Source: Cellulomonas sp. P24 (GTDB lineage: Bacteria > Actinomycetota > Actinomycetes > Actinomycetales > Cellulomonadaceae). Taken from it: a stretch of 64,000 nucleotides of DNA. The notes beneath the pieces are model-generated. The model was not told the origin of the DNA and searched no databases. It saw nothing but the letters and a program-made list of their open reading frames with translations. Of the stretch, positions 1 to 64,000 are shown piece after piece. Position 1 is the first letter of the stretch. Every line of letters begins with the position of its first letter. The stretch lies in contig NZ_JAJDFX010000002.1 in assembly GCF_024704385.1 (NCBI RefSeq), positions 1,860,001 through 1,924,000 of the forward strand, in the 5' to 3' direction. The position numbers and the translations under genes were made by a program.

Positions 1-41
1 GCTGGCACGCCGATCCCGATGTCGAAGCTCGCGGGCTGCAC
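1..41 (-). CDS. 5' end of a divergent gene, unidentified
   Basis: Reading leftward, GGAGG lies 4 bases before a GTG at 41, and 13 codons follow to the window edge (product begins MQPASFDIGIGVPA). An in-frame ATG at 71 without a clear ribosome site would add ten residues. The start resembles the opening beta strand of family 2 glycosyltransferases, which would suit a neighbour of a cell-wall LCP gene, but 13 residues cannot prove it. Confidence 0.45.
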   Translation of the reverse strand, partial: MQPASFDIGIGVP

Positions 42-163
42 GATTCCTCCACCGTCCGTCCGCCGTGGCATCCCCGCCTGCGGACAGACGCTTCGTAGCA
101 TCCCGGCATGGACTCTCGCCGCCCGGACGCCGTTGATCCGACCGCCACGGCCGGTGGACCGCG

Positions 164-331
164 ATGAGCGACGACGACACGCCGGCCGGACGGTCCGGAA
201 GCCGCGCGCGCCCCGGGGGTCCGGCTCGACGCGTCGGCTCGACGGGCCGCACGCCCGCACGCCCGGTGCCACCGAGCTTCACCCCGCAGCACCCGGCGGC
301 ACCACGGCCGACGCCACCCCCCCACAGCTGG
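164..331 (+). other. Displaced N-terminal coding segment of the LCP gene
   Basis: An ATG at 164 preceded by GGTGGA opens a frame starting MSDDDTPAGRSG, a Pro/Arg-rich cytoplasmic tail like those of actinobacterial LCP proteins. It enters a run of seven C at 317-323. Dropping one C joins it to the LCP frame (PRPTPP then TAGDDDAITIVPGR) and gives a protein of about 579 residues. The GTG at 354, the first start in the LCP frame, has no ribosome site before it. Either a sequencing error or a true or phase-variable frameshift explains this. Confidence 0.6.
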
Positions 332-353
332 GGACGACGACGCGATCACGATC

Positions 354-1904
354 GTGCCCGGTCGCGCGACCCCGGAGCGGGCGACGCCGAGCCGTGCGAG
401 GCCAGCACGACCAGTACCAGGCGGGTCGAGGCCGGCACGACCGGTACCGGGCCGGTCGACGCCTGTCCGGTCCACGTCGGCACAACCCGCGTCGGCACAA
501 CCTGCGCCGACGCGATCGGAGCCAGGGCGGCCGATCCCGCAGCGGTCGGCGACACCGGCCGGACGACGCCCGGCCGCGGCGCGGACGGGGTCACGTCCAC
601 CGGCGTCCGCTCGCGCGCCTCACCGTCGCCGCCGGAAGGTCGTTGCGATCGTCGCCGGCGGCGTCGCCCTGCTGCTCGGAGGGGCCGGCGTCTTCGCGGT
701 CTCCACGTACCTCGACCTCTCGAACGGGATCCACCGCTCGAGCCTCAGCGCTCTCGCGAGCAGCGTCCCCCAGCACACCGGTGAGACGAACATCCTGGTG
801 ATGGGGCTGGACAGCAGGCTCGACGAGAACGGGAACCCGCTCCCGGCCAAGGTGTACAGCGCACTGCAGGCGGGCAACCAGTCCGACGGCGGCTACAACA
901 CGAACGTCCTGATGCTCCTTCACCTCCCCGCCGGCGGCGGCAAGGCGGTCGGCATCTCGATCCCTCGGGACGACTACGTCGCCCTCCCCGGGCACCCGGA
1001 CGGCACCTCGATGGCGAAGATCAAGGAGGCCTACGGGCTCACGCTCGACCAGAAGCTCCGGCAGCTCGTCAACGCCGGAGGAATCTCCCATGCGGACGCC
1101 TACCAGCAGGCGCGGGCCGCGGCACGTCAGGCGGAGGTCGCGACCGTCTCGGCGTTCCTCGGCGGGGTCCCGATCAACCACTTCGTCGAGGTGACGATGG
1201 CGGCGTTCTACCAGGTCGCACAGGCCGTCCAGCCGATCACGGTGTGCCTCGACGAGGCCACGAGCGACACCTTCTCCGGTGCGAACTTCCGCGCGGGCGT
1301 CCAGCAGCTCAGCGCGTCGCAGGCCGTGAGCTTCGTGCGGCAGCGACGCGACAACACCCACCCCAACCTCGACTTCACGGACCTCGACCGCGAGCGTCGG
1401 CAGCAGGCGTTCATCATCTCGTTGGCGTACAAGCTCAAGCAGGCCGGCACGTTCACGAACCTCGGGACGCTGCGCTCGCTGATCGACACGGCCAAGCAGA
1501 ACATCGCCCTGGACTCCGGGTTCAACCTCCTGAGCTTCGCCGGTGAGGCCTCGAAGCTCGCGGGCGGGAACCTCAGCTTCACCACCCTGCCGATCACCGG
1601 GTTCGGCGTCCGGAACGGGCAGGACGTCAACCTCGTCAACCTCGCCCAGATCCGTGCGGAGACGGCACGGCTGCTGTCCGGCACCCCCGCACCGTCGTCC
1701 GCTGCGGCCGGGACCTCGACCGGCTCGGGCGGGAAGAGCACAGGCGGGGCCGGCACGGGCTCGACCCGAGCGGGCACGACCGGCACGACGACGAGCACGT
1801 CGCACGGCACGACCGGTGCCGCCGCGAGCTCGTCGGCAGCTCAGGGTCCCGACGCCGCGACGTCGACCCCGCTGCAGTCCTCGGGCATCCCGTGCGTCAA
1901 GTGA
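354..1904 (+). CDS. LytR-CpsA-Psr (LCP) family cell-wall transferase
   Basis: LCP proteins move lipid-linked glycopolymers onto peptidoglycan at the outer face of the membrane. Counting from this GTG, a Pro/Arg-rich cytoplasmic tail is followed by one membrane helix at about 96-118 (VVAIVAGGVALLLGGAGVFA). The LCP domain starts near 145 with NILVMGLDSR, then the conserved SIPRDDYV strand with its phosphate-binding Arg and Asp, VNHF-like NHFVEV, and a DLDRERRQQ segment. A Ser/Thr/Gly-rich tail of about 80 residues ends in a lone Cys. The start is doubtful: no ribosome site precedes GTG 354 and the real N-terminus probably lies in another frame from 164. Confidence 0.88.
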   Translation: MPGRATPERATPSRARPARPVPGGSRPARPVPGRSTPVRSTSAQPASAQPAPTRSEPGRPIPQRSATPAGRRPAAARTGSRPPASARAPHRRRRKVVAIVAGGVALLLGGAGVFAVSTYLDLSNGIHRSSLSALASSVPQHTGETNILVMGLDSRLDENGNPLPAKVYSALQAGNQSDGGYNTNVLMLLHLPAGGGKAVGISIPRDDYVALPGHPDGTSMAKIKEAYGLTLDQKLRQLVNAGGISHADAYQQARAAARQAEVATVSAFLGGVPINHFVEVTMAAFYQVAQAVQPITVCLDEATSDTFSGANFRAGVQQLSASQAVSFVRQRRDNTHPNLDFTDLDRERRQQAFIISLAYKLKQAGTFTNLGTLRSLIDTAKQNIALDSGFNLLSFAGEASKLAGGNLSFTTLPITGFGVRNGQDVNLVNLAQIRAETARLLSGTPAPSSAAAGTSTGSGGKSTGGAGTGSTRAGTTGTTTSTSHGTTGAAASSSAAQGPDAATSTPLQSSGIPCVK

Positions 1905-2034
1905 CCGCCTGCGCCACCGCACGCTCCACCCGTCCGAGCCGGCCGAGACGGCTGCCCGACCCGCCGGATCGGGTCCGCACCCGGTCGAGCGCGCCTGGCA
2001 GCCGGTGGATCGGTGGCGGTCATAGCCTGCGGGC

Positions 2035-2643
2035 ATGACCGACAGCACCGACCCCACCGGGTCACCCGCGTCACCCGCGTCGCCTGCGCCCACCAAGCCG
2101 TCGACGTCAGCCGCGTCGGCGATCTTCACTCACGTCCCGCACCCGCGGATCGCCGCCCGCAAGGCGTCCGGCCCCGCGAAGACCTCCGAGCTGCGCGTCA
2201 AGGGCAAGGGCCCGATCGGCCGGTTCAACGCCAAGGTCGGCGTCGGCATCACGCTGGCCGTCGGCACGATGTGGACCGCGTACCTGTTCACCGTGCTGGC
2301 CCTGATCTCCCTGCCGGCCGCGGTGCGGTCCCACGACACGATCATCCTCGTCGCGTGGATCGCCCAGACGTTCCTGCAGCTCGTGCTCCTGCCGATCATC
2401 ATCGTCGGCCAGAACGTGCAGGCCGCGGCCGCCGACCAACGGGCCGAGGACACGTACAAGGACACCGAGGCGATCCTGCACGAGACCCTGCAGCTCCAGG
2501 CCCACCTGCAGGCGCAGGACGCGATCATCGCGCGACTGCTCGAGGCCGCGGCCCTGTCGCCCACGCCGGCGGACGCGCCGTCGGTGGCAGCTTCGCCCGA
2601 CGTCGCGTCGCCCACCGGTCCGGGGACCGCGATCGAGCCCTGA
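2035..2643 (+). CDS. DUF1003-like membrane protein
   Basis: A 202-residue protein with a Pro/Ser-rich N-terminus, two membrane helices (about 68-94 and 103-125) and a helical, probably coiled-coil segment at about 128-170. The block ITLAVGTMW...LISLPAAV...QTFLQLVLLPIIIVGQNVQAAAA resembles DUF1003 proteins, whose function is unknown. It stands alone between the LCP gene and the ZIP permease. ATG 2035 is the first start in frame; no strong ribosome site is visible. Confidence 0.72.
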   Translation: MTDSTDPTGSPASPASPAPTKPSTSAASAIFTHVPHPRIAARKASGPAKTSELRVKGKGPIGRFNAKVGVGITLAVGTMWTAYLFTVLALISLPAAVRSHDTIILVAWIAQTFLQLVLLPIIIVGQNVQAAAADQRAEDTYKDTEAILHETLQLQAHLQAQDAIIARLLEAAALSPTPADAPSVAASPDVASPTGPGTAIEP

Positions 2644-2668
2644 CCGCCCGAGGAGCAGCGATTGGAAG

Positions 2669-2687
2669 TTAGGGTTACCTAACCTGT
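2669..2687 (+). promoter_or_regulatory. Candidate DtxR/IdeR-type metal box
   Basis: The site TTAGGGTTACCTAACCT contains perfect TTAGG/CCTAA arms and matches the classical 19-bp iron box (TTAGGTTAGSCTAACCTAA) at about 14 positions. It sits some 75 bases before the ZIP permease start and is noticeably AT-rich for this genome. A DtxR-family repressor responding to iron or manganese is the natural binder; this is inferred from sequence alone. Confidence 0.6.
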
Positions 2688-2760
2688 ACGGTGTCGATCG
2701 ATCGCCCGGGAGTCCGGAGCGACCCCGCTCGGACACCCCCACAGGACAGGAACCCTCCCG

Positions 2761-3591
2761 ATGACCTCGACCTCGATCGCCGCACTGGGTGCCGTCGCGG
2801 GCGTCACGATCTTCTTCGGACTCCCCATCGGCCGGGTGCGCACCGCGATGCCGCGCACCCGCGCCCTGCTCAACGCTGCGGCCACCGGGATCCTGATCTT
2901 CCTGGTGTGGGACGTGCTCACGCACGCGTGGGAACCCGTGGACACGGCCCTCGCCGCGCGCGACCTGCGGACCGCCGGCATCGACGGCACCGTCTTCGCG
3001 CTGGCTCTCACGCTCGGGCTCATGAGCCTGGTGTACTTCGACCGCTGGCGCGCCGGCCGGGTCACGACGCCGCTCTCCCCCGGGCCCGGCGCCGCAGCCG
3101 TCGGTCAGCTCACGGACCTCGCACCCGGTGCGGTGCGGGCCCAACGGCTCGCGATGATGATCGCGGTGGGCATCGGCCTGCACAACTTCGGCGAAGGCCT
3201 CGCGATCGGCAACAGCGCCGCCTCCGGGGAGCTGCAGCTCGCGGTCCTGCTGGTGATCGGGTTCGCGCTGCACAACGCGACCGAGGGCTTCGGGATCGTC
3301 GCCCCGATGGCCGCCGAGGGGTACCGGCCGACCTGGGCGCAGCTCGGGCTCCTCGGACTGATCGGTGGCGGTCCGACGTTCGTCGGCACGCTCGTCGGGC
3401 AGAGGTTCGTCAGCGACCTCACGTCGATCGCGTTCCTGGCACTGGCCGCGGGCTCGATCCTGTACGTCGTGATCGAGCTGCTCGCCGTCGCCCGCCGGAT
3501 GGGCCGCAAGGAGCTCACGACCTGGGGCATCGTCCTCGGCGTGATGCTCGGCTTCGCGACCGACGCGATCGTCACGGCCGCCGGGGCCTGA
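2761..3591 (+). CDS. ZIP family metal permease
   Basis: A 276-residue integral membrane protein of the ZIP/GufA family, which import zinc and other divalent metals. The two signature helices carry HNFGEG (141-146) and HNATEG (171-176), the metal-coordinating His/Glu pairs of the family. About eight hydrophobic segments are visible, with a loop after the first three. ATG 2761 follows AGGAA by nine bases. The DtxR-like box upstream suggests repression by metal. Substrate (zinc, iron or manganese) cannot be read from the sequence. Confidence 0.88.
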   Translation: MTSTSIAALGAVAGVTIFFGLPIGRVRTAMPRTRALLNAAATGILIFLVWDVLTHAWEPVDTALAARDLRTAGIDGTVFALALTLGLMSLVYFDRWRAGRVTTPLSPGPGAAAVGQLTDLAPGAVRAQRLAMMIAVGIGLHNFGEGLAIGNSAASGELQLAVLLVIGFALHNATEGFGIVAPMAAEGYRPTWAQLGLLGLIGGGPTFVGTLVGQRFVSDLTSIAFLALAAGSILYVVIELLAVARRMGRKELTTWGIVLGVMLGFATDAIVTAAGA

Positions 3592-3627
3592 GCAGCCGGG
3601 CCGGCGCACGGGCGTAGCGTCGAGCCT

Positions 3628-4377
3628 GTGGAACCTGCTCCTTCGCACGACGGTCACCACCCCCAGGTCACGGTTCTCGCCGGTGCCGGGATGTCCACCG
3701 GCTCGGGCATCCCGGACTTCCGCGGGCCCGACGGCGTCTGGACGCGCGACCCCCTCGCAGCCCGCCTCCTGGACCTCGACTGGTATGTCACGGACCCGGC
3801 CATCCGCCGTCGCACCTGGCAGATGTGGCGCGAGAGCCCGGTGTGGACGGCTGAGCCGACCGCCGCGCACCGCAGCCTCACCCAGCTCGCGGCGGCCGAC
3901 GCCCTGCGCGCCGTCTGCACCCAGAACTTCGACGGTCTTCAGCAGCGCGCCGGGACCTCCCCGGAGGCGGTCCTCGAGCTGCACGGAAGCCTCACCGGCA
4001 CCCGCTGCCTGGACTGCGACGCCCGGCAGCCCACCGTCGACGTGCTGGCCCGCCTCGACACGGATCCCGACCCGCACTGCGCACGCTGCGGTGGGCTGCT
4101 GGCGACCGACGTCGTGATGTTCGGCGAGGCGCTGCCCACCGGCGTTCTCGAGGCCGCGGTGGAGGCCGCGACGTCCTGCGAGGTGTTCATCGCCGTCGGC
4201 TCCACCCTCAAGGTGCAGCCTGCGGCGAGCCTCACTGCGATGGCCGCCGAGGCCGGTGCGCACGTCGTGATCGTCAACGCCGACCCGACTCCCTACGACC
4301 GCCTCGCCGACGAGGTGGACCGTCGCCCGATCGACCAGGCGCTCCCCGAGCTCGTCGAACGGCTGCTGAGGGCCTGA
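3628..4377 (+). CDS. Sir2-family NAD-dependent protein deacylase
   Basis: A 249-residue sirtuin, which removes acyl groups from protein lysines using NAD. GAGMSTGSGIPDFRG (19-33) forms the NAD site, TQNFDG (98-103) matches the TQN-x-D motif with Phe in the variable place, and His119 in LELHGS is the catalytic base. Two CxxC pairs (Cys127/130 and Cys151/154) bind the structural zinc. The start is a GTG with no obvious ribosome site, 36 bases after the ZIP gene, so the two may be co-transcribed. Compact length is usual for bacterial sirtuins. Confidence 0.92.
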   Translation: MEPAPSHDGHHPQVTVLAGAGMSTGSGIPDFRGPDGVWTRDPLAARLLDLDWYVTDPAIRRRTWQMWRESPVWTAEPTAAHRSLTQLAAADALRAVCTQNFDGLQQRAGTSPEAVLELHGSLTGTRCLDCDARQPTVDVLARLDTDPDPHCARCGGLLATDVVMFGEALPTGVLEAAVEAATSCEVFIAVGSTLKVQPAASLTAMAAEAGAHVVIVNADPTPYDRLADEVDRRPIDQALPELVERLLRA

Positions 4378-4424
4378 CCTTCACCTGGTCCCGCGTTTGC
4401 CGAGTCATGGGCCGGGGGACACGA

Positions 4425-4438
4425 TGGACATGACTCCC
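4425..4438 (+). promoter_or_regulatory. Weak DosR/DevR-like box
   Basis: TGGACATGACTCCC matches roughly 11 of 14 positions of the DosR core GGGACTWWAGTCCC, 45 bases before the phosphoribosyltransferase fusion gene, whose mycobacterial relatives are DosR-regulated. The match is imperfect and DosR itself is not in the window. Confidence 0.25.
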
Positions 4439-4469
4439 GACCGCAGGATCGGGGGCGTGCGAGAGCACG

Positions 4470-5810
4470 GTGATGACGATGTTCACGGATCGCACCGACG
4501 CGGGACGCCGACTCGCCCAGCGGATGAAGCCCCACCGCGGTGAGGACGTCGTCGTCCTCGGCCTCCCCCGGGGCGGGGTCGTCGTCGCCTACGAGGTCGC
4601 CCACGCGCTCGGCGCACCCCTCGACGTGATCGTCGTGCGCAAGCTCGGGGTGCCGTACCAGCCCGAGGTCGCGATGGGCGCGATCGGCGAGGACGGCGTC
4701 CGGGTGATCGACCACGACACCGTCGCCCACGCCGGCGTCACGGACAGCGAGCTCGAGACGATCGAGCGGCGCGAGCGCACGCTGCTCGACGCGCGCGTGC
4801 AGCACTACCGCAAGGACCACCCGCGCATCGACCTGACCGGACGGGTCGCCCTGATCGTCGACGACGGCATGGCGACCGGAGCGACGGCCCGCGCCGCCTG
4901 CCAGGTCGCCCGCGGCCTCGGTGCCGCGCAGGTCGTGCTCGCGGTGCCGGTCGCGTCCTGCGGGGCGATCCGATCGATGACGGACGCGGACGAGGTCGTG
5001 TGCCTCGCCGCCCCGCACCCGTTCATCGCCGTCGGTGCGTCCTACGACGACTTCACCGCGACGACCGACGAGGACGTCGTCGTGCTCCTCGACCTCGCCG
5101 CACGCCGCGAGCCCGAGCAGCCCGGTCCCGTCGCCCAGCGGTCCACCGACACCGAGGTCCTGATCCCCGTCCCGGGCCATCCCCTGCACGGCGACCTGCA
5201 CCTGCCGGGAAGTGCGCGCGGCGTCGTGCTGTTCGCGCACGGCAGCGGGAGCAGCCGGCACAGCCCGCGGAACCACTTCGTCGCGTCCGTGCTGCACCGC
5301 GCGGGCGTCGGCACGCTGCTGATGGACCTGCTCTCGACCGACGAGGAGCTCGACCGGTCGAACGTGTTCGACGTCGTGCTGCTCGCCAACCGTCTGGCCG
5401 CCGCGACCAGGTGGCTACGCGGACGACCTGAGGTGCACGGGATCCCGATCGGCTACTTCGGCGCAAGCACAGGCGCGGCCGCGGCGCTGTGGGCCGCGTC
5501 GGACCCGACGCTCGAGGTCCGCGCGATCGTCTCGCGCGGCGGGCGACCCGACCTCGCCGCGTCACGCCTCGCCGGGGTCACGGCACCCACGCTGCTGATC
5601 GTCGGCGCCGCGGACACCGAAGTCATCGGCGTCAACCGCGAGGCGCAGGAGCACCTGCGCTGCCCGAACGAGCTCGTGCTCGTCCCCGGCGCGACGCACC
5701 TGTTCGAGGAACCCGGCACGCTCGCCAAGGTCGCGCTGCTCGCGAGCGACTGGTTCACCGCCCACCTCGCCCCTGACAGCGCCCCCTCCCACGCGAGCCG
5801 ACAACCGTGA
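4470..5810 (+). CDS. Phosphoribosyltransferase fused to alpha/beta hydrolase
   Basis: The first 210 residues are a type I phosphoribosyltransferase domain: LGLPRGGVVVAYEVA near the start and the PRPP loop LIVDDGMATGATA. The second half is a dienelactone-hydrolase-like domain: HGSGSSR, nucleophile elbow GASTG in place of GxSxG, acid residue in VGAADTEV and a final GATHLFEE histidine. This fusion recurs in Actinobacteria, and single-domain relatives belong to the mycobacterial DosR dormancy regulon. Substrates are unknown. GTG 4470 is the first start; ATG codons at 4473 and 4479 are alternatives. Confidence 0.85.
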   Translation: MMTMFTDRTDAGRRLAQRMKPHRGEDVVVLGLPRGGVVVAYEVAHALGAPLDVIVVRKLGVPYQPEVAMGAIGEDGVRVIDHDTVAHAGVTDSELETIERRERTLLDARVQHYRKDHPRIDLTGRVALIVDDGMATGATARAACQVARGLGAAQVVLAVPVASCGAIRSMTDADEVVCLAAPHPFIAVGASYDDFTATTDEDVVVLLDLAARREPEQPGPVAQRSTDTEVLIPVPGHPLHGDLHLPGSARGVVLFAHGSGSSRHSPRNHFVASVLHRAGVGTLLMDLLSTDEELDRSNVFDVVLLANRLAAATRWLRGRPEVHGIPIGYFGASTGAAAALWAASDPTLEVRAIVSRGGRPDLAASRLAGVTAPTLLIVGAADTEVIGVNREAQEHLRCPNELVLVPGATHLFEEPGTLAKVALLASDWFTAHLAPDSAPSHASRQP

Positions 5811-6181
5811 GCGCCCAGAGCGCCGGACCGACCCACACCCACGTCCCCCTGACAGCCTCGCGCTGGGCGCAGGGCTCCTTCTGGGCGCTCGCCGTCTTCG
5901 CCTTGTGGACCGTCGCGTTCGTCGTGGCGAGCGGGCCGCTGGCGCAGGTGCTCGGATCCGACGTCCAGCCGACCGGCGAGGTCGCCTACATCGAGGGGTG
6001 GGCGCCGTGGATCGGGATCACCGTGCTGTGGGTGCTGCCGCTGCTGGTCGGGATCGCCCTCGGCGTCGTCGCCCGCGTGCGCGGCTGCGGGACGATCGCC
6101 CTGGTCGGCATCGGGATGAACGTCGCCGTGCTGCTGTTCGTCGTCGTCCCGGCGCTCGTTGACCGGATCCTGACCCTGTGA
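5807..6181 (+). CDS. Small three-helix membrane protein
   Basis: A 124-residue protein with three hydrophobic stretches (ALAVFALWTVAFVV, ITVLWVLPLLVGIALGVV and ALVGIGMNVAVLLFVVVPAL). Its GTG start overlaps the stop of the phosphoribosyltransferase-hydrolase gene by four bases, so translation is probably coupled. No family recognised. A possible role beside its fused partner cannot be inferred. Confidence 0.7.
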   Translation: MSAQSAGPTHTHVPLTASRWAQGSFWALAVFALWTVAFVVASGPLAQVLGSDVQPTGEVAYIEGWAPWIGITVLWVLPLLVGIALGVVARVRGCGTIALVGIGMNVAVLLFVVVPALVDRILTL

Positions 6182-6340
6182 TCGGAGCTGTCCCTCTCGG
6201 GGCAACCGTGCCTGCGGGGACCGTGAGGACGGCCGTCGGCACGGCCTGCAGGAGCGATCTGACCGACGAGGACGAGCGCATCCCCGACCGCCAGCAGGAG
6301 CCACGCACGGCGTCGTGAGGACTTGACGTGAACGTGGCGA

Positions 6341-7069
6341 TCAGTGGTCCGTCGAATGCCGGGGCGCGGAGGCGGACGCGGACGAGCCCGCAAACCGGGC
6401 CTCGCGACGGGCTGCCGCGTCGATCCCGTCGAGCAGCAGGTCGAGGTCGACGTCAAACGACGCCCCGAACGAGTACCCCGGCTGCAGCACGTGCTGCATC
6501 GTGAACTCGGCGAGGTGCGGGTACTCGCCGACCGGGAAGGCCTGCACGAGCTGGTCGGCCAGCTCGCCGATCTCGCCCCCTCCGCCGGACGGCAGGGCTG
6601 CCTCCTGGAGCGCGAAGCCGTAGACGAACGCGTCGAGGAGCGCGTACGCATGGGCGGTCAGCTCCCAGGAGAAGCCGCCTCGGCGGAGGCACCCGAGGAC
6701 GGCGTCGTGGTGGTGCAGGGTCGCCGGCCCGGGAGACGTGCGCGACTCGAGCAGGGGGACGGCCCAGGGATGGCGCCGCAGCACCTCGCGCGCCGAGGAG
6801 CACCGGTGCCGCATCGCGTCCTTCCACGACCCGTCCAGCGGGGGGTCGTCGATCTCGCCGAACACGAGGTCGACGACTCCGTCCAGGATCGCCTCCTTGG
6901 CGGGCACGTAGTGGTAGAGCGTCATCGGCTTGACCTCGAGCTCGGTCGCCAGCCGGCGGATCGTCAGCGCCTCGATGCCGATCCGGTCGGCGAGCGCGAC
7001 CGCCGTCTCCAGCACCCGGGTACGCGTCAGCCTCCCCCGGGCCGCGTCTCGTGCGTCGGTCGTGGTCAT
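6341..7069 (-). CDS. TetR-family transcriptional regulator
   Basis: A 242-residue repressor. The N-terminal helix-turn-helix reads ALTIRRLATELEVKPMTLYHYVPAKEAIL, and the remaining alpha-helical ligand domain is of the TetR_C type. It is transcribed away from the alcohol dehydrogenase gene, and two copies of a 13-bp dyad lie in the shared spacer, the usual arrangement for autoregulation plus control of the neighbour. ATG 7069 follows GGAG by four bases. Confidence 0.9.
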   Translation of the reverse strand: MTTTDARDAARGRLTRTRVLETAVALADRIGIEALTIRRLATELEVKPMTLYHYVPAKEAILDGVVDLVFGEIDDPPLDGSWKDAMRHRCSSAREVLRRHPWAVPLLESRTSPGPATLHHHDAVLGCLRRGGFSWELTAHAYALLDAFVYGFALQEAALPSGGGGEIGELADQLVQAFPVGEYPHLAEFTMQHVLQPGYSFGASFDVDLDLLLDGIDAAARREARFAGSSASASAPRHSTDH

Positions 7070-7093
7070 CGCGCTCCGGTTCTCGATCGGCTG

Positions 7094-7122
7094 TTGACGT
7101 TCGTACTAAGTGCGCCTACTGT
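7094..7122 (+). promoter_or_regulatory. Promoter of the dehydrogenase gene
   Basis: TTGACG and TACTGT are separated by 17 bases, a good housekeeping-type promoter reading toward the dehydrogenase. The first TetR operator copy fills the spacer between the two boxes, so binding would block RNA polymerase. Confidence 0.65.
7102..7114 (+). promoter_or_regulatory. TetR operator copy 1
   Basis: CGTACTAAGTGCG differs by one base from the perfect dyad CGTACTAAGTACG found 34 bp downstream; the flanks TT on the left also match an extended site. It lies between the -35 and -10 boxes. Confidence 0.6.
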
Positions 7123-7135
7123 CGAGCCTACCACT

Positions 7136-7148
7136 CGTACTAAGTACG
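7136..7148 (+). promoter_or_regulatory. TetR operator copy 2
   Basis: CGTACTAAGTACG is a perfect inverted repeat with 6-bp arms around a central A, followed by AA. Its centre is 34 bp from that of copy 1, and it falls in the expected early transcribed region of the dehydrogenase. Confidence 0.65.
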
Positions 7149-7172
7149 AACGACGCCAGGAGGAACGACATC

Positions 7173-8327
7173 GTGACCTCGCACGAGCACACCAGGGGCG
7201 CGGCCCGGCCGGGTCCCGCCACACTCGACCCGACACCGCAGGCACCAGCCGTATCGACAGCGCCCACGCTGCTCACAGGACAGACAGCGCCCACGGAGCC
7301 CACGGTGCAGACGGTGCAGACGGTGCCCACAGTGCCCAGCCACATGCGGGCCGTGACCCAGGACCGGTACGGCGACGCAGGCGAGCTGCGGGTCGGCGAC
7401 GAGCCGACCCCGACTCCTGGCCCCGGGGAGGTCCTTCTCGAGGTCCACGCAGCCGGCGTCGACCGCGGCGTCTGGCACCTGATGACCGGCCTGCCCTACC
7501 TCACCCGCCTGATGGGCTACGGCCTGCGCCGGCCCGCACAGCGGGTGCCCGGCATGGACGTGGCCGGGCGCGTCGTCGCCGTCGGGGAGGACGTCACCGA
7601 CCTCACGATCGGTGACGAGGTCCTCGGGATCGGCATCGGGACCTTCGCCGAGTACGCCCGTGCGCGGGCGGACAAGCTGGTCCGCAAGCCGGCCGGTCTG
7701 CCGTTCGACCAGGCGGCCGTCGTGGCCATCTCCGGGCTCACCGCCCACCAGGCCCTGCACAAGGTCGGCCAGGTCCGCGCCGGGCACACGGTGCTCGTGC
7801 TGGGAGCCTCCGGCGGCGTCGGCAGCCACGTCGTCCAGCTCGCCCGGGCCGCAGGCGCGGAGGTCACCGGCGTCGCCAGCGGAGCGAAGGCCGACCTCGT
7901 GCGCGAGCTCGGCGCGCACCGGGTCCTCGACCACACCACCACCGACCCCACCGACGGCTCCGCGCAGTACGACCTCATCATCGACACCGGCGGCCGGACC
8001 CCGGTGCGACGGCTCCGCCGGGCCCTGACCCGCACGGGCACCCTCGTGATCGTCGGCGGGGAGGGTGGCGGCAGGTTCACCGGCGGCTTCGGGCGTCAGC
8101 TGCGCGCCCTGGCCCTCTCGCCGCTCGTCAGCCAACGCCTCACGATCGTCATGTCCGTCGAGCACCGGGACGGTCTCGAGCCGCTGCGGGCCGCCATCGA
8201 GGCGGGCGAGCTGACCCCGGCCGTCGGGCACACCTACCCCCTCGACCAGGTCCCGCGGGCCATCCGCGACCTCGCCGAGGGTCGCGCCCGCGGCAAGTCC
8301 GTCGTCCACATCCGTCCGGCGTGCTGA
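7173..8327 (+). CDS. Zinc-independent MDR-family alcohol dehydrogenase / quinone reductase
   Basis: The conserved part begins at MRAVTQDRYGDAGELRV, with a GroES-like fold, then the nucleotide-binding loop GASGGVGSHVVQLARAAG and a C-terminus ending in DLAEGRARGKSVVHI. No zinc ligands are visible, so it belongs with quinone-oxidoreductase-like NAD(P)-dependent enzymes (384 residues from the chosen start). GTG 7173 is preceded by AGGAGG at nine bases; this leaves an unusual 54-residue Thr/Pro/Val-rich leader with a repeated VQTVQTVPTVP. Control by the divergent TetR gene is likely. Substrate unknown. Confidence 0.88.
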   Translation: MTSHEHTRGAARPGPATLDPTPQAPAVSTAPTLLTGQTAPTEPTVQTVQTVPTVPSHMRAVTQDRYGDAGELRVGDEPTPTPGPGEVLLEVHAAGVDRGVWHLMTGLPYLTRLMGYGLRRPAQRVPGMDVAGRVVAVGEDVTDLTIGDEVLGIGIGTFAEYARARADKLVRKPAGLPFDQAAVVAISGLTAHQALHKVGQVRAGHTVLVLGASGGVGSHVVQLARAAGAEVTGVASGAKADLVRELGAHRVLDHTTTDPTDGSAQYDLIIDTGGRTPVRRLRRALTRTGTLVIVGGEGGGRFTGGFGRQLRALALSPLVSQRLTIVMSVEHRDGLEPLRAAIEAGELTPAVGHTYPLDQVPRAIRDLAEGRARGKSVVHIRPAC

Positions 8328-8459
8328 CCCGGCATCGACCCCGCGCCAGGAGCTCTCGGTCTCGCGCGACGGGTTCCGAGGCGGTTTTGGTGCTCGCTCG
8401 TCCCGGATGGGTGGGACGCGAACCGCGTGCACGCAGGCGACCTCAGGAAGGCTGACATC

Positions 8460-9878
8460 GTGCGGCACCTTCTCGCAGTCCTCGCTCTCGGCCTCGTCTC
8501 CGTCCTGCCAGGAAGCGCACCCGACGGATCGATCGAGGACGTCATCGACCACGAGCTGCCCGCGTCCGGCGTGCCCGGCCTGGCATACGCCGTGGTGGCC
8601 GACGGCGAGACGACCGCCGTCGGGACACGCGGCGTGGTCACGATCGGCAGCGGGATCGACGTCACGCCGGACACGACGTTCGTGATCGGCTCGATCTCCA
8701 AGAGCTTCACCGCGCTGGCCGTCATGCAGCTGGTCGAGGCGGGCGACGTCACCCTCGACGGCGCGATCTCGCAGTATCTCGACAAGTTTTCCGGACGGCC
8801 CGCCGGACCCGTCACGATCCGGCAGCTACTCAGCCACACGAGCGGCTTCTCCACGCTGCAGGGCAACAGCAGCACCGCCTCCGTCGACCCGAACGCGCCG
8901 GACGCGCTCGAGCGTTCCGTCGACGCACGTGCCGGGGAGGTTCCGGCCGGCCGCCCCGGCGAGACGTGGGAGTACTCGAACCTCAACTACCAGATCCTCG
9001 GCCGACTGATCGAGGCCGTGAGCGGGCAGGACTACCAGACCTACGTGACGGCCCACATCCTCGAACCGGTCGGCATGGACCACAGCTTCGTCGCCGACGG
9101 GACGACCCACAGCTCCATGGCGACCGGGCACACCCCATGGTTCGGGACGAAGCGACCGCTCACCGACAGCCCGCCCGGTCGCGCCACAGCCCCCCAGGGC
9201 GGGATCATCGCCACCGCCGGCGATCTCGCGCTCTACATGCAGATGATGCTGAACGGCCAGGACGACGTGCTCAGCGCCGCAGGCAAGGCGCAGATGATGC
9301 GCCCGGCCAGCGCAGCATCGCCGGGCTACGGCCTCGGCTGGTACCTCGACCCGGGCAACGGAAGCGTGTGGCACACCGGGTCGAGCCCCGGGTTCGAGTC
9401 GTTGGCATGGATGATTCCCGCACAGAAGAAGGGGGCAGTCGTCCTCGTCAACGCCGTCGGTGGAATCGGCTTCGGGGAGACGACCGAGCTCCGCACCGCG
9501 ATCGCCGCCAGAGCACTGGGGGTCGACTACGCCGGCGAAGGCTCCCGCCTGCCCCAGAAGGCCCTGTTCATCGGCCTGGTGCTCCTGCCGGTCGTCTACC
9601 TGCTCAGCATGATCTGGGCCTGGCGCCACCGCGCCGCGATCCGCGCCAAATCGGGGGTCGCCGGCCGATTCAGCCTGTGGTTCCCGCTGCTCACCACGCT
9701 GGCCGCCGCAGGGTTCATCCTCGTTCTGGTGCCACGCCTGTTCGGCTCACCGCTCGCCCACCTCAGCCTGTTCCTGCCCGACTTCGTCCTGGCGCTCGTC
9801 GCCACCGCCGTCACGGGCGTGCTGTGGGCCGCGTTCCGGCTCGGGGTGGCGTACACCGGTCGATCCCGCACCGTCTGA
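8460..9878 (+). CDS. Membrane-anchored beta-lactamase-like serine hydrolase
   Basis: A secreted class C beta-lactamase/PBP-like protein of 472 residues. It has a signal sequence (LLAVLALGLVSVLPGSA), the SxxK motif in SISKSFTALAV, the YxN motif in YSNLNYQILG and HTG in VWHTGSSPGFES. Three or four hydrophobic helices follow at the C-terminus, so the catalytic domain is tethered outside the cell. GTG 8460 has AGGAAG nine bases before it. Such proteins are usually peptidases or esterases acting on the cell wall or small esters; true antibiotic hydrolysis is not implied. Confidence 0.88.
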   Translation: MRHLLAVLALGLVSVLPGSAPDGSIEDVIDHELPASGVPGLAYAVVADGETTAVGTRGVVTIGSGIDVTPDTTFVIGSISKSFTALAVMQLVEAGDVTLDGAISQYLDKFSGRPAGPVTIRQLLSHTSGFSTLQGNSSTASVDPNAPDALERSVDARAGEVPAGRPGETWEYSNLNYQILGRLIEAVSGQDYQTYVTAHILEPVGMDHSFVADGTTHSSMATGHTPWFGTKRPLTDSPPGRATAPQGGIIATAGDLALYMQMMLNGQDDVLSAAGKAQMMRPASAASPGYGLGWYLDPGNGSVWHTGSSPGFESLAWMIPAQKKGAVVLVNAVGGIGFGETTELRTAIAARALGVDYAGEGSRLPQKALFIGLVLLPVVYLLSMIWAWRHRAAIRAKSGVAGRFSLWFPLLTTLAAAGFILVLVPRLFGSPLAHLSLFLPDFVLALVATAVTGVLWAAFRLGVAYTGRSRTV

Positions 9879-9942
9879 CCGCCGGCGAACCCGCGCATCG
9901 GCGTGACGCGCTCATCGCCACGAGCGGGTGGCGTCTCCGGGC

Positions 9943-10866
9943 TCATTCCTCCGCGGTGAGCGGCAACGAGCGGACGCTGCGGAACTGCCGAGACCGGCCG
10001 TCGACGGGGTCCGTGAACGCGACCTCGGCCGCGAGGAGCTGGAGGGGCCGGCGGAAGTCGTCGACCGGGACGTCCTTCACCACGGGGTACAACGGGTCGT
10101 CGACGATGGGGATGCCGAGCCCGAGCAGGTGCAGCCGCAGCTGGTGCGTCCGGCCCGTACGAGGTGTCAACCGGTAGATCCCGCCGCCGTCCACCTGACG
10201 CTCCAGCTCGACGCGCGTCTCGGCGTTGACCGGCGCCCCGGGCACGACCTCGGCGCACCAGGTGCCGGGCGCCTTGCGGATGTGGTTGCGGACGATCGCG
10301 GGCAGCTCCAGGTCGGCACGCAGCGGCGCGAGCGCCCGGTAGGTCTTCTCGACTGCGCGCCGCTCGAACGCCGTCTGGTACGGGCCCCTCCAGCGGCTCT
10401 CGGTGGCCAGCATCAACAGGCCGGACGTGACCCGGTCGAGGCGGTGCAGCGGCGACAGCTCGGGCAGGTCGAGCTCCGCGCGCAGCCGGACGACGACGCT
10501 CTGCATGACATGTCCGCCACGCGGGATCGTCGCGAGGAACGGTGGCTTGTCGACGACGACGAGGCGCTCGTCGCGGTGCACCACGTGGATCCGACCCGGC
10601 ACCTCCGGCTCGTCGCGCAGGTCGCGGTGGAACCACACGAACCGCTGCGGCCCGTACGGGTCCGCCTCGCGCACGACGCGGCCGCTCTCCTCGACGAAGC
10701 GCTCCTGTGCCAGCATCGTCGGCACATCGACGCGCTCCGGCAGGCGGTGCCGCAGCCACGCGCCCATCGTCGGCCATGGCGTCGGGCTGCCTCGATCGCC
10801 GTCGGGGGTGCGTACCCAGGCGGCGGCGAGGCCGTGGCGTGCCGGGAGCGGTGAGCGGGGAGGCAC
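9943..10866 (-). CDS. RluA-family pseudouridine synthase
   Basis: A 307-residue RNA-modifying enzyme that isomerises uridine to pseudouridine in rRNA or tRNA. The catalytic motif HRLDRVTSGLLMLA, with its Asp, is present, preceded by HVVHRDERLVVVDKP and followed by RTGRTHQLRLHLLGLGIPIVDDPLYP. No S4 domain is visible at the N-terminus. GTG 10866 was chosen because the product PPRSPLPARHG then resembles actinobacterial relatives; the frame stays open far upstream to 11310, but that part overlaps the divergent gene. Confidence 0.88.
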   Translation of the reverse strand: MPPRSPLPARHGLAAAWVRTPDGDRGSPTPWPTMGAWLRHRLPERVDVPTMLAQERFVEESGRVVREADPYGPQRFVWFHRDLRDEPEVPGRIHVVHRDERLVVVDKPPFLATIPRGGHVMQSVVVRLRAELDLPELSPLHRLDRVTSGLLMLATESRWRGPYQTAFERRAVEKTYRALAPLRADLELPAIVRNHIRKAPGTWCAEVVPGAPVNAETRVELERQVDGGGIYRLTPRTGRTHQLRLHLLGLGIPIVDDPLYPVVKDVPVDDFRRPLQLLAAEVAFTDPVDGRSRQFRSVRSLPLTAEE

Positions 10867-10980
10867 CAGTCGATGGTACGAGCCACCGCGTCGACCGAGA
10901 GATGTCACCCGGCCCGACGCGGCCATGGTCATCGAACGTGGCGACCTCCGCCGGCGACCGCAACAACGCAGACTGGGCGT

Positions 10981-12081
10981 GTGCACCTCGCGACGTCCCC
11001 ACCGAGGAGACGACCCAACGGGCTGACCACCATCGCCGCAACCCTGGGCCTGATCCTGTGCGCCGTGGTGTCCCCGTCCTCGTCGGCCCCCGTCGCGCCG
11101 CCGGTCCACCTGTCCCCGGTGCCGGCCCCCGGATCCACGGTGTACGGCAACGACATCTCCTGGCCCCAGTGCGCGACGAGTGAGGGCGGCTACGGACTTC
11201 CGGGCCCCCAGGACAGCGCATCGTTCGCGGTGCTGGGCCTGACCGACGGCGGGTCGTTCCGGGCCAACCCCTGCCTGGCCAGCCAGGTCGCCTCGGTCAG
11301 ATCCCGTCATCTGTGGGCCGGCGCCTACGCCATCTCGACCTATCCGACCGATGCAGAGCTGGTCCGCTACGGCGGCACCGGAACCCTGACCCAGCAGCTA
11401 CGTCGGGTCGGTGCCGCGCAGGCCGCCTTCAACCTCGCCACCATGGCCCGCGTCGGCCTGCAGTCACCGACGGTCTGGGTCGATGTCGAGCCCAGCAAGC
11501 GAACCCCGTGGTCGGCGGTCGCGGACCAGAACAACGCCGTCATCGACGGTGTCATCGCGGGCTACCAGGAAGCCGGCATCCACGCAGGCATCTACTCCTA
11601 CGACAACGCCTGGAAGGCGATCACCGGCGCCCGGAGCATGCCGGATGTGCCCACCTGGGTGCCGGTCGGCAAGGCGAGCAAGTCGGACGCTGCGGCTCGG
11701 TGCGTCACGGCGAGCTACGCCGGGGGCACACCCTGGCTGACCCAGTGGACCGACGACGTGTACGACTTCGACCTCACCTGCCCGGGAGTCACCGGGCAGG
11801 CCGCACGCGGCAACCTCTTGACGCCCTACCTCGACGTCCGCCTGGCCAGCGGGTCACGCGGGAGCGCGGTGGTGATGCTGCAGCAACGTCTGGGCGCACC
11901 GGCCGCCGACGGGGTGTTCAGCCCCGCGACCCGAGCCAGCGTGATCGCCTTCCAACGCCTGCACCACCTGCCAGCCACCGGCGTGGTCGGTAACGCCGAG
12001 TGGCGAGCGCTGGGTGCAGGCACCGGCACGTACACCCCTCCGGTGCCCGGCGTCATGAGCATCCTGTTCGCCTCGACCTGA
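10981..12081 (+). CDS. Secreted glycoside-hydrolase-like protein with peptidoglycan-binding domain
   Basis: The 366-residue product has a signal sequence (TTIAATLGLILCAVVS), then a TIM-barrel-like domain with YGNDISWPQC at its start, TVWVDVEPS as a likely acidic active-site strand, and AGIYSYDNAWKAITG; this resembles DUF1906/GH25-like lysozyme-type domains. Residues from about 280 form a peptidoglycan-binding_1 domain (GSAVVMLQQRLGAPAADGVFSPATRASVIAFQ). It is probably a cell-wall hydrolase. Start GTG 10981 lacks a strong ribosome site; the frame stays open upstream to 10873. Confidence 0.8.
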   Translation: MHLATSPPRRRPNGLTTIAATLGLILCAVVSPSSSAPVAPPVHLSPVPAPGSTVYGNDISWPQCATSEGGYGLPGPQDSASFAVLGLTDGGSFRANPCLASQVASVRSRHLWAGAYAISTYPTDAELVRYGGTGTLTQQLRRVGAAQAAFNLATMARVGLQSPTVWVDVEPSKRTPWSAVADQNNAVIDGVIAGYQEAGIHAGIYSYDNAWKAITGARSMPDVPTWVPVGKASKSDAAARCVTASYAGGTPWLTQWTDDVYDFDLTCPGVTGQAARGNLLTPYLDVRLASGSRGSAVVMLQQRLGAPAADGVFSPATRASVIAFQRLHHLPATGVVGNAEWRALGAGTGTYTPPVPGVMSILFAST

Positions 12082-12118
12082 GCGGCGGCCCACGGGTACG
12101 CGCGGAGCCTGCGCCGAG

Positions 12119-12140
12119 GGTCAGCGGGGTGCCGCTGACC
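12119..12140. terminator. Hairpin between convergent genes
   Basis: Nine-base perfect arms GGTCAGCGG and CCGCTGACC flank a GGTG loop, just after the glycosidase-like gene and before the convergent glyoxalase gene ends. It suits a bidirectional terminator, though no T run follows. Confidence 0.7.
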
Positions 12141-12146
12141 GGATGC

Positions 12147-12644
12147 TCAGTGGGTGGAGCGCAGGTGCTCGTCAAGGGTGCGGAAGACGGTGTCCGGGCC
12201 ACCCCGCCATACCGGCTCGGGGTCCGGCTGTCCGGGCGTGGGCTGGTAGAGCCACCACAGGTTGCCCCACGGATCCCTCACCCGTGCCAGCGTCACCGAG
12301 CCGTAGAACGGCGTGGGCGGCGTCACAAGGTCGGCGGCGCGCTCGACGGCACGAGCGACGACCGCGTCGACGTCGGACACCCACACCTGGAACATGCCCG
12401 GGCGCGTGCCCCAGCCGTCTTGCGGGTCCGCGAGGAGCAGCAACGAGTCACCGACCCGCAGCTCGGCATGGATGAGCACGCCCGTCGGCGTCGGCGTCCG
12501 CGCTTCGGCAACCTCGACCGCGTCGAAGACCTGTTCCGCGAACGCGATGAATCCTGCCGCATCCTCGATGATCACGAACGGGTTCAGCGAGCGGCCACGA
12601 CCGGTGATCGATGCGCCCTCGAGCGTGAGGCCTGGCTCAGTCAT
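12147..12644 (-). CDS. Glyoxalase/VOC-superfamily protein
   Basis: A 165-residue vicinal-oxygen-chelate protein. Two betaalphabetabetabeta halves are seen: LNPFVIIEDAAGFIAFAEQVFDAVEV and, later, FQVWVSDVDAVVARAVERAADLVTPPTPFYGSVTLARVRDPWGNLWWLYQP split by a loop. This PhnB-like layout is found in bleomycin-resistance and glyoxalase relatives; substrate unknown. ATG 12644 fits the family start, but no ribosome site is strong and an in-frame ATG lies at 12656. Confidence 0.78.
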   Translation of the reverse strand: MTEPGLTLEGASITGRGRSLNPFVIIEDAAGFIAFAEQVFDAVEVAEARTPTPTGVLIHAELRVGDSLLLLADPQDGWGTRPGMFQVWVSDVDAVVARAVERAADLVTPPTPFYGSVTLARVRDPWGNLWWLYQPTPGQPDPEPVWRGGPDTVFRTLDEHLRSTH

Positions 12645-12711
12645 GGCACAAGGCATAGCAGCCGCAGCCGACATCTTCCGCGCGGCCCCAAGCCGACGGC
12701 CGAGGGGGGCC

Positions 12712-13008
12712 ATGCCGGACCGCGGCATGTACGGGACGTCGGAGGCGCCCCATCGTGCTCGAGGGAACGACGTGGCCATCCTCGCCCAGGTCGACTTCGG
12801 GGCGTTGCGGTTCGCTGCGTGGACGACGACCATCGATGCCATGAGGTGGCGCGCCTTCTGGGCTGGAGTGAAGCACGACGTCAAGGCACTCCTGCGCCGT
12901 CAGCCCGATGTCGAGGGCTACCTCCCCGCTTGGGATCCGAGCATCCCGAAAGGAATGGCCTCATACGGGCCTGGCAGCCGACGCCGGAATCGTCCCCGGC
13001 ACCACTGA
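12712..13008 (+). CDS. Possible small hypothetical protein
   Basis: ATG 12712 has GAGGGG seven bases before it and opens 98 codons. The middle of the product (VDFGALRFAAWTTTIDAMR and KALLRRQPDVEGYLPAWDP) looks protein-like, whereas the tail is Arg-rich and low in complexity. No family recognised. It may be a real small gene or a remnant in this patchwork region. Confidence 0.35.
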   Translation: MPDRGMYGTSEAPHRARGNDVAILAQVDFGALRFAAWTTTIDAMRWRAFWAGVKHDVKALLRRQPDVEGYLPAWDPSIPKGMASYGPGSRRRNRPRHH

Positions 13009-13042
13009 TGCATGAGCGGCTCGGCTCGAAGCCGTGTCGCGG

Positions 13043-13077
13043 CAGGACCGGCCGAGCGAAGCCGCCCGGAGCGCGGC
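13043..13077 (+). repeat. 35-bp intergenic repeat, diverged copy
   Basis: AGGACCGGCCGAGCGAAGCC and the following CGCCCGGAGCGCGGC part align with the 35-bp unit seen at 17641-17710. Further degenerate copies seem to continue to about 13140. The spacer 13009-13167 holds nothing else that I can see. Confidence 0.5.
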
Positions 13078-13167
13078 ACGACCGGGCGACGGCATGCCGG
13101 ACAACGCCAGCGGCATCCGGCCGGGTTGCCCGGTCCGCCGGGAGCCCGCGTGGTCGGCCAGGAGTGA

Positions 13168-13467
13168 TCAGCCAGGGATACCGGCGCGAGCGTCGAGCCG
13201 TTGCTGACGGATCCCGTCGGGGTCGATCAGCGGCATGGCGCGAGCGATGCGCTCTCGGACGCGGTCGAGGCTGAGCGATGCGTCGTGAGCCTCTTCGGAG
13301 TCCCAGATCTCCGTCACCCAGACGCCATCCGCGTCGGCCACGTCCACGGCGACCACGTAGAGGCGGCAGCCGGGAAGCAGCTCGGAGTCCTCGGCCATGA
13401 TCGTCAGCAGCTCGTCGCGCTTGCCGACCTTGGCGCTGATCCGGACATGCAGCATGAACATGGCCAC
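13168..13467 (-). CDS. Antibiotic-biosynthesis-monooxygenase (ABM) domain protein
   Basis: A 99-residue single-domain protein with the ferredoxin-like ABM fold: FMLHVRISAKVGKRDELLTI, a PGCRLYVVAVDV strand, then VWVTEIWDSEEAHDAS with the conserved W/E block. Relatives are small cofactor-free monooxygenases or heme-binding proteins; many have no known role. Start GTG 13467 is followed closely by ATG codons, so the exact start may be two or four residues later. Confidence 0.82.
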   Translation of the reverse strand: MAMFMLHVRISAKVGKRDELLTIMAEDSELLPGCRLYVVAVDVADADGVWVTEIWDSEEAHDASLSLDRVRERIARAMPLIDPDGIRQQRLDARAGIPG

Positions 13468-13615
13468 AACCTACGAGGTACCGAGGACATCGCAACCTTC
13501 GCTGACGAGAGACGTCGGTCGCGCTTTCCGCGACCACGAGGCGAAGATCACCAGGCTCCGGACGCCAGACGGCAGTGGTCGCCTCGAGATCGCCTCGGCG
13601 CGAGCCGGGCGAGGC

Positions 13616-13650
13616 AGATCCGGGCGAGCGTCGTCGCACTGACAGGAGCC
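13616..13650 (+). repeat. 35-bp intergenic repeat copy
   Basis: Shares the 14-mer CCGGGCGAGCGTCG and about 22 of 35 positions with the copy at 18213-18247. A more diverged unit appears to follow directly. The 244-bp spacer 13468-13711 holds no other recognisable element. Confidence 0.55.
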
Positions 13651-13711
13651 ATTGCCGGGCGCTCCGAGCCGGGTCGAGCTCGGGGTGACAGGTGAGCCCT
13701 GACCATGTCCG

Positions 13712-14116
13712 CTAGTCGCCGTCGATCAAGGCCCGCAGCGCGGCGACCGGGACGACGCCTTCTGCCTTCGCCGCCAGGTCGGGGTCCACCGTAACCAGCG
13801 CGTCGGCCTGCAGCCGGGTGATCGCGAGGTATTCCGCGTCGCGGAGCGTGTCCCAGCCGCGCTCGCGGGCGATCCGCCACGCCGTGCCGCGTGAGACCCG
13901 ATCACCCAGCAGTCGCATCTTCAGCTCGGTGATCCGCACGTGGGTCTCCAGGGCGGCCGTGTCGGTTCGCGCGCCATCGGTGACGTCGCGCAGCAGCAGC
14001 TGCAGTGCCTCTGAGCGGATCGAGCTCGGCGCGACGAGCTGAACACTCGGGTCGATGCGCAGCTCGTGGTCGATGAGGTGCACCAACGTGGGAGCGTCGA
14101 TGACGTAGCGCGTCAT
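13712..14116 (-). CDS. PIN-domain protein (VapC-like), apparently without antitoxin
   Basis: A 134-residue PIN-domain nuclease. Acidic residues expected for metal binding are seen at the start (MTRYVIDAPTLVHLI, Asp7), in RSEALQLLL, in TLRDAEYLAITRLQADALVTVDPD. VapC toxins cleave RNA and normally follow a small antitoxin gene. Here only 41 bases separate the start from the divergent hydrolase gene, and no antitoxin frame is visible on either side. It may be an orphan or a housekeeping PIN nuclease. Confidence 0.82.
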   Translation of the reverse strand: MTRYVIDAPTLVHLIDHELRIDPSVQLVAPSSIRSEALQLLLRDVTDGARTDTAALETHVRITELKMRLLGDRVSRGTAWRIARERGWDTLRDAEYLAITRLQADALVTVDPDLAAKAEGVVPVAALRALIDGD

Positions 14117-14157
14117 CGACTCAGCGTAGGCGGCTGCCGGTGCCCTAGGGTCGGGGC

Positions 14158-15045
14158 GTGCCGACCTTCCTCGCGTCTGATGGGGCTTCGCTGCACTACG
14201 ACGTGCTCGGCGACGAGAGCGATCGCGCGTGCGCGGTCATCGTGCTGGCGGGTGGCGCGGCTCGCGATCCGGGATATCTCGGGGACCTGGCCGGGCTTAC
14301 CGGTTCCTTCCCGCTGGTGGTGCCGCACCTGCGGGGTGTGGGGCGTTCTCCGGCGCCCGACCGCGTCGAGGACGGTTCCTTCTGGCGCCAGGCCGAGGAC
14401 ATCGAGGCGCTGCGCGTGCACCTGGGTGCTGAGCGCGTCGTGGTCGTCGGTCACTCCGCCGGCACGCGGCTGGCGATCGCCTACGCCACCCAGTCCCCGC
14501 ACGCACTAGCCGGCCTGGTGCTGATCACACCACCTGCCGGGTACCTGGTCGACGAGCCCTCCGAAGCCGGTGCACTCATCGACGCACGCCGTGGCGAGCC
14601 GGCCTTCGACGCCGCCGTCGCCGCTCTGGAGGGGGCTCCGGACCTGGCGGGTGGCGATGACGCCTTCAACGCCTGGCAGCAGACGTCGGCCCCGGCCACC
14701 TACGCGTCGTGGGGACCGGTGGAACAGGAGCACGCGAGCATCGGGCGCTGGCACCTCGACGCGGCGCGCGCGTTCTTCAGCGTCGAGCCCCCGCACGACC
14801 TACGCGAACGCATTCGAGTCGTGAGCGCGCCCGTTCTGGTCATAGCCGGAGCCCACGACTGCCTGACGGGGGTGGCGCCGGTCAGGGCGCTGGCAGGACT
14901 CTTCCCGACCGGCCAGATCGTCGTTCTCGAGCGCTGCGGCCACTACCCGTGGGTCGAGCAGCCGGAGGCCTTCCGCGCGGCTGTCGACCCCTTCCTCACG
15001 GCCTGTGTCGCTGATCCAGCCGGAACCGCTGCCGACCGGCGGTAG
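14158..15045 (+). CDS. Alpha/beta hydrolase
   Basis: A 295-residue hydrolase with the nucleophile elbow GHSAG (VVVVGHSAGTRLAIAYA), oxyanion region VLAGGAARD, acid residue in VLVIAGAHDCLTG and catalytic His in LERCGHYPWVEQP. The layout is closest to proline-iminopeptidase or haloalkane-hydrolase-like enzymes. Substrate unknown. GTG 14158 is divergent from the PIN gene 41 bases away. Confidence 0.87.
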   Translation: MPTFLASDGASLHYDVLGDESDRACAVIVLAGGAARDPGYLGDLAGLTGSFPLVVPHLRGVGRSPAPDRVEDGSFWRQAEDIEALRVHLGAERVVVVGHSAGTRLAIAYATQSPHALAGLVLITPPAGYLVDEPSEAGALIDARRGEPAFDAAVAALEGAPDLAGGDDAFNAWQQTSAPATYASWGPVEQEHASIGRWHLDAARAFFSVEPPHDLRERIRVVSAPVLVIAGAHDCLTGVAPVRALAGLFPTGQIVVLERCGHYPWVEQPEAFRAAVDPFLTACVADPAGTAADRR

Positions 15046-15222
15046 ACCGCACTGAGTGGTTCTCCGTCGGACACGGACGCTCCCTCTTCCCCCAGACAGG
15101 ACCGCCCCGGCTCCTGCTCTCGCTCTTGTCCTTCTTGGCACGCCGGTGCTGCGACCGTCGCCGGTCTCTTTACCTGGCGGGCCAACACTGGAGCCTCTGC
15201 GGCGATCGGAGCCCTCGCCTGG

Positions 15223-15384
15223 GTGATGTTCGTGGTGGGCGTCGTGGCGCCGCTCGCGGCGCTGGCGCTCGGCGTGATCGCCGTACGCACGGGCTCAGGC
15301 CGCGCACTCGGCGCAGTCGCCCTGGTCGTGGCGCTTGTCGTGCTCGTCCTGGTGGGCGTCTCGACGATGGGATGGGGGGCCTGA
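15223..15384 (+). CDS. Small membrane protein or gene remnant
   Basis: From GTG 15223 a frame of 53 codons encodes two hydrophobic helices joined by RTGSGRA, resembling the C-terminal half of DUF4190-like membrane proteins. The frame continues upstream without a start to the stop of the hydrolase gene (15043-15045), encoding protein-like WRANTGASAAIGALAW. The N-terminal half and its start appear to be missing, so this may be a decayed gene. The remainder of 15046-15641 shows nothing else. Confidence 0.35.
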   Translation: MMFVVGVVAPLAALALGVIAVRTGSGRALGAVALVVALVVLVLVGVSTMGWGA

Positions 15385-15641
15385 GCCTCTGAGGCACACC
15401 GGTCTTGAGGCACGCCAACGATGGGGTCCCGGTGGGGAGCGTCCACTGCCCGCGGCGTCCCCATCAGCCTGGAGCTCGTCACCCCGCGGCACAGGGGTCG
15501 CAGCGTCGCTGCCACCATGAAGACTCGATCGCGCCATTGCCACATCCGCTCCCCCGAGTGTCCCCACGTGTATCGGTGACGCATGGTGGAAGCACGACGT
15601 CGGCTCGCTGTGAGCCGGCCGACCCGCCCCAGGAGGAACCG

Positions 15642-16034
15642 ATGGAATTCCAGCGCACCGCACAGCTGAACGTGCCCTTCGCCGAGGCGGTGACCCGGAC
15701 CCGCGAGGCGCTCGGCGCGCACGGCTTCGGCATCCTCACCGAGATCGACATGCAGGCGACGCTCCTGGCCAAGCGCGGCACCCAGATCGAGCCCTACGTC
15801 ATCCTCGGAGCGTGCAACCCGGCCCTGGCCGAGGGTGCGCTCGCCGCCGACCCTCGGATCGGCGTGCTGCTGCCGTGCAGCGTCGTGGTGCGGGCGACCG
15901 GGCCCGACCGGAGCGAGATCCACGTCTTCGACCCCGATCTCATCCCCGCCGTCACCGGCAACCAGGCGCTGACCGAGTACGCCGACGATGCCGGAACCCG
16001 GATCGCGGAGGCGCTCCACGACCTCGGGTCGTAA
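15642..16034 (+). CDS. DUF302 domain protein
   Basis: A 130-residue protein covering a complete DUF302 domain: AEAVTRTREALGAHGFGILTEIDM, then YVILGACNPALAEGAL and IGVLLPCSVVV. The two Cys residues (in GACNP and LPCSV) are conserved in this family, which forms symmetric dimers of unknown function. A strong AGGAGGA five bases before ATG 15642 sets the start. Confidence 0.88.
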   Translation: MEFQRTAQLNVPFAEAVTRTREALGAHGFGILTEIDMQATLLAKRGTQIEPYVILGACNPALAEGALAADPRIGVLLPCSVVVRATGPDRSEIHVFDPDLIPAVTGNQALTEYADDAGTRIAEALHDLGS

Positions 16035-16156
16035 CCCCTACCGGGCAGGCGCCCGCACCTGCCCGGACGTCGGGCCATGTCCCTGCCTGAACCCGAGGCG
16101 CGCCAGATCCGGTCAACGCGATGTCGCCGCGCCGACATCGCCGACCGCGTCGGCAA

Positions 16157-16537
16157 CTACGGCATCTGGCAGTACGCGTCAGCGGTGCGAACCTCGCTCT
16201 GCACGACGGCCACCGTGCCGTTCGCCGGGCAGGGGCTCTTGCCGTCGCCGTACTGCGGGCTCGTGCCGGTCACGGTGTACGTCCCCGGGGCCAACTCCAT
16301 CGTGTAGCTGCCGTCGGCACCGACCGTGGCCGTGTGCCGCCCGTCAGGGCCAGTCGCGACGACTGTCCCGTCAACGGCACGCGGCGTCCCAGGCGCCGGC
16401 CCGCCGACCACGTAGAGGTGCCCCGACAACGTCCCGTGACCCGACGACCCACCACAGCCCGCGAGCACCACCAGGCCGATGAACAACACGCCAAGACACC
16501 GCACGGTCGCCCCCCGGGTCTCCCGCATGATGTTCAT
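16157..16537 (-). CDS. Lipoprotein with carboxypeptidase-regulatory-like beta domain
   Basis: From ATG 16537 the product has a signal peptide ending in the lipobox LAGC (VLFIGLVVLAGCGGSSG). The mature part forms one beta-sandwich domain with GHLYVVGG, VVATGPDGRHTATVGADGSY and APGTYTVTGTSP, typical of CarboxypepD_reg/SpaA-like folds. A surface-anchored protein of unknown role. In-frame ATG codons at 16564 and 16528 are alternative starts; none has a clear ribosome site. Confidence 0.72.
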   Translation of the reverse strand: MNIMRETRGATVRCLGVLFIGLVVLAGCGGSSGHGTLSGHLYVVGGPAPGTPRAVDGTVVATGPDGRHTATVGADGSYTMELAPGTYTVTGTSPQYGDGKSPCPANGTVAVVQSEVRTADAYCQMP

Positions 16538-16678
16538 GGTGAGAGGACGCACGGGGCGTCGCAACTGTTCGCCGAAGAGCTCCTACGCCCGCGGCACGCG
16601 CGGGTCGGAACATGCCGCCACACCGGCGGCAGAGCAGTGCGCCGGTTCGGCCTGATTCTGCATGGCAGACTGCGATTC

Positions 16679-17584
16679 GTGTCTGGGACGATCAGCGCCG
16701 GGGCTGCCGGTACGTGGACGCTCGGAGATCTGACGGTCAACCGGATCGGGTTCGGTGCCATGCGCCTGCCGCAGCACGGCCGGGCGTTCGCCGGCGACGC
16801 GGCCCCGCGCGACCGTGACCAGGCGATGACCGTGCTGCGCACAGCCGTTGAGCTGGGTGTCAACCACATCGACACGGCCGCGTTCTACTTCTCGCGCCTG
16901 CGCTCCGCCAACGAGCTCATCAACCGAGCCCTGGCCCCGTATCCCGAGGACCTGGTCATCGCCACCAAGGTCGGGCCCGGCCGGGATCCCTCCGGTGAAT
17001 GGCTTCCCATGGCCACGCCGCAGCAGCTACGCGGACAGGTCGAAGAGAACCTGCGCCAGCTCGGCCGCGACCACCTCGACCTGGTGAACCTGCGAGTGTC
17101 CGGACCGGGGGCGATCACCGAGCACTTCGAGGCGTTGGCCGCGCTGCGCGATGCCGGCCTGATCCGTCACCTCGGCATCTCGGCCGCCCGGCCCGACCAC
17201 CTCGCCCAGGCCCAGGCCATCGCCCCGGTCGTCTGCGTGCAGAACCCCTATGGCCTGGGCTTCCGGTCCGCCCAGGACGAACTGGTTCGGGTCTGTGGGG
17301 CGCAGGGCATCGCGTTCGTGCCGTTCTTCGCCATCGCCGGTGTCGAGCGCGAGGCCGGCGGCAGCGGCACCGAGAACGACGAGGTGCTGTCCATCGCCCG
17401 GACACACGGGGCCACACCGGTTCAGGTTCGCCTGGCATGGGCACTGCATCGCGGCCCACACATACTGGTGATCCCGGGCACCGGTTCGCCTGAGCACCTG
17501 GTCGACAACGTTGCGGCCGCGAACCTGCGTCTGACCTCCGACGATCTGACCCGCCTGGAGACAGTTCATCAGGCCGAGCAGTAA
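16679..17584 (+). CDS. Aldo/keto reductase
   Basis: A 301-residue (beta/alpha)8 NADPH-dependent reductase. LGDLTVNRIGFGAMRLP starts the barrel, NHIDTAAFY carries the catalytic Asp and Tyr, LVIATKVG the Lys, and the C-terminal VIPGTGSPEHLVDNVAAANLRL binds the cofactor. It belongs to the family of short-chain oxidoreductases often annotated as pyridoxal or oxo-acid reductases. GTG 16679 is chosen because translation upstream loses family likeness; the ribosome site is weak. Confidence 0.88.
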   Translation: MSGTISAGAAGTWTLGDLTVNRIGFGAMRLPQHGRAFAGDAAPRDRDQAMTVLRTAVELGVNHIDTAAFYFSRLRSANELINRALAPYPEDLVIATKVGPGRDPSGEWLPMATPQQLRGQVEENLRQLGRDHLDLVNLRVSGPGAITEHFEALAALRDAGLIRHLGISAARPDHLAQAQAIAPVVCVQNPYGLGFRSAQDELVRVCGAQGIAFVPFFAIAGVEREAGGSGTENDEVLSIARTHGATPVQVRLAWALHRGPHILVIPGTGSPEHLVDNVAAANLRLTSDDLTRLETVHQAEQ

Positions 17585-17640
17585 CACGAACCACCGCCAT
17601 TGTCATCGCACGCTCAGCGGCACGAGTGCGGATCGCGACC

Positions 17641-17710
17641 ATGACCGGGCGAGCGTCCCCGCCCCGACAGCGGCTGTGACCGGGCGAGCGCAGCCGCCCC
17701 GACAGCGGCA
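17641..17710 (+). repeat. Two tandem copies of the 35-bp repeat
   Basis: Units 17641-17675 and 17676-17710 both read TGACCGGGCGAGCG, a variable triplet, CCGCCCCGACAGCGGC and one base; they differ at only a few positions. A partial third unit follows (ATGAGCGGGCGG). Each unit can fold by pairing GGGCG with CGCCC. They occupy the spacer between the aldo/keto reductase and a small membrane protein gene. Confidence 0.75.
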
Positions 17711-17798
17711 TGAGCGGGCGGTTGGCGATCTGCCGCCGCCGCGGCGCCGCGGCGCTAATGTGCTGGGTGGTGGACTCTCCTACGTCAAGGAGCCGGTC

Positions 17799-18113
17799 GT
17801 GTCCCTGCTCATCACCTTTGTGGGCGTCTCCGCGGGCTTCGCCTACGCGGGATTCGTCGGTCGACGCCTCGGTCCTAGTGACTGGCGTTACTGGATTGCG
17901 CTCACGCCATTCTGGGTGCTCGCCGTGGGGGTAGGCCTGGCGCTGCACACCGTGAACGTGAGTGACCCGGCCCCGCGGGCGATTCAGGCGTTCGCCATCG
18001 GATCCTTCGGCGAAGCCTTGCTCGGTTCTCTCCGTGTGCGTGGGCGCGGACGCGCCAGCGGGTCGACGACGCGCGATGAGCGCACTGCCCCTCACACTCA
18101 CGCGAGCTCCTGA
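17799..18113 (+). CDS. Small membrane protein, hypothetical
   Basis: AAGGAG six bases before GTG 17799 marks the start. The 104-residue product has two or three hydrophobic segments (LLITFVGVSAGFAYAGFVG and WIALTPFWVLAVGVGLALH, with a third weaker one), then an Arg/Ser/Thr-rich tail. No family recognised. Upstream codons in frame derive from the 35-bp repeat and are unlikely to be translated. Confidence 0.6.
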   Translation: MSLLITFVGVSAGFAYAGFVGRRLGPSDWRYWIALTPFWVLAVGVGLALHTVNVSDPAPRAIQAFAIGSFGEALLGSLRVRGRGRASGSTTRDERTAPHTHASS

Positions 18114-18180
18114 CCTCATAGCGATCTGATCAACCTGGGACTGTCGCAGCGTCGCGTTCGGCGAAAGTGGTGAGCGGCAG

Positions 18181-18247
18181 ATCCGGGCGAAGGTTGCCGC
18201 CCTCGACGCGGCATGACCGGGCGAGCGTCGCCGCCCTTGCAGCGGCT
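18181..18247 (+). repeat. Two further copies of the 35-bp repeat
   Basis: 18213-18247 (ATGACCGGGCGAGCGTCGCC continuing to GCAGCGGCT) is nearly identical to the 17641 unit, and 18181-18212 is a diverged copy. Apart from these the 317-bp spacer 18114-18431 shows no gene. Confidence 0.65.
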
Positions 18248-18431
18248 ACAGGTGTGGACGTCGGCTGAAGACTGGTCCCCCGGCGCCAGGGGCGCAGGTT
18301 ACACGCGGCATCGACGGGAAGCCTGCTGCAGTAGGGGTATCGCCTGGGCGCACCGCTTCTGACACCATCGGCTGATGAGCGGCGTGGTCACGCGAGCACG
18401 CACTATCGAGGTCCGACGAGAGGAGCGCTAG

Positions 18432-18674
18432 ATGGTCGCGAAGTTCGTGGCCGTGATCGTCGGATGCGTCATGGTGGCCATCTCAGTGGCCCTCTGGAGA
18501 CACCGTGAAGCCTTCGCTAGGTTCACGGCCGAGGGCCAGCAGGCGATGTACGGGGACCGCTCGAAGCGGTCTCAGCGCGCAGCAACCGGCAAGAATGTGG
18601 CTTACCCGGCCGTCGGTTTCGCCGTGATCGGGGTCGCGTTCATCGCGGTAGGCATCTTTGGGCGAGCCACGTGA
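18432..18674 (+). CDS. Small two-helix membrane protein
   Basis: An 80-residue protein preceded by GAGAGG. Helix one is FVAVIVGCVMVAISVAL, helix two AVGFAVIGVAFIAVGIF, with a charged loop between. Bacterial genomes hold many such proteins of unknown function; no family recognised. It is 55 bases ahead of another small membrane protein gene, and the two may form a unit. Confidence 0.65.
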   Translation: MVAKFVAVIVGCVMVAISVALWRHREAFARFTAEGQQAMYGDRSKRSQRAATGKNVAYPAVGFAVIGVAFIAVGIFGRAT

Positions 18675-18728
18675 GGAGGTTGTTCGACGTCCAAGCGCCC
18701 ACGTCGCTTGGCCGGCTCGGGCCCGAGC

Positions 18729-18920
18729 ATGCCTGATCGCCGGTTTCAGCCTCGACGCTTCTTGCTCTTCGGCGTGGTCGTCGGGGTGCTCTGGACGTTG
18801 CTGGGAGTCGTCATCACCGTCACGACCGGGCAAGGGCGGTGGTGGGTCATCATCATCAGCGGCCTGGTGACGGCCGTGTGGGCCGCAGGTCGACTCAGGA
18901 ACCACCGATACCCGCATTAG
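18729..18920 (+). CDS. Small two-helix membrane protein
   Basis: From ATG 18729 the 63-residue product has a basic N-terminus (MPDRRFQPRRF), then helices LLFGVVVGVLWTLLGVVITV and WWVIIISGLVTAVWAAG. A TTG at 18708 in frame could add seven residues. Function unknown. The 302-bp spacer 18921-19222 that follows shows no gene. Confidence 0.55.
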   Translation: MPDRRFQPRRFLLFGVVVGVLWTLLGVVITVTTGQGRWWVIIISGLVTAVWAAGRLRNHRYPH

Positions 18921-19222
18921 CCTCGATCCTCCTCGGGCTCGGGCATGCGGGTCATGCACGCGGCTCGGCGTGACGTCCCGCCGAGTGGTGGAGTTGCTCG
19001 ACACCGTGCGGGTACGTGCGCTGAGCTGGCCGAGCGGCCACATCGCGACTTACGCACATCGGCATGAGCGGATGTCCGCCCGGCCCGCCCCCAACGCCGG
19101 CACCACGCGCACCTCGCCGCGAACACAGCCCATGACGGCCCGATCACGCCGGTTCACCCGCCAACGCTCAGCATTTACACATCGGAAATCAATCGGGGCG
19201 CCGCGCGTGACGATGACCGGGC

Positions 19223-21457
19223 GTGACCACGAGCACCCCGAGCAGCGCCGTGAGCAGCGCCGAGACGGCGGGCCTCGTCGCGTCGCTGCTCCGGCCGGGT
19301 GGCATCACCGCCGTGTTCCAGCCCGTCGTGCGGGTCGCCGACGGCGCAGTGATCGGCTACGAGGCGCTGTCTCGTTCGACCGACCACCCCGCGCTCGCCC
19401 CGGACGTCTGGCTGCGCCTCGCGGAGGAGCAGGGCGCCCGCGCGGACGTCGAGCTCGCCTGTCTCGCTGCGGCACGGGCGGCCGGCGACCCGCCGGGAAG
19501 CGCGCTGCTGTTCGTCAACGTGAGCCCCGCGGTCGCTCTCGACCCGCGCTTCACGGCACTGTGCCGGACGCTTCCCCGGCACGTCATCGAGGTCACCGAG
19601 CACGCGGCCGTCGACGACTACGAGCCGCTCATCGAGCGTCTCAAGGCACTGCGCTCGCACGGCTCCCTCGTCGCGGTCGACGACGTCGGGTCGGGCTACG
19701 CCTCGATGGCGCACGTCCTGCAGCTCAGCCCGTCGTTCATCAAGATCGACCGGTCGCTCGTCAGCGGACTGCACCGGGACCCCCGACGCCGCGCCCTGGT
19801 CGAGGCGCTTCAGGCCTTCGCCTCCGCGACGAGCGCGCTGTCGATCGCCGAGGGCGTCGAGACGGAGGCCGAGCTCCACGAGCTCCGCGCGCTCGGCGTC
19901 GACCTCGCCCAGGGGTACCTCCTCGCGCGACCCGGCGCACCGTGGCCCGCGCTCACGTCGCAGGCCCACGCGGTGATCGCACCGCCAGGACCGGCGCCGG
20001 TGACCCAGGACCCGGTCGGACTGGTCGCTGCCCTCGCGGCCGCCACGAACCCCGCCGACGCGTGCGAGCGTGTCAGCGAGTTCCTGGCCCACCACAGCGG
20101 CCTGCTGCCGAGCGTGTACCTCGAGCGCGGCGGCGTGCTGCGGTGCCAGTCGCGCCGCGGCCAGTGGCTCGTCATGGACGGGCTGCACCCGCGCACCGGG
20201 ATCACCGGGGCGGCGTTCGCCGAGGAGGCCGAGATCCTCTCCCCGGACGTGCGCATCGACCCGCGCTACCGCCTCGCGATCCCCGGGGTGCTCAGCGAGA
20301 TGGCCGTGCCGTTGCGGGTCCGCGACCGCACCGTCGGCGTCCTCAACGTGGACGCGCTCGCGCCGCTGCTCCCCGCGCACACCGACCTGATCCGCCAGTG
20401 CGCCCACCTGCTCGAGACCCGGCTCGCGTCGCTCGACAAGGCCGGGTCCTCGTACTCGACGCTGCGGGACCTCAGCCGGCTCGCACCGACACTGGCCCAG
20501 GCAGGGTCGGCCGGCGACCTCTGCCGGGCAACCCTCGACGCCGTCGCCGAGCTCACCGGGTTCGACGGCGGTTGCCTGTGGACCTTCGACGGTGAGCACC
20601 CCGAGGTCACCGGGACGGTCGGCCCCGCCAGCGGCGCGCTCGCGAGCCTCGACGACGCCCACGTCCTCGAGCTGCGCGACCTCGTCTCGGAGCTGGCGTC
20701 GTGCTACAGCGGCGGGACGGATCTGAGCCTCGCGGTGCCACCGACGCACGTGCTGCGCGAACGGGGCGTCCGCGGCGTCGTGCTCGTACCCATCCGGGAC
20801 GGCTGGCGGCTCACCGACCTGCTCGCACTGTCCAGCGCGACGACGTCGTTCGTGTCCGCCGACGTCGTCGACGCGGTCGAGTCGCTGTGCCTGCAGGCCG
20901 GCAGCCGGCTCGCGTCGCTCCGCCGGGTCGCCGAGCTCGAGACGCTCGTGCACCGCGACCCCCTCACCGGGGTCGGCAACCGGGGCCTGTGGAACGTCGT
21001 CCTCCAGGACGCGACCCCAGCCCGTCCCGGCCGCGACTCGCCACCGAGCCCGGACCCCGTGTGGCTGGCGGTCGCCGACGTCGACCGGTTCAAGCAGGTC
21101 AACGACACCCGCGGACACGTGACCGGCGACGAGGTCCTCTGCGCGCTCGCGTCGCTGTTCTCGACGCTGCCGGGCTGGTCGGTGTTCCGGCTCGGGGGCG
21201 ACGAGTTCACGATGTTCGGCCCGGCCGGGAGCACCCCGTGGCCGCACGACCTGGCCGCCATCTCCGCCCAGGCCCGGGACCTGCTCGCACCGTTCGGCGC
21301 CAGCGTGTCGATCGGCGCGGTGCGGACCACGCGCGACCGACTCACCAGTGCGATGGAGGTGGCTGACCGTGCCCTCTACCGCCGCAAGCGCGCGGGCGGG
21401 GACGGTCTGACACTCGATCGAGCGAGCATGGTTCCGACCACGGCAACCTGCCGGTAA
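19223..21457 (+). CDS. EAL-GAF-GAF-GGDEF cyclic-di-GMP protein
   Basis: A 744-residue soluble protein with an unusual order: EAL domain first (about 30-245), two GAF-like sensor domains (about 265-395 and 405-560), GGDEF last (about 575-735). EAL residues look intact: YEALSR, VNVSP, EVTEH, DDVGSGY, IKIDRS, AEGVET. The GGDEF motif LGGDEF near 658 is also intact. It may both make and break c-di-GMP, switched by a ligand of the GAF domains. No membrane segments. The start GTG 19223 lacks a clear ribosome site. Confidence 0.88.
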   Translation: MTTSTPSSAVSSAETAGLVASLLRPGGITAVFQPVVRVADGAVIGYEALSRSTDHPALAPDVWLRLAEEQGARADVELACLAAARAAGDPPGSALLFVNVSPAVALDPRFTALCRTLPRHVIEVTEHAAVDDYEPLIERLKALRSHGSLVAVDDVGSGYASMAHVLQLSPSFIKIDRSLVSGLHRDPRRRALVEALQAFASATSALSIAEGVETEAELHELRALGVDLAQGYLLARPGAPWPALTSQAHAVIAPPGPAPVTQDPVGLVAALAAATNPADACERVSEFLAHHSGLLPSVYLERGGVLRCQSRRGQWLVMDGLHPRTGITGAAFAEEAEILSPDVRIDPRYRLAIPGVLSEMAVPLRVRDRTVGVLNVDALAPLLPAHTDLIRQCAHLLETRLASLDKAGSSYSTLRDLSRLAPTLAQAGSAGDLCRATLDAVAELTGFDGGCLWTFDGEHPEVTGTVGPASGALASLDDAHVLELRDLVSELASCYSGGTDLSLAVPPTHVLRERGVRGVVLVPIRDGWRLTDLLALSSATTSFVSADVVDAVESLCLQAGSRLASLRRVAELETLVHRDPLTGVGNRGLWNVVLQDATPARPGRDSPPSPDPVWLAVADVDRFKQVNDTRGHVTGDEVLCALASLFSTLPGWSVFRLGGDEFTMFGPAGSTPWPHDLAAISAQARDLLAPFGASVSIGAVRTTRDRLTSAMEVADRALYRRKRAGGDGLTLDRASMVPTTATCR

Positions 21458-21591
21458 CGTCCGAGGTCCACGCTGGTCACCGCCGCCCAGCCGTGCGGCT
21501 CCGGGCGTCCGCCCGCGGGTCGCGGTCGCGGCCTGCCAGACGCCGCCCCCGGGGTCCGCCGGCCTCGGGGCCTCCGAGAGGACCGACGCCG

Positions 21592-22941
21592 ATGACCGAC
21601 AGCACGACGCGTGCGCCAGCCGTCACCGAACCCGGCACGACCCGAGGAACACCCCGCGCCCGCGTGGTCCTCGCCAGCACCGCGGGGATCTTCGTCGAGT
21701 CCCTCGACTGGTCCGTGTACGGCCTCGCCGCACCGTACTTCGCGACACAGATCTTTCCCGGGGCGGACCAGACCGCGGCTCGCCTCGGCGCCTACGCGGT
21801 GTTCGCCGCCGGGTTCGTCGCACGGCCGCTCGGCAGCTTCCTCATGGGCCGGGTGACCGACGTGCGCGGCCGGCGCACCGGGCTGACCGTCAGCGTCGCC
21901 CTGATCGCCGTCGGCTCCCTGCTGATCGCGGCGGCACCCACCTACGCGGTCGCCGGGCTCGGTGCCGCCGGGCTCGTGCTCGTCGCACGCCTGCTGCAGG
22001 GCATCGCGATGGGCGGCGAGGTGGCGACCGCCGCGACGTACGTCGTCGAGGTCGCACCGCCCGACCGTCGTCACCGCTACGGCGCGTTCGCGTACTCGGG
22101 CGACGCGTTCGGCACCCTCGGCGCCACGATCGTGCTCGCCGTCCTCCTGGCCGCGATGGGGACGTCGGGCGTCGAGAACGGTGGCTGGCGCATCGCGTTC
22201 GTCGTCGCCGGCCTGTGCGGCGTGCTCGCCTTCTGGATCCGGCGCGGCGTCCCCGAGTCCGAGGTGTTCACCCGGGCGAAGGAGGCCGGGCACGAGCCCG
22301 CGTGGCCGCTGGTCCGCGAGCACGCGCCACGGATGGCACTCGCGTTCGCGCTCACGATCGGGTCGACGATCGGGGTCTACTTCGGCAGCATCTACCTGCC
22401 GCAGTTCGCCGCGCACTCGGGTCGCCTCACCGAGTCGGAGGCCACCGGTCAGCAGACGATCGCCCTGGTCGCCCTGATCCTCGCGATGATCACGTCCGGG
22501 TTCCTCGCCGACCGGTTCGGACCTCTCGCCCTGATCCGGGTCGGCTTCACGGCGGCGGCCGTCCTCACGCTGCCGCTCATGCTCGGGTTCCTCGCGGGCG
22601 CCGTCCCGTACGTGGTCGCCGCACCGGCCTTCACGATCTGCATCGGCCTCCAGCTCGGGGTCACCCCGGTCGCGGGCGCGCGGCTGTTCCCCGTCCCGAT
22701 CCGCGCGGTGGCGCTCGGCATCCCGGCGGCACTCGCGATCTCACTGTTCGGCGGGACGTTCCTCTTCGTGGCGGAGTGGCTCGTCTCACGTGGGCACATC
22801 GGCCTCGTCGCGGGCTACGTGACCCTCGGGCTGACGATCTCGGCGGTGGGCTCGTGGCTCGTCAGCTACCGGCTCCTGTACAGCGTGGACACCCTCGCCG
22901 GTACAGCGGCCGGGAGTAGCGTCGAACAGCCGACCGACTGA
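21592..22941 (+). CDS. MFS transporter, metabolite:proton symporter (MHS) type
   Basis: A 449-residue, 12-helix transporter. The first helix STAGIFVESLDWSVYGLAAPYF and loop GRVTDVRGRRTGL match MHS symporters that import organic acids and amino-acid-like substrates; LQGIAMGGEVATAATYVVE is the second half of that signature. GAGAGG lies about eleven bases before ATG 21592. The next gene is an M20 amidohydrolase, suggesting that the transporter imports an N-acyl or amide substrate for it. Confidence 0.88.
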   Translation: MTDSTTRAPAVTEPGTTRGTPRARVVLASTAGIFVESLDWSVYGLAAPYFATQIFPGADQTAARLGAYAVFAAGFVARPLGSFLMGRVTDVRGRRTGLTVSVALIAVGSLLIAAAPTYAVAGLGAAGLVLVARLLQGIAMGGEVATAATYVVEVAPPDRRHRYGAFAYSGDAFGTLGATIVLAVLLAAMGTSGVENGGWRIAFVVAGLCGVLAFWIRRGVPESEVFTRAKEAGHEPAWPLVREHAPRMALAFALTIGSTIGVYFGSIYLPQFAAHSGRLTESEATGQQTIALVALILAMITSGFLADRFGPLALIRVGFTAAAVLTLPLMLGFLAGAVPYVVAAPAFTICIGLQLGVTPVAGARLFPVPIRAVALGIPAALAISLFGGTFLFVAEWLVSRGHIGLVAGYVTLGLTISAVGSWLVSYRLLYSVDTLAGTAAGSSVEQPTD

Positions 22942-22956
22942 GCCTGCCGCACCGTC

Positions 22957-23022
22957 GACCTGAGCCCGCGGCACACCCGACCTGAGCCCGCGGCACGCCC
23001 GACCTGAGCCCGACGACACCCC
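22957..23022 (+). repeat. Three tandem 22-bp repeats
   Basis: Units at 22957-22978, 22979-23000 and 23001-23022 read GACCTGAGCCCGCGGCACAC plus CC, with one change in the second and several in the third. They fill the spacer between the MHS transporter and the amidohydrolase. Confidence 0.85.
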
Positions 23023-23034
23023 GAGGACCTGCAC

Positions 23035-24261
23035 ATGACCGAGAACCCCGCGGACCTGCTCGTCGAGGCCACCGCGCTCGCACCCGCCCTGGTCGACCTC
23101 CGCCGACGACTGCACCGCGCCCCGGAGATCGGTCTGCACCTGCCGCTCACCCAGGCGATCGTCCTCGCAGAGCTGCACGCCCTCGAGCAGGACCACGGGG
23201 TCGACCTCGGGATCACGACGGGCACCGCGCTCAGCTCGGTCGTCGCCGTCGTCCGCGGTGCGCGACCGGGGCCGGCCGTCCTCCTGCGCGCGGACATGGA
23301 CGCCCTCCCCGTGACCGAGGACACCGGCGAGGAGTTCACGAGCGAGCACCCAGGGGCGATGCACGCGTGCGGCCACGACCTGCACACCGCCGGGCTCGTC
23401 GGTGCGGCACGGCTCCTGGTCGCCCGCCGCGAGCAGCTCGCCGGTTCCGTCGTCCTCATGTTCCAGCCCGGTGAGGAGGGCGACCACGGTGCCCGGCTCA
23501 TGATCGAGGAAGGGGTGCTCGACGCGGCCGGCGAGCGCGTCGTCGGTGCGTACGGGCTGCACGTGATGTCCTCCGTGCTCCCGGCCGGCCTCGTGACGAC
23601 CAAGCCCGGCACGATGCTCGCGGCCGCCGACACGCTCACCGTCACGGTGCGCGGTCGCGGCGGGCACGGATCGATGCCGCACCTGGCCGCCGACCCGGTC
23701 ACCGTCGCCGCCGAGATCGTCCTCGCCTTCCAGACGGCGGTCACCCGGCAGTTCGACGCCCTGGACCCCGTCGTCGTGTCCGTCGGTCGCATCGCCGCGG
23801 GGACCACCGACAACGTCATCCCCGCGACGGCTGAGATCGCCGCGACCGTCCGCACGTTCTCCGAGGAGACGCACGCCCTCGTCGAGGAGCGCCTGGTCCG
23901 GGTCGCGACGCACGTCGCCGCCGCCCACGGCCTCACCGTCGACGTCGACTACGTGCGCGGCTACCCGACGACCGTCAACACCCCTGCCGAGGTGGACCGC
24001 GCCGCACGGGTGACCGCCGAGATCCTCGGACCTCGCGGGTTCATGACGGCACCCCGGCCCATCTCCGGCTCGGAGGACTTCTCCTACGTGCTGCAGCAGG
24101 TGCCCGGCACCTACCTCGGCCTGGGCGCGACACCGCGCGGCACCGACCCGGCCACCGCGGCGTACAACCACTCGGCGCAGGCACGGTTCGACGAGTCGGC
24201 CCTGCCCGTCGGCGCCGCGGTGCTCGCCGGCCTCGCCCTGGACCGGCTCGCGCAGGCGTGA
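23035..24261 (+). CDS. M20-family amidohydrolase (hippurate-hydrolase type)
   Basis: A 408-residue metallopeptidase of the M20D group, which cleave N-acyl amino acids such as hippurate or auxin conjugates. The metal site is seen as LLRADMDALPV, MHACGHDLHTAG near 110, FQPGEEG with the catalytic Glu, GLHVMSS, and SGSEDFSY near the C-terminus. GGHGSMPH marks the dimerisation domain. Together with the transporter upstream it forms an uptake-and-hydrolysis pair. Confidence 0.9.
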   Translation: MTENPADLLVEATALAPALVDLRRRLHRAPEIGLHLPLTQAIVLAELHALEQDHGVDLGITTGTALSSVVAVVRGARPGPAVLLRADMDALPVTEDTGEEFTSEHPGAMHACGHDLHTAGLVGAARLLVARREQLAGSVVLMFQPGEEGDHGARLMIEEGVLDAAGERVVGAYGLHVMSSVLPAGLVTTKPGTMLAAADTLTVTVRGRGGHGSMPHLAADPVTVAAEIVLAFQTAVTRQFDALDPVVVSVGRIAAGTTDNVIPATAEIAATVRTFSEETHALVEERLVRVATHVAAAHGLTVDVDYVRGYPTTVNTPAEVDRAARVTAEILGPRGFMTAPRPISGSEDFSYVLQQVPGTYLGLGATPRGTDPATAAYNHSAQARFDESALPVGAAVLAGLALDRLAQA

Positions 24262-24758
24262 CCGTCGCGGACCACACCTTCGCGCGCCGATCTCGGTCGC
24301 GCGGGCTCCTCCTCGCCTACGCCGCGTTCGTCCTCGTCGTCACCTGGTGGCCGTCCCCGCAGCACAGCGACGCCCCGCGGTGGGAGACGGCGATCCTCGA
24401 CGCGATCCGTGGTGTCGGGATCCCGATGACGATGCCCGCCCTCGAGGCGGTCGCCAACATCGGGATGTTCGTGCCGCTCGGGATGCTCCTCGTGCCGTTC
24501 TGGTCAGCGCGGCTCGCACGCCCGGACCGCGCGGCGCCGGTGGCGCGTGAGGACACCCCCGGATCGGTCCGTGGACCCGCAGCCGCCGTCCTCGTCCGAA
24601 CCGTCCTCACGGGCCTGGCCTTCACGATCCTCATCGAGACGGTCCAGCTCGCCATCCCCGGCCGCTACTCCACGGTGCAGGATGTGGTCATGAACACGAT
24701 CGGCGCCGCGGTGGGTGGTGGCGCGGTGCTGCTCGTCCACCGCCTCCGGAGGGGCTGA
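24258..24758 (+). CDS. VanZ-like membrane protein
   Basis: A 166-residue protein with four hydrophobic segments. NIGMFVPLGMLL and ETVQLAIPGRYSTVQDVVMNTIGAAVG are the VanZ family signature. VanZ proteins affect teicoplanin sensitivity in some hosts but are widespread with no known role. Its GTG overlaps the amidohydrolase stop by four bases, so it belongs to that operon. Confidence 0.85.
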   Translation: MTVADHTFARRSRSRGLLLAYAAFVLVVTWWPSPQHSDAPRWETAILDAIRGVGIPMTMPALEAVANIGMFVPLGMLLVPFWSARLARPDRAAPVAREDTPGSVRGPAAAVLVRTVLTGLAFTILIETVQLAIPGRYSTVQDVVMNTIGAAVGGGAVLLVHRLRRG

Positions 24759-24853
24759 CCGCGATGACGGCGCGCCCAGCGGGGCCGTCCGGTCACAGAC
24801 CACGCACAGCACAGCAACGGGGTTCCCCGAGCCGAGGCCGGGAACATCGAGGC

Positions 24854-26287
24854 ATGACGACGCTCACGACGCCGACCTCGGCACCCGCGCGGAGCCCCCG
24901 CGCCAGGCCGCTCCGCGCTCCCGTCCGTCGCACCTGGTGGCCCGACGCCGTCGGCGTCGTGGTGTGGTTCTCCGCACTCGTGGTCGTCGCCCTGTGGGTC
25001 TCGAACGGCGGTGTGCAGAACCTGTTCGCCGGCGCCGGCGACTCGATCCTCTCCCTCGGGCGGCTGACCGGGCTCGTCAGCTCCGACATGCTGCTGCTCC
25101 AGGTGCTCTCGATGGCGCGGATCCCGTGGGTCGAGCGGGCGCTCGGCCAGGACGCGATCTCCCGCTGGCACCGGCTGCTCGGGTTCACCTCGGTGAACCT
25201 GCTGCTCGCGCACGCGGTGCTGACGACCCTCGCCTACGCGATGCTCGGTCGCCTCCCGTTCCTGTCCGAGCTCTGGTCCCTCGTGACCACCGCGCCCGGG
25301 ATGCTGCTCGCGACCGCCGGCACCGCGCTGTTCGTCATGATCATGGTCACGTCGATCCGCGCCGCCCGCCGCCGGATGCGCTACGAGTCGTGGCACCTGC
25401 TGCACCTGTACGCGTACCTCGGCGCAGGCCTCGCCCTGCCGCACCAGCTCTGGACCGGTGCGGACTTCCTCGCGTCACCGGTGGCCACGGCCTACTGGTG
25501 GGGCCTGTACGCGTTCGCGCTCGCCTCGGTGCTCGCGTTCCGGGTCGCGATGCCGTGGCGGTTGTCCCGGCAGCAGAACCTCGTCGTCTCGAAGGTCGTC
25601 ACCGAGGCTCCCGACGTGGTGTCGATCCACCTGACCGGCAAGCACCTCGCGAGGATGCCGGTGGCCGCCGGGCAGTTCTTCGTGTGGCGGTTCCGCACCG
25701 GACCGGGCTGGACCCGCGGCCACCCCCTGTCGCTCTCCGCGGCGCCCACCACCGCCGGCCTCCGGGTCACGTCGAGCACGCAGGGCGACGACGGCGACCG
25801 CCTCGCCCGGATGAAGCCCGGCACGCGTGTCCTCATCGAGGGGCCGTACGGCCGTCTCACCCCGGACGTCCGCACGCAGCCCCGCCTCGCGGTCATCGGC
25901 AGCGGCCTCGGCCTGGCCCCGTTGATCTCGGTGCTCCAGGCCACGGTCGCCAACCCCGGACCCACCGAGTGGCCGGTCACCGTGATCCGCCGCTTCCACG
26001 CCGCCGGGCCGCAACCGCTGCAGGCCGAGCTCGATGCGCTCGTCGCCTCCGGCGCCGTGAAGGTCCTCGACCTCGTGGGGCCGCGCAGCACCGCCGGCAC
26101 GACGTGGCTGCCCGCGCACCTGGGGCACGTGCCGGGCCCCGAAGCCCTCACGCGACTCATCCCCGACCTCGACCGCACGGACGTGTACGTGTGCGGGGCC
26201 GCACCCTGGGCCGAGGCGGTCGGCGCCGATGCGCGCGCCGCCGGTGTCGGGAGCCACGCCCTGCACGTCGAACGCTTCAGCTGGTAG
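24854..26287 (+). CDS. Ferric-reductase-like transmembrane flavocytochrome
   Basis: A 477-residue membrane electron-transfer protein. About six helices form a ferric-reductase-type heme domain (WHRLLGFTSVNLLLAHAVL and YESWHLLHLYAYLGAGLALPHQ carry the His pairs). From about 240 a ferredoxin-reductase-like domain follows, with FFVWRF...GHPLSLSAAP for FAD, VIGSGLGLAPLISVLQA for NAD(P)H and DVYVCGAAPW at the end. It should pass electrons from cytosolic NAD(P)H outward. ATG 24854 follows CGAGG. An exported FMN-binding protein lies directly downstream. Confidence 0.9.
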   Translation: MTTLTTPTSAPARSPRARPLRAPVRRTWWPDAVGVVVWFSALVVVALWVSNGGVQNLFAGAGDSILSLGRLTGLVSSDMLLLQVLSMARIPWVERALGQDAISRWHRLLGFTSVNLLLAHAVLTTLAYAMLGRLPFLSELWSLVTTAPGMLLATAGTALFVMIMVTSIRAARRRMRYESWHLLHLYAYLGAGLALPHQLWTGADFLASPVATAYWWGLYAFALASVLAFRVAMPWRLSRQQNLVVSKVVTEAPDVVSIHLTGKHLARMPVAAGQFFVWRFRTGPGWTRGHPLSLSAAPTTAGLRVTSSTQGDDGDRLARMKPGTRVLIEGPYGRLTPDVRTQPRLAVIGSGLGLAPLISVLQATVANPGPTEWPVTVIRRFHAAGPQPLQAELDALVASGAVKVLDLVGPRSTAGTTWLPAHLGHVPGPEALTRLIPDLDRTDVYVCGAAPWAEAVGADARAAGVGSHALHVERFSW

Positions 26288-26313
26288 ACCAGCAGGACAC
26301 CCGGAGAACCCTC

Positions 26314-26754
26314 ATGCGCCGCATCATCATCGCCCTTGCCAGCACCGTCACCGCCGTCGTCATGCTCTTCTCGTGGCCCACGAGCACCAACCGGTCGGTG
26401 TCCACCGGTCCCGGTGGGACCTCGGGCACCGGGACGACCGGCGGCACGAGCTCCGGAACCGGCTCGTCCGGCACCACCACGACGACCTACGACGGCGACG
26501 TCGCCTCGACCCGGTGGGGTGACGTCCAGGTGCGGATCACCGTCACCGACGGGAAGGTCACCGCGTCGGAGGCCATCGCCTACCCGAACGGCAACGGCCG
26601 TGACCAGCAGATCAACGCCTACGCGATCCCGATCCTCAACCAGGAGGCCGTGGCGGCGCAGTCCGCGAACATCTCGATGGTGTCCGGGGCGACGGTCACC
26701 AGCCAGGGCTACGTGCAGTCGCTCCAGAGCGCTCTCGACAAGGCCGGCATCTAG
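26314..26754 (+). CDS. Exported FMN-binding protein with flavinylation motif
   Basis: A 146-residue protein with an N-terminal anchor (IIIALASTVTAVVMLFSW), a Gly/Ser/Thr linker and an FMN_bind domain from about 60. SGATVTS near the C-terminus fits the motif in which ApbE attaches FMN covalently to a Thr, as in RnfG and NqrC. It lies 26 bases after the ferric-reductase-like gene, so the flavin is the likely outside electron acceptor. The only ApbE gene visible is at 44.7-45.7 kb. Confidence 0.88.
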   Translation: MRRIIIALASTVTAVVMLFSWPTSTNRSVSTGPGGTSGTGTTGGTSSGTGSSGTTTTTYDGDVASTRWGDVQVRITVTDGKVTASEAIAYPNGNGRDQQINAYAIPILNQEAVAAQSANISMVSGATVTSQGYVQSLQSALDKAGI

Positions 26755-26755
26755 G

Positions 26756-26775
26756 GTCGACGTCCCCGCGTCGAC
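26756..26775. terminator. Small hairpin between convergent genes
   Basis: GTCGACG and CGTCGAC pair around a six-base loop immediately after the FMN-binding gene and before the convergent hydrolase stop. Short stem without T run, so only moderately convincing. Confidence 0.5.
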
Positions 26776-27552
26776 TCAGACCTGGAAGAACTCCAGCAGC
26801 GCCGGCGCGAGATCCTCCGGCGGCACAGTGTGGAAGCTACCGTCGAGGAGCCGGGACGTCGCACCCGGCACCCGCGCCGCCGTCGCCGCGACGGCGTCCT
26901 GGAGCCAGGCAGGGCTGCCGGTGCTGCCGAGCGCCAACGTCGGGACCGTGATGCGCGCGAGCGCCGCGTCCGGGGGCCGGTTGTCGCCCATGACCTGCAG
27001 GTCGTAGAGGATCGTGTGGGCCAGGGCCTCGAGCGCCGGCCAGGCGGGTGACTGACGGGTCTGCGCGACGGCCTGCGGCGGGAGTCCGACGGCGTCGGTC
27101 ATGAACCTCTCGACCACCTCGCCGCGGCGACCCGCGTCCAGCAGCGTGCGGAGCTCCTCGACGAGGTCGACCGGCCCGGCGGGCCGGTCCCCGACCGCAA
27201 AGGGCGGCTCGAACACGACCAGGCGCCCGATCGGCACGCCTGCTGCTGGCGCAGCGAGTGCGAGAGCCGCACCCGAGGAGTGGCCGTACACGAACGCGCG
27301 GCCACCGGCCGCGTCGATCACGGCCGCGAGGTCCTCGATCTCCCGCTCGACCGCGTAGGGCGGGGTGTCGCCGCTGTCACCGCGCCCGCGACGGTCGTAG
27401 GTGATCGCGCGCAGGTCGGTCGCGAGCACCTGGGCCAGCGGAGCCGCGCTGCGGCGGTCGCTCAGGGCGCCGCCGATCAGGACGACGGGTGTGCCGTCGC
27501 CGACTGCGTCGTACCCGATCGCTGTGCCGTCCCGCGAGACAACCGTCGCCAT
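26776..27552 (-). CDS. Alpha/beta hydrolase
   Basis: A 258-residue hydrolase starting MATVVSRDGTAIGYDAVGDG. ITYDRRGRGDSG is the typical post-oxyanion loop, VYGHSSGAALALA the nucleophile elbow and DGSFHTVPPE the catalytic His region. It resembles small chloroperoxidase/esterase-type hydrolases of Actinobacteria. ATG 27552 with GGAGAG four bases before it is preferred over the longer frame. Convergent with the FMN-binding gene. Confidence 0.86.
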   Translation of the reverse strand: MATVVSRDGTAIGYDAVGDGTPVVLIGGALSDRRSAAPLAQVLATDLRAITYDRRGRGDSGDTPPYAVEREIEDLAAVIDAAGGRAFVYGHSSGAALALAAPAAGVPIGRLVVFEPPFAVGDRPAGPVDLVEELRTLLDAGRRGEVVERFMTDAVGLPPQAVAQTRQSPAWPALEALAHTILYDLQVMGDNRPPDAALARITVPTLALGSTGSPAWLQDAVAATAARVPGATSRLLDGSFHTVPPEDLAPALLEFFQV

Positions 27553-27649
27553 GGGGCTCTCCGTTCGCGGTCTCGATCCTGCGGAGACGCTACAACGCGC
27601 GGCCGACACGGGCCCGTCGCCGCTCCCCCGCGACCGGTACCCGACACCC

Positions 27650-27706
27650 GCTCAGCTGGGCCTGACGTGCTCAGCTGGTCTTGACGTGCTCAGCTGGTCT
27701 TGACGT
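27650..27706 (+). repeat. Three 19-bp tandem repeats across a gene end
   Basis: Units at 27650-27668, 27669-27687 and 27688-27706 read GCTCAGCTGGTCTTGACGT, with two changes in the first. The stop codon of the convergent-strand gene above (27690-27692) is inside the last unit. Confidence 0.85.
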
Positions 27707-28433
27707 ACTCGGCTGTCTGCCACGTCGTGCCCACCACGTGCAGCCCGGCGTCGGTGACCTCGATCGAGGTGATGTCCAGGCCAGGGATGCGCGCGAGCCT
27801 GTCGTTCACCAGGCTCTCGAGCACGCTGGACCCCCGAGAGAGCAAGTTGGACGGGACGTGCATCGGGCCGACCGAGGCGTCGGCGATGTCGGCCCACAGG
27901 GTCGAGCCGCTGAAGCCGGCCGTGCCCTCGACGTACACCGGCCAGTCCTGCCCCCCGTAGGTGACCACCGCGGACATCCGTGCGCTGTCGGGTCCGGTGA
28001 TGTCGACCTGGACGTCGCTGACGGGCCAGTACGACGACGAGTGCCGGAACGACATGAGGGCGGACAGCTCGGCCTCGGTGAACGTCGCGTCCAACGGCTG
28101 CGACCCGGTGTAGACCCGCTCGTAGTCGGCCGGGTTCGCACCTGCCGGCAGGACCGGCCACTGGACGCCAGCCTTGACCAGGGCGCTGTCGAAGTCGGCC
28201 TCGGTGGCGTGCACCCCGAGATCGCGGGGCTGACTCTGGCTCCGCATCCACACGTACACCCCACCGGCACTGACCAGCAGGATCACGAGCACGATCACGA
28301 ACGAGGTCAGGCACCCGTGGCGCTTGCGTGCGGGGGGCGGCGGAGGGGCCGGGACCGGTGCATCCGTGCCGGCGGTCGACGGGTGCGGCTCGTTCGGCTC
28401 GTTCGGAGCAGCCGACTTGACGTCATCGTCCAT
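27690..28433 (-). CDS. Membrane-anchored hypothetical protein
   Basis: A 247-residue protein: Pro/Ala-rich cytoplasmic tail, one helix (CLTSFVIVLVILLVSAGGVYVW) at about 41-62, then an extracellular domain of about 180 residues with mixed alpha/beta content and a FTEAELSALMSFRHSS segment. No family recognised. ATG 28433 has GAGGTGG six bases before it. Its last codons and stop are part of a 19-bp tandem repeat, so the C-terminus may vary between strains. Confidence 0.72.
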   Translation of the reverse strand: MDDDVKSAAPNEPNEPHPSTAGTDAPVPAPPPPPARKRHGCLTSFVIVLVILLVSAGGVYVWMRSQSQPRDLGVHATEADFDSALVKAGVQWPVLPAGANPADYERVYTGSQPLDATFTEAELSALMSFRHSSSYWPVSDVQVDITGPDSARMSAVVTYGGQDWPVYVEGTAGFSGSTLWADIADASVGPMHVPSNLLSRGSSVLESLVNDRLARIPGLDITSIEVTDAGLHVVGTTWQTAEYVKTS

Positions 28434-28666
28434 CGCGCACCACCTCAGAGAGGAAGCCGATCGTCTTTCGACACTAGGAGGGCGCGGCGGCGCGGCGCAT
28501 GGGTCCGATGTCCTATGCGCTGGATGTGACACTCCTGTGTAGACCCGGGTGCGCGTGACCCCCGGTTCGACCCGCACCTCCGGGCCGCGTCAAGACTCGC
28601 CTCTCCGGCGTGAAGAACGCGTCAAGATCGCCGATCGGCCCGTGCGGCCGAGGGTTGACTCGAGCT

Positions 28667-30694
28667 GTGTCCCAGGTCATCAGTGTGCCCAAACGCCTGC
28701 TCGTCGGGCGCCCCCTGAGCAGTGCGCGCATGGGTGAGACGTTGCTCCCCAAGGTGCTCGCGCTCCCCGTCTTCTGCTCGGACCCGTTGTCCTCGAACGC
28801 GTACGCGACCGAGGAGATCCTGCTCGTCCTGTCCGTCGGTGGGCTGTCGTTGATCCACCTCGCCCCGTGGGTGGCGGCCGGGGTGATCCTGCTGCTGGCG
28901 GTCGTGGTGATCTCCTACCGGCAGACCACGTACGCCTACCCGAACGGTGGCGGCGCCTACGCCGTCAGCCGCGCGAACCTCGGGCAGAACGCGGCGCTGA
29001 TCGCCGCCGGTGCGCTGCTGATCGACTACGTGCTCACGGTCGCCGTCTCGGTCGCGGCAGGTGTCGCGAACATCGTGTCCGCGTTCCCGTCCCTCGCGCC
29101 GCACACCGTGACGCTGTCCGTCGGCGTGGTGGTGCTGCTCGCGCTCGCCAACCTGCGCGGCCTCAAGGAGTCCGGCAAGGCGTTCGCGGTGCCGACCTAC
29201 GCGTTCGTCGGCTCGGTGTTCCTCATGATCGCGGTCGGGCTGTTCCGCACCGCGACGGGCGCCGCCCCGGTCGCCGAGTCCGCGCACCTCCAGGTCGCCG
29301 CCCTGCCCGGCGCGGCACCGAGCGGGCTGCTGCTCGTCGCCGTCGTGCTGCGCGCGTTCGCGTCCGGGTGCACCGCCCTCACGGGCGTCGAGGCGGTCAG
29401 CAACGGGGTGCCGAACTTCCGGCCGCCGAAGAGCAAGAACGCCTCCGCGACGCTCGGCATCATGGCCGGCCTGACGATCGCCATGTTCATCGGGCTCACC
29501 GCGATGGCCCTGATCGCGCACGTCCACATCTCCGACGACCCGGCGCGGTTGATCGGCGCACCGGCCGGCTACACGCAGCGCACCGTGATCGCCCAGCTCG
29601 CCGGGGCGGTGTTCGGCAGCGCGAGCCTCGGGTTCTACCTGGTCCAGACGTTCACGGCGCTGATCCTCGTGCTCGCCGCGAACACCGCGTTCAACGGGTT
29701 CCCGATCCTCGCGTCGATCCTCGGGCACGACGGGTTCCTCCCGCGCCAGCTCTCCCGTCGCGGCGACCGGCTCGTGTTCAGCAACGGCATCATCATCCTG
29801 GCCGGGTTCGCCGTCGTGCTCCTCGTCGCGTTCGAGGCCAGCCCGACCCGACTGATCCAGCTGTACATCCTCGGTGTGTTCGTCTCGTTCACGCTGAGCC
29901 AGGCCGGGATGGTGCGGCACTGGACGGACAAGCTGCGGGAGGCCGAGCGCACCGAGCGCGGGCACATCCTCCGCGCCCGGGCGATCAACGGCTTCGGTGC
30001 GGCCCTGACCGCGCTGGTCCTCGTGATCGTGCTCGCGACCAAGTTCACGCACGGCGCGTGGCTCGTCGTGATCGCGATGCCGATCCTGTACTCGCTCATG
30101 CACGGGATCAAGCGGCACTACGAGCGCGTCGACCGGGAGCTGGTGCCCCGGGTCGACGGGGTCCCGCTGCCGAGCCGCGTGCACGCCGTCGTCCTCATCT
30201 CGCGCCTCAACGCACCGGCGCTGCGCGCCCTCTCGTTCGCCCGCGCGACCCGCCCGTCGACGCTCGTCGCCCTGACGGTCCGCACGGACAAGGCCGACAC
30301 GGACCGCCTCGTCGCCGAGTGGAAGGCACGCGACGTCCCCGTCCCGCTGACCGTGCTCGACTCGCCGTTCCGCGACATCTCCCGACCCGCGATCGAGTAC
30401 ATCGCGGACATCCGCCGCAAGGGGCCGCGGGACGTCGTCGCGGTGTTCATCCCCGAGTACGTCGTCGAGCACTGGTGGGAGCAGCTCCTGCACAACCAGA
30501 GCGCCCTGCGGCTCAAGGCACGCCTGCTGTTCCAGAGCGGTGTGATGGTGACGAGCGTGCCGTGGCGGTTCGGCGGCGAGCCGGTACCGCAGACCGTGAC
30601 GCCGGACACCGTGGCGCCGTCGACCACAGGGTCGCAGACCGCAGCGCCGCGGACCGCAGCGCCGGGACCTGAGCCCGTGCCCGTGCCACGCTGA
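28667..30694 (+). CDS. KimA-like APC-family potassium permease
   Basis: A 675-residue protein with about 12 helices and a C-terminal cytoplasmic domain of about 180 residues. RPLSSARMGETLLPKVLALPVFCSDPLSSNAYATEEIL at the start, read in parts, matches the KimA/YdaO group of APC transporters that import potassium; YAYPNGGGAYAVS is the APC signature. It is followed at four bases by KdpD-like and KdpE-like genes, which supports a potassium role. GTG 28667 was chosen, with GTG 28685 as alternative. No c-di-AMP riboswitch could be recognised upstream. Confidence 0.82.
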   Translation: MSQVISVPKRLLVGRPLSSARMGETLLPKVLALPVFCSDPLSSNAYATEEILLVLSVGGLSLIHLAPWVAAGVILLLAVVVISYRQTTYAYPNGGGAYAVSRANLGQNAALIAAGALLIDYVLTVAVSVAAGVANIVSAFPSLAPHTVTLSVGVVVLLALANLRGLKESGKAFAVPTYAFVGSVFLMIAVGLFRTATGAAPVAESAHLQVAALPGAAPSGLLLVAVVLRAFASGCTALTGVEAVSNGVPNFRPPKSKNASATLGIMAGLTIAMFIGLTAMALIAHVHISDDPARLIGAPAGYTQRTVIAQLAGAVFGSASLGFYLVQTFTALILVLAANTAFNGFPILASILGHDGFLPRQLSRRGDRLVFSNGIIILAGFAVVLLVAFEASPTRLIQLYILGVFVSFTLSQAGMVRHWTDKLREAERTERGHILRARAINGFGAALTALVLVIVLATKFTHGAWLVVIAMPILYSLMHGIKRHYERVDRELVPRVDGVPLPSRVHAVVLISRLNAPALRALSFARATRPSTLVALTVRTDKADTDRLVAEWKARDVPVPLTVLDSPFRDISRPAIEYIADIRRKGPRDVVAVFIPEYVVEHWWEQLLHNQSALRLKARLLFQSGVMVTSVPWRFGGEPVPQTVTPDTVAPSTTGSQTAAPRTAAPGPEPVPVPR

Positions 30695-30698
30695 TCCC

Positions 30699-32132
30699 AT
30701 GGCGACAGACGACGCGACCGGCGGCTCGACTCGCGTCGGCGGTCTCCCGCTGCCCGACGCGGGGCTCTCGCCGGCGCGGCGCTGGTCGGGGCTGGCGATC
30801 GCCCTCGTCGGTCTGCCCCTGCTGACCTGGGTGCTGGTCGGGCAGGACCTCGCGCTCGGGAGCGTGCTCCTGCTGTACGTGCTGGCCGACGTCGTCGTGG
30901 CCGCTGTCGGCGGGCTGTGGCCGGGGATCCTCGCGGCGGCCGCGTCGTTGTTCGCGGCGAACTGGTTCCTGACGCCGCCGTACCACACGCTCGCGGTCGA
31001 GAACCGCGACAGCATCGTCGAGCTCGTGGTGTTCGCCGTCGTGGCGATCATCGTCAGCCTCACGGTCGAGGTCGCGGCCCGGGACCGTGGACGTGCCGCT
31101 CGGAGCGGCGTCGAGGCGCGCCTGCTGTCGCGGTTCGCGGCCCGGCCCGCCGCCGAGCTGAGCCTCACGCAGGTCCTCGAGAACGTCCGCACGACGTTCG
31201 GCATGACGTCCGCGGCCCTCGTCCGGTCCACGCCCGCCGGTGACGGTGCCGTCATCGCGCGCGTCGGCCCGCCCGAGGCCAGCCCCGCGAGCATCCGCGT
31301 CCCGGCCGGTGGCGAGCTCGTGCTCGTCGCCCACGGCCCGACGCTGTTCGCCGAGGACCGACGCGTGCTCGAACGCCTGGCCGCAGCGGCCGCCCGGGCC
31401 TGGGAGGCCCAACGGCTCGCGGCGCAGGCCGACGAGCTGACCCAGACCGACCGGGTCCGCTCCGCGCTGCTCGCCGCCGTCGGCCACGACCTCCGGACTC
31501 CGCTCGCGGGCATCAAGGCCGCCGTGAGCAGCCTGCGTCAGGACGACATCGCGTGGTCCCCCGAGGAGCAGGACGAGCTGCTCGCCACGATCGAGGAGTC
31601 GTCCGACCGGCTCACGGACCTGATCGCGAACCTGCTCGACATGAGCCGGCTCCAGGCGGGCCGGGTCACGGTGCAGCTCACCGCCGTCGCCCTCGACGAG
31701 GTTGTCTCGCGTGCGGTGCTCGACACCCCGACCAGCGCGATCGTCATGGAGATCCCCGACACCCTGCCGCTCGTCGAGGCCGACCCGGGCCTGCTCGAGC
31801 GCGCGGTCGCGAACCTCGTCGACAACGCCCGCCGGCACAGCCCCGCCGGGCGGCCCGTCGTGCTCGGTGCGTCGGTGAGCGGCGGTCGGGTGCACCTGCA
31901 CGTCGTCGACCACGGCAGCGGCGTCGCACCGGAGAGCTGGGGGTCCATGTTCGCGCCGTTCCAGCGGCTCGACGACCGCACCGACGGTGCCGGCGTCGGG
32001 CTCGGCCTGGCGATCGTCAAGGGGTTCTGCGACGCGATGGGCGTGACCGTGACCCCGCGCACGACTGCCGGCGGCGGCCTCACCATGACCCTCGAGATCC
32101 CGCTCGCCCTCGAGACCCCGGTGCACCCATGA
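30699..32132 (+). CDS. KdpD-like sensor histidine kinase without KdpD input domain
   Basis: A 477-residue kinase. It has a DUF4118 four-helix block (LVGLPLLTWVL to VEVAARDRG), including ANWFLTPPYHTLAV typical of KdpD, a short GAF-like region, then AVGHDLRTPLAGIK with the phospho-His at 263, and an ATPase domain (NLVDNARRHSP, GVGLGLAIVKGF). The large cytoplasmic KdpD/UspA domain at the N-terminus of true KdpD is missing. It overlaps the regulator gene by four bases. Confidence 0.9.
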   Translation: MATDDATGGSTRVGGLPLPDAGLSPARRWSGLAIALVGLPLLTWVLVGQDLALGSVLLLYVLADVVVAAVGGLWPGILAAAASLFAANWFLTPPYHTLAVENRDSIVELVVFAVVAIIVSLTVEVAARDRGRAARSGVEARLLSRFAARPAAELSLTQVLENVRTTFGMTSAALVRSTPAGDGAVIARVGPPEASPASIRVPAGGELVLVAHGPTLFAEDRRVLERLAAAAARAWEAQRLAAQADELTQTDRVRSALLAAVGHDLRTPLAGIKAAVSSLRQDDIAWSPEEQDELLATIEESSDRLTDLIANLLDMSRLQAGRVTVQLTAVALDEVVSRAVLDTPTSAIVMEIPDTLPLVEADPGLLERAVANLVDNARRHSPAGRPVVLGASVSGGRVHLHVVDHGSGVAPESWGSMFAPFQRLDDRTDGAGVGLGLAIVKGFCDAMGVTVTPRTTAGGGLTMTLEIPLALETPVHP

Positions 32133-32803
32133 CCAAGATCCTCGTCGTCGACGACGACCCCGGGCTGCTGCGCGCACTGTCGATCAACCTGCGCGCCCGG
32201 CACTTCGAGGTGCAGACGGCCTCCGACGGCGCGAGCGCGCTCCGGCTCGCCGGGAGCTTCGTGCCCGACCTCGTGGTGCTCGACCTCGGGCTGCCGGACC
32301 TCGACGGGGTCGACGTCGTCGCCGGGCTGCGCGGCTGGACGACCGTGCCGATCATCGTCCTCTCGGCCCGCGACAGCCAGGCGACCAAGGTCGATGCCCT
32401 CGACGCCGGCGCCGACGACTACATGACCAAGCCGTTCGGCATGGACGAGCTGCTCGCCCGGATCCGCGCGGGCCTGCGCCGCGCGATCCCGGACCCGCCG
32501 GCGCCCGTCGTCCGCACCGCGAGCTTCACGGTCGACCTCGCCGCCAAGCGGGTCGAGCGGGACGGGGTGACGATCCGGCTCACCCCCACCGAGTGGCATC
32601 TGCTCGAGATCCTCGTCCGCAACGTCGGCAAGCTCGTGAGCCAGCAGCAGCTGCTGCGGGAGGTCTGGGGACCGCACTACGAGCACGAGACCAACTACCT
32701 GCGCGTCTACCTCGCGCAGCTCCGCCGCAAGCTCGAGCCGGAACCGGCCCACCCGCGCCACCTGATCACCGAGCCGGGGATGGGGTACCGGTTCGAGCCG
32801 TGA
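32129..32803 (+). CDS. kdpE: KdpE-like response regulator
   Basis: A 224-residue OmpR-type regulator. The receiver has the acidic pocket (VVDDDPG) and phospho-acceptor Asp52 in LVVLDLGLPDLDG, with Lys in MTKPFGMDE; the winged helix contains RLTPTEWHLLEILVRNVGKLVS and the KdpE-like NYLRVYLAQLRRKLEPEP. It should be activated by the upstream kinase. No kdpFABC genes are in the window, so the adjoining permease gene is the obvious candidate target. Confidence 0.9.
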   Translation: MTKILVVDDDPGLLRALSINLRARHFEVQTASDGASALRLAGSFVPDLVVLDLGLPDLDGVDVVAGLRGWTTVPIIVLSARDSQATKVDALDAGADDYMTKPFGMDELLARIRAGLRRAIPDPPAPVVRTASFTVDLAAKRVERDGVTIRLTPTEWHLLEILVRNVGKLVSQQQLLREVWGPHYEHETNYLRVYLAQLRRKLEPEPAHPRHLITEPGMGYRFEP

Positions 32804-32812
32804 CCCGGCTCG

Positions 32813-32828
32813 CGCGTCGGCCGACGCG
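32813..32828. terminator. Short palindrome after kdpE
   Basis: CGCGTCGGCCGACGCG is a perfect 16-bp dyad in the spacer between convergent genes. It could act as a terminator in both directions but has no loop or T run. Confidence 0.4.
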
Positions 32829-32867
32829 TTCGGGGCGGCTGCTCGTCGCGCGCGTGAGGTCGAGGAG

Positions 32868-33563
32868 TCAGACGGCCGGACCCGGATCGCTCGTCGGAGC
32901 GCCGAGAACCTGCTCGAACCACCCGCCCGGCGCCACGACCGGTCGGGCCGGTGGCCGCGGCTCGTACTCGTCGGCCGATGCGGGCTCCACCAGCCAGAGC
33001 TCGACCACGCAGGCGGCTGCCTCGGCGAGAGGACCCGCATCCAGGACGGTCACGGTCTCCGGGATCCCGAACGCCGGCCAGGCGCACACGATCCTGAGGT
33101 CGCCCGCCGGCGGGACGACGGTCAGCCAGTAGGAGGCGTCGTACGTCCGCCCGCCGCCTCCCGCCCCCCGAGAGACGAGTGCGACGTCCAGCGAGTCGTC
33201 CTCCGAGAGATGCCGGAACCACGGGTCGCCCAGCATCGCGGCCCTTCGGCCGTCGGCCAGCTCGACGCCGAGCATCAGCTGGCGCCCGTCCGCAGGAGGC
33301 AGGTGCCCGCCGTGCGCCAACGCGACGAGGTCCTCTGGGCGGTCGGGCTCACCGTCGCGACGGCGGCGCACGATGATCCGGAGGAGGACCCCGGTGCTGA
33401 AGACTGTCGCACCGTCGAGCCCGACGGCGACGTCATCGGTGCGCGCGAGCACCGCGCTCAGTGCCGCCGCGCACGGGATCTCGTTCTCCGGAGGGTTCAT
33501 CCTCCGCGCCCGCTCCGCGGCACGCGCGGCGTCCGGTCCCCCTGACCTGCTCACGAATTGCAT
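32868..33563 (-). CDS. Conserved-looking hypothetical protein
   Basis: A 231-residue soluble protein with no signal or membrane segment. It has a regular beta-rich body: VAVGLDGATVFSTGVLLRIIV, LMLGVELADGRRAAML, SYWLTVVPPAGDLRIVCAWP and GIPETVTVLDAGPLAEAAA. The repeated strand pattern resembles immunity-type or DUF proteins of Actinobacteria, but I do not recognise the family. Start ATG 33563 is the first in frame. Confidence 0.7.
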   Translation of the reverse strand: MQFVSRSGGPDAARAAERARRMNPPENEIPCAAALSAVLARTDDVAVGLDGATVFSTGVLLRIIVRRRRDGEPDRPEDLVALAHGGHLPPADGRQLMLGVELADGRRAAMLGDPWFRHLSEDDSLDVALVSRGAGGGGRTYDASYWLTVVPPAGDLRIVCAWPAFGIPETVTVLDAGPLAEAAACVVELWLVEPASADEYEPRPPARPVVAPGGWFEQVLGAPTSDPGPAV

Positions 33564-33658
33564 GCCCCGAGGGTTCCGCCGGCGGGCGCGCTCGTCAACC
33601 GCCGGCGCTCGCCGCCGCCGGCGCGAACCGTGATCAGGGCGCGTGCCAGACTGCGCGG

Positions 33659-34156
33659 ATGACCGACACGACGTGGGAGCAGCGGGTCGCGGACCTGTGG
33701 GCGGCGGCCGACCGATACCCCGAGGCCGAGCTCCGGGAGCTCATGGAGGGGCTCGTGGCCGAGCTTCCTGACGGCAGCCCGATCGCGGCGTACGAGCGGG
33801 GCTCGGTGTGGGACTCCACCGGGCACCCCGACCGTGCCGTGCCGTTGTACCGGGACGCCCTCGCGAACGGGTTGTCCGGCCGACGTCGTCGCGAGGCCGT
33901 GATCCAGCTCGCGAGCTCGCTGCGGAACCTCGGGCAGGCGGACGAGAGCGTCGCGCTGCTCACCGCCGAGGCCGCCGCCGGGTCGGACGGGCTCGACGAC
34001 GCGGTCGACGCGTTCCTCGCGCTCGCCCTCGTCGACACCGGGCGCGAACGCGAGGCCGTCGCCGTCGCGCTCACGGCCCTGTCACGACACCTGACACGGT
34101 TCCAGCGGTCGCTCGTCGCCTACACGCGAGAGCTCACCGACACGTCGGACGACTGA
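33659..34156 (+). CDS. Tetratricopeptide-repeat protein
   Basis: A 165-residue all-helical protein. Helical pairs such as AAYERGSVWDSTGHPDRAVPL, AVIQLASSLRNLGQADESVALL and AFLALALVDTGREREAVAVAL fit TPR repeats (TPR_5 type found in many Actinobacteria). Likely a protein-interaction scaffold; partner unknown. ATG 33659 gives MTDTTWEQRVADLW, a natural start. Convergent with the deazaflavin-type oxidoreductase gene. Confidence 0.8.
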   Translation: MTDTTWEQRVADLWAAADRYPEAELRELMEGLVAELPDGSPIAAYERGSVWDSTGHPDRAVPLYRDALANGLSGRRRREAVIQLASSLRNLGQADESVALLTAEAAAGSDGLDDAVDAFLALALVDTGREREAVAVALTALSRHLTRFQRSLVAYTRELTDTSDD

Positions 34157-34174
34157 CCCGGCGTCGGCTCGCCG

Positions 34175-34249
34175 GGTCTCGCTCACCGGCGTCCGCGCAC
34201 CAGGTCTCGCTCACCGGCGTCCGCTCGCCGTCGTCCGCTCGCCGGTGAG
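34175..34249. repeat. Direct repeat plus hairpin between convergent genes
   Basis: A 22-bp sequence beginning GGTCTCGCTCACCGGCGTCC occurs at 34175-34196 and 34203-34224. The second copy also supplies the left arm (CTCACCGGCG, 34210-34219) of an inverted repeat closed by CGCCGGTGAG (34240-34249), a possible terminator lying over the oxidoreductase stop codon. Confidence 0.65.
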
Positions 34250-34699
34250 TCGCACGCGGACCATCGGCAGCTCGGTCACCGGGGCGCCGACCGCCACCTC
34301 GATCGTCTCGCGCAGCTTCGCCCAGGCCTTCGGGTGCACCTCGATGTAGCGGCGGAGAGCAGCGGACGACTCCTCGGGGGTCATCGGCACCGCGGTCGCG
34401 GCCAGCTGCCGGCGGAACCCGATCGACACCCGCACCCGCGGCTCGGCGAGGACGTTGCGGTACCACTGCGCCCGCGCCCCGAAGCCGGAGACGATCACGT
34501 ACACGTCGGGCGACGGGTGGTCCACGACCTCGAGCACGACGTACCGGCGCCGGCCGGACGTCCGCCCGCGGTGCTCCAGCATGATCAGCCGCGAACCGAA
34601 GAGGAACCCGAGCCCGGCCCGGTAGAGCCCGATCGGCGCGCGGACGAGCCACCGCGTCGTCAGGCCCCGTGCACCGATCCGTGCGGCGATCCCTGCCAT
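34211..34699 (-). CDS. Deazaflavin (F420)-dependent nitroreductase-family protein
   Basis: A 162-residue split-beta-barrel protein of the Ddn family, which use coenzyme F420 to reduce quinones or nitro compounds. LIMLEHRGRTSGRRRYVVLEV, then VIVSGFGARAQWYRNVLAEPRVRV, is the family core. GGGAGG six bases before ATG 34699 sets the start, seven codons inside the longest frame. F420 use implies an actinobacterial host and fits the LLM-family gene at 54 kb. Confidence 0.88.
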   Translation of the reverse strand: MAGIAARIGARGLTTRWLVRAPIGLYRAGLGFLFGSRLIMLEHRGRTSGRRRYVVLEVVDHPSPDVYVIVSGFGARAQWYRNVLAEPRVRVSIGFRRQLAATAVPMTPEESSAALRRYIEVHPKAWAKLRETIEVAVGAPVTELPMVRVRLTGERTTASGRR

Positions 34700-34814
34700 C
34701 GTCGACCTCCCGTCGGTCATCGACCCACCGGACAGACAACCACACCCTGCCGACGCGGCCGATGGCCCTTCGCGGCGACGCGGCCGTCGGGTCGCCCCGG
34801 CGATGCGGTGACCG

Positions 34815-35411
34815 TCAGGACCGACGAGCGATCAGGTAGTCCCCCATGAAGCCGCCGCCCGTGTCGTTGGAGACGTCGAGGTGGACCGTGTACTGCACGT
34901 TCGCGAAGTCCCCGGTCCACCGCATCTCACCGGGTCTGGTCTCCGAGACGACGTCGTAGCCTGCGGTGAGGAGCGCCGCTCGCGCCCGGTCGTACCCCCC
35001 ACGATCGGCGAGCTCCACGTCGACCTGCCACCCTCCCGCGTCGAGTGCGACGACGCGGAGGAGCCGGTCGACGACGAGCGGGATGTCGGTCGGCACCGCA
35101 TCGAGATCGACGACGTGCCCCTCGGTCGCCGGTCCGGCGGTCGGCTCGGAGCTCGGTCCGGCGGTCGGCTCGACTGTCGGCTCAGCCGCCACGAACGCGG
35201 ATCCGACCGCCGCCATCGACGGGGGCGCGGCGTCCGACGACGTCGTGCCCGGTGTCGTCCCTGCGCCGCAACCCGCCGCACCGAGCGCAAGACCCGCGAG
35301 GGTCACCGCCCAGGCGGTACGTCGCAGCCGACCCGCCACCGGGATCCGCGCGCGGGCGAACGCCGCCCCCGCACGACCACGCACCGCGTCGTGCCCGCTC
35401 CAGCCGACCAT
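34815..35411 (-). CDS. Putative secreted lipoprotein
   Basis: A 198-residue protein with a basic N-terminus, hydrophobic stretch WAVTLAGLALGAAGCG and a Cys that could be lipidated, although Ala at -3 is not the usual lipobox residue. A Pro/Thr/Ser linker with a repeated PTAGPSSEPTAGP follows, then a domain of about 95 residues (VPTDIPLVVDRLLRVVALDAGGWQVDVELADRG) ending in MGDYLIARRS. Function unknown. The frame starts at 35411; a shorter form is possible. Confidence 0.7.
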   Translation of the reverse strand: MVGWSGHDAVRGRAGAAFARARIPVAGRLRRTAWAVTLAGLALGAAGCGAGTTPGTTSSDAAPPSMAAVGSAFVAAEPTVEPTAGPSSEPTAGPATEGHVVDLDAVPTDIPLVVDRLLRVVALDAGGWQVDVELADRGGYDRARAALLTAGYDVVSETRPGEMRWTGDFANVQYTVHLDVSNDTGGGFMGDYLIARRS

Positions 35412-35568
35412 CGTCGCGCTCCCGCGTCTGCGGCATGCGCCGCGCCTCTCGGTCCACGACCTCCTGCGCTTCTCGTGGGCCGTCGCTCGACGCTACTCGC
35501 GCGCGCGGTCGGCGCGGGCCCGTTCGCCGCACCGTTCCCGCAGGCGCGGCCGGGGCGGACGTACGACC

Positions 35569-36807
35569 TCAGCCGCCGGCCAGCGTCAGGTACACGAGGC
35601 CGAGGTTGAGCAGGGCGACCAGCGCGACGACCACCGTCATCGTCCAGCGCATCACCCGGCTGTTGACCGCGACACCCATCAGGCGGCGGTCGCTCGTCAG
35701 CCGCAGCAGCGGGAGGAGCGCGAACGGGATGCCGAAGCTCAGCACCACCTGGCTCACCACCAGCGCCCAGGTCGGGTCGATCCCCAGACCGAGCACGACG
35801 AGCGCCGGGATGATCGTGATGGCCCGCCGCAGCAGCAGCGGGATCTGCTTGTGCACCAGCCCCTGCATGATCGTCGCGCCCGCGTAGGCGCCGACCGACG
35901 TCGATGCGAGACCCGAGGCCAGGAGCCCGATCGCGAACACCAGCCCGATGGTCGGGCCGAGGGCGGAGACGACGGCGGCGTGAGCGCCCTCGATCGTGTC
36001 GGTGCCACTCATGCCCTGCAGGCTCGAGGCGGCCAGCAGCAGCATCGCGATGTTGACGAGGCCGGCGACTCCGAGCGCACCGATCACGTCCCAGCGCGTG
36101 GCCCGGAGCAGGTGGACGTGCCCGTCGGCACGGTCGCGGCCGCTGAAGCGGTCCCGGACGAGCGCCGAGTGCACGTAGATCGCGTGCGGCATGACGGTCG
36201 CGCCGAGCATGCTCGAGGCCAGCAGCACGCTGTCCGTCCCGGCGAAGCGCGGGACCAGACCGGAGACCACGCTCCCGGCGTCCGGCGGATCGACCACCAC
36301 ACCGGCGACGAACCCGACCGCGATGACCCCCAGCAGCGCCATGATGACCGACTCGAACGAGCGCTGCCCGTACCGGGTCTGGACCATCAGCATGAGCATC
36401 GACACCGCACCGACGATCACCCCGCCGACGAGCAACGGCAGGCGGAAGAGCAGGTACAGCGCGATCGCACCGCCGATCACCTCGGCGAGGTCGGTGGCCG
36501 CAGCGACGATCTCGGCCTGGACCCAGAACGCGATCCGGGACGGACGGTTGAGGCGCTGGCCGATCAGCTCCGGGAGCGTGCGGTCCGTGACGAGGCCCAG
36601 CTTGGCCGACTGGTACTGGACGAGGACCGCGATCGTGTTGGCGAGGACGAGGACCCAGACGAGCAGGTAGCCGTAGCGGGACCCGGCGGTGAGGTTCGCG
36701 GCGACGTTGCCGGGGTCCACGTACGCGATCGCTGCGACGAACGCCGGGCCGAGCAACGGGAGCAGGCGCCGGTACCGCACGGTGCGGAACACCGACTCAG
36801 CGACCAC
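35569..36807 (-). CDS. mntH: Nramp-family manganese/divalent metal transporter
   Basis: A 412-residue, 11-helix proton-coupled metal importer. Helix 1 carries the metal-binding AYVDPGNVAANL, and helix 6 ATVMPHAIYVHSALVRDRF with the MPH motif. GGAGG five bases before GTG 36807 sets the start and gives the usual family length; the longer frame would run back through the operator. A perfect dyad 21 bases upstream suggests repression by a DtxR/MntR-type regulator. A single gene, divergent from the GGDEF/EAL gene. Confidence 0.93.
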   Translation of the reverse strand: MVAESVFRTVRYRRLLPLLGPAFVAAIAYVDPGNVAANLTAGSRYGYLLVWVLVLANTIAVLVQYQSAKLGLVTDRTLPELIGQRLNRPSRIAFWVQAEIVAAATDLAEVIGGAIALYLLFRLPLLVGGVIVGAVSMLMLMVQTRYGQRSFESVIMALLGVIAVGFVAGVVVDPPDAGSVVSGLVPRFAGTDSVLLASSMLGATVMPHAIYVHSALVRDRFSGRDRADGHVHLLRATRWDVIGALGVAGLVNIAMLLLAASSLQGMSGTDTIEGAHAAVVSALGPTIGLVFAIGLLASGLASTSVGAYAGATIMQGLVHKQIPLLLRRAITIIPALVVLGLGIDPTWALVVSQVVLSFGIPFALLPLLRLTSDRRLMGVAVNSRVMRWTMTVVVALVALLNLGLVYLTLAGG

Positions 36808-36827
36808 CGTGGCCTCCACGTCAGCAG

Positions 36828-36845
36828 AGTTCGGGTATCCGAACT
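36828..36845 (-). promoter_or_regulatory. Candidate MntR-type operator
   Basis: AGTTCGG and CCGAACT are perfect 7-bp arms around GTAT, 21 bases before the Nramp start codon. Size and place suit a DtxR-family manganese regulator. The sequence differs from the TTAGG-type box at 2669, so two regulators are likely. Confidence 0.6.
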
Positions 36846-37049
36846 TTCGAGATGACCAGTACAGCACATCGCCGCGGACGACAGCTGACAGCTCGACGCG
36901 CACGTGACCGACACCCGGTACCGACGCCCCGTACCCGCGACACTGCCCGCCGTCGCACCCCGTCGTCACACCCCGCCATCACCCCCGACGACCTCCACCC
37001 GACCTCAACTCCGGCCCGGCGATGCCGATGTCATGGGTATGGAGTCGCC

Positions 37050-39443
37050 ATGACGCCGCCGCCGGCTCGCGCGGCCACGGCCTCGACGCGACCGGCAACG
37101 GCGCGGCAGGCAGCGGTGTCGCGCGCACGTGGCGTGAGCCACCGGGCGTACCTCGGCGCGGGCCTCGTCGCATCCGTGGCGATCCTGGCTCTCCCGCACG
37201 GGCTCCTGCGCGACGCCGTCTACGAGGCGATCGGCGCCTCGGCCGTCGTCGCGATCATCATCGGGGCCCGCCGGAACCGGCCGCACGCAGCCGTCGCCTG
37301 GTACCTGCTCGCCGCGGCAACGACCCTGTGGGTGATCGGCGACGCCATCTTCTCCTGGTACCAGGACGTCAGGCTGCTGGACCCGTTCCCGTCGCTCGCG
37401 GACGCGCTGTACCTGCCTGCGTACGTCGTCCTCGCCGCAGCGCTCCTCGTCATGTTCGCCCGATCGAGCACCCAAGGGTCCTCGACGGCCTTCATCGACA
37501 GCGCGCTCGTGACGGTGGCCGTCGCTCTCCTGTGGTGGGTCTTCGTCATCGCACCGATGTGGTCGGGCACCGAGGGCTCGACCTTCGCGCGGCTGGTCGC
37601 GGCTGCGTACCCGATCGGCGACATCCTCCTCTTCGCCGCGCTGGTCCGGGTCTCCTGGAGCCGCACCGAGCGCCCCGTCGCCGGCCTGACGCTCACGCTG
37701 GCGTTCGTCCTCCTCCTCGTCGCGGACACGTTGTACGACGTGTCGACCTTCACCCCCGCGATCGCCGCCCGCGTCGACAGCCTCGATGTGCTGTGGCTCG
37801 CGTCCTACGTGCTGTTGGGCGCGTCCGCACTGCACCCGTCGATGACGGTGCTCTCGGCCCCTGTGGACCGGGCGCCCGCGCCCGTGCGCGCCCGCGAGGT
37901 CGGTGCGCTCGCTTCCGTCTGCCTCGTCGGCCCCGGGCTCATCGCCTGGGAGCTCGCGACCGGGCGCCCGCTGCACCTGTGGCCGGCCATCGCCGTCGGG
38001 GTCACGATGATCGGCCTCCTGACCCTGCGCATCATGCACATGGTGCGCGACCTCCAGGAGCACGCACGCCGGCTCGACCGGCTCGCCGGCACGGACTTCG
38101 TCACCGGCCTGATGAACCGGCAGCGGTTCGCCACCCACCTCCGCGAGTTCCTCGCCGCCCCGCGTACCCGCGACGCCGGCCTGCTCCTCGTGGACCTCGA
38201 GCGCTTCACCGAGATCAACAACGTCCTCGGGCACCAGACCGGGGACGCGATCCTGCGCGGCGTCGGCGACCGGCTCGTCGAGATGGCCGGCGAGCAGGGT
38301 GTCGTGGCGCGGATGGGCGGCGACACCTTCGTGGTGCTGTGCCGCCGGATCTCCTCCGAGGTCGACGTCCTCCCCGTCGCCTCCAGCGTGCTCCGCTCGC
38401 TCAACTGCCCGTACGAGCTGCCCGGGGTGACCGTCGCGGTCGAGGCGCGGATCGGTGCGCTGCTCCTCACCGACCAGGTCGTCGACCCCAACGCCGCGCT
38501 GAGCTGGGTCGATGCGGCCGCGACCGCAGCCAAGTCCCGACCCGACCACATCGCCGAGTACGACGAGCGCTCCACCGCCGCCGCGGAGCACGCCTCCCTG
38601 CTCGCCGGGGAGCTGCCGCGCGCCCTTACGAACGACGAGCTCGTGCTCCACTACCAGCCGCAGGTGCGCATCGGGGACGGCCGCGTGCTCTCGGTCGAGG
38701 CGCTCGCACGCTGGCAGCACCCGCAGCACGGGCTCCTCGGCCCGGACTCGTTCATCGCCGCCGCCGAGCAGACCGGGCTCATCGGCCCGCTGACGCACCA
38801 CGTCCTCGACCTGGCCCTCGCGCAGTGCGCGCGCTGGAACCAGGACGGCCACCCGCTGACGGTCGCCGTCAATCTCTCCGTGCGCAACCTGCTGGACCCG
38901 CACCTCGTCGCGGACGTCGAGGCCGCCCTCGAGCGGCACGGGCTGCCGGCATCGTCCCTCGAGCTCGAGATCACCGAGAGCGTCGCCATGGTCGACCCGG
39001 GGCGGTCGAAGCGCACCCTCGAGGAGCTGGACCGGCTGGGCGTCACCCTGTCCGTCGACGACTTCGGCACCGGCCACAGCTCGCTCGGGTACCTGCACCA
39101 GCTCCCCGTCCGGCGGCTCAAGATCGACAGGTCGTTCGTCACCGACCTCCTCACCGACCCGGTGAGCGAGGCCATCGTGCGAGCGACCATCGAGCTCGCT
39201 GAGGCGCTCCACCTCGACGTCGTCGCCGAGGGGGTCGAGGACGACCGCACGTTCTTGCGCCTGCGGGACCTGCACTGCTACTCCGCCCAAGGGTTCGGCC
39301 TCGGCCGACCGGTGCCCGCGGATCAGGTGCCCGCGCTCGTCACGACGATCGAGCGTCGCCTCCCCACCCTGCTCGAGGCCACCCTGCCGACGCCCCGACG
39401 CGAACCCGGCCCGGCGGTTCCCGAGTCCGTCACCTCCGTCTGA
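37050..39443 (+). CDS. Membrane GGDEF/EAL phosphodiesterase with degenerate GGDEF
   Basis: A 797-residue protein. About nine helices fill the first 330 residues, a MASE-like sensor region. The GGDEF domain follows, but its motif is GGDTF at 423-427, lacking the catalytic Glu, so cyclase activity is unlikely. The EAL domain is intact: VEALARW near 550, VNLSVRNL, EITESV, DDFGTGHSSLGYL, KIDRSFV, AEGVED. It should degrade c-di-GMP, perhaps with the GGDEF part as a GTP sensor. GGAG five bases before ATG 37050 sets the start. Confidence 0.9.
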   Translation: MTPPPARAATASTRPATARQAAVSRARGVSHRAYLGAGLVASVAILALPHGLLRDAVYEAIGASAVVAIIIGARRNRPHAAVAWYLLAAATTLWVIGDAIFSWYQDVRLLDPFPSLADALYLPAYVVLAAALLVMFARSSTQGSSTAFIDSALVTVAVALLWWVFVIAPMWSGTEGSTFARLVAAAYPIGDILLFAALVRVSWSRTERPVAGLTLTLAFVLLLVADTLYDVSTFTPAIAARVDSLDVLWLASYVLLGASALHPSMTVLSAPVDRAPAPVRAREVGALASVCLVGPGLIAWELATGRPLHLWPAIAVGVTMIGLLTLRIMHMVRDLQEHARRLDRLAGTDFVTGLMNRQRFATHLREFLAAPRTRDAGLLLVDLERFTEINNVLGHQTGDAILRGVGDRLVEMAGEQGVVARMGGDTFVVLCRRISSEVDVLPVASSVLRSLNCPYELPGVTVAVEARIGALLLTDQVVDPNAALSWVDAAATAAKSRPDHIAEYDERSTAAAEHASLLAGELPRALTNDELVLHYQPQVRIGDGRVLSVEALARWQHPQHGLLGPDSFIAAAEQTGLIGPLTHHVLDLALAQCARWNQDGHPLTVAVNLSVRNLLDPHLVADVEAALERHGLPASSLELEITESVAMVDPGRSKRTLEELDRLGVTLSVDDFGTGHSSLGYLHQLPVRRLKIDRSFVTDLLTDPVSEAIVRATIELAEALHLDVVAEGVEDDRTFLRLRDLHCYSAQGFGLGRPVPADQVPALVTTIERRLPTLLEATLPTPRREPGPAVPESVTSV

Positions 39444-39476
39444 CCCTCTCCGGGACGTGCGGACCGGCCGGCCGGC

Positions 39477-41132
39477 TCACGCCCCGACGAGGTCCCGTCG
39501 CTCGAACGCGAGCACCCCGGCCACCGTCGCCGCGACCCCGATCGCGACCATGACCACCGCGGCCGTCAGCCCGAACGGGTCGACCGGGACGGCCTCGAGG
39601 TGACGGAACGGCGAGATCCCGATGACGGCCTCGGGCCACGACAGCATCGGCCCGACGACCTGCAGCACGTAGGTCGCGATCGCGGCCGACGCGGTGACGG
39701 CGACCGTGACCCGCGGCGCGACGCCGTAGACCAGCACCGCGAGACCGCCGAACACGACGACGGCCGGCACCGTGTTGAACATCGACGCGAACGCGTCGCC
39801 CACCGACAGGTCCGCGCCCGTGACCGAACCACCGAGCCACATCGCCGTCGCCGAGACCGCGGTGAGCAGCACGACGGACCCCAGCATGAGGACGACGTGC
39901 CCGCCGAGCCAGCGGCGTCGCAGCACCGGACGTGTCACCAGGTGCTCGAGCCGGGCCGCCGCCTCCTCGGTCCAGGCCGCACCGATCCGCCACGCGGCGA
40001 ACAGCGCGATCACCAGACCGGTGATCACGGACGCGAGCGCCACGAAGGTCCGAGGGACGTCCGACACCCGGACACCGAGCGTCGCGAGCAGGTCCCGGTA
40101 GCTCGGGTCCGCCGCGATGAAGTCGGCGACGCTCCGGACCAGCAGCCCGATCACCAGGCTCCAGATCGCGAGGCCGGCGACCCAGCCGACGAGCACCGCC
40201 AGGTTGGTGCGCCACGCGAACGCGAGCGGGCTGCCGAGGCCCCACAGCCGCGACCGACGGCTCTCCTGCCCGCCGACCAGGCCCGCCCCGGTGTCGCGCG
40301 CGTCCCGCAACCGGATGGCAGTCACCACCAGGACGACGACCACTCCGACCGGGACCGCGAGCACGGGCCACCGGTCGTCCCCGAACGGGCGAAGCTGGTC
40401 CATCCACCCGAGCGGCGTCAACCACCCGATCCAGCTGCGCGAGTCCGCGCTGTTCGCGACCATCCGCACGAGCACGGCCGCCCCGAGCACGGCGGCCGCG
40501 ACGCTCACCGCCCGCGAGCGCGCGACGAAGACCTGCGCGGCCACCGCGGCGACCGCCACGAAGAACGCGGCGACCCCGGCGACCTCCGCGCCGAACAGCA
40601 GCGCACCCGGCAGCGCGGCGCCCGCCAGGCTGAACGCGACACCGATCGTCGTCCCGACGAGGAGACACGCGGCGACCAGCACCGCGAGCTGGGCCAGCAG
40701 GGCACGCCCGGCCCGGATCGACCCGGTGAGCACGAGCTCGGTCCGGCCGGTCTCCTCGTCGCCGCGGAGCACGCGGACCGCGACGATCAGCGCCCACACC
40801 GACACGATCACCTGGAGGATCCACCCGGCGTCCCAGGTGACGAACCCGCCGACCGTGTCGACCGCGTGCGGGACCCCCTGCATGATGCGGACCGCCGGGT
40901 CGTCGCCGAACGCGGCGAGCCGGGCACGCGACGCGGCGTCGGGATACGCGGCCTCGTACGAGACGGCCTCGATCACGACGTAGACGCCCGTCGAGGCCGC
41001 GACCACCGCCGCCCCGCGCCGGGTCAGCCGCCAGGTCAGACCGGCGACCGCTCGACCGGTGCCGCGGCGACGGGCGCCACGGTGCCGTCGACGCGTGACC
41101 GGCCCCGCGGCCGGCCCCTCGGTGACCGTCAC
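39477..41132 (-). CDS. ABC-2 type exporter permease
   Basis: A 551-residue membrane protein with about 12 helices arranged as two similar halves, as in the tetronasin-type exporters of Actinobacteria. LRGDEETGRTELVLTGSI in the first half and AAWTEEAAARLEHLVTRPV in the second are the paired cytoplasmic loops that contact the ATPase. GGGGAGG before GTG 41132 sets the start. It follows its ATPase gene by 66 bases. Likely a drug or natural-product exporter. Confidence 0.87.
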   Translation of the reverse strand: MTVTEGPAAGPVTRRRHRGARRRGTGRAVAGLTWRLTRRGAAVVAASTGVYVVIEAVSYEAAYPDAASRARLAAFGDDPAVRIMQGVPHAVDTVGGFVTWDAGWILQVIVSVWALIVAVRVLRGDEETGRTELVLTGSIRAGRALLAQLAVLVAACLLVGTTIGVAFSLAGAALPGALLFGAEVAGVAAFFVAVAAVAAQVFVARSRAVSVAAAVLGAAVLVRMVANSADSRSWIGWLTPLGWMDQLRPFGDDRWPVLAVPVGVVVVLVVTAIRLRDARDTGAGLVGGQESRRSRLWGLGSPLAFAWRTNLAVLVGWVAGLAIWSLVIGLLVRSVADFIAADPSYRDLLATLGVRVSDVPRTFVALASVITGLVIALFAAWRIGAAWTEEAAARLEHLVTRPVLRRRWLGGHVVLMLGSVVLLTAVSATAMWLGGSVTGADLSVGDAFASMFNTVPAVVVFGGLAVLVYGVAPRVTVAVTASAAIATYVLQVVGPMLSWPEAVIGISPFRHLEAVPVDPFGLTAAVVMVAIGVAATVAGVLAFERRDLVGA

Positions 41133-41198
41133 CTCGTCCTCCCCTCGTACCGTCGTCGCACCTGTCCCGCACCGCACCGTCCGGGCGCCCGAGACCCG

Positions 41199-42071
41199 TC
41201 AGTAGTACGTCAGGAACACCTGCTCGAGCGTCGCCTCCTCGGTGCGCAGGCTCGTGACCGGGAGCGTCGCGAGGCGGGCGATCAGCGCGGACGGCGACCC
41301 GGTGAGCGAGACCCGGACGCCGCCGGGCAGCGGCTCGCTCGCGGTGACGCCGTCGACGTCGTCGAACGACGGCACCGGGCCGTCCATCAGCACCTCGACG
41401 ATCGTCGTGTGCAGACGACGCAGGTCGTCGAGCGCGGCGACCTCCACCAGCTGCCCGGTGCGGAGGATCGCGACCCGGTCGCACAGGTCCTGGACCTCGT
41501 CGAGGATGTGCGACGAGAGGAAGATCGTCTGGCCGCGTGCGGTCGCCTCACGCGCCAGGTCCTGGAACACCGCCTCCATGAGGGGGTCGAGGCCCGCGGT
41601 CGGCTCGTCGAGGAGCAGGACGTCGGGCCGGGTCATGAAGGCCGCGACCAGGGCGATCTTCTGCCGGTTGCCCTTCGAGTACGCGCGCGCCCGCACGGAC
41701 GGGTCGACCTGCAGCCGCTCGACGAGCTCGTCGCGGAAGGCCACGTCCACGCGCCCGGAGATCCGGCCCAGGAGCTCGAGGGTCTCGGCGCCGGTCAGCT
41801 GCGGCCACAGCGCGACGTCACCGGACACGTACCCGACGTGCCGGTGGGACCGCTCGACGTCCTCGACCGGGACGCCCATGATCGTCGCGCTGCCGCTCGT
41901 GGGCCGGATGAGGTGGAGCAGGAGGCGCACCGTCGTCGACTTCCCGGACCCGTTCGGTCCCAGGTACCCGAAGATCTCACCCTGGTGGACCTCGAGGTCG
42001 AGGTGGTCGAGGGCGACCACCGTCCCGAAGTGCTTGGTGAGACCGCGCGCCACGACCGCAGGGGTGTCCAC
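41199..42071 (-). CDS. ABC transporter ATPase
   Basis: A 290-residue nucleotide-binding subunit. Walker A is GPNGSGKST, Walker B VLLLDEPTAGLD and the H-loop SSH; the signature reads YSKGNRQK rather than LSGGQ, a common variant in drug exporters of this group. The C-terminal extension of about 70 residues also fits that group. GGGAGG six bases before GTG 42071 sets the start. It lies 121 bases after the ferredoxin gene, same strand. Confidence 0.9.
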   Translation of the reverse strand: MDTPAVVARGLTKHFGTVVALDHLDLEVHQGEIFGYLGPNGSGKSTTVRLLLHLIRPTSGSATIMGVPVEDVERSHRHVGYVSGDVALWPQLTGAETLELLGRISGRVDVAFRDELVERLQVDPSVRARAYSKGNRQKIALVAAFMTRPDVLLLDEPTAGLDPLMEAVFQDLAREATARGQTIFLSSHILDEVQDLCDRVAILRTGQLVEVAALDDLRRLHTTIVEVLMDGPVPSFDDVDGVTASEPLPGGVRVSLTGSPSALIARLATLPVTSLRTEEATLEQVFLTYY

Positions 42072-42192
42072 CGTGCGCCTCCCGTCGTCCACGTCGGTCG
42101 GCCGTCCGAGGTCCGGCTCTCCCGGAGGGCTGCCCGTGCTCCCAGGCTTACCACCGGCCGGCCCCGCCCGCGGCTCGGGACGCCCGACCGGA

Positions 42193-42462
42193 CTACGACG
42201 AGAACGGCGCGGTGCCCCCCGGTCTGCGCTCGGCGGCGGACGGGACCTCGGAGGTCTCGATCCAGAGCGCCTTGCGTGGGCAGGCCCGGACCGCACGCCG
42301 CGCGGCGGAGAGCTCACTCCGGGAGAGCTCGCGGGCCGTGATGATCGGGAAGCCCCAGCGGTCGAGCTCCAGGACCTCCGACGCCAGGTGGGCGCACACG
42401 CCGATGCCGTCGCAGGCCGCCGCGTCGATGCGCAGACGTGACGTCTCGCCGTGCTTCTTCAT
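42193..42462 (-). CDS. 3Fe-4S type ferredoxin
   Basis: An 89-residue small electron carrier. Three Cys are present: two in the N-terminal CDGIGVC and one in RACPRKAL, the set that binds a 3Fe-4S cluster in P450-type ferredoxins; the fourth Cys of 4Fe-4S forms is absent. ATG 42462 overlaps the NuoF-like stop by four bases. It is the last gene of the overlapping redox operon and may carry electrons between the NuoF-like protein and the membrane cytochrome. Confidence 0.88.
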   Translation of the reverse strand: MKKHGETSRLRIDAAACDGIGVCAHLASEVLELDRWGFPIITARELSRSELSAARRAVRACPRKALWIETSEVPSAAERRPGGTAPFSS

Positions 42463-43922
42463 CGGTGTCCCCCCGGGACGGGCAGGGTGATCCGCCCCGA
42501 CTCGTAGCACGGCCGGCCGGCGACGTGCTCGACGACGTCGTGCTCGAAGACCTCCAGCGCGGACGCGATCAGGCGCGTCGCACCGTCGGGGTGGTGGCAC
42601 GCACCGCGCCCCTCGACGAGGCGCAGGTCCTCGAGGAGCTGGGCACGTTCGCGGCGGGAGGCCTCGCCTGCCGCGAGGGCCCGCATGCCGTCCGTCAGCG
42701 CCGGGAGCCCGAACAGGCACGGCCCGCACTGCCGGGCGCTCATCGATGCGAGGTAGCCGGTGAGGGCGGCGGTCTCGGCGAGACCGCACGCGCCGTGGGC
42801 GATCGGTGCGACGACTCCGGCGCCGATGCTCAGGCCGGCTGCGCGCAGCGCGGGCTCGTCGAACGTCGCCGACCGCAGGTCACGCCACGACGCCCACATG
42901 CCGCCGTACCCGCCGAGGAGCGCCGCCTGCGGCGCGCCGTTCCGCAGCCAGCCGGTGGCCTCGAGCACGTCGATCACCGGGGTCCCGCGCGGCACCTCGA
43001 GGACCATCCGGCTGACCGGGGTCAGCACGGTGAGCAGCATGGTCGGCAGCGGCGGGTACCCGCGGGCGATGAGCGCCAGCCGGGCCAGGGTCTCGACGTT
43101 GTGCACGAGCGTCCGGGGGCTTCGGCTCCGTGGGTCCCGGGGACGACGCGCCGTGGGGAGGGTCGGGCCGCCCTGCAGCGCGCGGGTGATCGCGCTCGAC
43201 TCGCCCGACAGGTAGTGCGAGGGGCCCATGACGAGCTCGGGGGCGGGCTCGTGCAGGCGTGCGGCGCGCCGCTCGGCGATCGCACCCTGGAGGGTCGCCG
43301 CGGTGCCGTGGTCGTCGCCGTGCAGCCAGACGACGGCCCGGTCCGCCCCGAGGGCCTCGGCGGCGAGGGCCAGCCCGTCGAGCACCAGGTGGGGGCGCTG
43401 ACGCATCAAGGTGGCGTCCTTCGCGCTGAGCGGCTCGCTCTCGGCACCGTTCGCCACGATGGTCAGGGGCCCGTCGCCTTGCAGCGTCTTGCGCCACTTC
43501 GCGGCCGCCGGGACGTGCGCGCCACCGTGGCCGGTGAGCCCCGCGCGTTCGATCATCGCGACGAGGTCGAGGCTCCCGTGCGGCCGCGGACCGACCCGGC
43601 CGACGAGGTGCTCGAGGTGCTCGACGGCGGCGGGCTCCCACGGGTCGGCCTCGCCGACGCGGTCGAGCTGCACGCCGTGCAGCAGCAGCGCGGGCCGCGC
43701 CTGCGCCGCGCCGTGCGTGGTCGACGTCTGCGTGGTCGACGTCTGCGTAGTCGAGACCCGGGCGGGGGACGTCCGGGCGGGCGCGCCCCATGCGACCGTC
43801 TCTGCTCCCGTCGAGCGCGACCGGTCCCACGCGAGCTGGTCCCGGGTGACCCTGAGCTGCTCGGTGCGGTCCGTGCCGGACCACGCACGCGACGGGTCAG
43901 CCGTCAGCTCGTCCGGGCTCAT
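42459..43922 (-). CDS. NuoF-like flavin/iron-sulfur oxidoreductase
   Basis: A 487-residue homologue of the NADH-binding subunit of complex I. After a Thr/Gln-rich repeat (TTQTS units near 58-68), residues from about 110 carry GLTGHGGAHVPAAAKWR and VANGAESEPLSAKD, the FMN/NADH site; an SLBB region and the 4Fe-4S segment SARQCGPCLFG...GACHHPDG close it. No NuoE or NuoG is near. ATG 43922 overlaps the membrane protein stop by four bases. Probably oxidises NAD(P)H for the membrane partner. Confidence 0.88.
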   Translation of the reverse strand: MSPDELTADPSRAWSGTDRTEQLRVTRDQLAWDRSRSTGAETVAWGAPARTSPARVSTTQTSTTQTSTTHGAAQARPALLLHGVQLDRVGEADPWEPAAVEHLEHLVGRVGPRPHGSLDLVAMIERAGLTGHGGAHVPAAAKWRKTLQGDGPLTIVANGAESEPLSAKDATLMRQRPHLVLDGLALAAEALGADRAVVWLHGDDHGTAATLQGAIAERRAARLHEPAPELVMGPSHYLSGESSAITRALQGGPTLPTARRPRDPRSRSPRTLVHNVETLARLALIARGYPPLPTMLLTVLTPVSRMVLEVPRGTPVIDVLEATGWLRNGAPQAALLGGYGGMWASWRDLRSATFDEPALRAAGLSIGAGVVAPIAHGACGLAETAALTGYLASMSARQCGPCLFGLPALTDGMRALAAGEASRRERAQLLEDLRLVEGRGACHHPDGATRLIASALEVFEHDVVEHVAGRPCYESGRITLPVPGGHR

Positions 43923-44683
43923 CGCAGGGCCCCGTCGCGTCGATCGTGGTCACGTTGGCGCGGCACGTGCCGCAGCTCCGGGGGGACGTCGAGCGCCCGC
44001 GTCAGCTCGGCGACCCGGTCCTGCGGGGTGCGGGCACCGTAGCGGCTCACCGCGAGGCCGATCAGCGCGAGGCCGGTCGTGAGGTAGAAGCCGCGCAGGG
44101 CGAGGATGTCGCTGCCGGCCAGCACGCTGTGCCCCCACACGAGAGCGAGCGAGACGGCGGCGACCTTGTGGATCGGCCACCACACCCGCGCGGCGACCGA
44201 CCCGGCGAGCTTCGCGGTGACCCCGGTGATCAGCCCGGCCCACAGCGCGATCACCCCGAGCGTGACCGGGACCGGTCGGTACACCGCGGCCATCGGCAGC
44301 AGGGCACCACGCCACCCGACCTGGGCCCACGGGTCGGTCGCGAGCACGACGACGTGCAGGACCGTGAAGGCGAGCGTGAAGGTGGCGAGCCCGACGTGCA
44401 GGCCGATCCGCGTCGCCGCCGACGGCCGCCTGAGCCCGCGGGCCCACGGGTGCGACAGCACCAGGCCGGTCGCCACGAGGCAGGTGAGGAGCACGTACGA
44501 CGTGACACCGCTGGCGCGTCCCAGCAGCCACGGGACCTTGGTCTGCCCGACGAGCGTGTCGCGGACGAGGAGGACGCCGAACGCGACGGTCGCCGCGCCG
44601 GCGACGACGAGCAGGATCGACCCCAGCACCCCGGCGAGCGAGGGCGTGGACGTGGGCGTCGAGGACGTGCGAGCCGGTCTCAT
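43919..44683 (-). CDS. Ferric-reductase-like heme membrane protein
   Basis: A 254-residue protein with six helices and no flavin domain. GLHVGLATFTLAFTVLHVVV and WPIHKVAAVSLALVWGHSV hold His residues spaced as heme ligands in ferric-reductase-like domains. GGAGG seven bases before ATG 44683 sets the start, which overlaps the apbE stop by four bases. With a NuoF-like partner and a ferredoxin supplying electrons it should carry them across the membrane. Confidence 0.88.
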   Translation of the reverse strand: MRPARTSSTPTSTPSLAGVLGSILLVVAGAATVAFGVLLVRDTLVGQTKVPWLLGRASGVTSYVLLTCLVATGLVLSHPWARGLRRPSAATRIGLHVGLATFTLAFTVLHVVVLATDPWAQVGWRGALLPMAAVYRPVPVTLGVIALWAGLITGVTAKLAGSVAARVWWPIHKVAAVSLALVWGHSVLAGSDILALRGFYLTTGLALIGLAVSRYGARTPQDRVAELTRALDVPPELRHVPRQRDHDRRDGALR

Positions 44684-45723
44684 CGGTGCGCCTCCAGCTC
44701 TCGTGCGGTCCAGATGACCAGCGGGTCCATCCGGGTCGTCGTGCCGACGGTGCCGTCCTCGTGCACCCAGGCGGCCGTCAGGCCGAGGTCCTCGGCGACC
44801 GACCGGATCTCCGAGGCCCCGGCGAGGAACAGCGTCTTGCTCCAGACCTCCGACCAGGCGGCATCCGGTGCCAGGACGGTCACGGCGGCCAAGCCGGCAC
44901 CACCCGGACGCCGCGTGCGCGGGTCGACGAGGTGGTGGACGTGCGCACCGCCGGAGGTCCACCGACGACGCCGGATCGACGAGGTCGCACACCCGGTGTC
45001 GGTGACGTCGAGGACGAGCACGAGCTCGGCGTGGTCGGACGGGTCCTCGACCCCGACGCGCCAGCGTGGGCCGTCGGGTCCGACGCCTGCGAGTGCCTCG
45101 TCACCGCCGGCGTCGACCGCGTAGCCCGCGCCGGCGTCGGCCAGCTCGTCCGCAGCCCACCGCACGGCCAGGCCCTTGCCGATCCCGCCGAGGTCGATCG
45201 GCTGGTCACCCAACCGGATCCACCACTCCCCGTCGCTCTCCACGATCTCGGGATGCCACGGGGCGGGCCGTCGGACCGTCGCCGCCGGGGTGACGGCCGG
45301 GAGCGCAGCCGGGTCGCGCGTCACCGCACCGTCGACGAACGGCAGCGTGCGGTCGTAGCCCCAGCCGAGCAGGACGTCGAGGATCCGCGGGTCGAACAGG
45401 CCGTCGGTCTCACGGTGCGCCCGGTACGCCTCGGAGACCGCGGCGGCGAGCGTCGCCGGGACCTGGTGCCACTGCTCGGGCGCCGCATTGGCCCGGGACA
45501 GCGCGCTCGTGGCGTCGAACCGCGAGCACGTGCGCTCGACGTCGCGCACGGCCTCGACCGCGCGGGTGAGGTGGAGCTCCGCGTCCGGTCCGGGGTCGAC
45601 GACCGTCAGGGTCACGGGGCTCGCCATCGACCGGAACGACACGACGACCAGCTCATCCGAGCGCGTCACCTCGACACCGTCGGCGGCCAGTCCCTGGACG
45701 GTAGGCATCGGGACCAGGCTCAC
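44680..45723 (-). CDS. apbE: FAD:protein FMN transferase
   Basis: A 347-residue ApbE enzyme, which attaches FMN from FAD to Thr of FMN_bind proteins outside the membrane. DLGGIGKGLAVRWAADEL, YAVDAGGDEALAG and HHLVDPRTRRPG with ATSS before it are the FAD and magnesium sites. No signal peptide is obvious. GTG 45723 overlaps the previous stop by four bases. No gene of its own operon shows a flavinylation motif; the visible candidate substrate is the FMN_bind protein at 26.3 kb. Confidence 0.92.
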   Translation of the reverse strand: MSLVPMPTVQGLAADGVEVTRSDELVVVSFRSMASPVTLTVVDPGPDAELHLTRAVEAVRDVERTCSRFDATSALSRANAAPEQWHQVPATLAAAVSEAYRAHRETDGLFDPRILDVLLGWGYDRTLPFVDGAVTRDPAALPAVTPAATVRRPAPWHPEIVESDGEWWIRLGDQPIDLGGIGKGLAVRWAADELADAGAGYAVDAGGDEALAGVGPDGPRWRVGVEDPSDHAELVLVLDVTDTGCATSSIRRRRWTSGGAHVHHLVDPRTRRPGGAGLAAVTVLAPDAAWSEVWSKTLFLAGASEIRSVAEDLGLTAAWVHEDGTVGTTTRMDPLVIWTARELEAHR

Positions 45724-46205
45724 GAGGCCTTGGTGACGGTGTTGACCTTCGGCGCGGGCGCCGGGGCGGGCGCGGGCGCAGCGGCCGGGGCGGGCGCCGG
45801 CGCGGCGGCTGCCTTCGGTGCGACGGCCGTGGTCTTCGGCGCGGTCGTCGTGGTCCGCGGGGCCGCGGCCTTCGCCTGAGGTGCCGCAGCCGCTGCCAGC
45901 TTGGCTTCGAGCGTGGCCTGGAGTGCGGCGATCTGCTCCTGCGCGGCCTGGACCTGCGCCTTGAGCTCGGCGACGTGCTGGTCGGCGGCGGCGCGGCGGG
46001 CGGCGTCGGCAGCGGCGCTCGCCTCAGCCGCTGCCGTGGCCTCCGCAGCGGCCGTCGGGTCGACGGTCGGTGTGCTCGAGGCGCTCGACGCGGCGAGCGG
46101 GTCGTGCGACCCGGCCCACGCGACGCTCGCACCGAACAGGCCCGCGGTCGCGGGGATCAGGGCGAGCGCCGTCGCCCGGCGGCGGAGGGCGCGGGAGTCA
46201 GTCAT
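45720..46205 (-). CDS. Secreted coiled-coil Ala/Pro-rich protein
   Basis: A 161-residue protein with signal peptide (ATALALIPATAGLFGASVAWAG), an Ala-rich coiled coil at about 50-110 (ADQHVAELKAQVQAAQEQIA) and a low-complexity tail of AP repeats. Function unknown. It overlaps its upstream neighbour by eight bases and apbE by four, so it is translated as part of the redox operon. It could be a structural spacer in the cell wall. Confidence 0.78.
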   Translation of the reverse strand: MTDSRALRRRATALALIPATAGLFGASVAWAGSHDPLAASSASSTPTVDPTAAAEATAAAEASAAADAARRAAADQHVAELKAQVQAAQEQIAALQATLEAKLAAAAAPQAKAAAPRTTTTAPKTTAVAPKAAAAPAPAPAAAPAPAPAPAPKVNTVTKAS

Positions 46206-46602
46206 CCGACTCGTCCTCCGAGTCGTGGCTCTCCGTGTCGTGGCTCTCGGTCTCGTGCGACTCGTACGTCGGCGCGGCGGCGGGGCTCGGTGCCGCAGCC
46301 GGTGCCGGTGCGGGTGCCGTCGTGCCCGAGTACGTGTAGCTCGGCGACGGGGTCGGCACTGCGGCGACCTCGGCCTCGAGGGTCTTGACCTGGTCGAGCA
46401 GCTCGGCGACGGTCTGCTCGAGGGCGGCCGTCTCGGCGTCGGTGGTCGACGTCGGCGTCGGCGTGGGGGTCGGGGTCTGGACCGCGGTGGGCGCGGGCGC
46501 GGGCTGGGCGGTCGTGACGGCGTTCGCCACGGCGGCAGCCCCGGCGCCCGTCAGGACGGTGGCCGTCATCACGGCGATGGAGGAGCGGCTCTTCCAGTTC
46601 AT
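46198..46602 (-). CDS. Secreted coiled-coil protein with His/acid-rich tail
   Basis: First gene of the redox operon, 134 residues. It has a signal peptide (SIAVMTATVLTGAGAAAVANA), a Pro/Thr linker (TPTPTPTPTS), a short coiled coil (TAALEQTVAELLDQVKTLEA) and an Ala/Pro stretch. The tail has repeated pentads ESHET, ESHDT and ESHDS followed by Glu/Asp, a plausible metal-binding end. GAGGGA seven bases before ATG 46602 sets the start. Similar in plan to the next gene; no family recognised. Confidence 0.78.
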   Translation of the reverse strand: MNWKSRSSIAVMTATVLTGAGAAAVANAVTTAQPAPAPTAVQTPTPTPTPTSTTDAETAALEQTVAELLDQVKTLEAEVAAVPTPSPSYTYSGTTAPAPAPAAAPSPAAAPTYESHETESHDTESHDSEDESDD

Positions 46603-46686
46603 GGTGGATCCCTCGTTCGGTGGGACGACAAGTACGACGTTGAGGACCACCCTGGCGGTGCCAGCGTTCGGGGCGCGGCAAGTGAC

Positions 46687-46706
46687 CGCTAAGACTCGGT
46701 TAAGCC
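46687..46706 (-). promoter_or_regulatory. Candidate response-regulator site upstream of the redox operon
   Basis: On the minus strand GGCTTAACCGA is followed by GTCTTAGCGGT, two half-sites in 11-bp register. CTTAACC and the second CTT match the tandem site at 48732-48753. It lies about 85-105 bases before the first operon gene and touches the end of the kinase gene. Confidence 0.45.
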
Positions 46707-47974
46707 TGAGAGGGCAGTTCCAGGACGATCCGGGCGCCGCCGGACATACCGGCTCCGATGACCAGCCGGCCGCCCGCGCGCTCGGCCGTGCGCCGTGCGA
46801 CGTCGAGGCCGAGACCTGTCGACCCGGTGCCGCTGCGGCCGCGTTCTGCCAGGTCGGCGGCGACGAACCCGGGCCCGTCGTCCTCGACGACGACCTCGAC
46901 CAGCGGCCCGACGACGGCGACACCGAGGACGAGCGACGTGTGCGCCGGCGTATGGCTGAACACGTTGTCGACCAGGACGTCGAGGGCCGCGCCGAGCTCG
47001 ACGACGCTCGTCCCGACAACGGCTGCGGCGTCGGGCACGTCGACCCGGAGGTCGCGGCCCTGGTCGGCGGCGAGCACTCCCCAGAACCTGCCCCGGTCCC
47101 GTACGACCGTCGCGGCATCGCACCGGCTCACCGGGGCGTTGTGCACGGGGTGCCGCGCAGCCCACACGACGGCGTCGACCGCGTCGACGAGAGCGTCGAC
47201 GTGCTCGGTCATCCGCTCGCGCTCCTGGGCGTCGTCGATCAGCTCGACGTCCAGCCGCAGCGCGGTGATCGGCGTCCGGAGCCGGTGCGACAGGTCGGCG
47301 ACGAGCTCGCGCTCGTCCGCGAGGAGCCCGGCGACACGCTCCCCCAGACCGTTCAGGACCCGCCCCACGGAGGCGACCTCCTGCGGTCCGGAGGGCTCGA
47401 CCCGGGCCGCGAGGTCACCGGACCCGAGCTTCTCGGCGACCGAGGACAGGTCGCGCACCGAGCGGGAGAGCCGCGACGCGATCCTGTCCCCCGCTGCCAT
47501 CGTCGCCACGATCAGCACGACGCCGACGCCTGCGAGCACGAGCCAGGACTGCTGGACGCCCTTCGTGAGCTCGGAGTCCGGGATGAACGTCCGCACCACG
47601 GAGACGCCTGCGGACCCTCCGACGGGAAGCAGCACCTGGACGCCCCCGTCGGTCCGGGCCGTGAGCGCACGGCCGAGCTGCGCGAGGTCGATCGCCGGCG
47701 ACGGCCCCGCCGGTGCGCCGACCGTCTTGCCGTCGGGCAGGAACACCGTGGTGCGCCGCTGCGCCCCGTTGACCGCGAGCACGGCCGCGTCGAGCCGCGC
47801 GGAGTCCTGGGTGGCGCCGCCGGCGAACACCGCGACGCTCTGGGCGTCCTGCCGACCGGCGGACAACGCACGCTCCTCGGCGAGAGACCTGGCCAGCAGC
47901 CCCAGCGGGACGAGGAACGCCACGACGACGACCGACGTCATCGCCAGCCCGTAGAGGACCAGGAGGCGCCTCAT
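46700..47974 (-). CDS. Sensor histidine kinase
   Basis: A 424-residue membrane kinase. Two helices (about 7-29 and 144-161) enclose an extracellular domain of about 115 residues, followed by a HAMP-like linker, DLSHRLRTPITAL with phospho-His230, and an ATPase domain ending GTGSTGLGLDVARRTAERAGG. The gene overlaps the response regulator stop by four bases. It lies head-to-tail upstream of the redox operon and probably senses an envelope signal for it. Confidence 0.9.
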   Translation of the reverse strand: MRRLLVLYGLAMTSVVVVAFLVPLGLLARSLAEERALSAGRQDAQSVAVFAGGATQDSARLDAAVLAVNGAQRRTTVFLPDGKTVGAPAGPSPAIDLAQLGRALTARTDGGVQVLLPVGGSAGVSVVRTFIPDSELTKGVQQSWLVLAGVGVVLIVATMAAGDRIASRLSRSVRDLSSVAEKLGSGDLAARVEPSGPQEVASVGRVLNGLGERVAGLLADERELVADLSHRLRTPITALRLDVELIDDAQERERMTEHVDALVDAVDAVVWAARHPVHNAPVSRCDAATVVRDRGRFWGVLAADQGRDLRVDVPDAAAVVGTSVVELGAALDVLVDNVFSHTPAHTSLVLGVAVVGPLVEVVVEDDGPGFVAADLAERGRSGTGSTGLGLDVARRTAERAGGRLVIGAGMSGGARIVLELPSQA

Positions 47975-48651
47975 GCGGGCGGCGCCAGCTTCACCCCGAC
48001 ACCACGGACCCGGACCAGGTACCGGGGGGCGTCGGCGGTCTCACCGAGCTTGCGTCGCAACCAGTGCAGGTGGACGTCCACGGTCTTGTCGGCGCCGCCG
48101 TACGGCTGGTTCCAGACCTTCGCCAGGAGCTCACGCTTGCCGACGACCTCACCGGCGCGCTCGGCGAGGTACAGCAGGAGGTCGAACTCCTTCGGGCTGA
48201 GCTCGAGAGCAGCCCCGTCGAGCGATGCGATGCGGGAGCGGGCGTCGATCACCAGACCGCCGACGGTCACCGGCCCGACGGTCTTGGTCGCGTCCGAGCG
48301 ACGCAGCACGGCGCGGATCCGCGCGTCGAGCTGGTCGGCCGCGAACGGCTTCACGAGGTAGTCGTCGGCGCCGGCGTCGAGCACGGCCACGATCCCGTCG
48401 CCGTCGTCGCGTGCGCTCACCACGATCACCGGGACGTCGCTCACCGAGCGGATCATCGCGAGCAGCGCGGTGCCGTCCAGGTCGGGGAGCCCGAGGTCCA
48501 GCACGACGACGTCCGGGCGGTTCGCGACCAGGCTCTGCAGGCCCTCCATCGCGGTCGGTGCTGTCATCGTGGAGTGCTGGCGCGCAGTGAGCGCCCGCAC
48601 CAGGGCGGTGCGGATCGTCGCATCGTCCTCGACGATCAAGACATCGGCCAC
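47971..48651 (-). CDS. OmpR-family response regulator
   Basis: A 226-residue regulator: receiver with VEDDATIR, phospho-Asp52 in VVLDLGLPDLDG and Lys in LVKPFAADQ, then a winged helix with ELSPKEFDLLLYLAERAGEVV and TVDVHLHWLRRKLGE. Start GTG 48651 (MADVLIVEDD). It heads a regulator-kinase pair divergent from a secreted-protein gene; tandem 11-bp repeats in the spacer are its likely binding sites. Confidence 0.92.
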   Translation of the reverse strand: MADVLIVEDDATIRTALVRALTARQHSTMTAPTAMEGLQSLVANRPDVVVLDLGLPDLDGTALLAMIRSVSDVPVIVVSARDDGDGIVAVLDAGADDYLVKPFAADQLDARIRAVLRRSDATKTVGPVTVGGLVIDARSRIASLDGAALELSPKEFDLLLYLAERAGEVVGKRELLAKVWNQPYGGADKTVDVHLHWLRRKLGETADAPRYLVRVRGVGVKLAPPA

Positions 48652-48705
48652 ACGACGGACGGTAGGCCATCGGCGGGCCGAGAGCGTGGAGCCGCGGGCG
48701 AACGT

Positions 48706-48753
48706 CTCGGAGAACTCTCGGAACTTGTCGGCGCCTTAACCCCGCCTTCACCC
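48706..48753 (+). promoter_or_regulatory. Tandem 11-bp repeats, likely response-regulator sites
   Basis: CGCCTTAACCC (48732-48742) is directly followed by CGCCTTCACCC (48743-48753), one base different. Just before them CTCGGAGAACT (48706-48716) and CTCGGAACTTG (48717-48727) again repeat at 11 bp. This period is typical of OmpR-family dimers. The array lies between the regulator and the divergent secreted-protein gene. Confidence 0.6.
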
Positions 48754-48795
48754 GGATCCGCGGCACCATGCGGGTATGCGGATGGAGTGGCCGAC

Positions 48796-49398
48796 GTGAT
48801 CGCGCCGCGCGGACCCCGGACGTCCAGGAGCCCCCTGGTCGGCCGAGGCGTCGCGGTGCTCATGTGGGCGGCCGCGGCGATCCTCGCCGGGACCGTGACG
48901 TCCTGGGCGGTCACCGTGATCGGTGGCGAGAGCAGCGGGTCCTCGAGCACGGTGCTCAGCGAGGCCGACGTCCGGGCGGCGCTCGCGACCCAGACGGCGA
49001 CGCCGGTCCCGGTCCCGACTCCGCGCGTGACCGCCACAGCGACGGCGACCGTCGCCCCCACTCCCACGCCGACGCCCACGCCGGTCACGACGCCGACGCA
49101 CCACCCGACGACACCGCCGCCGACTCGCGTCACGACACCGCCGGCCGCTCCCGCGCCGGCGGCCGTCGTGCGGTTCTGGGACGTCACCGGCGGCCACATC
49201 AGCGCGACCTGCACGGGCTCGACCCTGCAGGTGTACGCGACCCCGAGCGACGGGTGGTCCGTGCACGTGAAGACCGAAGGCTCGACCACCGCCGAGGTCG
49301 AGCTCCGGTCGGGTGAGCAGGAGAACACGGTCTACGTTGCCTGCGCCGCCGGGGTCCCCACCCAGTCGACCCACGACACCACCGCGGGCGACGACTGA
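48796..49398 (+). CDS. Membrane-anchored extracellular protein, Pro/Thr linker
   Basis: A 200-residue protein: one helix (VAVLMWAAAAILAGTVTSWAV), a long Thr/Pro/Val linker (TPTPTPTPVTTP) and a C-terminal beta-rich domain from about 125 with two Cys (ATCTGS and YVACAAG) that may form a disulfide. GGAG eight bases before GTG 48796 sets the start; GTG 48787 is an alternative. Divergent from the two-component genes and likely regulated by them. Function unknown. Confidence 0.75.
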   Translation: MIAPRGPRTSRSPLVGRGVAVLMWAAAAILAGTVTSWAVTVIGGESSGSSSTVLSEADVRAALATQTATPVPVPTPRVTATATATVAPTPTPTPTPVTTPTHHPTTPPPTRVTTPPAAPAPAAVVRFWDVTGGHISATCTGSTLQVYATPSDGWSVHVKTEGSTTAEVELRSGEQENTVYVACAAGVPTQSTHDTTAGDD

Positions 49399-49442
49399 CC
49401 GGTCACGCGCGACCCCGGCGCACCGACGGCGCCCGGCAGCCC

Positions 49443-50816
49443 GTGCGCGCAGATCAGCGGCGGGCGGAGCCTGCGAGGTCGTGGCGGAGCGCGCTCGCGA
49501 GTACACGGCGACGCGCGCTCCCGGCCGCGTGGCGGACCGTGCTCGCGGGCCGGCGAGGTGCCGTGGTGACCTGGGTCGCGATCAGTCTCTGGACGGCGGC
49601 GTGGGGCTGGAGCCGCCTGCCGTACTCCGGGGTGTCCTGGCACTTCTTCACCGACGGGACGCGCGCCCTGCTCGGCAGGTCCGGGCTGCACCTGTACGCG
49701 CAGCACCCGGATCTCCAGATCGGTCCGCTGGCGTTCCTCGTCGCCGGGGTGACGTCGCCGCTGCCCGCCGGGGTCCAGCGCGGCGTCGCGCAGGTCGCGA
49801 TGACGGCGGTCGCGCCGCTGCTGCTGTGGCTGCTGGCCCCGCTGGTCGGCGGCGACCCGGGCCGTCGACGGCTGCGGCTGCTGCTCGCCGGCCTGGTGCT
49901 CGCACCCACCTGGACCGTGCTGTCCGTGCGCTGGATGCACCTCGAGGACGTGCTCGCGCTGGGACTGTCGGTGCTCGCGGTCCGGTTGGTGGGGCTCGCG
50001 GTCCGTGACGACGGCGCGGCGGAGCCTGGTCCGTCGGCGACGTCGGCGACGTCGGGTGGCTCGGCCTGGTCGGGTGGCTCGGCCTGGTCGGGTCGTTCAG
50101 CCTGGTCGGGCGCCGCCGCCGGTCTCGCCCTCGGGGCGGCGATGACGGCCAAGCCGTGGGCGATCGGGTTCGTGCCGCTCCTGCTGGCGCTGCCGCTGCG
50201 GCAGGTGGTGAGGGGAGTCGCGGCCGCGACGGCGACCGCGCTGGCGGGCTGGGGGCCGTTCGTCGCGGCCGATCCCGGGACCCTGGCCGCGTTGCACCCG
50301 CCGGTGCCGGTCACGGACTCGTCCGGGCTGTGGACGTTGGGGATCCGAGGCCCGGCGGTCCCGGCCTGGGGTCGGACCGTCCAGCTCGTCGGCGCCCCGC
50401 TCGCCGGTCTGCTCGCGGTGCTGCGTCGGCGGTGGCCCGGGGTCATGCTCGCGGCGGTCGCCGTCCGGCTGGCGCTGGACCCGCAGGACATCGCCTACTA
50501 CGCCGCCGGGGCCGTCGTCGCGGCGCTCGTGGTCGACCTCCTCGTCACCCGGTGGGTGGTGCCGTGGACGGCGCTGGTGACGGCGGTCGTGCTGTGGCAG
50601 CCGTTCGCGTACGACTTCACGCACCGGTTCACCACCGAGCACGGGTTGGCCCTGTGGTGGTTCCAGCACCCGTGGCCCGTCGGGGTCGTCCACCTCGCCT
50701 GGTCGGTGGCCGCGGTGGTGCTCGCGGCGGTCGTCCCGACGGCACCGGACGCACCGGTGCACGCCGGTCAGCGGCGCACGCGCAGCGGCACGAACCGCGG
50801 GGTGCGGGCCGCGTAG
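49443..50816 (+). CDS. Polytopic membrane glycosyltransferase-like protein
   Basis: A 457-residue protein with about ten helices. Features such as GVSWHFFTDGTRALLGRSGLHLY near the first loop, GAAMTAKPWAIGFVPLLLALPLR and DPQDIAYYAAGAVVA fit GT87/DUF2029-like mannosyltransferases that use polyprenyl-phosphate mannose. A cytoplasmic loop carries three copies of SGGSAW from an 18-bp DNA repeat. The exact start among GTG codons near 49443 is unsure. Probably acts in cell-envelope glycan synthesis. Confidence 0.7.
   Translation: MRADQRRAEPARSWRSALASTRRRALPAAWRTVLAGRRGAVVTWVAISLWTAAWGWSRLPYSGVSWHFFTDGTRALLGRSGLHLYAQHPDLQIGPLAFLVAGVTSPLPAGVQRGVAQVAMTAVAPLLLWLLAPLVGGDPGRRRLRLLLAGLVLAPTWTVLSVRWMHLEDVLALGLSVLAVRLVGLAVRDDGAAEPGPSATSATSGGSAWSGGSAWSGRSAWSGAAAGLALGAAMTAKPWAIGFVPLLLALPLRQVVRGVAAATATALAGWGPFVAADPGTLAALHPPVPVTDSSGLWTLGIRGPAVPAWGRTVQLVGAPLAGLLAVLRRRWPGVMLAAVAVRLALDPQDIAYYAAGAVVAALVVDLLVTRWVVPWTALVTAVVLWQPFAYDFTHRFTTEHGLALWWFQHPWPVGVVHLAWSVAAVVLAAVVPTAPDAPVHAGQRRTRSGTNRGVRAA
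50052..50105 (+). repeat. Three 18-bp repeats inside the membrane gene
   Basis: TCGGGTGGCTCGGCCTGG occurs at 50052-50069 and 50070-50087, with a changed third copy at 50088-50105. They encode SGGSAW-type hexapeptides in a loop, and in-frame gain or loss of units would alter loop length only. Confidence 0.85.
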
Positions 50817-51241
50817 GCCGCGTACCCGTCGAACCTCCTCGCGAGCCGCGCCTCCTCCCACCGCGCCTTGACGTTGAGCAGGGCGATGAGCAGCGCGAGC
50901 ACCACGACTCGGGCGACGCTCCCGGACGCGAGGGCGTACGCCGTCGCGGAGAGCAGCAGACCCGTGTAGATGGGGTGCCGGACGAACCGGTAGAGGCCGC
51001 CGGTGCGCAGCTGGGCGTGCTGGTTCGGCAGCGGGGTCGCCGTCAGACCCTTCCCGAGCGACGTCGCACCGAGGCCCATGATCGCGACCCCGACCAGGAC
51101 GAGGACCGCGAGGACGACCTGCAGCCCGACCGGCACCGGCCAGCCGTGGCCGCGGGGGACCACGGCGAGCAGCCCGATGAGGCCGAACTGCGCCGTGACC
51201 AGGTAACGTGCGACCACGACGTCCTCGCGCGGGTGCGTCAC
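50768..51241 (-). CDS. Isoprenylcysteine methyltransferase-like (PEMT/ICMT) membrane protein
   Basis: A 157-residue protein with four or five helices. GGLYRFVRHPIYTGLLLSATAYAL followed by KARWEEARLARRFDGYAAYAARTPRFVP is the SAM-binding ICMT signature. Bacterial members methylate lipids, quinones or unknown acceptors. GGAGGA before GTG 51241 sets the start. Convergent with and overlapping the end of the glycosyltransferase-like gene by 49 bases. Confidence 0.88.
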   Translation of the reverse strand: MTHPREDVVVARYLVTAQFGLIGLLAVVPRGHGWPVPVGLQVVLAVLVLVGVAIMGLGATSLGKGLTATPLPNQHAQLRTGGLYRFVRHPIYTGLLLSATAYALASGSVARVVVLALLIALLNVKARWEEARLARRFDGYAAYAARTPRFVPLRVRR

Positions 51242-51382
51242 GTGATCTCCTCCGGTCGGGGGACGGCGTCCCACCCTGACGTTCCGGGCCGTCTCGGCGG
51301 AGGCCGGCCGGTGGCGCGTCCGTGCGCCCGATGGTAGGCCTCAAGGTGATGTCGGTCTGCGCGCGTGAGGCACGACACATGG

Positions 51383-51398
51383 ATACCCCAGCCGGTAT
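51383..51398 (+). promoter_or_regulatory. Candidate CsoR/CstR-type operator
   Basis: ATACCCCAGCCGGTAT has perfect ATACC/GGTAT arms and agrees with the ATACCCC-GGGGTAT sites bound by CsoR-family persulfide (CstR) or copper sensors. It is about 80 bases before a multi-domain persulfide-handling gene, which favours the CstR reading. Confidence 0.55.
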
Positions 51399-51476
51399 GG
51401 GACGGTCGTCCCCCGGCGTCAGACCACCCTTCTCGTACCGTCGAGACCATCATCCACGAGGACAGGAATCCCCATC

Positions 51477-53972
51477 ATGAAGATCGTCGTCGTCGGCGGT
51501 GTCGCGGCCGGCATGTCGATTGCTGCCCGGGCGCGTCGCCTGGACGAGTTCGCAGACATCGTCGTGTTCGAGCGCGGGCACCACGTCTCGTTCGCCAACT
51601 GCGGGCTGCCGTACCACATCGGTGAGGTCATCACCGAGCGCAGCCGCCTCATGCTCCAGACGCCCGAGAGCCTCCACGAGTCCCTGGACATCGACGTGCG
51701 CGTCGGTGTCGAGGTGCTGAGCATCGATCGCGCCGCCAAGACCGTCCGCGCGCGTGACCTCGACTCCGGCGAGGAGTACGACGAGCCGTACGACAAGCTC
51801 GCGCTCGCCCCCGGCGCCCACCCGGTCCGCCCGAACCTCCCCGGTATCGACCTGCCCCAGATCCACGTGCTGCGCCGCATCGGCGACATGGACCTCATCA
51901 AGGCGGCCGTGGACGGCGACGGCAGCAAGAAGCGCACCGGCGGCATCACGCACGCGGTCGTGATCGGCGCCGGCTACGTCGGCCTCGAGATGGCGGAGAA
52001 CCTGCACGAGCGCGGCGTCTCCGTCGAGATCGTCGAGATGGCGGACCAGATCATGCCGCCGCTCGACCGCGAGCTCACCACCACGATGGAGAACTACCTC
52101 GAGGCGCACGGCATCCCGTTGCACCTCAAGACGGCGGCCGCCGCGTTCACCCAGCGCCCTGACGGCCGCATCCGCGTCGAGCTCCGCGACAACACGTCGA
52201 TCGACACCGACCTCGTCGTGATGGCGGCCGGTGTGCGGCCGAGCACCGAGCTCGCCGTCGCGGCAGGGCTCGAGATCGGGCCGCGCGGCGGCATCACGGT
52301 CGACAAGCACATGCGGACGTCCGACCCGGACATCTACGCGGCGGGCGACGCCGTCGAGGTCGCGCACACGATCCTCCCGGACACGTGGCTGATCCCGCTC
52401 GCCGGGCCGGCCAACCGCCAGGGCCGGGTCGCCGCCGAGAACATGTGCGGACGCGACACGGTCTTCGACTCCACCCAGGGCACGTCGGTCGTCAAGGTCT
52501 TCGACATGGTCGCGGGCGGCACCGGTGCCTCCGAGAAGCAGCTCGTGGCGGCCGGCGTGCCGTTCACCGCGGTCCAGACGCACCCGCACGGTCACGCGGG
52601 CTACTACCCGGGCACCGCGATGATGCACGTCAAGGTCCTCTACGCGCCCGACACCGGCAAGATCCTCGGCGCCCAGATCGCCGGGTTCGACGGCGTCGAC
52701 AAGCGGCTCGACGTGCTCGCGACGGCCCTGCGCGCCGGCATGACCGTCTACGACCTCGAGAACCTCGAGCTCTCCTACGCGCCGCCGTTCGGCTCCGCGA
52801 AGGACCCCGTCAACATGGTCGGGTTCGTCGCTGCCAACACGCTGCGCGGCGACCTCCAGCTGTGGCACGCGGGCGACTACCCCGAGGCCACCGAGGGCGC
52901 CCGGATCATCGACGTCCGCGGCCCGGACGAGTTCGGCATCTGGCACCTGCCCGGCGCGGAGAACGTGCCGCTCAAGGAGCTCCGCCGGCTGCAGGCCGAC
53001 TGGGACCGGTCCACCCCGATCCGGCTCTACTGCGCGGTCGGGTTCCGCAGCTACCTCGCGTACCGGATCCTCGTCCAGCGCGGCTTCACCGACGTCAAGA
53101 CCCTCTCCGGGGGCATGGCGACGTTCCGGGCGTACCACGACGTCGCGCCGACCGAGATCGACGCCCCGGTGCCGGTGATCTCCTACGCCGAGGCCGCCTC
53201 GAAGCCCGCCGGCCCGGCCGAGGCGACCGGGGTGCTCGTCGACCTCGACTGCACCGGTCTGGCCTGCCCCGGCCCGATCATGAAGCTGCAGGAGAACATC
53301 AAGCCGCTCGCACCGGGCGACGAGATCCTCGCGCACGTGTCCGACTCCGGGTTCCGGCTCGACGCCCCGGCGTGGGCCGCCCGCAACGGGCACACGATCG
53401 TCTCGCTGACCCCCGAGGGAGCGGGCTACGCGGCCCGGATCCGCAAGGGCGGCGCGGCCGTCAGCCCGTTCGGGCAGATCCCCGCCGCGGCGGCACGCCT
53501 CAAGGACAAGAAGTCGTTCGTGGTGTTCTCGGGCGAGATGGACAAGGTGCTCGCGGCGTTCATCATCGCCAACGGCGCGGTCGCGATGGGCGACGAGGTC
53601 TCGATGTTCTTCACGTTCTGGGGACTGAACGCGCTGCGTCGCGACAACCCGCCGTCACGGCCGAAGTCGCCGACGGACCGGATGTTCGAGGCGATGATGC
53701 CGTCCGGCGCGGACGACCTCAAGCTCTCGAACCTCAACATGCTGGGCGGCGGGACGGCCCTCATGAAGAAGATCATGCGCGACAACAAGGTGCCGAGCCT
53801 GCCGGAGCTGATCGTCTCCGCGCAGCAGGCCGGCGTCCGCCTCGTCGCGTGCACCATGACGATGGACCTGCTCGGGATCGCCCCCGGCGACCTCATGGAC
53901 GGCGTCGAGATGGGTGGCGTCGCGACCTTCCTCGGCGACACGAACGAGTCGAACGGCGCGTTCTTCATCTGA
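51477..53972 (+). CDS. CoA-disulfide-reductase / rhodanese / TusA / DsrE fusion
   Basis: An 831-residue four-domain protein. Residues 1-450 form a FAD-dependent disulfide reductase (VVVGGVAAGMS; redox Cys42 in SFANCGLPYHIG), as in CoA-disulfide or CoA-persulfide reductases. A rhodanese domain follows (Cys519 in YCAVGFRSY), then TusA-like sulfur carrier (Cys597 in ACPGP) and a DsrE/DsrF-like domain (Cys792 in ACTMTMD). It should accept and relay persulfide sulfur. The sequence upstream carries a CstR-like site. ATG 51477 follows AGGA. Confidence 0.93.
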   Translation: MKIVVVGGVAAGMSIAARARRLDEFADIVVFERGHHVSFANCGLPYHIGEVITERSRLMLQTPESLHESLDIDVRVGVEVLSIDRAAKTVRARDLDSGEEYDEPYDKLALAPGAHPVRPNLPGIDLPQIHVLRRIGDMDLIKAAVDGDGSKKRTGGITHAVVIGAGYVGLEMAENLHERGVSVEIVEMADQIMPPLDRELTTTMENYLEAHGIPLHLKTAAAAFTQRPDGRIRVELRDNTSIDTDLVVMAAGVRPSTELAVAAGLEIGPRGGITVDKHMRTSDPDIYAAGDAVEVAHTILPDTWLIPLAGPANRQGRVAAENMCGRDTVFDSTQGTSVVKVFDMVAGGTGASEKQLVAAGVPFTAVQTHPHGHAGYYPGTAMMHVKVLYAPDTGKILGAQIAGFDGVDKRLDVLATALRAGMTVYDLENLELSYAPPFGSAKDPVNMVGFVAANTLRGDLQLWHAGDYPEATEGARIIDVRGPDEFGIWHLPGAENVPLKELRRLQADWDRSTPIRLYCAVGFRSYLAYRILVQRGFTDVKTLSGGMATFRAYHDVAPTEIDAPVPVISYAEAASKPAGPAEATGVLVDLDCTGLACPGPIMKLQENIKPLAPGDEILAHVSDSGFRLDAPAWAARNGHTIVSLTPEGAGYAARIRKGGAAVSPFGQIPAAAARLKDKKSFVVFSGEMDKVLAAFIIANGAVAMGDEVSMFFTFWGLNALRRDNPPSRPKSPTDRMFEAMMPSGADDLKLSNLNMLGGGTALMKKIMRDNKVPSLPELIVSAQQAGVRLVACTMTMDLLGIAPGDLMDGVEMGGVATFLGDTNESNGAFFI

Positions 53973-53978
53973 CGCGCA

Positions 53979-54018
53979 CGACGAGACCCGCCCGGCAGCC
54001 CTCGGGCGGGTCTCGTCG
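53979..54018. terminator. Strong bidirectional terminator
   Basis: Perfect 16-bp arms starting CGACGAGACCCGCCCG and ending CGGGCGGGTCTCGTCG enclose an eight-base loop, six bases after the fusion gene and before the convergent LLM gene stop. Confidence 0.85.
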
Positions 54019-54044
54019 TCCGTCGGCTGTGGCGTCGTCCTCCC

Positions 54045-54991
54045 TCAGCCGAGCTGCGGAGCGACCTCCTGCGCCACGAGCGCCAGGTGGTCCAGGTCCG
54101 CGAGGTCGAGCACCTGCAGGTACACGCGCTGCGTCCCCGCCTCGGCGAGCGCAGCGAGACGGTCGACCACCTCGCTGACGGTCCCCGCCACACCGTTGCG
54201 GCGCAGCTCCTCCGGCTCGCGGCCGATCGCCGCGGCCCGGCGCGCCACCTCGGCGTCGTCCGATCCCGCGCACAGCACGAGGGCCACCGAGTACACGAGG
54301 TCGTCCGCCGGCCGTCCGATCTCCTCGCACGCGGCGCGGACCCGGCCGAACAGCATCGGGACGTCCTCGATCGGGGGAAGGACGCGTTGTACTCGGCGCC
54401 GAACCGGGCCGCGAGCGCCGGGGTGCGACGCGGACCACGGCCACCGATGATCACCGGGACGCCGGCGCGCGCGGGGTCGAGCGGGCTGCGCTGCACCGGC
54501 TTCGGCAGGGCGGGTGAGTCGGCGAGCGTGTAGTGCTCGCCCTGGAAGTCGAACCGCTCGCCCAGCGGGGTGCCCCACAGCCCGGTGACGATCTCGAGCT
54601 GCTCGGTGAGCAGCCCGAACCTCTTCTCGGGGAACGGGATGCCGTAGGCCGCGTGCTCGGCTGCGTACCAGCCGGCCCCGAGCCCGAGCTCGATGCGGCC
54701 GCCGGACATCTGGTCGACCTGCGCGACCTGGATCGCGAGAACTCCGGGGTGGCGGAACGTCGCGGCGGTCACGAGGGTGCCGAGCCGGATGCTCGACGTC
54801 TCGCGAGCAAGGCCGGCGAGGGTCGTCCAGGCGTCGGTCGGGCCGGGGAGGCCGTCGCCGTCGCCCATCACGAGGTAGTGGTCGGACCGGAAGAACCCGT
54901 CGTAGCCGAGGGTCTCGGCGGCCTGTGCCACCCGGAGGAGGTCGTCGTAGGTGGCGCCCTGCTGGGGCTCGGTGAAGATGCGCAGATCCAT
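54045..54991 (-). pseudogene. LLM-class F420-dependent oxidoreductase, frameshifted
   Basis: From ATG 54991 (MDLRIFTEPQQGATYDDLL) a luciferase-like F420 oxidoreductase runs to EYNASFP, then loses frame at a run of five G (54373-54377, C on the coding strand). The remainder continues in another frame: IEDVPMLFGRVRAACEEIG to EVAPQLG. One added base joins them to a normal 315-residue protein. GLGAGWYAAEHAAYGIPFP and LGTLVTAATFRHPG are family signatures. The break is either a real mutation or a homopolymer reading error. Confidence 0.85.
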
Positions 54992-55024
54992 GGGTCCAGC
55001 GTGCCAGGTCAGGGGTCACCGGTC

Positions 55025-55053
55025 TTGACACCCCACATGCGGAACGTTAGATT
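55025..55053 (+). promoter_or_regulatory. Strong promoter of the TIM-like isomerase operon
   Basis: TTGACA and TAGATT are 17 bases apart, the best match to a housekeeping promoter in the window, in an AT-rich patch. Transcription would start near 55060, leaving a 5' leader of about 160 bases before GTG 55219. Confidence 0.7.
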
Positions 55054-55059
55054 TCACAC

Positions 55060-55078
55060 GTGATTGCATCAAGATCAC
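55060..55078 (+). promoter_or_regulatory. Candidate repressor operator at the start site
   Basis: GTGAT and ATCAC arms are nine bases apart, and the inner part contains TGATTGCATCA (TGAT/ATCA arms). It covers the expected transcription start, a suitable place for a sugar repressor of DeoR, GntR or LacI type. The regulator is not in the window. Confidence 0.45.
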
Positions 55079-55218
55079 ACGCTGTTAACACCTAGTGCAG
55101 AGAGGCACAGGGTGGGACGGGCAGCGTGGCACCGCAACGGAGGCGACCCGGGACGACGACGCCCGAGCCGCGACGAGCGACACGGACCGGCGCGTCCGAT
55201 GAAGGATGGACGATACGC

Positions 55219-56004
55219 GTGACCGTCTACATCGGCACCAGCTGGAAGATGAACAAGACCCTCGACGAGGCGCGCACCTACGTCGAGACGCTCAACGGGG
55301 CCCCGACGTGGCCCGGCACCGTCCAGCCGTTCGTGCTCCCCCCGCACACCGTGCTGTCGACGGTCCGTGCCACGCTCGACCCCGCGACAGGCGTCTGGGT
55401 CGGCGCCCAGAACGCCCACTGGGCGCCCCACGGGCCGTACACCGGCGAGGTCTCGATGACCATGGTCAAGGACGCCGGGGCCGGGATCGTCGAGATCGGC
55501 CACTCCGAGCGACGCGAGCTGTTCAACGAGACCGACCGCAGCGTGAACCTCAAGATCGTCGCCGCGCTCGCCGCCGGACTGATACCGCTCCTGTGCGTCG
55601 GCGAGGGGCTGGAGACGCGGAGCCGCGGCGAGGCTCTCCGGTTCGTGCTCGCCCAGGTCGACGCCGCGTTCGCGGGCATCCCCGCCGAGGACACCCGCAA
55701 GGTCCTGGTCGCCTACGAGCCGGTCTGGGCCATCGGCGACGCCGGCATCCCCGCGAGAGCCGAGGACGTCGCCGACGTCATCTCCGCGATCAGCACCAGC
55801 CGGGACCTCCGCGGCGTCCTGTACGGCGGGAGCGTCAACCACGCCAACGCCGCCGAGCTGCTGTCCGTCCCCGCCGTCGACGGCCTCTTCGTCGGCCGCT
55901 CCGCCTGGGACGCCGACGGATTCCTCTCGCTGGTCTCCCTCGCGGCCGAGGTGCGGGGCACGAGCCCCGTGCCGCCGACGCCGCTCCACGCCCCCGTACG
56001 GTGA
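55219..56004 (+). CDS. Triosephosphate-isomerase-like sugar-phosphate isomerase
   Basis: A 261-residue TIM barrel with catalytic Lys10 (SWKMN), His95 (EIGHSERR) and Glu167 (AYEPVWAIG), and the phosphate loop YGGSVN. In the expected SWKMNKT context Thr-Ser replaces Gly-Asn. Close relatives near DhaK and RpiB genes are L-erythrulose-1-phosphate isomerases (LerI/EryH) rather than glycolytic TpiA; the neighbours here favour that. GTG 55219 starts the family sequence MTVYIGTSWKM. Confidence 0.88.
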   Translation: MTVYIGTSWKMNKTLDEARTYVETLNGAPTWPGTVQPFVLPPHTVLSTVRATLDPATGVWVGAQNAHWAPHGPYTGEVSMTMVKDAGAGIVEIGHSERRELFNETDRSVNLKIVAALAAGLIPLLCVGEGLETRSRGEALRFVLAQVDAAFAGIPAEDTRKVLVAYEPVWAIGDAGIPARAEDVADVISAISTSRDLRGVLYGGSVNHANAAELLSVPAVDGLFVGRSAWDADGFLSLVSLAAEVRGTSPVPPTPLHAPVR

Positions 56005-56022
56005 CGACAGGAAGGTACGACG

Positions 56023-57042
56023 ATGACCGAGGTGTTCGGACGGCCGCTCGCTGAGGTGCGGCGCAGAGTGGGATCGCTCGCCCAGGTGGCGCGCATCGAC
56101 AGCCTGGTGGAGAGCGAGGGCGAGCCGCGCGGGAGCAGGCGCCTGCGACTCGTCAACGGATCGGGCATCGAGGTCGAGCTCCATCCGGACCGCGGTCTGG
56201 ACATCGGGCAGGTGAGCGTCGACGGCATCCCCGTCGCCTGGCTCACCGGAGCCGGCATCGCCGCACCGGCCTTCTACAACCCCTCGGGCGCCGAGTGGCT
56301 GCGCACCTTCGGCGGCGGGTTCCTCACCACGTGCGGCCTCGACACGTTCGGACCGCCGAGCCACGACGAGGGCAAGGACTTCGGCCAGCACGGCCGCATC
56401 AGCGCCGCCCCCGCCCGCATGATCACGACGAGCACCGAGAACGGGGTCGTCGTCGTCGAGGGGATCATGCAGCAGTCCGCCCTGCACGGCGAGAACCTGA
56501 CGCTCCGCAGGCGGGTGAGCTCGGCCATCGGCTCGGACACCTTCACCGTCGACGACGTCGTGACCAACGAGGGCCCGGGCGAGCAGCCCCACATGATCCT
56601 GTACCACGTCAACCTCGGCTGGCCGCTTCTCGAGGAGGGTGCGGTGCTCTCGATCCCGTCGCAGGAGATCGTGCCGCGCGACCCCGTGACCGCCGAGGGG
56701 CTCGCGACGTCGAGCACGATCACCGCCCCGACCCCCGACGCCCCCGAACGGGTCTTCCTGCACACGTTCGACGGGTCCGGTCACCGCGACGTGACGTTGG
56801 AGAACCACCGCCTGGGGATCGCGCTGGAGATGCGGTTCGACCTCGCCACGTTGCCGGTCATGTACCAGTGGAGCCTCTTCCGCGAGGGGTCCAACGTGCT
56901 CGGTCTCGAGCCCGCCAACTGCGCCGGGGTCCACGGGCGCGCACAGACGCGTGCCGACGGGAACCTGCCGATCCTGCAGCCGGGCGAGAGCGTCAGCTAC
57001 CGGATCGACTTCCGTCTCCGGCGGCTCTCCGACACGCACTGA
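56023..57042 (+). CDS. DUF4432 aldose-1-epimerase-like protein
   Basis: A 339-residue beta-sandwich protein. ELHPDRGLDIGQVSVDGIPVAW, GGFLTTCGLDTFG, HGRISAAPA, YHVNLGWPLLEEGA and GLEPANCAG are typical of DUF4432, a galactose-mutarotase-like family with conserved His and Glu residues. It may epimerise or bind the sugar handled by this locus. GGAAGG precedes ATG 56023, 18 bases after the isomerase gene, so both share the promoter at 55025. Confidence 0.88.
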   Translation: MTEVFGRPLAEVRRRVGSLAQVARIDSLVESEGEPRGSRRLRLVNGSGIEVELHPDRGLDIGQVSVDGIPVAWLTGAGIAAPAFYNPSGAEWLRTFGGGFLTTCGLDTFGPPSHDEGKDFGQHGRISAAPARMITTSTENGVVVVEGIMQQSALHGENLTLRRRVSSAIGSDTFTVDDVVTNEGPGEQPHMILYHVNLGWPLLEEGAVLSIPSQEIVPRDPVTAEGLATSSTITAPTPDAPERVFLHTFDGSGHRDVTLENHRLGIALEMRFDLATLPVMYQWSLFREGSNVLGLEPANCAGVHGRAQTRADGNLPILQPGESVSYRIDFRLRRLSDTH

Positions 57043-57047
57043 GCCGC

Positions 57048-57071
57048 ACCGACATGTACACCGACATGTAC
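57048..57071 (+). repeat. Two 12-bp tandem repeats
   Basis: ACCGACATGTAC occurs twice in tandem directly after the DUF4432 stop; each copy includes the palindrome ACATGT. Confidence 0.8.
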
Positions 57072-57090
57072 TGAGACGCGTACACGACGA

Positions 57091-57130
57091 CGGGGCCGGC
57101 GTGGAGAGGATCCTCTCCACGCCGGCCCCG
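57091..57130. terminator. Perfect 40-bp palindrome between convergent operons
   Basis: The half CGGGGCCGGCGTGGAGAGGA is followed at once by its exact complement. It separates the forward isomerase/DUF4432 operon from the reverse cupin/kinase/transporter operon and would stop transcription both ways. The RNA hairpin would have a minimal loop at GGATCC. Confidence 0.88.
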
Positions 57131-57195
57131 TTCTCGTCCGGCTCCCCGCGCCTCGGCTCGCTGCGGGTGCCGATGGTCCGACGGACCCGGGCGGC

Positions 57196-58371
57196 CTACC
57201 GCTTCAGGCCGGCCCGCGGTGCGTCCGGGTTGATGTCCGGCCCGAAGAACTTGACCAGCACCAGGTCCTCCGCGCCGGTGTTGACGATCTCCACCGGTTC
57301 GACCGCCCTGTCGTGCACGATCAGCAGCTCGTCGTCCCCCGGCGTGCCGCCGCGCACGGCGTGCCCGGCGACGGTGCCCTCACCACGCCAGACCAGCAGG
57401 TTGTGCACACCACGCTCGACGTCCACGACACTCGCACCCGGCGCCAGCCGCAACCGCTTCCCGGAGAACTTCGGCGACCCGTAGAACACCCACGCCTCGT
57501 CGACCCCTTCGGCCTCCTTGAACGTGCGCGGGATCAGGACGCGGTTGTCGTAGAAGTGCGGGTCGCCGTTGGCCTTCCAGTCGACCCAGCGCATGAGCGC
57601 ACGCTCGTGCAACGCCTCACGGTCCTCGGCCGAGACGTCCTTGTAGAGCATCTCCTTGCTGATGATCTTCCCGGCGTTGAGCGCCTGGAACATCGACATC
57701 GTGTCGGCGTCCTCCTGGAGCTCGATCGTCAGCGCCGTCCCCGGGGCGTGGAGGATCCCCGACTCGATCAGGAACCCCTCCTCAGGAACCTGGAGGTACG
57801 CGAACGCGTGCTTGAGGATCGCGTCGTCGTCCCACGCCTCGAGGTACGGAAGGAGCACCTCGGCGCCGTCGCCCTCCGCGATCCACGGGTGCACCCCGTA
57901 GAACGACTCCGGGTGCGCGCCCATGTCGACGTCCGGCGGGAACCAGTACGCCTCGTCCTTCGAGTTCCGGCCGACGAGCGCGGCCTGATCCGTCGGCGGG
58001 TGGATGTGGTACGGGATCCGGGCGCCGTAGTCGAAGATCTTCGCCAGCCGGCCGAGGTCCGCATGCGTCGCGGCGTAGTCCGTCCCCATGACGAGCGCCG
58101 GGGCCGCCGCCACCGCATCCTTCAGGTTCAGCCGCTCGCCCGAGGTCCGGATGTAGCTGATCCCCTCGTCGTCGGGACCGATCCGGTTGTCGGCGTGCGT
58201 CGTCGAGCCGAGCCAGCGCTCGCAGACGAATCCCCGCTCTCCGAGGTCGTAGTCCTCCTCCGCGAGCCCCAGACGGCGACCGGGCGGCAACCAGTCGCGC
58301 GCGACGAGCGCAGGGTCGAGCCTCAGCACCCCACCCGTCTCGTCAATGGCCGCCTTGACCTTCTCGAACAT
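57196..58371 (-). CDS. Cupin-family sugar isomerase-like protein
   Basis: A 391-residue two-cupin protein resembling class I mannose-6-phosphate isomerases. IFDYGARIPYHIHPP holds metal-binding His, KDEAYWFPPD the Glu, GILHAPGTAL another His, and a second cupin occurs at SVVDVERGVHNLLVWRG. ATG 58371 has GAGG eight bases before it; a longer form from ATG 58401 is possible. In this locus it may act on the free sugar or its phosphate. Exact reaction unknown. Confidence 0.78.
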   Translation of the reverse strand: MFEKVKAAIDETGGVLRLDPALVARDWLPPGRRLGLAEEDYDLGERGFVCERWLGSTTHADNRIGPDDEGISYIRTSGERLNLKDAVAAAPALVMGTDYAATHADLGRLAKIFDYGARIPYHIHPPTDQAALVGRNSKDEAYWFPPDVDMGAHPESFYGVHPWIAEGDGAEVLLPYLEAWDDDAILKHAFAYLQVPEEGFLIESGILHAPGTALTIELQEDADTMSMFQALNAGKIISKEMLYKDVSAEDREALHERALMRWVDWKANGDPHFYDNRVLIPRTFKEAEGVDEAWVFYGSPKFSGKRLRLAPGASVVDVERGVHNLLVWRGEGTVAGHAVRGGTPGDDELLIVHDRAVEPVEIVNTGAEDLVLVKFFGPDINPDAPRAGLKR

Positions 58372-58411
58372 CGTCTCCACCTCTTCCGACCTCGTTGTCA
58401 TGTCATCGCGA

Positions 58412-58909
58412 CTAACGGCACTCCGGCGTGACCTCCGGCACCGGCGAGCCGGCGCCCTCGTAGTCCGCAAGAATCTGCACCTTGCCCGCCGACGCGGACG
58501 TCTCGTCGAACCGGTACGTCAACCACTCCCGCGCCAGTCGGCGTGCGAGCTCGAGGCCCACGACGCGCTGCCCGAAGGTGAGGACCTGCGCGTTGTTGCT
58601 GAGCACGGCCCGCTCGACCGAGAAGCTGTCGTGCGCGGTGACCGCGCGCACCCCCCGCACCTTGTTCGCGGCGATCGCCACACCCAGACCCGTCCCGCAG
58701 ACCAGCAGGGCACGGTCCGCCAGGCCCGCGCTGATCATCTCGGCCGCAGCGACCGCGATCCGCGGGTACTCCGTGTGGCTGTCCTTGTCGACGCCGACGT
58801 CGACGACGGACTCCACGAGCTCGCTCGCCTCGAGGTCCGCCTTGAGGGCCTCCTTGTACGTGAAGCCCGCGTCGTCGGACCCGACCACGAGCCGTAGCTT
58901 GTCGCTCAT
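58412..58909 (-). CDS. RpiB/LacAB-type sugar-phosphate isomerase
   Basis: A 165-residue enzyme. [15 protein letters not shown] opens the fold, and the catalytic Cys71 lies in [44 protein letters not shown] completes the active site. Relatives interconvert ribose, allose, galactose or erythrulose phosphates. Alongside a DhaK-type kinase a D-erythrulose-4-phosphate isomerase role (DerI/EryI) is likely. ATG 58909 overlaps the kinase stop by four bases. Confidence 0.9.
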
Positions 58910-60648
58910 CGCGCCACCTCACCCGTCGCCAGCACCTCGTTGACCGCACCGATCGCCAGCGCGAGCGAGACCGCACCGGGGTCCGGCGTACCGATGCTGC
59001 GTTCCGCCAGCGGTCGCGCCCGGCCGATCCGCGGGGTCAGCCCCGCCGTGCTGCGCGCAGCCTCGTCGGCCCGCCCGCTCGCGGTCGCCCAGGCCTCGAC
59101 GAGGGGGGCGCCGCCGTCCGCGGCCTCCCGCAGCGCCGCGCTGAACGGCGCGAGGACGTCCACCAGGGTCTTGTCGCCGATCTCCGCCCGGCCGAAGCGC
59201 ACGACCTCGGCGAGCGCTGCCTCGACGCCGGTCGCGACCGATCCCACGTCCGGACGCTGCTCGTCACCGAGCGCCGACCCGAGTGCGCGCAGGACGATCC
59301 CCCACAGCGCGCCCGACGTGCCACCGGCCCGGTCGGCCCAGGCATCACCGGCAGCGCTCAGGACCGTCCCCGCGCCCGCCTGGTCCGACGCGACGTCCCG
59401 CGCGGCGCGGACCGCAGCCTCGACACCTCGCTGCATCCCGATGCCGTGGTCGCCGTCCCCGGCGATCGCGTCGAGCCTGCCGAGCTCCTCGACGTTGTCG
59501 TTGATCACCGTCCGGACGGCCTCCAGGCTCGCCAGCACCGACGGCACCGACTCGCGGGAGTCCTCCGACGCGGCCCACCGATCAGTCGGTGCCTCGTCCG
59601 GCACGTCGACCAGGACGTCGGCCGCCTCCGCCCGGGTGGGGGCCAGGTTCTTCCGGAACGACGGCGAGTCCGCCGGTGCACGCCACAGCCGCTCGAGGTC
59701 GTCGTCGAGCCAGGCCAGGGTGAGGGACACCCCTGCCATCTCGAAGCTCGTGACGAGCTCGCCCACCTCCGGCTCGACGACGGTGAGCCCGGTGCCCTCG
59801 AGCAGCTCGGACACCCGGCGGAACACCACGAACAGCTCCTCGTACTTGACCCCGCCGAGCCCGTTGAGGAGCGCGACCACGCGGCTCCCGCTCGCGCCGT
59901 CCGCCTCGGGGTGACGCTCGTCGAGGAGGCGGGACACCAGCAGCTCGGCGAGCTCGTCGGCGGTCGGGACGTCCGTCTCGCCGACACCGGGCTCGCCGTG
60001 GATGCCCATCCCGACGGCCATCCGGCCGGCCGGGACCGTGAAGAGCGGCGCCGACGCCCCGGGGAGCGTGCACCCGGTGAACGCGACGCCGAACGAGCGC
60101 GTCCGGTCGTTCGCACGGGCCGCGACCTCAGCGACCTCCGCGAGCGAGGCGCCCGCGTCGGCCAGCGCACCGGCGGCCTTGAAGACGACGAGGTCGCCCG
60201 CGATGCCGCGCCGCTTGGCGGTCTCGTCCACGGAGGCGCTCGAGACGTCGTCGGTCACCACGACCGTCGTGACGTCGATGCCCTCGCTCCTGAGCCGCTC
60301 CTGGGCCTGGGTGAAGTTCAGCACGTCACCCGCGTAGTTCCCGTAGCACAGCAGGACGCCGCCGCCGCTGTGGGCGGCCTTGGCGACCGAGTACACCTGC
60401 TGCGCGGACGGCGACGCGAACAGGTTGCCCATCGCGGCGCCGTGGGCCAGGCCCTCACCGACCAGCCCGGCGAACGCCGGGTAGTGGCCGGAGCCGCCGC
60501 CGATGACCACCGCCACGTGCCCCGGCACGGGTCGGCTCGCGCGCACCACGCCACCCGGGACCTGCCGTACCCGGTCGCGGTAGGCGGCGGCGAACCCTTC
60601 CGTGAACTCGTCAGCAAAATGGGTCGGGTTGTTGAACAGGTATGCCAT
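58906..60648 (-). CDS. Fused DhaK-DhaL ketose kinase
   Basis: A 580-residue ATP-dependent kinase of the dihydroxyacetone kinase family. The DhaK half has [12 protein letters not shown] (50-59) and GIHGEPG, whose His binds the substrate carbonyl covalently. The DhaL half has [11 protein letters not shown] for magnesium-ATP and [11 protein letters not shown]. Single-chain enzymes phosphorylate dihydroxyacetone or, in LerK/DerK, erythrulose; the neighbouring isomerases favour a tetrulose. GAGGAGG nine bases before ATG 60648 is better placed than TTG 60654. Confidence 0.92.
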
Positions 60649-60736
60649 CGTCAACAGCCTCCTCGGCAGTGATCGGGGCCCGGTCTCGCCACTGACGCGA
60701 CGTCGCGGACGAGGTGGTCGTGAGAAGCCGCCGCAC

Positions 60737-60768
60737 GCCCGGCGTGGCGGTCTGATGCCACGCCGGGC
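60737..60768 (-). terminator. Intercistronic hairpin before the kinase gene
   Basis: Perfect 12-bp arms GCCCGGCGTGGC and GCCACGCCGGGC enclose an eight-base loop, between the lactonase-like gene stop and the kinase start. It may partly end transcription from the transporter end, or protect the upstream message. Confidence 0.7.
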
Positions 60769-60781
60769 ATTGCGGGTCGGG

Positions 60782-61606
60782 CTAACCGATGGTTCCGGAC
60801 GGGAATTCCTCGCGGAACTGCCAGTCGTGACCGGGAATGATGATGTCCGCCTCGATGTGCAGGCGGTCGTAGCCCTTCATGAGGTCCTGCAGGTCCCAGA
60901 AGGAACCGGTGGGCCAGTTGAGCTCGAGGTTCCGGTAGTTGTACATGATGTCGCCCGCGAGGCACACCGTCCCGAGGTCGGTCGTGACCATGACGACCAT
61001 CGTCCCCGGGGTGTGCCCGCCGATCTTCACCAGTCGCACGCCCTTGTCGATCTGGGCGTCGCCGTCGATCACCTCGATACGGTCCGCCACGTCGGCGATG
61101 TGGTGCGAGTACTCCGCGTAGGAGAACTGCGTGTAGCGCGGGGGCGTCAGGCCCTGGACGACCTCTTCCCGCTGCACGATGAACTTGGCGTTGGGGAAGA
61201 GGTGGTTGTTCCCGACGTGGTCGAAGTGCAGGTGCGACAGCACCACGATGTCGACGTCCTCGGGGGCGACGCCGTGGGCCGCGAGCCCGGCGACGATGTC
61301 CTGGTCCTCGGAGCGCGTCGCGAGCATGTCGGCCCCGTACGTGCCCATCAGGTCCATGATCTCCTTGAGGTCACCGAGACCCGTGTCGATCAGGATCGTC
61401 TTCTCGGTGCCCTCGAGCAGCCACACCGGGATCGGCACCATGCCGCCGGGGGCCTGCGTCCCGTCGTTCATCACGTGGTCGCGGGTGAAGCCGAACGGGA
61501 GCACCGAGTCCGGGTCGATGTGCGGGTGGTTGCCCGAGTTCAGCAGGTGGCCGGCGAGCGTGTTCTCCAGCTCTCCTGTGATGATCTGGTGAATCTTGAT
61601 TCCCAT
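60782..61606 (-). CDS. Metallo-beta-lactamase-fold lactonase-like hydrolase
   Basis: A 274-residue protein with the zinc motif SHLHFDHVG (His125, His127, Asp129, His130), GGHTPGT and LAGDIMYN, and a final GHDW. It matches the AHL-lactonase (AttM/AhlD-like) branch. In a sugar locus it more likely opens a sugar lactone than a quorum signal. GGAGGAG six bases before ATG 61606 sets the start. It sits between the ABC permease and the kinase, same strand. Confidence 0.88.
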   Translation of the reverse strand: MGIKIHQIITGELENTLAGHLLNSGNHPHIDPDSVLPFGFTRDHVMNDGTQAPGGMVPIPVWLLEGTEKTILIDTGLGDLKEIMDLMGTYGADMLATRSEDQDIVAGLAAHGVAPEDVDIVVLSHLHFDHVGNNHLFPNAKFIVQREEVVQGLTPPRYTQFSYAEYSHHIADVADRIEVIDGDAQIDKGVRLVKIGGHTPGTMVVMVTTDLGTVCLAGDIMYNYRNLELNWPTGSFWDLQDLMKGYDRLHIEADIIIPGHDWQFREEFPSGTIG

Positions 61607-61681
61607 GCGACTTCTCCTCCGGTTTCTGATGCATCGGACGGCTGTGTCCGCGAGCGTGGGGGGCGATGACGGTGCGCGGGG

Positions 61682-62689
61682 CTAAGCCCGTGCGTATTTC
61701 CTGGCGATGGTGGAGAGAGCGACGGCCGCGACGAGGATCCCGCCCTTGAACAGGTACTGGTAGAACACCGGCGTCCCGAGCAGGCTGAGCCCGTTGAACC
61801 CGACATTCACGAGCAGCACCCCGATCAGGGTCCCGACGATGTGGAACTCACCGTCGCGAAGCGTCGCGGAACCGAGGAACACCGCCGCGAACGCATCCAG
61901 CAGGTATCCGTCGGCCGCGCTGACCGTGCCGCTTCCCAGCAGGGAGGCCAGCAGGATCCCGGTGAGACCCGCGCACAGCCCGGTGATGACGAAGGCGGAG
62001 ATCTTGGCCCGGTCGGTCCGGATACCGGCGAGCCGGGCAGCGTTCGCGTTCGCACCCACGGCCTGGATGCGCTGGCCCAACGGGGTGCGGTTGAGGATGA
62101 CCCACAGCAGCGTGAGGACGATCGCCATGTACCAGATCGGGTTCGAGAGCCCGAGGAAGTGCCCGAGGGTGAGGTTCGTGAACTCCTTGGGCACCTGGAG
62201 GATCGGGGTACCGGCCGTGTAGCCGAAGCTCAGCCCGACGACCACCGTCCCCACACCGAGAGTGGCGACGACGGCGTTGACCCTGGCCTTCGTGACGAGC
62301 AGGCCGTTGACGGTCCCGACGGTGCCGGCGGCGGCGATGGTCAGGAGGATCGCGAGGACGAGGCTCACGCCCTGGTTGGCGATCAGACCGGTCACGAGGA
62401 CGCCGGCGAGGCTCGCCGTGTACCCGATGCTCATGTCGAACTCACCGACCACCAGCACGATCGTCAGCCCGGCCGCGATGATCGCGGTGAGCGTCGATTG
62501 GTTGACGATGTTGAGCAGGTTGTCCCGGCTCAGGAAGACGGCGTTCGGGGCGGCGACGCTGAAGATCAGCACGAGGAGCGCCATCGCGAAGAGCGTGCCG
62601 TACTTCGACAGGATCATCAGGGCCCGCCGCCGACCCGCAGGTCGATGCGTGAGGGTCGGCCGAGGCCGGACCGCGGTATCGGTGCTCAT
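61682..62689 (-). CDS. Ribose-type ABC transporter permease
   Basis: A 335-residue protein with about ten helices of the RbsC/XylH family (BPD_transp_2). VVGEFDMSIGYTASLAG and AVGANANAARLAGIRTDRAKISAFVITGLCAGLTGILL, the cytoplasmic coupling loop, are typical. ATG 62689 overlaps the ATPase stop by four bases. Imports a sugar or polyol together with the ATPase and a binding protein that must lie beyond the right edge. Confidence 0.92.
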   Translation of the reverse strand: MSTDTAVRPRPTLTHRPAGRRRALMILSKYGTLFAMALLVLIFSVAAPNAVFLSRDNLLNIVNQSTLTAIIAAGLTIVLVVGEFDMSIGYTASLAGVLVTGLIANQGVSLVLAILLTIAAAGTVGTVNGLLVTKARVNAVVATLGVGTVVVGLSFGYTAGTPILQVPKEFTNLTLGHFLGLSNPIWYMAIVLTLLWVILNRTPLGQRIQAVGANANAARLAGIRTDRAKISAFVITGLCAGLTGILLASLLGSGTVSAADGYLLDAFAAVFLGSATLRDGEFHIVGTLIGVLLVNVGFNGLSLLGTPVFYQYLFKGGILVAAVALSTIARKYARA

Positions 62690-64000
62690 GACTGCACTAC
62701 CTTCACTTTCTCGTGGCCGAAGCTCCGGTGGACGATGTGGTCGATCGTGATCGAGGCGCCGCTCAGCTCGCCGGTCACCCGGCCCTCGGTCATCACGACG
62801 ACGCGGTCGCAGAGCCCGACGAGCTCTTCGTTGTCGGAGGACACCGCGAGGACCGCGGTGCCGCGGGCTGCGAGCTCCCTGATCACCTGGTGCACCTCGG
62901 CGCGGGCGCCCACGTCCACGCCTCGCGACGGCTCGTCCAGGATGAGGAGGCGCGGCGGGGTGACGAGCCAACGCGCGATGACGACCTTCTGCTGGTTCCC
63001 TCCGGAGAGCGAGCCGACGATCTGGCCGACGTCCGACGCCTTGACCGTGACGAGGTCCGCCACGCGCTGGGCACGTCGCCGCGCCTCGCGCAGCCGCAGC
63101 AGCGGCCAGAAGCGCGAGCGCACGAGCGCGTCGACCCCCGCGATGTTGATGTTGAAGTCGATGGTCCGGTCGAGGAAGAGACCCTCCGACCGGCGCTCCT
63201 CGGGCACCAGGCCGATGCCGGCCCGGACCGCGTCCTCCGGGTGGTGGAACCGCGTCTTCCTGCCGTCGAGCCACACCTCGCCCGCCGTCGCGCGAGCGGC
63301 GCCGTAGACGATCTTCACGAGCTCCGTCCGGCCGGCACCGACCAGCCCGCCGAGCCCGACGATCTCGCCTGCGTGGACCGTCAGGGACACGTCCCGGAGC
63401 AGCTTCTCGTCACTGATGCCCTTGACCTCGAGCACGGGCCGGCCGGCGGGGCCCGGCTCCAGCCCGTGCTCGGGGATGACGAGGTCCTTGCCGACGATCG
63501 CCCGCACCAGCTCGGCCTTGGTCACGGTCTCGCCGACGACACGCTTGGTGACCATGCCGTCCTTGAACACCGTGATGTCCTGGCAGAGGTCCGAGACCTC
63601 GTCCAGCCGGTGGGAGACGAACAGGACCGCCGTCCCCTTGGCCGCGAGGTCGCGGATGATCGCGTGCAGGCGTTCCGCCTCGACCGAGGAGAGCGACGCG
63701 GTCGGCTCGTCCATCGCGATCAGCCGGGCGTCGTGCATGAGCGCGCGACCGATCAGGACGAGCCACTGGTCCGCGGTGCTCAACGTGTCGACGTTGGTCA
63801 GCAGCCCGAACTCGAACCCGAGGAGCTCGGCGACCTCCCGGGCACGCTGCCCGGTCGGCCGCCAGTCGATGACGCCCAGGTGGGTGGTGGGGGTGATCCC
63901 CAGCGCCATGTTGCGCAGGACGTCCCACCCCGGGATCAGGCTCATCTCCTGGTGGATGAACGCGAGGCCGAGGGCGGTCGCGTCGTCGGGGTTGTCGATC
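62686..64000 (-). CDS. Sugar ABC transporter ATPase (two-domain), N-terminus outside the window
   Basis: An RbsA/XylG-type protein with tandem nucleotide-binding domains; the gene runs off the right edge, so the first Walker A is missing. The visible part of domain one has FIHQEMSLIPGWDV (Q-loop), LSTADQW signature and LIAMDEPTASLS Walker B. Domain two has GGLVGAGRTEL, the degenerate Walker A usual there, LSGGNQQKV and LLILDEPSRGVD. Partner of the overlapping permease. Confidence 0.93.
   Translation of the reverse strand, partial: IDNPDDATALGLAFIHQEMSLIPGWDVLRNMALGITPTTHLGVIDWRPTGQRAREVAELLGFEFGLLTNVDTLSTADQWLVLIGRALMHDARLIAMDEPTASLSSVEAERLHAIIRDLAAKGTAVLFVSHRLDEVSDLCQDITVFKDGMVTKRVVGETVTKAELVRAIVGKDLVIPEHGLEPGPAGRPVLEVKGISDEKLLRDVSLTVHAGEIVGLGGLVGAGRTELVKIVYGAARATAGEVWLDGRKTRFHHPEDAVRAGIGLVPEERRSEGLFLDRTIDFNINIAGVDALVRSRFWPLLRLREARRRAQRVADLVTVKASDVGQIVGSLSGGNQQKVVIARWLVTPPRLLILDEPSRGVDVGARAEVHQVIRELAARGTAVLAVSSDNEELVGLCDRVVVMTEGRVTGELSGASITIDHIVHRSFGHEKVKVVQS

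Follow-up and report, generated by a model that had tools for sequence, protein, structure and literature searches.

An operon of Cellulomonas sp. P24 that places a gene for an ApbE-type flavin transferase among genes for heme, NADH-oxidizing and iron-sulfur proteins raises the question of which protein carries the flavin that ApbE would attach, and of what the two small genes at the head of the operon (here 'sp1' and 'sp2') contribute. The operon lies in a stretch of 64,000 nt that was analysed as a whole ('the window'; contig NZ_JAJDFX010000002.1, positions 1,860,001 to 1,924,000, forward strand). Among the encoded proteins, sp2 is the strongest candidate to bear the covalent flavin, which may be attached at its C-terminal serine. 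The initial annotation had singled out the small gene pair as the least-known part of the system, and the analysis described below supports that choice.

Organization of the operon

The six-gene unit recognized in the initial annotation is real: it occupies the minus strand from 46602 to 42193, and its successive genes overlap by 8, 4, 4, 4 and 4 nt (Table 1). The unit is also larger than six genes, as a response regulator and a histidine kinase, which may control it, are found directly upstream on the same strand. The regulator and kinase hold the same place in five other loci (L037, L038, L039, L051 and L052; L049 and L050 match the contigs of L037 and L039 in length and gene positions and, as duplicates, are not counted), and because the order RR-HK-sp1-sp2-apbE-heme-nuoF is repeated in these five loci, the arrangement is not a product of chance.

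Table 1. Features of the operon and its upstream regulatory genes (coordinates within the window)
Feature	Coordinates	Strand	Remarks
Response regulator	47971..48651	-	Response_reg + Trans_reg_C (Pfam); GTG start
Sensor histidine kinase	46700..47974	-	HAMP, HisKA, HATPase_c; 4 nt overlap with regulator
sp1	46198..46602	-	Membrane helix at the N-terminus; short run of heptads; tail rich in His/Asp/Glu, with -DD at its end; shares 8 nt with sp2
sp2	45720..46205	-	Membrane helix at the N-terminus; HDP; short coiled coil; tail rich in Ala/Pro; ends in VTKAS; candidate FMN carrier; 4 nt overlap with ApbE
Codons of sp2 C-terminal Thr-Lys-Ala-Ser	45723..45734	-	Last Ser is the proposed flavinylation site
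ApbE, FAD:protein FMN transferase family	44680..45723	-	GTG start at 45723; no clear signal peptide; 4 nt overlap with heme protein, at 44683
4-His transmembrane cytochrome	43919..44683	-	H96, H110, H172, H185; Ferric_reduct/NOX/STEAP-like predicted fold; 4 nt overlap with NuoF-like gene, at 43922
NuoF-like NADH/FMN/Fe-S protein	42459..43922	-	Lacks first Cys of CxxCxxC; C379, C399, C402, C442, C472 invariant; 4 nt overlap with ferredoxin, at 42462
Three-Cys ferredoxin	42193..42462	-	C17, C23, C61; [3Fe-4S] type predicted from cysteine count

Conservation of sp2 beside apbE

The gene immediately before apbE, sp2, encodes a protein with one N-terminal membrane helix, a low-complexity tail of Ala, Ser, Thr and Pro that would lie outside the membrane, and a conserved extreme C-terminus, which in comparisons between families is better conserved than any other feature of sp2. 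The protein recurs in clusters of apbE, 4-His cytochrome and NuoF-like genes in Actinomycetota, with some cases in Chloroflexota and Dormibacterota; the small genes are not lineage curiosities. Their conserved linkage to apbE and NuoF-like genes, on which the initial annotation had staked its proposal, is strong and wide when checked across genomes.

Open reading frames for sp2 were picked by rule (a stop near the next gene and a helix near the N-terminus), with a few faulty picks left in the counts (L043, wrong; L097, wrong start). Among 114 deduplicated sp2 loci, the gene sits directly upstream of apbE in 96 and upstream of the heme gene in the remainder, and in 54 it shares 4 or 1 nt with the following gene. 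Such a reading frame is missing from 14 of the 82 NuoF-type loci of the first set (several at contig ends). A second, held-out set began with 60 regions, of which 6 without a called heme gene were dropped; removal of near-copies left 52, 19 of them with NuoF, and no sp2 reading frame was found in 1 of these 19 and in 5 of the 33 NuoF-less loci. At L216, where ApbE, heme and NuoF genes occur together, a small protein has a different end, SSGDN. Pairs of an sp2-like gene and apbE are also found apart from any neighbouring redox genes, at L200 (in the same genome as the window) and L220.

The initial description of sp1 and sp2 as 'secreted coiled-coil' proteins was accurate in part: a heptad stretch of about 25 residues is present, and both proteins look single-pass anchored, with low-complexity tails. 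A coiled-coil-like stretch occurs in 12 of 23 sp2 proteins with an sp1 partner versus 3 of 91 without one, and a coiled-coil role for sp2 in general was rejected, since the coiled coil is almost confined to loci with sp1. Of the three exceptions, L038 and L057 have an sp1-like gene missed by the filter described below, and L097 is the pick with the wrong start.

A C-terminal motif resembling ApbE target sites

The published ApbE motif is [S/T]GA[S/T]; seven residues suffice for modification, artificial tags work best at a protein terminus, and replacement of the Asp by Ala has a minor effect, although this Asp is strictly conserved in known ApbE targets and Thr is favoured over Ser as the linking residue (review PMC12052999). 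The sp2 proteins end in Ser, as opposed to the Thr preference given in that source.

Motif counts were made on 100 deduplicated sp2 proteins, with 14 Cys-loop variants set aside. The final residue is Ser in 83 of them, and a relaxed end motif, [ST]-x-[GAPS]-[ST], is present in 84, compared to a mean of 18.6 and a maximum of 34 in 2000 shuffles; the strict end [ST]G[AG][ST] is found in 36 (shuffle mean 1.0, maximum 6). Among 790 other proteins from the same loci (not deduplicated, and including the sp1 proteins), 1.8% carry the relaxed motif and none the strict one. The shuffles and these neighbouring proteins together rule out the conserved end as a by-product of a Ser/Thr-rich composition. 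With the pattern fixed beforehand, 12 of 18 held-out sp2 proteins matched; a further 5 are Cys-loop variants of the kind noted earlier, bringing the number to 17, and the last ends in ...VTHHS. After removal of 3 near-relatives of first-set proteins (L129, L131 and L141), the corresponding figures are 10 of 15 plus 4 variants. In the variant of Acidimicrobiia, the serine has moved inside the Cys loop.

The sp2 protein of the window ends in TKAS. Compared with the published motif, the Gly and the Asp are absent and only the Thr, the Ala and the final Ser agree; an exact TGAS is found in some relatives. Judged by this pattern, the sp2 end is a putative relaxed ApbE flavinylation motif, placed at the very position where artificial flavin tags work best.

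FMN_bind proteins as possible alternative substrates

The absence of FMN_bind from the operon, as claimed in the initial annotation, was borne out: no Pfam match (E up to 1) was found in any protein of the operon, sp1 and sp2 included. Concealed FMN_bind domains in sp1, sp2 or their relatives were likewise discounted, as those tested had no such match, and no Pfam domain reached its cut-off in the sp2-like proteins tested. An FMN_bind profile built here and run on called proteins found a match in 1 of 91 first-set loci (L087, 3.7 kb past nuoF) and in 0 of 60 held-out regions.

In a different view, the conserved end of sp2 would act in docking or sorting (towards the cytochrome or an export factor), and the operon's ApbE would modify an FMN_bind protein encoded elsewhere. 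The window itself contains such a gene, at 26314-26754, which lies 16 kb from the operon and has no apbE beside it, and the TKAS end fits the canonical motif only loosely. In addition, 9 of 21 FMN_bind genes counted by hand across nine genomes lack an adjacent apbE and therefore, if flavinylated, would be served from elsewhere. However, the other 12 adjoin an ApbE that falls outside the cluster ApbEs in a phylogenetic tree. In this quick tree (support of the dividing branch, 76), ApbEs beside FMN_bind or FMN_bind-like genes are set apart from those of the clusters by 1 change, as compared to 13.4 in shuffles. Of the 14 ApbEs on the FMN_bind side, 13 had neighbours tested with Pfam: 11 adjoin a PF04205 match, L202 has a match below cut-off and L201 has none. 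L201 and L207, the fourteenth, are themselves included in the FMN_bind profile built here.

Also against the docking signal are the sp2-apbE pairs that stand without redox genes, as well as five isolate genomes that have exactly one ApbE and lack any FMN_bind match (Mycobacterium sp. ENV421, M. palauense, Klenkia taihuensis, K. brasiliensis and Rhodococcus sp. 06-235-1A). These genomes led to rejection of the idea that ApbE of this kind is always partnered by an FMN_bind protein. A docking or sorting role for the sp2 end is considered unlikely. All 28 genomes searched have an ApbE, including 10 whose called locus holds the heme gene without apbE. The substrate search covered FMN_bind and DUF2271; the latter was dismissed, with a match in 0 of 11 genomes (including the five above).

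The sp1 protein and the upstream kinase

The sp1 protein is probably a separate, acidic-tailed coiled-coil partner of sp2. A filter demanding at least 5 acidic residues within the last 20 recovered it in 8 of 68 NuoF-type first-set loci (a ninth pick was wrong) and in 0 of 18 held-out loci. Each of the 24 sp1-like proteins accepted by the filter has DD at its end, a count made after wrong picks (L101, L150, L172 and L188) and duplicates (L049 and L050) had been removed by hand and the sp1 of the window added; three sp1-like proteins outside the filter do not end in DD (L038, THD; L127, DGGDG; and the partial L057, DDED). The conserved tail points to a second partner function.

Alternatively, sp1 and sp2 could act in sensing for the histidine kinase, their tails binding a metal or a cell-wall ligand and signalling, while the redox chain works without them. 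The sp1 tail does resemble a metal-binding sequence, and response regulator or kinase matches are found near the loci in 46 of 80 and 37 of 60 stretches; yet sp2 stays with apbE and the heme gene where there is no kinase match, and even as a lone pair with apbE, which makes this reading quite improbable.

ApbE and the redox proteins

The assignment of ApbE is clear from its Pfam match (PF02424; 1.1e-48, 166.5 bits against a cut-off of 25.6), and solved ApbE relatives match the protein at 1.6e-22. At the positions of the catalytic His and the metal-site Asp/Thr, compared on an alignment, the His in HHLVDP is kept (H264, invariant in 28 alignment rows), and the metal-site Asp/Thr read Glu/Lys in the window's clade. 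Simple hydropathy revealed no clear signal peptide in ApbEs of first-set loci, and FMN attachment would therefore have to precede export.

The NuoF-like protein is the predicted cytosolic electron donor encoded in the cluster, as judged by its domains (Complex1_51K, 1.4e-31, plus NADH_4Fe-4S) and its complex I fold. Its model resembles complex I NuoF/Nqo1 (Z 41), including the FMN and Fe-S regions. However, in an alignment with 2fug_1 the first Cys of CxxCxxC is replaced by Ala, with the other three ligands kept; an invariant Cys (C379, 33 of 33) lies elsewhere, and the operon has no NuoE- or NuoG-like gene. The ferredoxin, which matches Fer4_15, has three cluster cysteines, invariant in 8 of 8 sequences, and is predicted to be of the [3Fe-4S] type. 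In the membrane protein, four His are invariant in 40 of 40 sequences and the predicted fold resembles cytochrome b561, bacterial NOX and STEAP (Z about 14-16); PF01794 was matched above cut-off by 3 of 4 relatives tested, the window's own protein having no match. It is thus modelled as a PF01794-like, NOX/STEAP-like protein that would bind two hemes.

Many clusters combine apbE with the heme gene and lack NuoF. This, and the conserved sp2 terminus with its tie to apbE, make it very unlikely that ApbE is simply an FAD pyrophosphatase or a supplier of FMN to the NuoF-like protein, with no extracellular covalent flavin and a cytochrome that reduces quinone, metal or oxygen directly, despite the lack of a clear signal peptide, the altered metal-site residues of the window's clade and the pyrophosphatase activity of a Treponema relative (PMC4767422).

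A proposed electron exporter

It seems fairly probable that the products of the operon form an electron exporter that is under two-component control and has a tethered flavin arm, and that ApbE places FMN on the last serine of sp2. Electrons from cytosolic NADH would pass to the FMN and Fe-S cluster of the NuoF-like protein, then through the three-Cys ferredoxin to the membrane protein with its two b hemes, and from there, at the outer face, to the FMN bound covalently by ApbE to the C-terminal serine of sp2. The long low-complexity tail of sp2 would serve as the swinging arm and make the protein a natural flavin tag that has no FMN_bind domain. A short membrane-proximal coiled coil may pair sp1 with sp2, and the His/Asp/Glu-rich tail of sp1 might serve to collect a cationic acceptor (ferric iron, for example) or to dock a partner. 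The parts of the NADH-to-outside chain envisaged in the initial annotation are thus present, and its acceptor need be neither a free extracellular flavin nor a missing FMN_bind protein.

Relationship to known systems and significance

The closest parallels are the 'MsrQ-like' flavinylation clusters (Meheust et al. 2021, PMC8238504), which likewise join apbE to a heme membrane protein of the PF01794 type and are widespread among Actinobacteria; 31 of them include a NuoF-like protein. Those clusters typically contain a gene for an FMN-binding domain, whereas here the carrier would be a tail and a C-terminal motif with no known domain; the parts of that paper drawn upon here make no mention of sp1 or sp2. 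It does report two further substrate domains, and notes that others may be missing. Domain libraries cannot detect a substrate that consists of only a tether and a terminal motif, and this would account for its having escaped notice.

In FMN_red proteins (PMC10979944), an ApbE motif is likewise carried on a flexible or unstructured C-terminal extension. The domain it serves there is a folded, flavin-binding one, found predominantly in Firmicutes; the sp2-like proteins tested, in contrast, have no Pfam domain above cut-off. The flavin tags of PMC12052999, in which a seven-residue terminal motif is enough for ApbE, are engineered, and sp2 would be their natural counterpart. The same arrangement is not described in the titles and abstract openings of the open-licence literature searched.

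The balance of the evidence leans, somewhat cautiously, towards a widespread class of ApbE substrates, namely low-complexity proteins that lack a domain, are tethered to the membrane and would carry FMN on their very last serine. They would swing between a di-heme transmembrane reductase and acceptors on the outside, and in many lineages would have a coiled-coil partner with an acidic tail. If this is true, covalent flavin works without a folded carrier, terminal-serine substrates account for part of the ApbE genes that lack an FMN_bind partner, and many actinobacteria gain a defined electron route to the outside.

Layout and recurrence of the operon

The initial annotation had described six genes in which every junction overlaps by four or eight bases, and the gene calls bear this out (8, 4, 4, 4 and 4 nt from sp1 to the ferredoxin, where sp1 and sp2 are the two small genes ahead of apbE).

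Operon genes and the adjoining two-component pair in the window
Product	Coordinates	Strand	Junction with next gene	Domain matches
Response regulator	48651-47971	minus	4-nt overlap with histidine kinase	
Histidine kinase	47974-46700	minus	97 nt between kinase and sp1	
sp1	46602-46198	minus	8-nt overlap with sp2	none above curated cut-off in Pfam/NCBIfam
sp2	46205-45720	minus	4-nt overlap with ApbE gene	none above curated cut-off in Pfam/NCBIfam
ApbE	45723-44680	minus	4-nt overlap with membrane-protein gene	Pfam ApbE
Membrane (heme) protein	44683-43919	minus	4-nt overlap with NuoF-like gene	none above curated cut-off in Pfam/NCBIfam
NuoF-like protein	43922-42459	minus	4-nt overlap with ferredoxin gene	Pfam Complex1_51K and NADH_4Fe-4S
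Small ferredoxin	42462-42193	minus		Pfam Fer4_15

A scan of named genomes retained at least 80 loci for the NuoF-like protein; among the matches listed, the gene calls of this analysis place apbE, heme (the four-histidine membrane protein) and nuoF consecutively and in that order in 55 of 80. When sp2 was sought by an open reading frame rule, directly 5' of apbE (or of the heme gene if apbE was absent), a short sp2-type gene was found in 68 of the 82 NuoF-type loci of the first set, used before the held-out test described below. The full order from response regulator and kinase through sp1, sp2, apbE and heme to nuoF recurs in five loci (L037, L038, L039, L051 from a Cellulomonas MAG and L052 from Actinotalea lenta). 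The small genes thus co-occur with apbE and NuoF-like genes beyond the window, the linkage that the initial annotation had proposed as a check.

Immediately 3' of the operon lie an ABC-type ATPase and one more gene (39477-42317, minus strand); genes of about these sizes trail the cluster in same-genus loci L036 and L037, are not seen in L038 or L051, and differ in size in L052. The NuoF-like gene of L049 (JAKBFW010000094.1, labelled Proteobacteria bacterium) is 90% identical to that of the window; this record is probably a mislabelled MAG, the matching contig G001 being placed in the window's genus.

Redox proteins

Residues H96, H110, H172 and H185 of the membrane protein are kept in 11/11 and 40/40 aligned sequences. 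The cut-off of PF01794 (Ferric_reduct) is exceeded by three of its four tested relatives; the window's own protein gives no PF01794 match. The solved folds nearest to its AlphaFold2 model (mean pLDDT 82.7) are cytochrome b561, bacterial NOX and STEAP (Z about 14 to 16), and Foldseek ranked STEAP1, NOX5 and DUOX highest, with no E-value below 0.001.

The model of the NuoF-like protein aligns with complex I NuoF at Z 41 and an rmsd of 2.2 over 382 residues. The first cluster cysteine of Thermus Nqo1 (2fug_1) is replaced by alanine, the remaining three aligning with C399, C402 and C442 of the window's protein, and two extra cysteines, C379 and C472, are invariant (33/33). C379, about 20 residues ahead of the missing first CxxCxxC cysteine, is a possible alternative cluster ligand. 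The small ferredoxin keeps its three cysteines in 8/8. From these protein families we infer a path from NADH through FMN, Fe-S, 3Fe-4S and two hemes to the outside, in which heme content, electron direction and acceptor are presumed.

A conserved C-terminus in sp2

Proteins of the sp2 type have a single N-terminal membrane helix, followed by an Ala/Ser/Thr/Pro-rich tail; in 99 of 114 the net charge ahead of the helix exceeds that behind it, and the tail is therefore predicted to lie outside. The last residues of that tail are conserved and the rest is not: ends across loci include VSGGS, TSGGS, TSSGS, TGAS and SRGS, and those within the window's family VTKAS, VTKPSGA and TTRASG. Among 100 deduplicated sp2, 83 end in Ser, 85 have Gly, Ala or Ser at position -2, and 85 have Ser or Thr at position -4. 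A relaxed pattern, [ST]-x-[GAPS]-[ST] at most two residues from the end, is found in 84, compared with 18.6 in shuffled tails (maximum 34 in 2000 rounds), and strict [ST]G[AG][ST] in 36, compared with 1.0 (maximum 6). Of 790 other proteins from these loci, 1.8% fit the relaxed pattern and none the strict one.

The pattern was fixed before 60 held-out regions, picked by rank from a phylum-wide heme-protein search, were fetched, leaving 19 NuoF-type loci. An sp2 reading frame was present in 18 of these, and 12 of the 18 fit; in another five the end is C-x-[ST]-x-[PA]-SG-x-C, a variant of the Acidimicrobiia that had been spotted earlier but left outside the held-out pattern, and one ends VTHHS. 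Setting aside three sp2 that resemble first-set proteins gives 10/15 plus four variants, and NuoF-less loci, outside the stated test, give 19/28. In the Acidimicrobiia type (L135, L137, L141, L143, L152 and others) a conserved two-cysteine loop replaces the bare C-terminal serine, and the small protein of the L216 cluster has no motif at its end.

ApbE is reported to transfer FMN from FAD onto the final residue of a [S/T]GA[S/T]-like motif (PMC8238504). Seven residues are described as sufficient, with Thr preferred over Ser, a minor effect of Asp to Ala, yields reduced to about half by Gly to Ala or Ala to Val, and tags most effective at a terminus (PMC12052999). The sp2 end shares the shape and position of such tags and adjoins apbE, and is probably a flavin site; TKAS, the end in the window, fits only loosely, however, as known motifs start with Asp and favour Thr. 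By simple hydropathy, first-set cluster ApbEs have no clear signal peptide, so that FMN would have to be attached prior to export unless an unseen export route exists. Two further points against such a site are the metal site of ApbE, which reads Glu/Lys in the window's clade, and the L216 protein mentioned above.

The companion protein sp1

The sp1 tail is acidic and often His-rich, ending in Asp-Asp in 24/24 proteins passing the filter (shuffles 2.1, maximum 8); three sp1 outside it (L038, L127, L057) lack that end, and it occurs in 5/52 other acidic-tailed proteins of the loci, some resembling further sp1. The 8-nt sp1/sp2 overlap is seen again in L147, L155, L160 and L166. Where sp1 is present, 12 of 23 sp2 have a coiled-coil-like stretch, versus 3 of 91 where it is absent; the coiled coils noted in the initial annotation therefore most likely join sp1 to sp2. 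The filter found sp1 in 0/18 held-out NuoF-type loci having sp2 and in 18/28 NuoF-less ones, three of the latter being wrong picks. The sp1-like protein encoded at L149:2342-2977 has a poly-Asp tail preceded by a PepSY match slightly below the Pfam cut-off.

ApbE and its possible substrates

FMN_bind (PF04205), a domain of known ApbE substrates, had no match in 28 of 50 genomes carrying the NuoF-like gene, many of them MAGs that may be incomplete. Exactly one ApbE and no FMN_bind are found in the isolates Mycobacterium sp. ENV421, M. palauense, Klenkia taihuensis, K. brasiliensis and Rhodococcus sp. 06-235-1A; the isolate Williamsia deligens has two ApbE and no FMN_bind, and DUF2271 was found in none of 11 genomes that include all these isolates. 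ApbE was present in 28/28 genomes searched, ten of which have a called cluster with heme and without apbE. In three mycobacterial genomes the small gene-heme-nuoF set is separated from apbE-ferredoxin (L069 with L203, L077 with L204, L092 with L205).

Hand counting in nine genomes gave 21 FMN_bind genes, 12 with ApbE adjoining and nine without. In a quick tree, 14 ApbEs on the FMN_bind or FMN_bind-like side (including those of L201 and L202, whose partners miss Pfam's FMN_bind cut-off) part from 96 cluster ApbEs by one change, compared with 13.4 in shuffles, on a dividing branch with support of only 76.

The window's genome has a second, paralogous small gene-heme-nuoF-ferredoxin set, without apbE (L033:5711-8233; G000:C2:744000-757000), whose small protein ends HGFSTGS. 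At L200:5204-6414 (G000:C2:3466500-3477500) an 82-residue sp2-like protein ending GTHGS is paired with apbE, with no redox gene adjoining; L220 is a further such pair. The window's genome also holds a further apbE (L201:4300-5584; G000:C2:3553500-3562500) behind a gene that looks like one for a lipoprotein; its SGSSLT-containing sequence is similar to FMN_bind, although Pfam gives no match. An FMN_bind gene accompanied by an apbE lies at G000:C2:1746000-1748600. Within the window, at 24854-26754 (plus strand), a flavo-oxidoreductase judged from its sequence to be ferric-reductase-like is followed by a membrane-anchored FMN_bind gene with an SGATVTS motif and no adjoining apbE.

Relation to known systems

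MsrQ-like flavinylation clusters are reported from Actinobacteria, 31 with a NuoF-like protein, and typically include an FMN-binding gene (Meheust et al., PMC8238504); FMN_red proteins are described as carrying flavinylation motifs on an unstructured C-terminal extension (2024 preprint, PMC10979944). Open-licence literature, mostly at the level of titles and abstracts, yielded no description of sp1/sp2 or of C-terminal flavin carriers without a domain. The exporter type of this operon is already known; its putative carrier type, a domain-less C-terminal flavin carrier, appears to be new.
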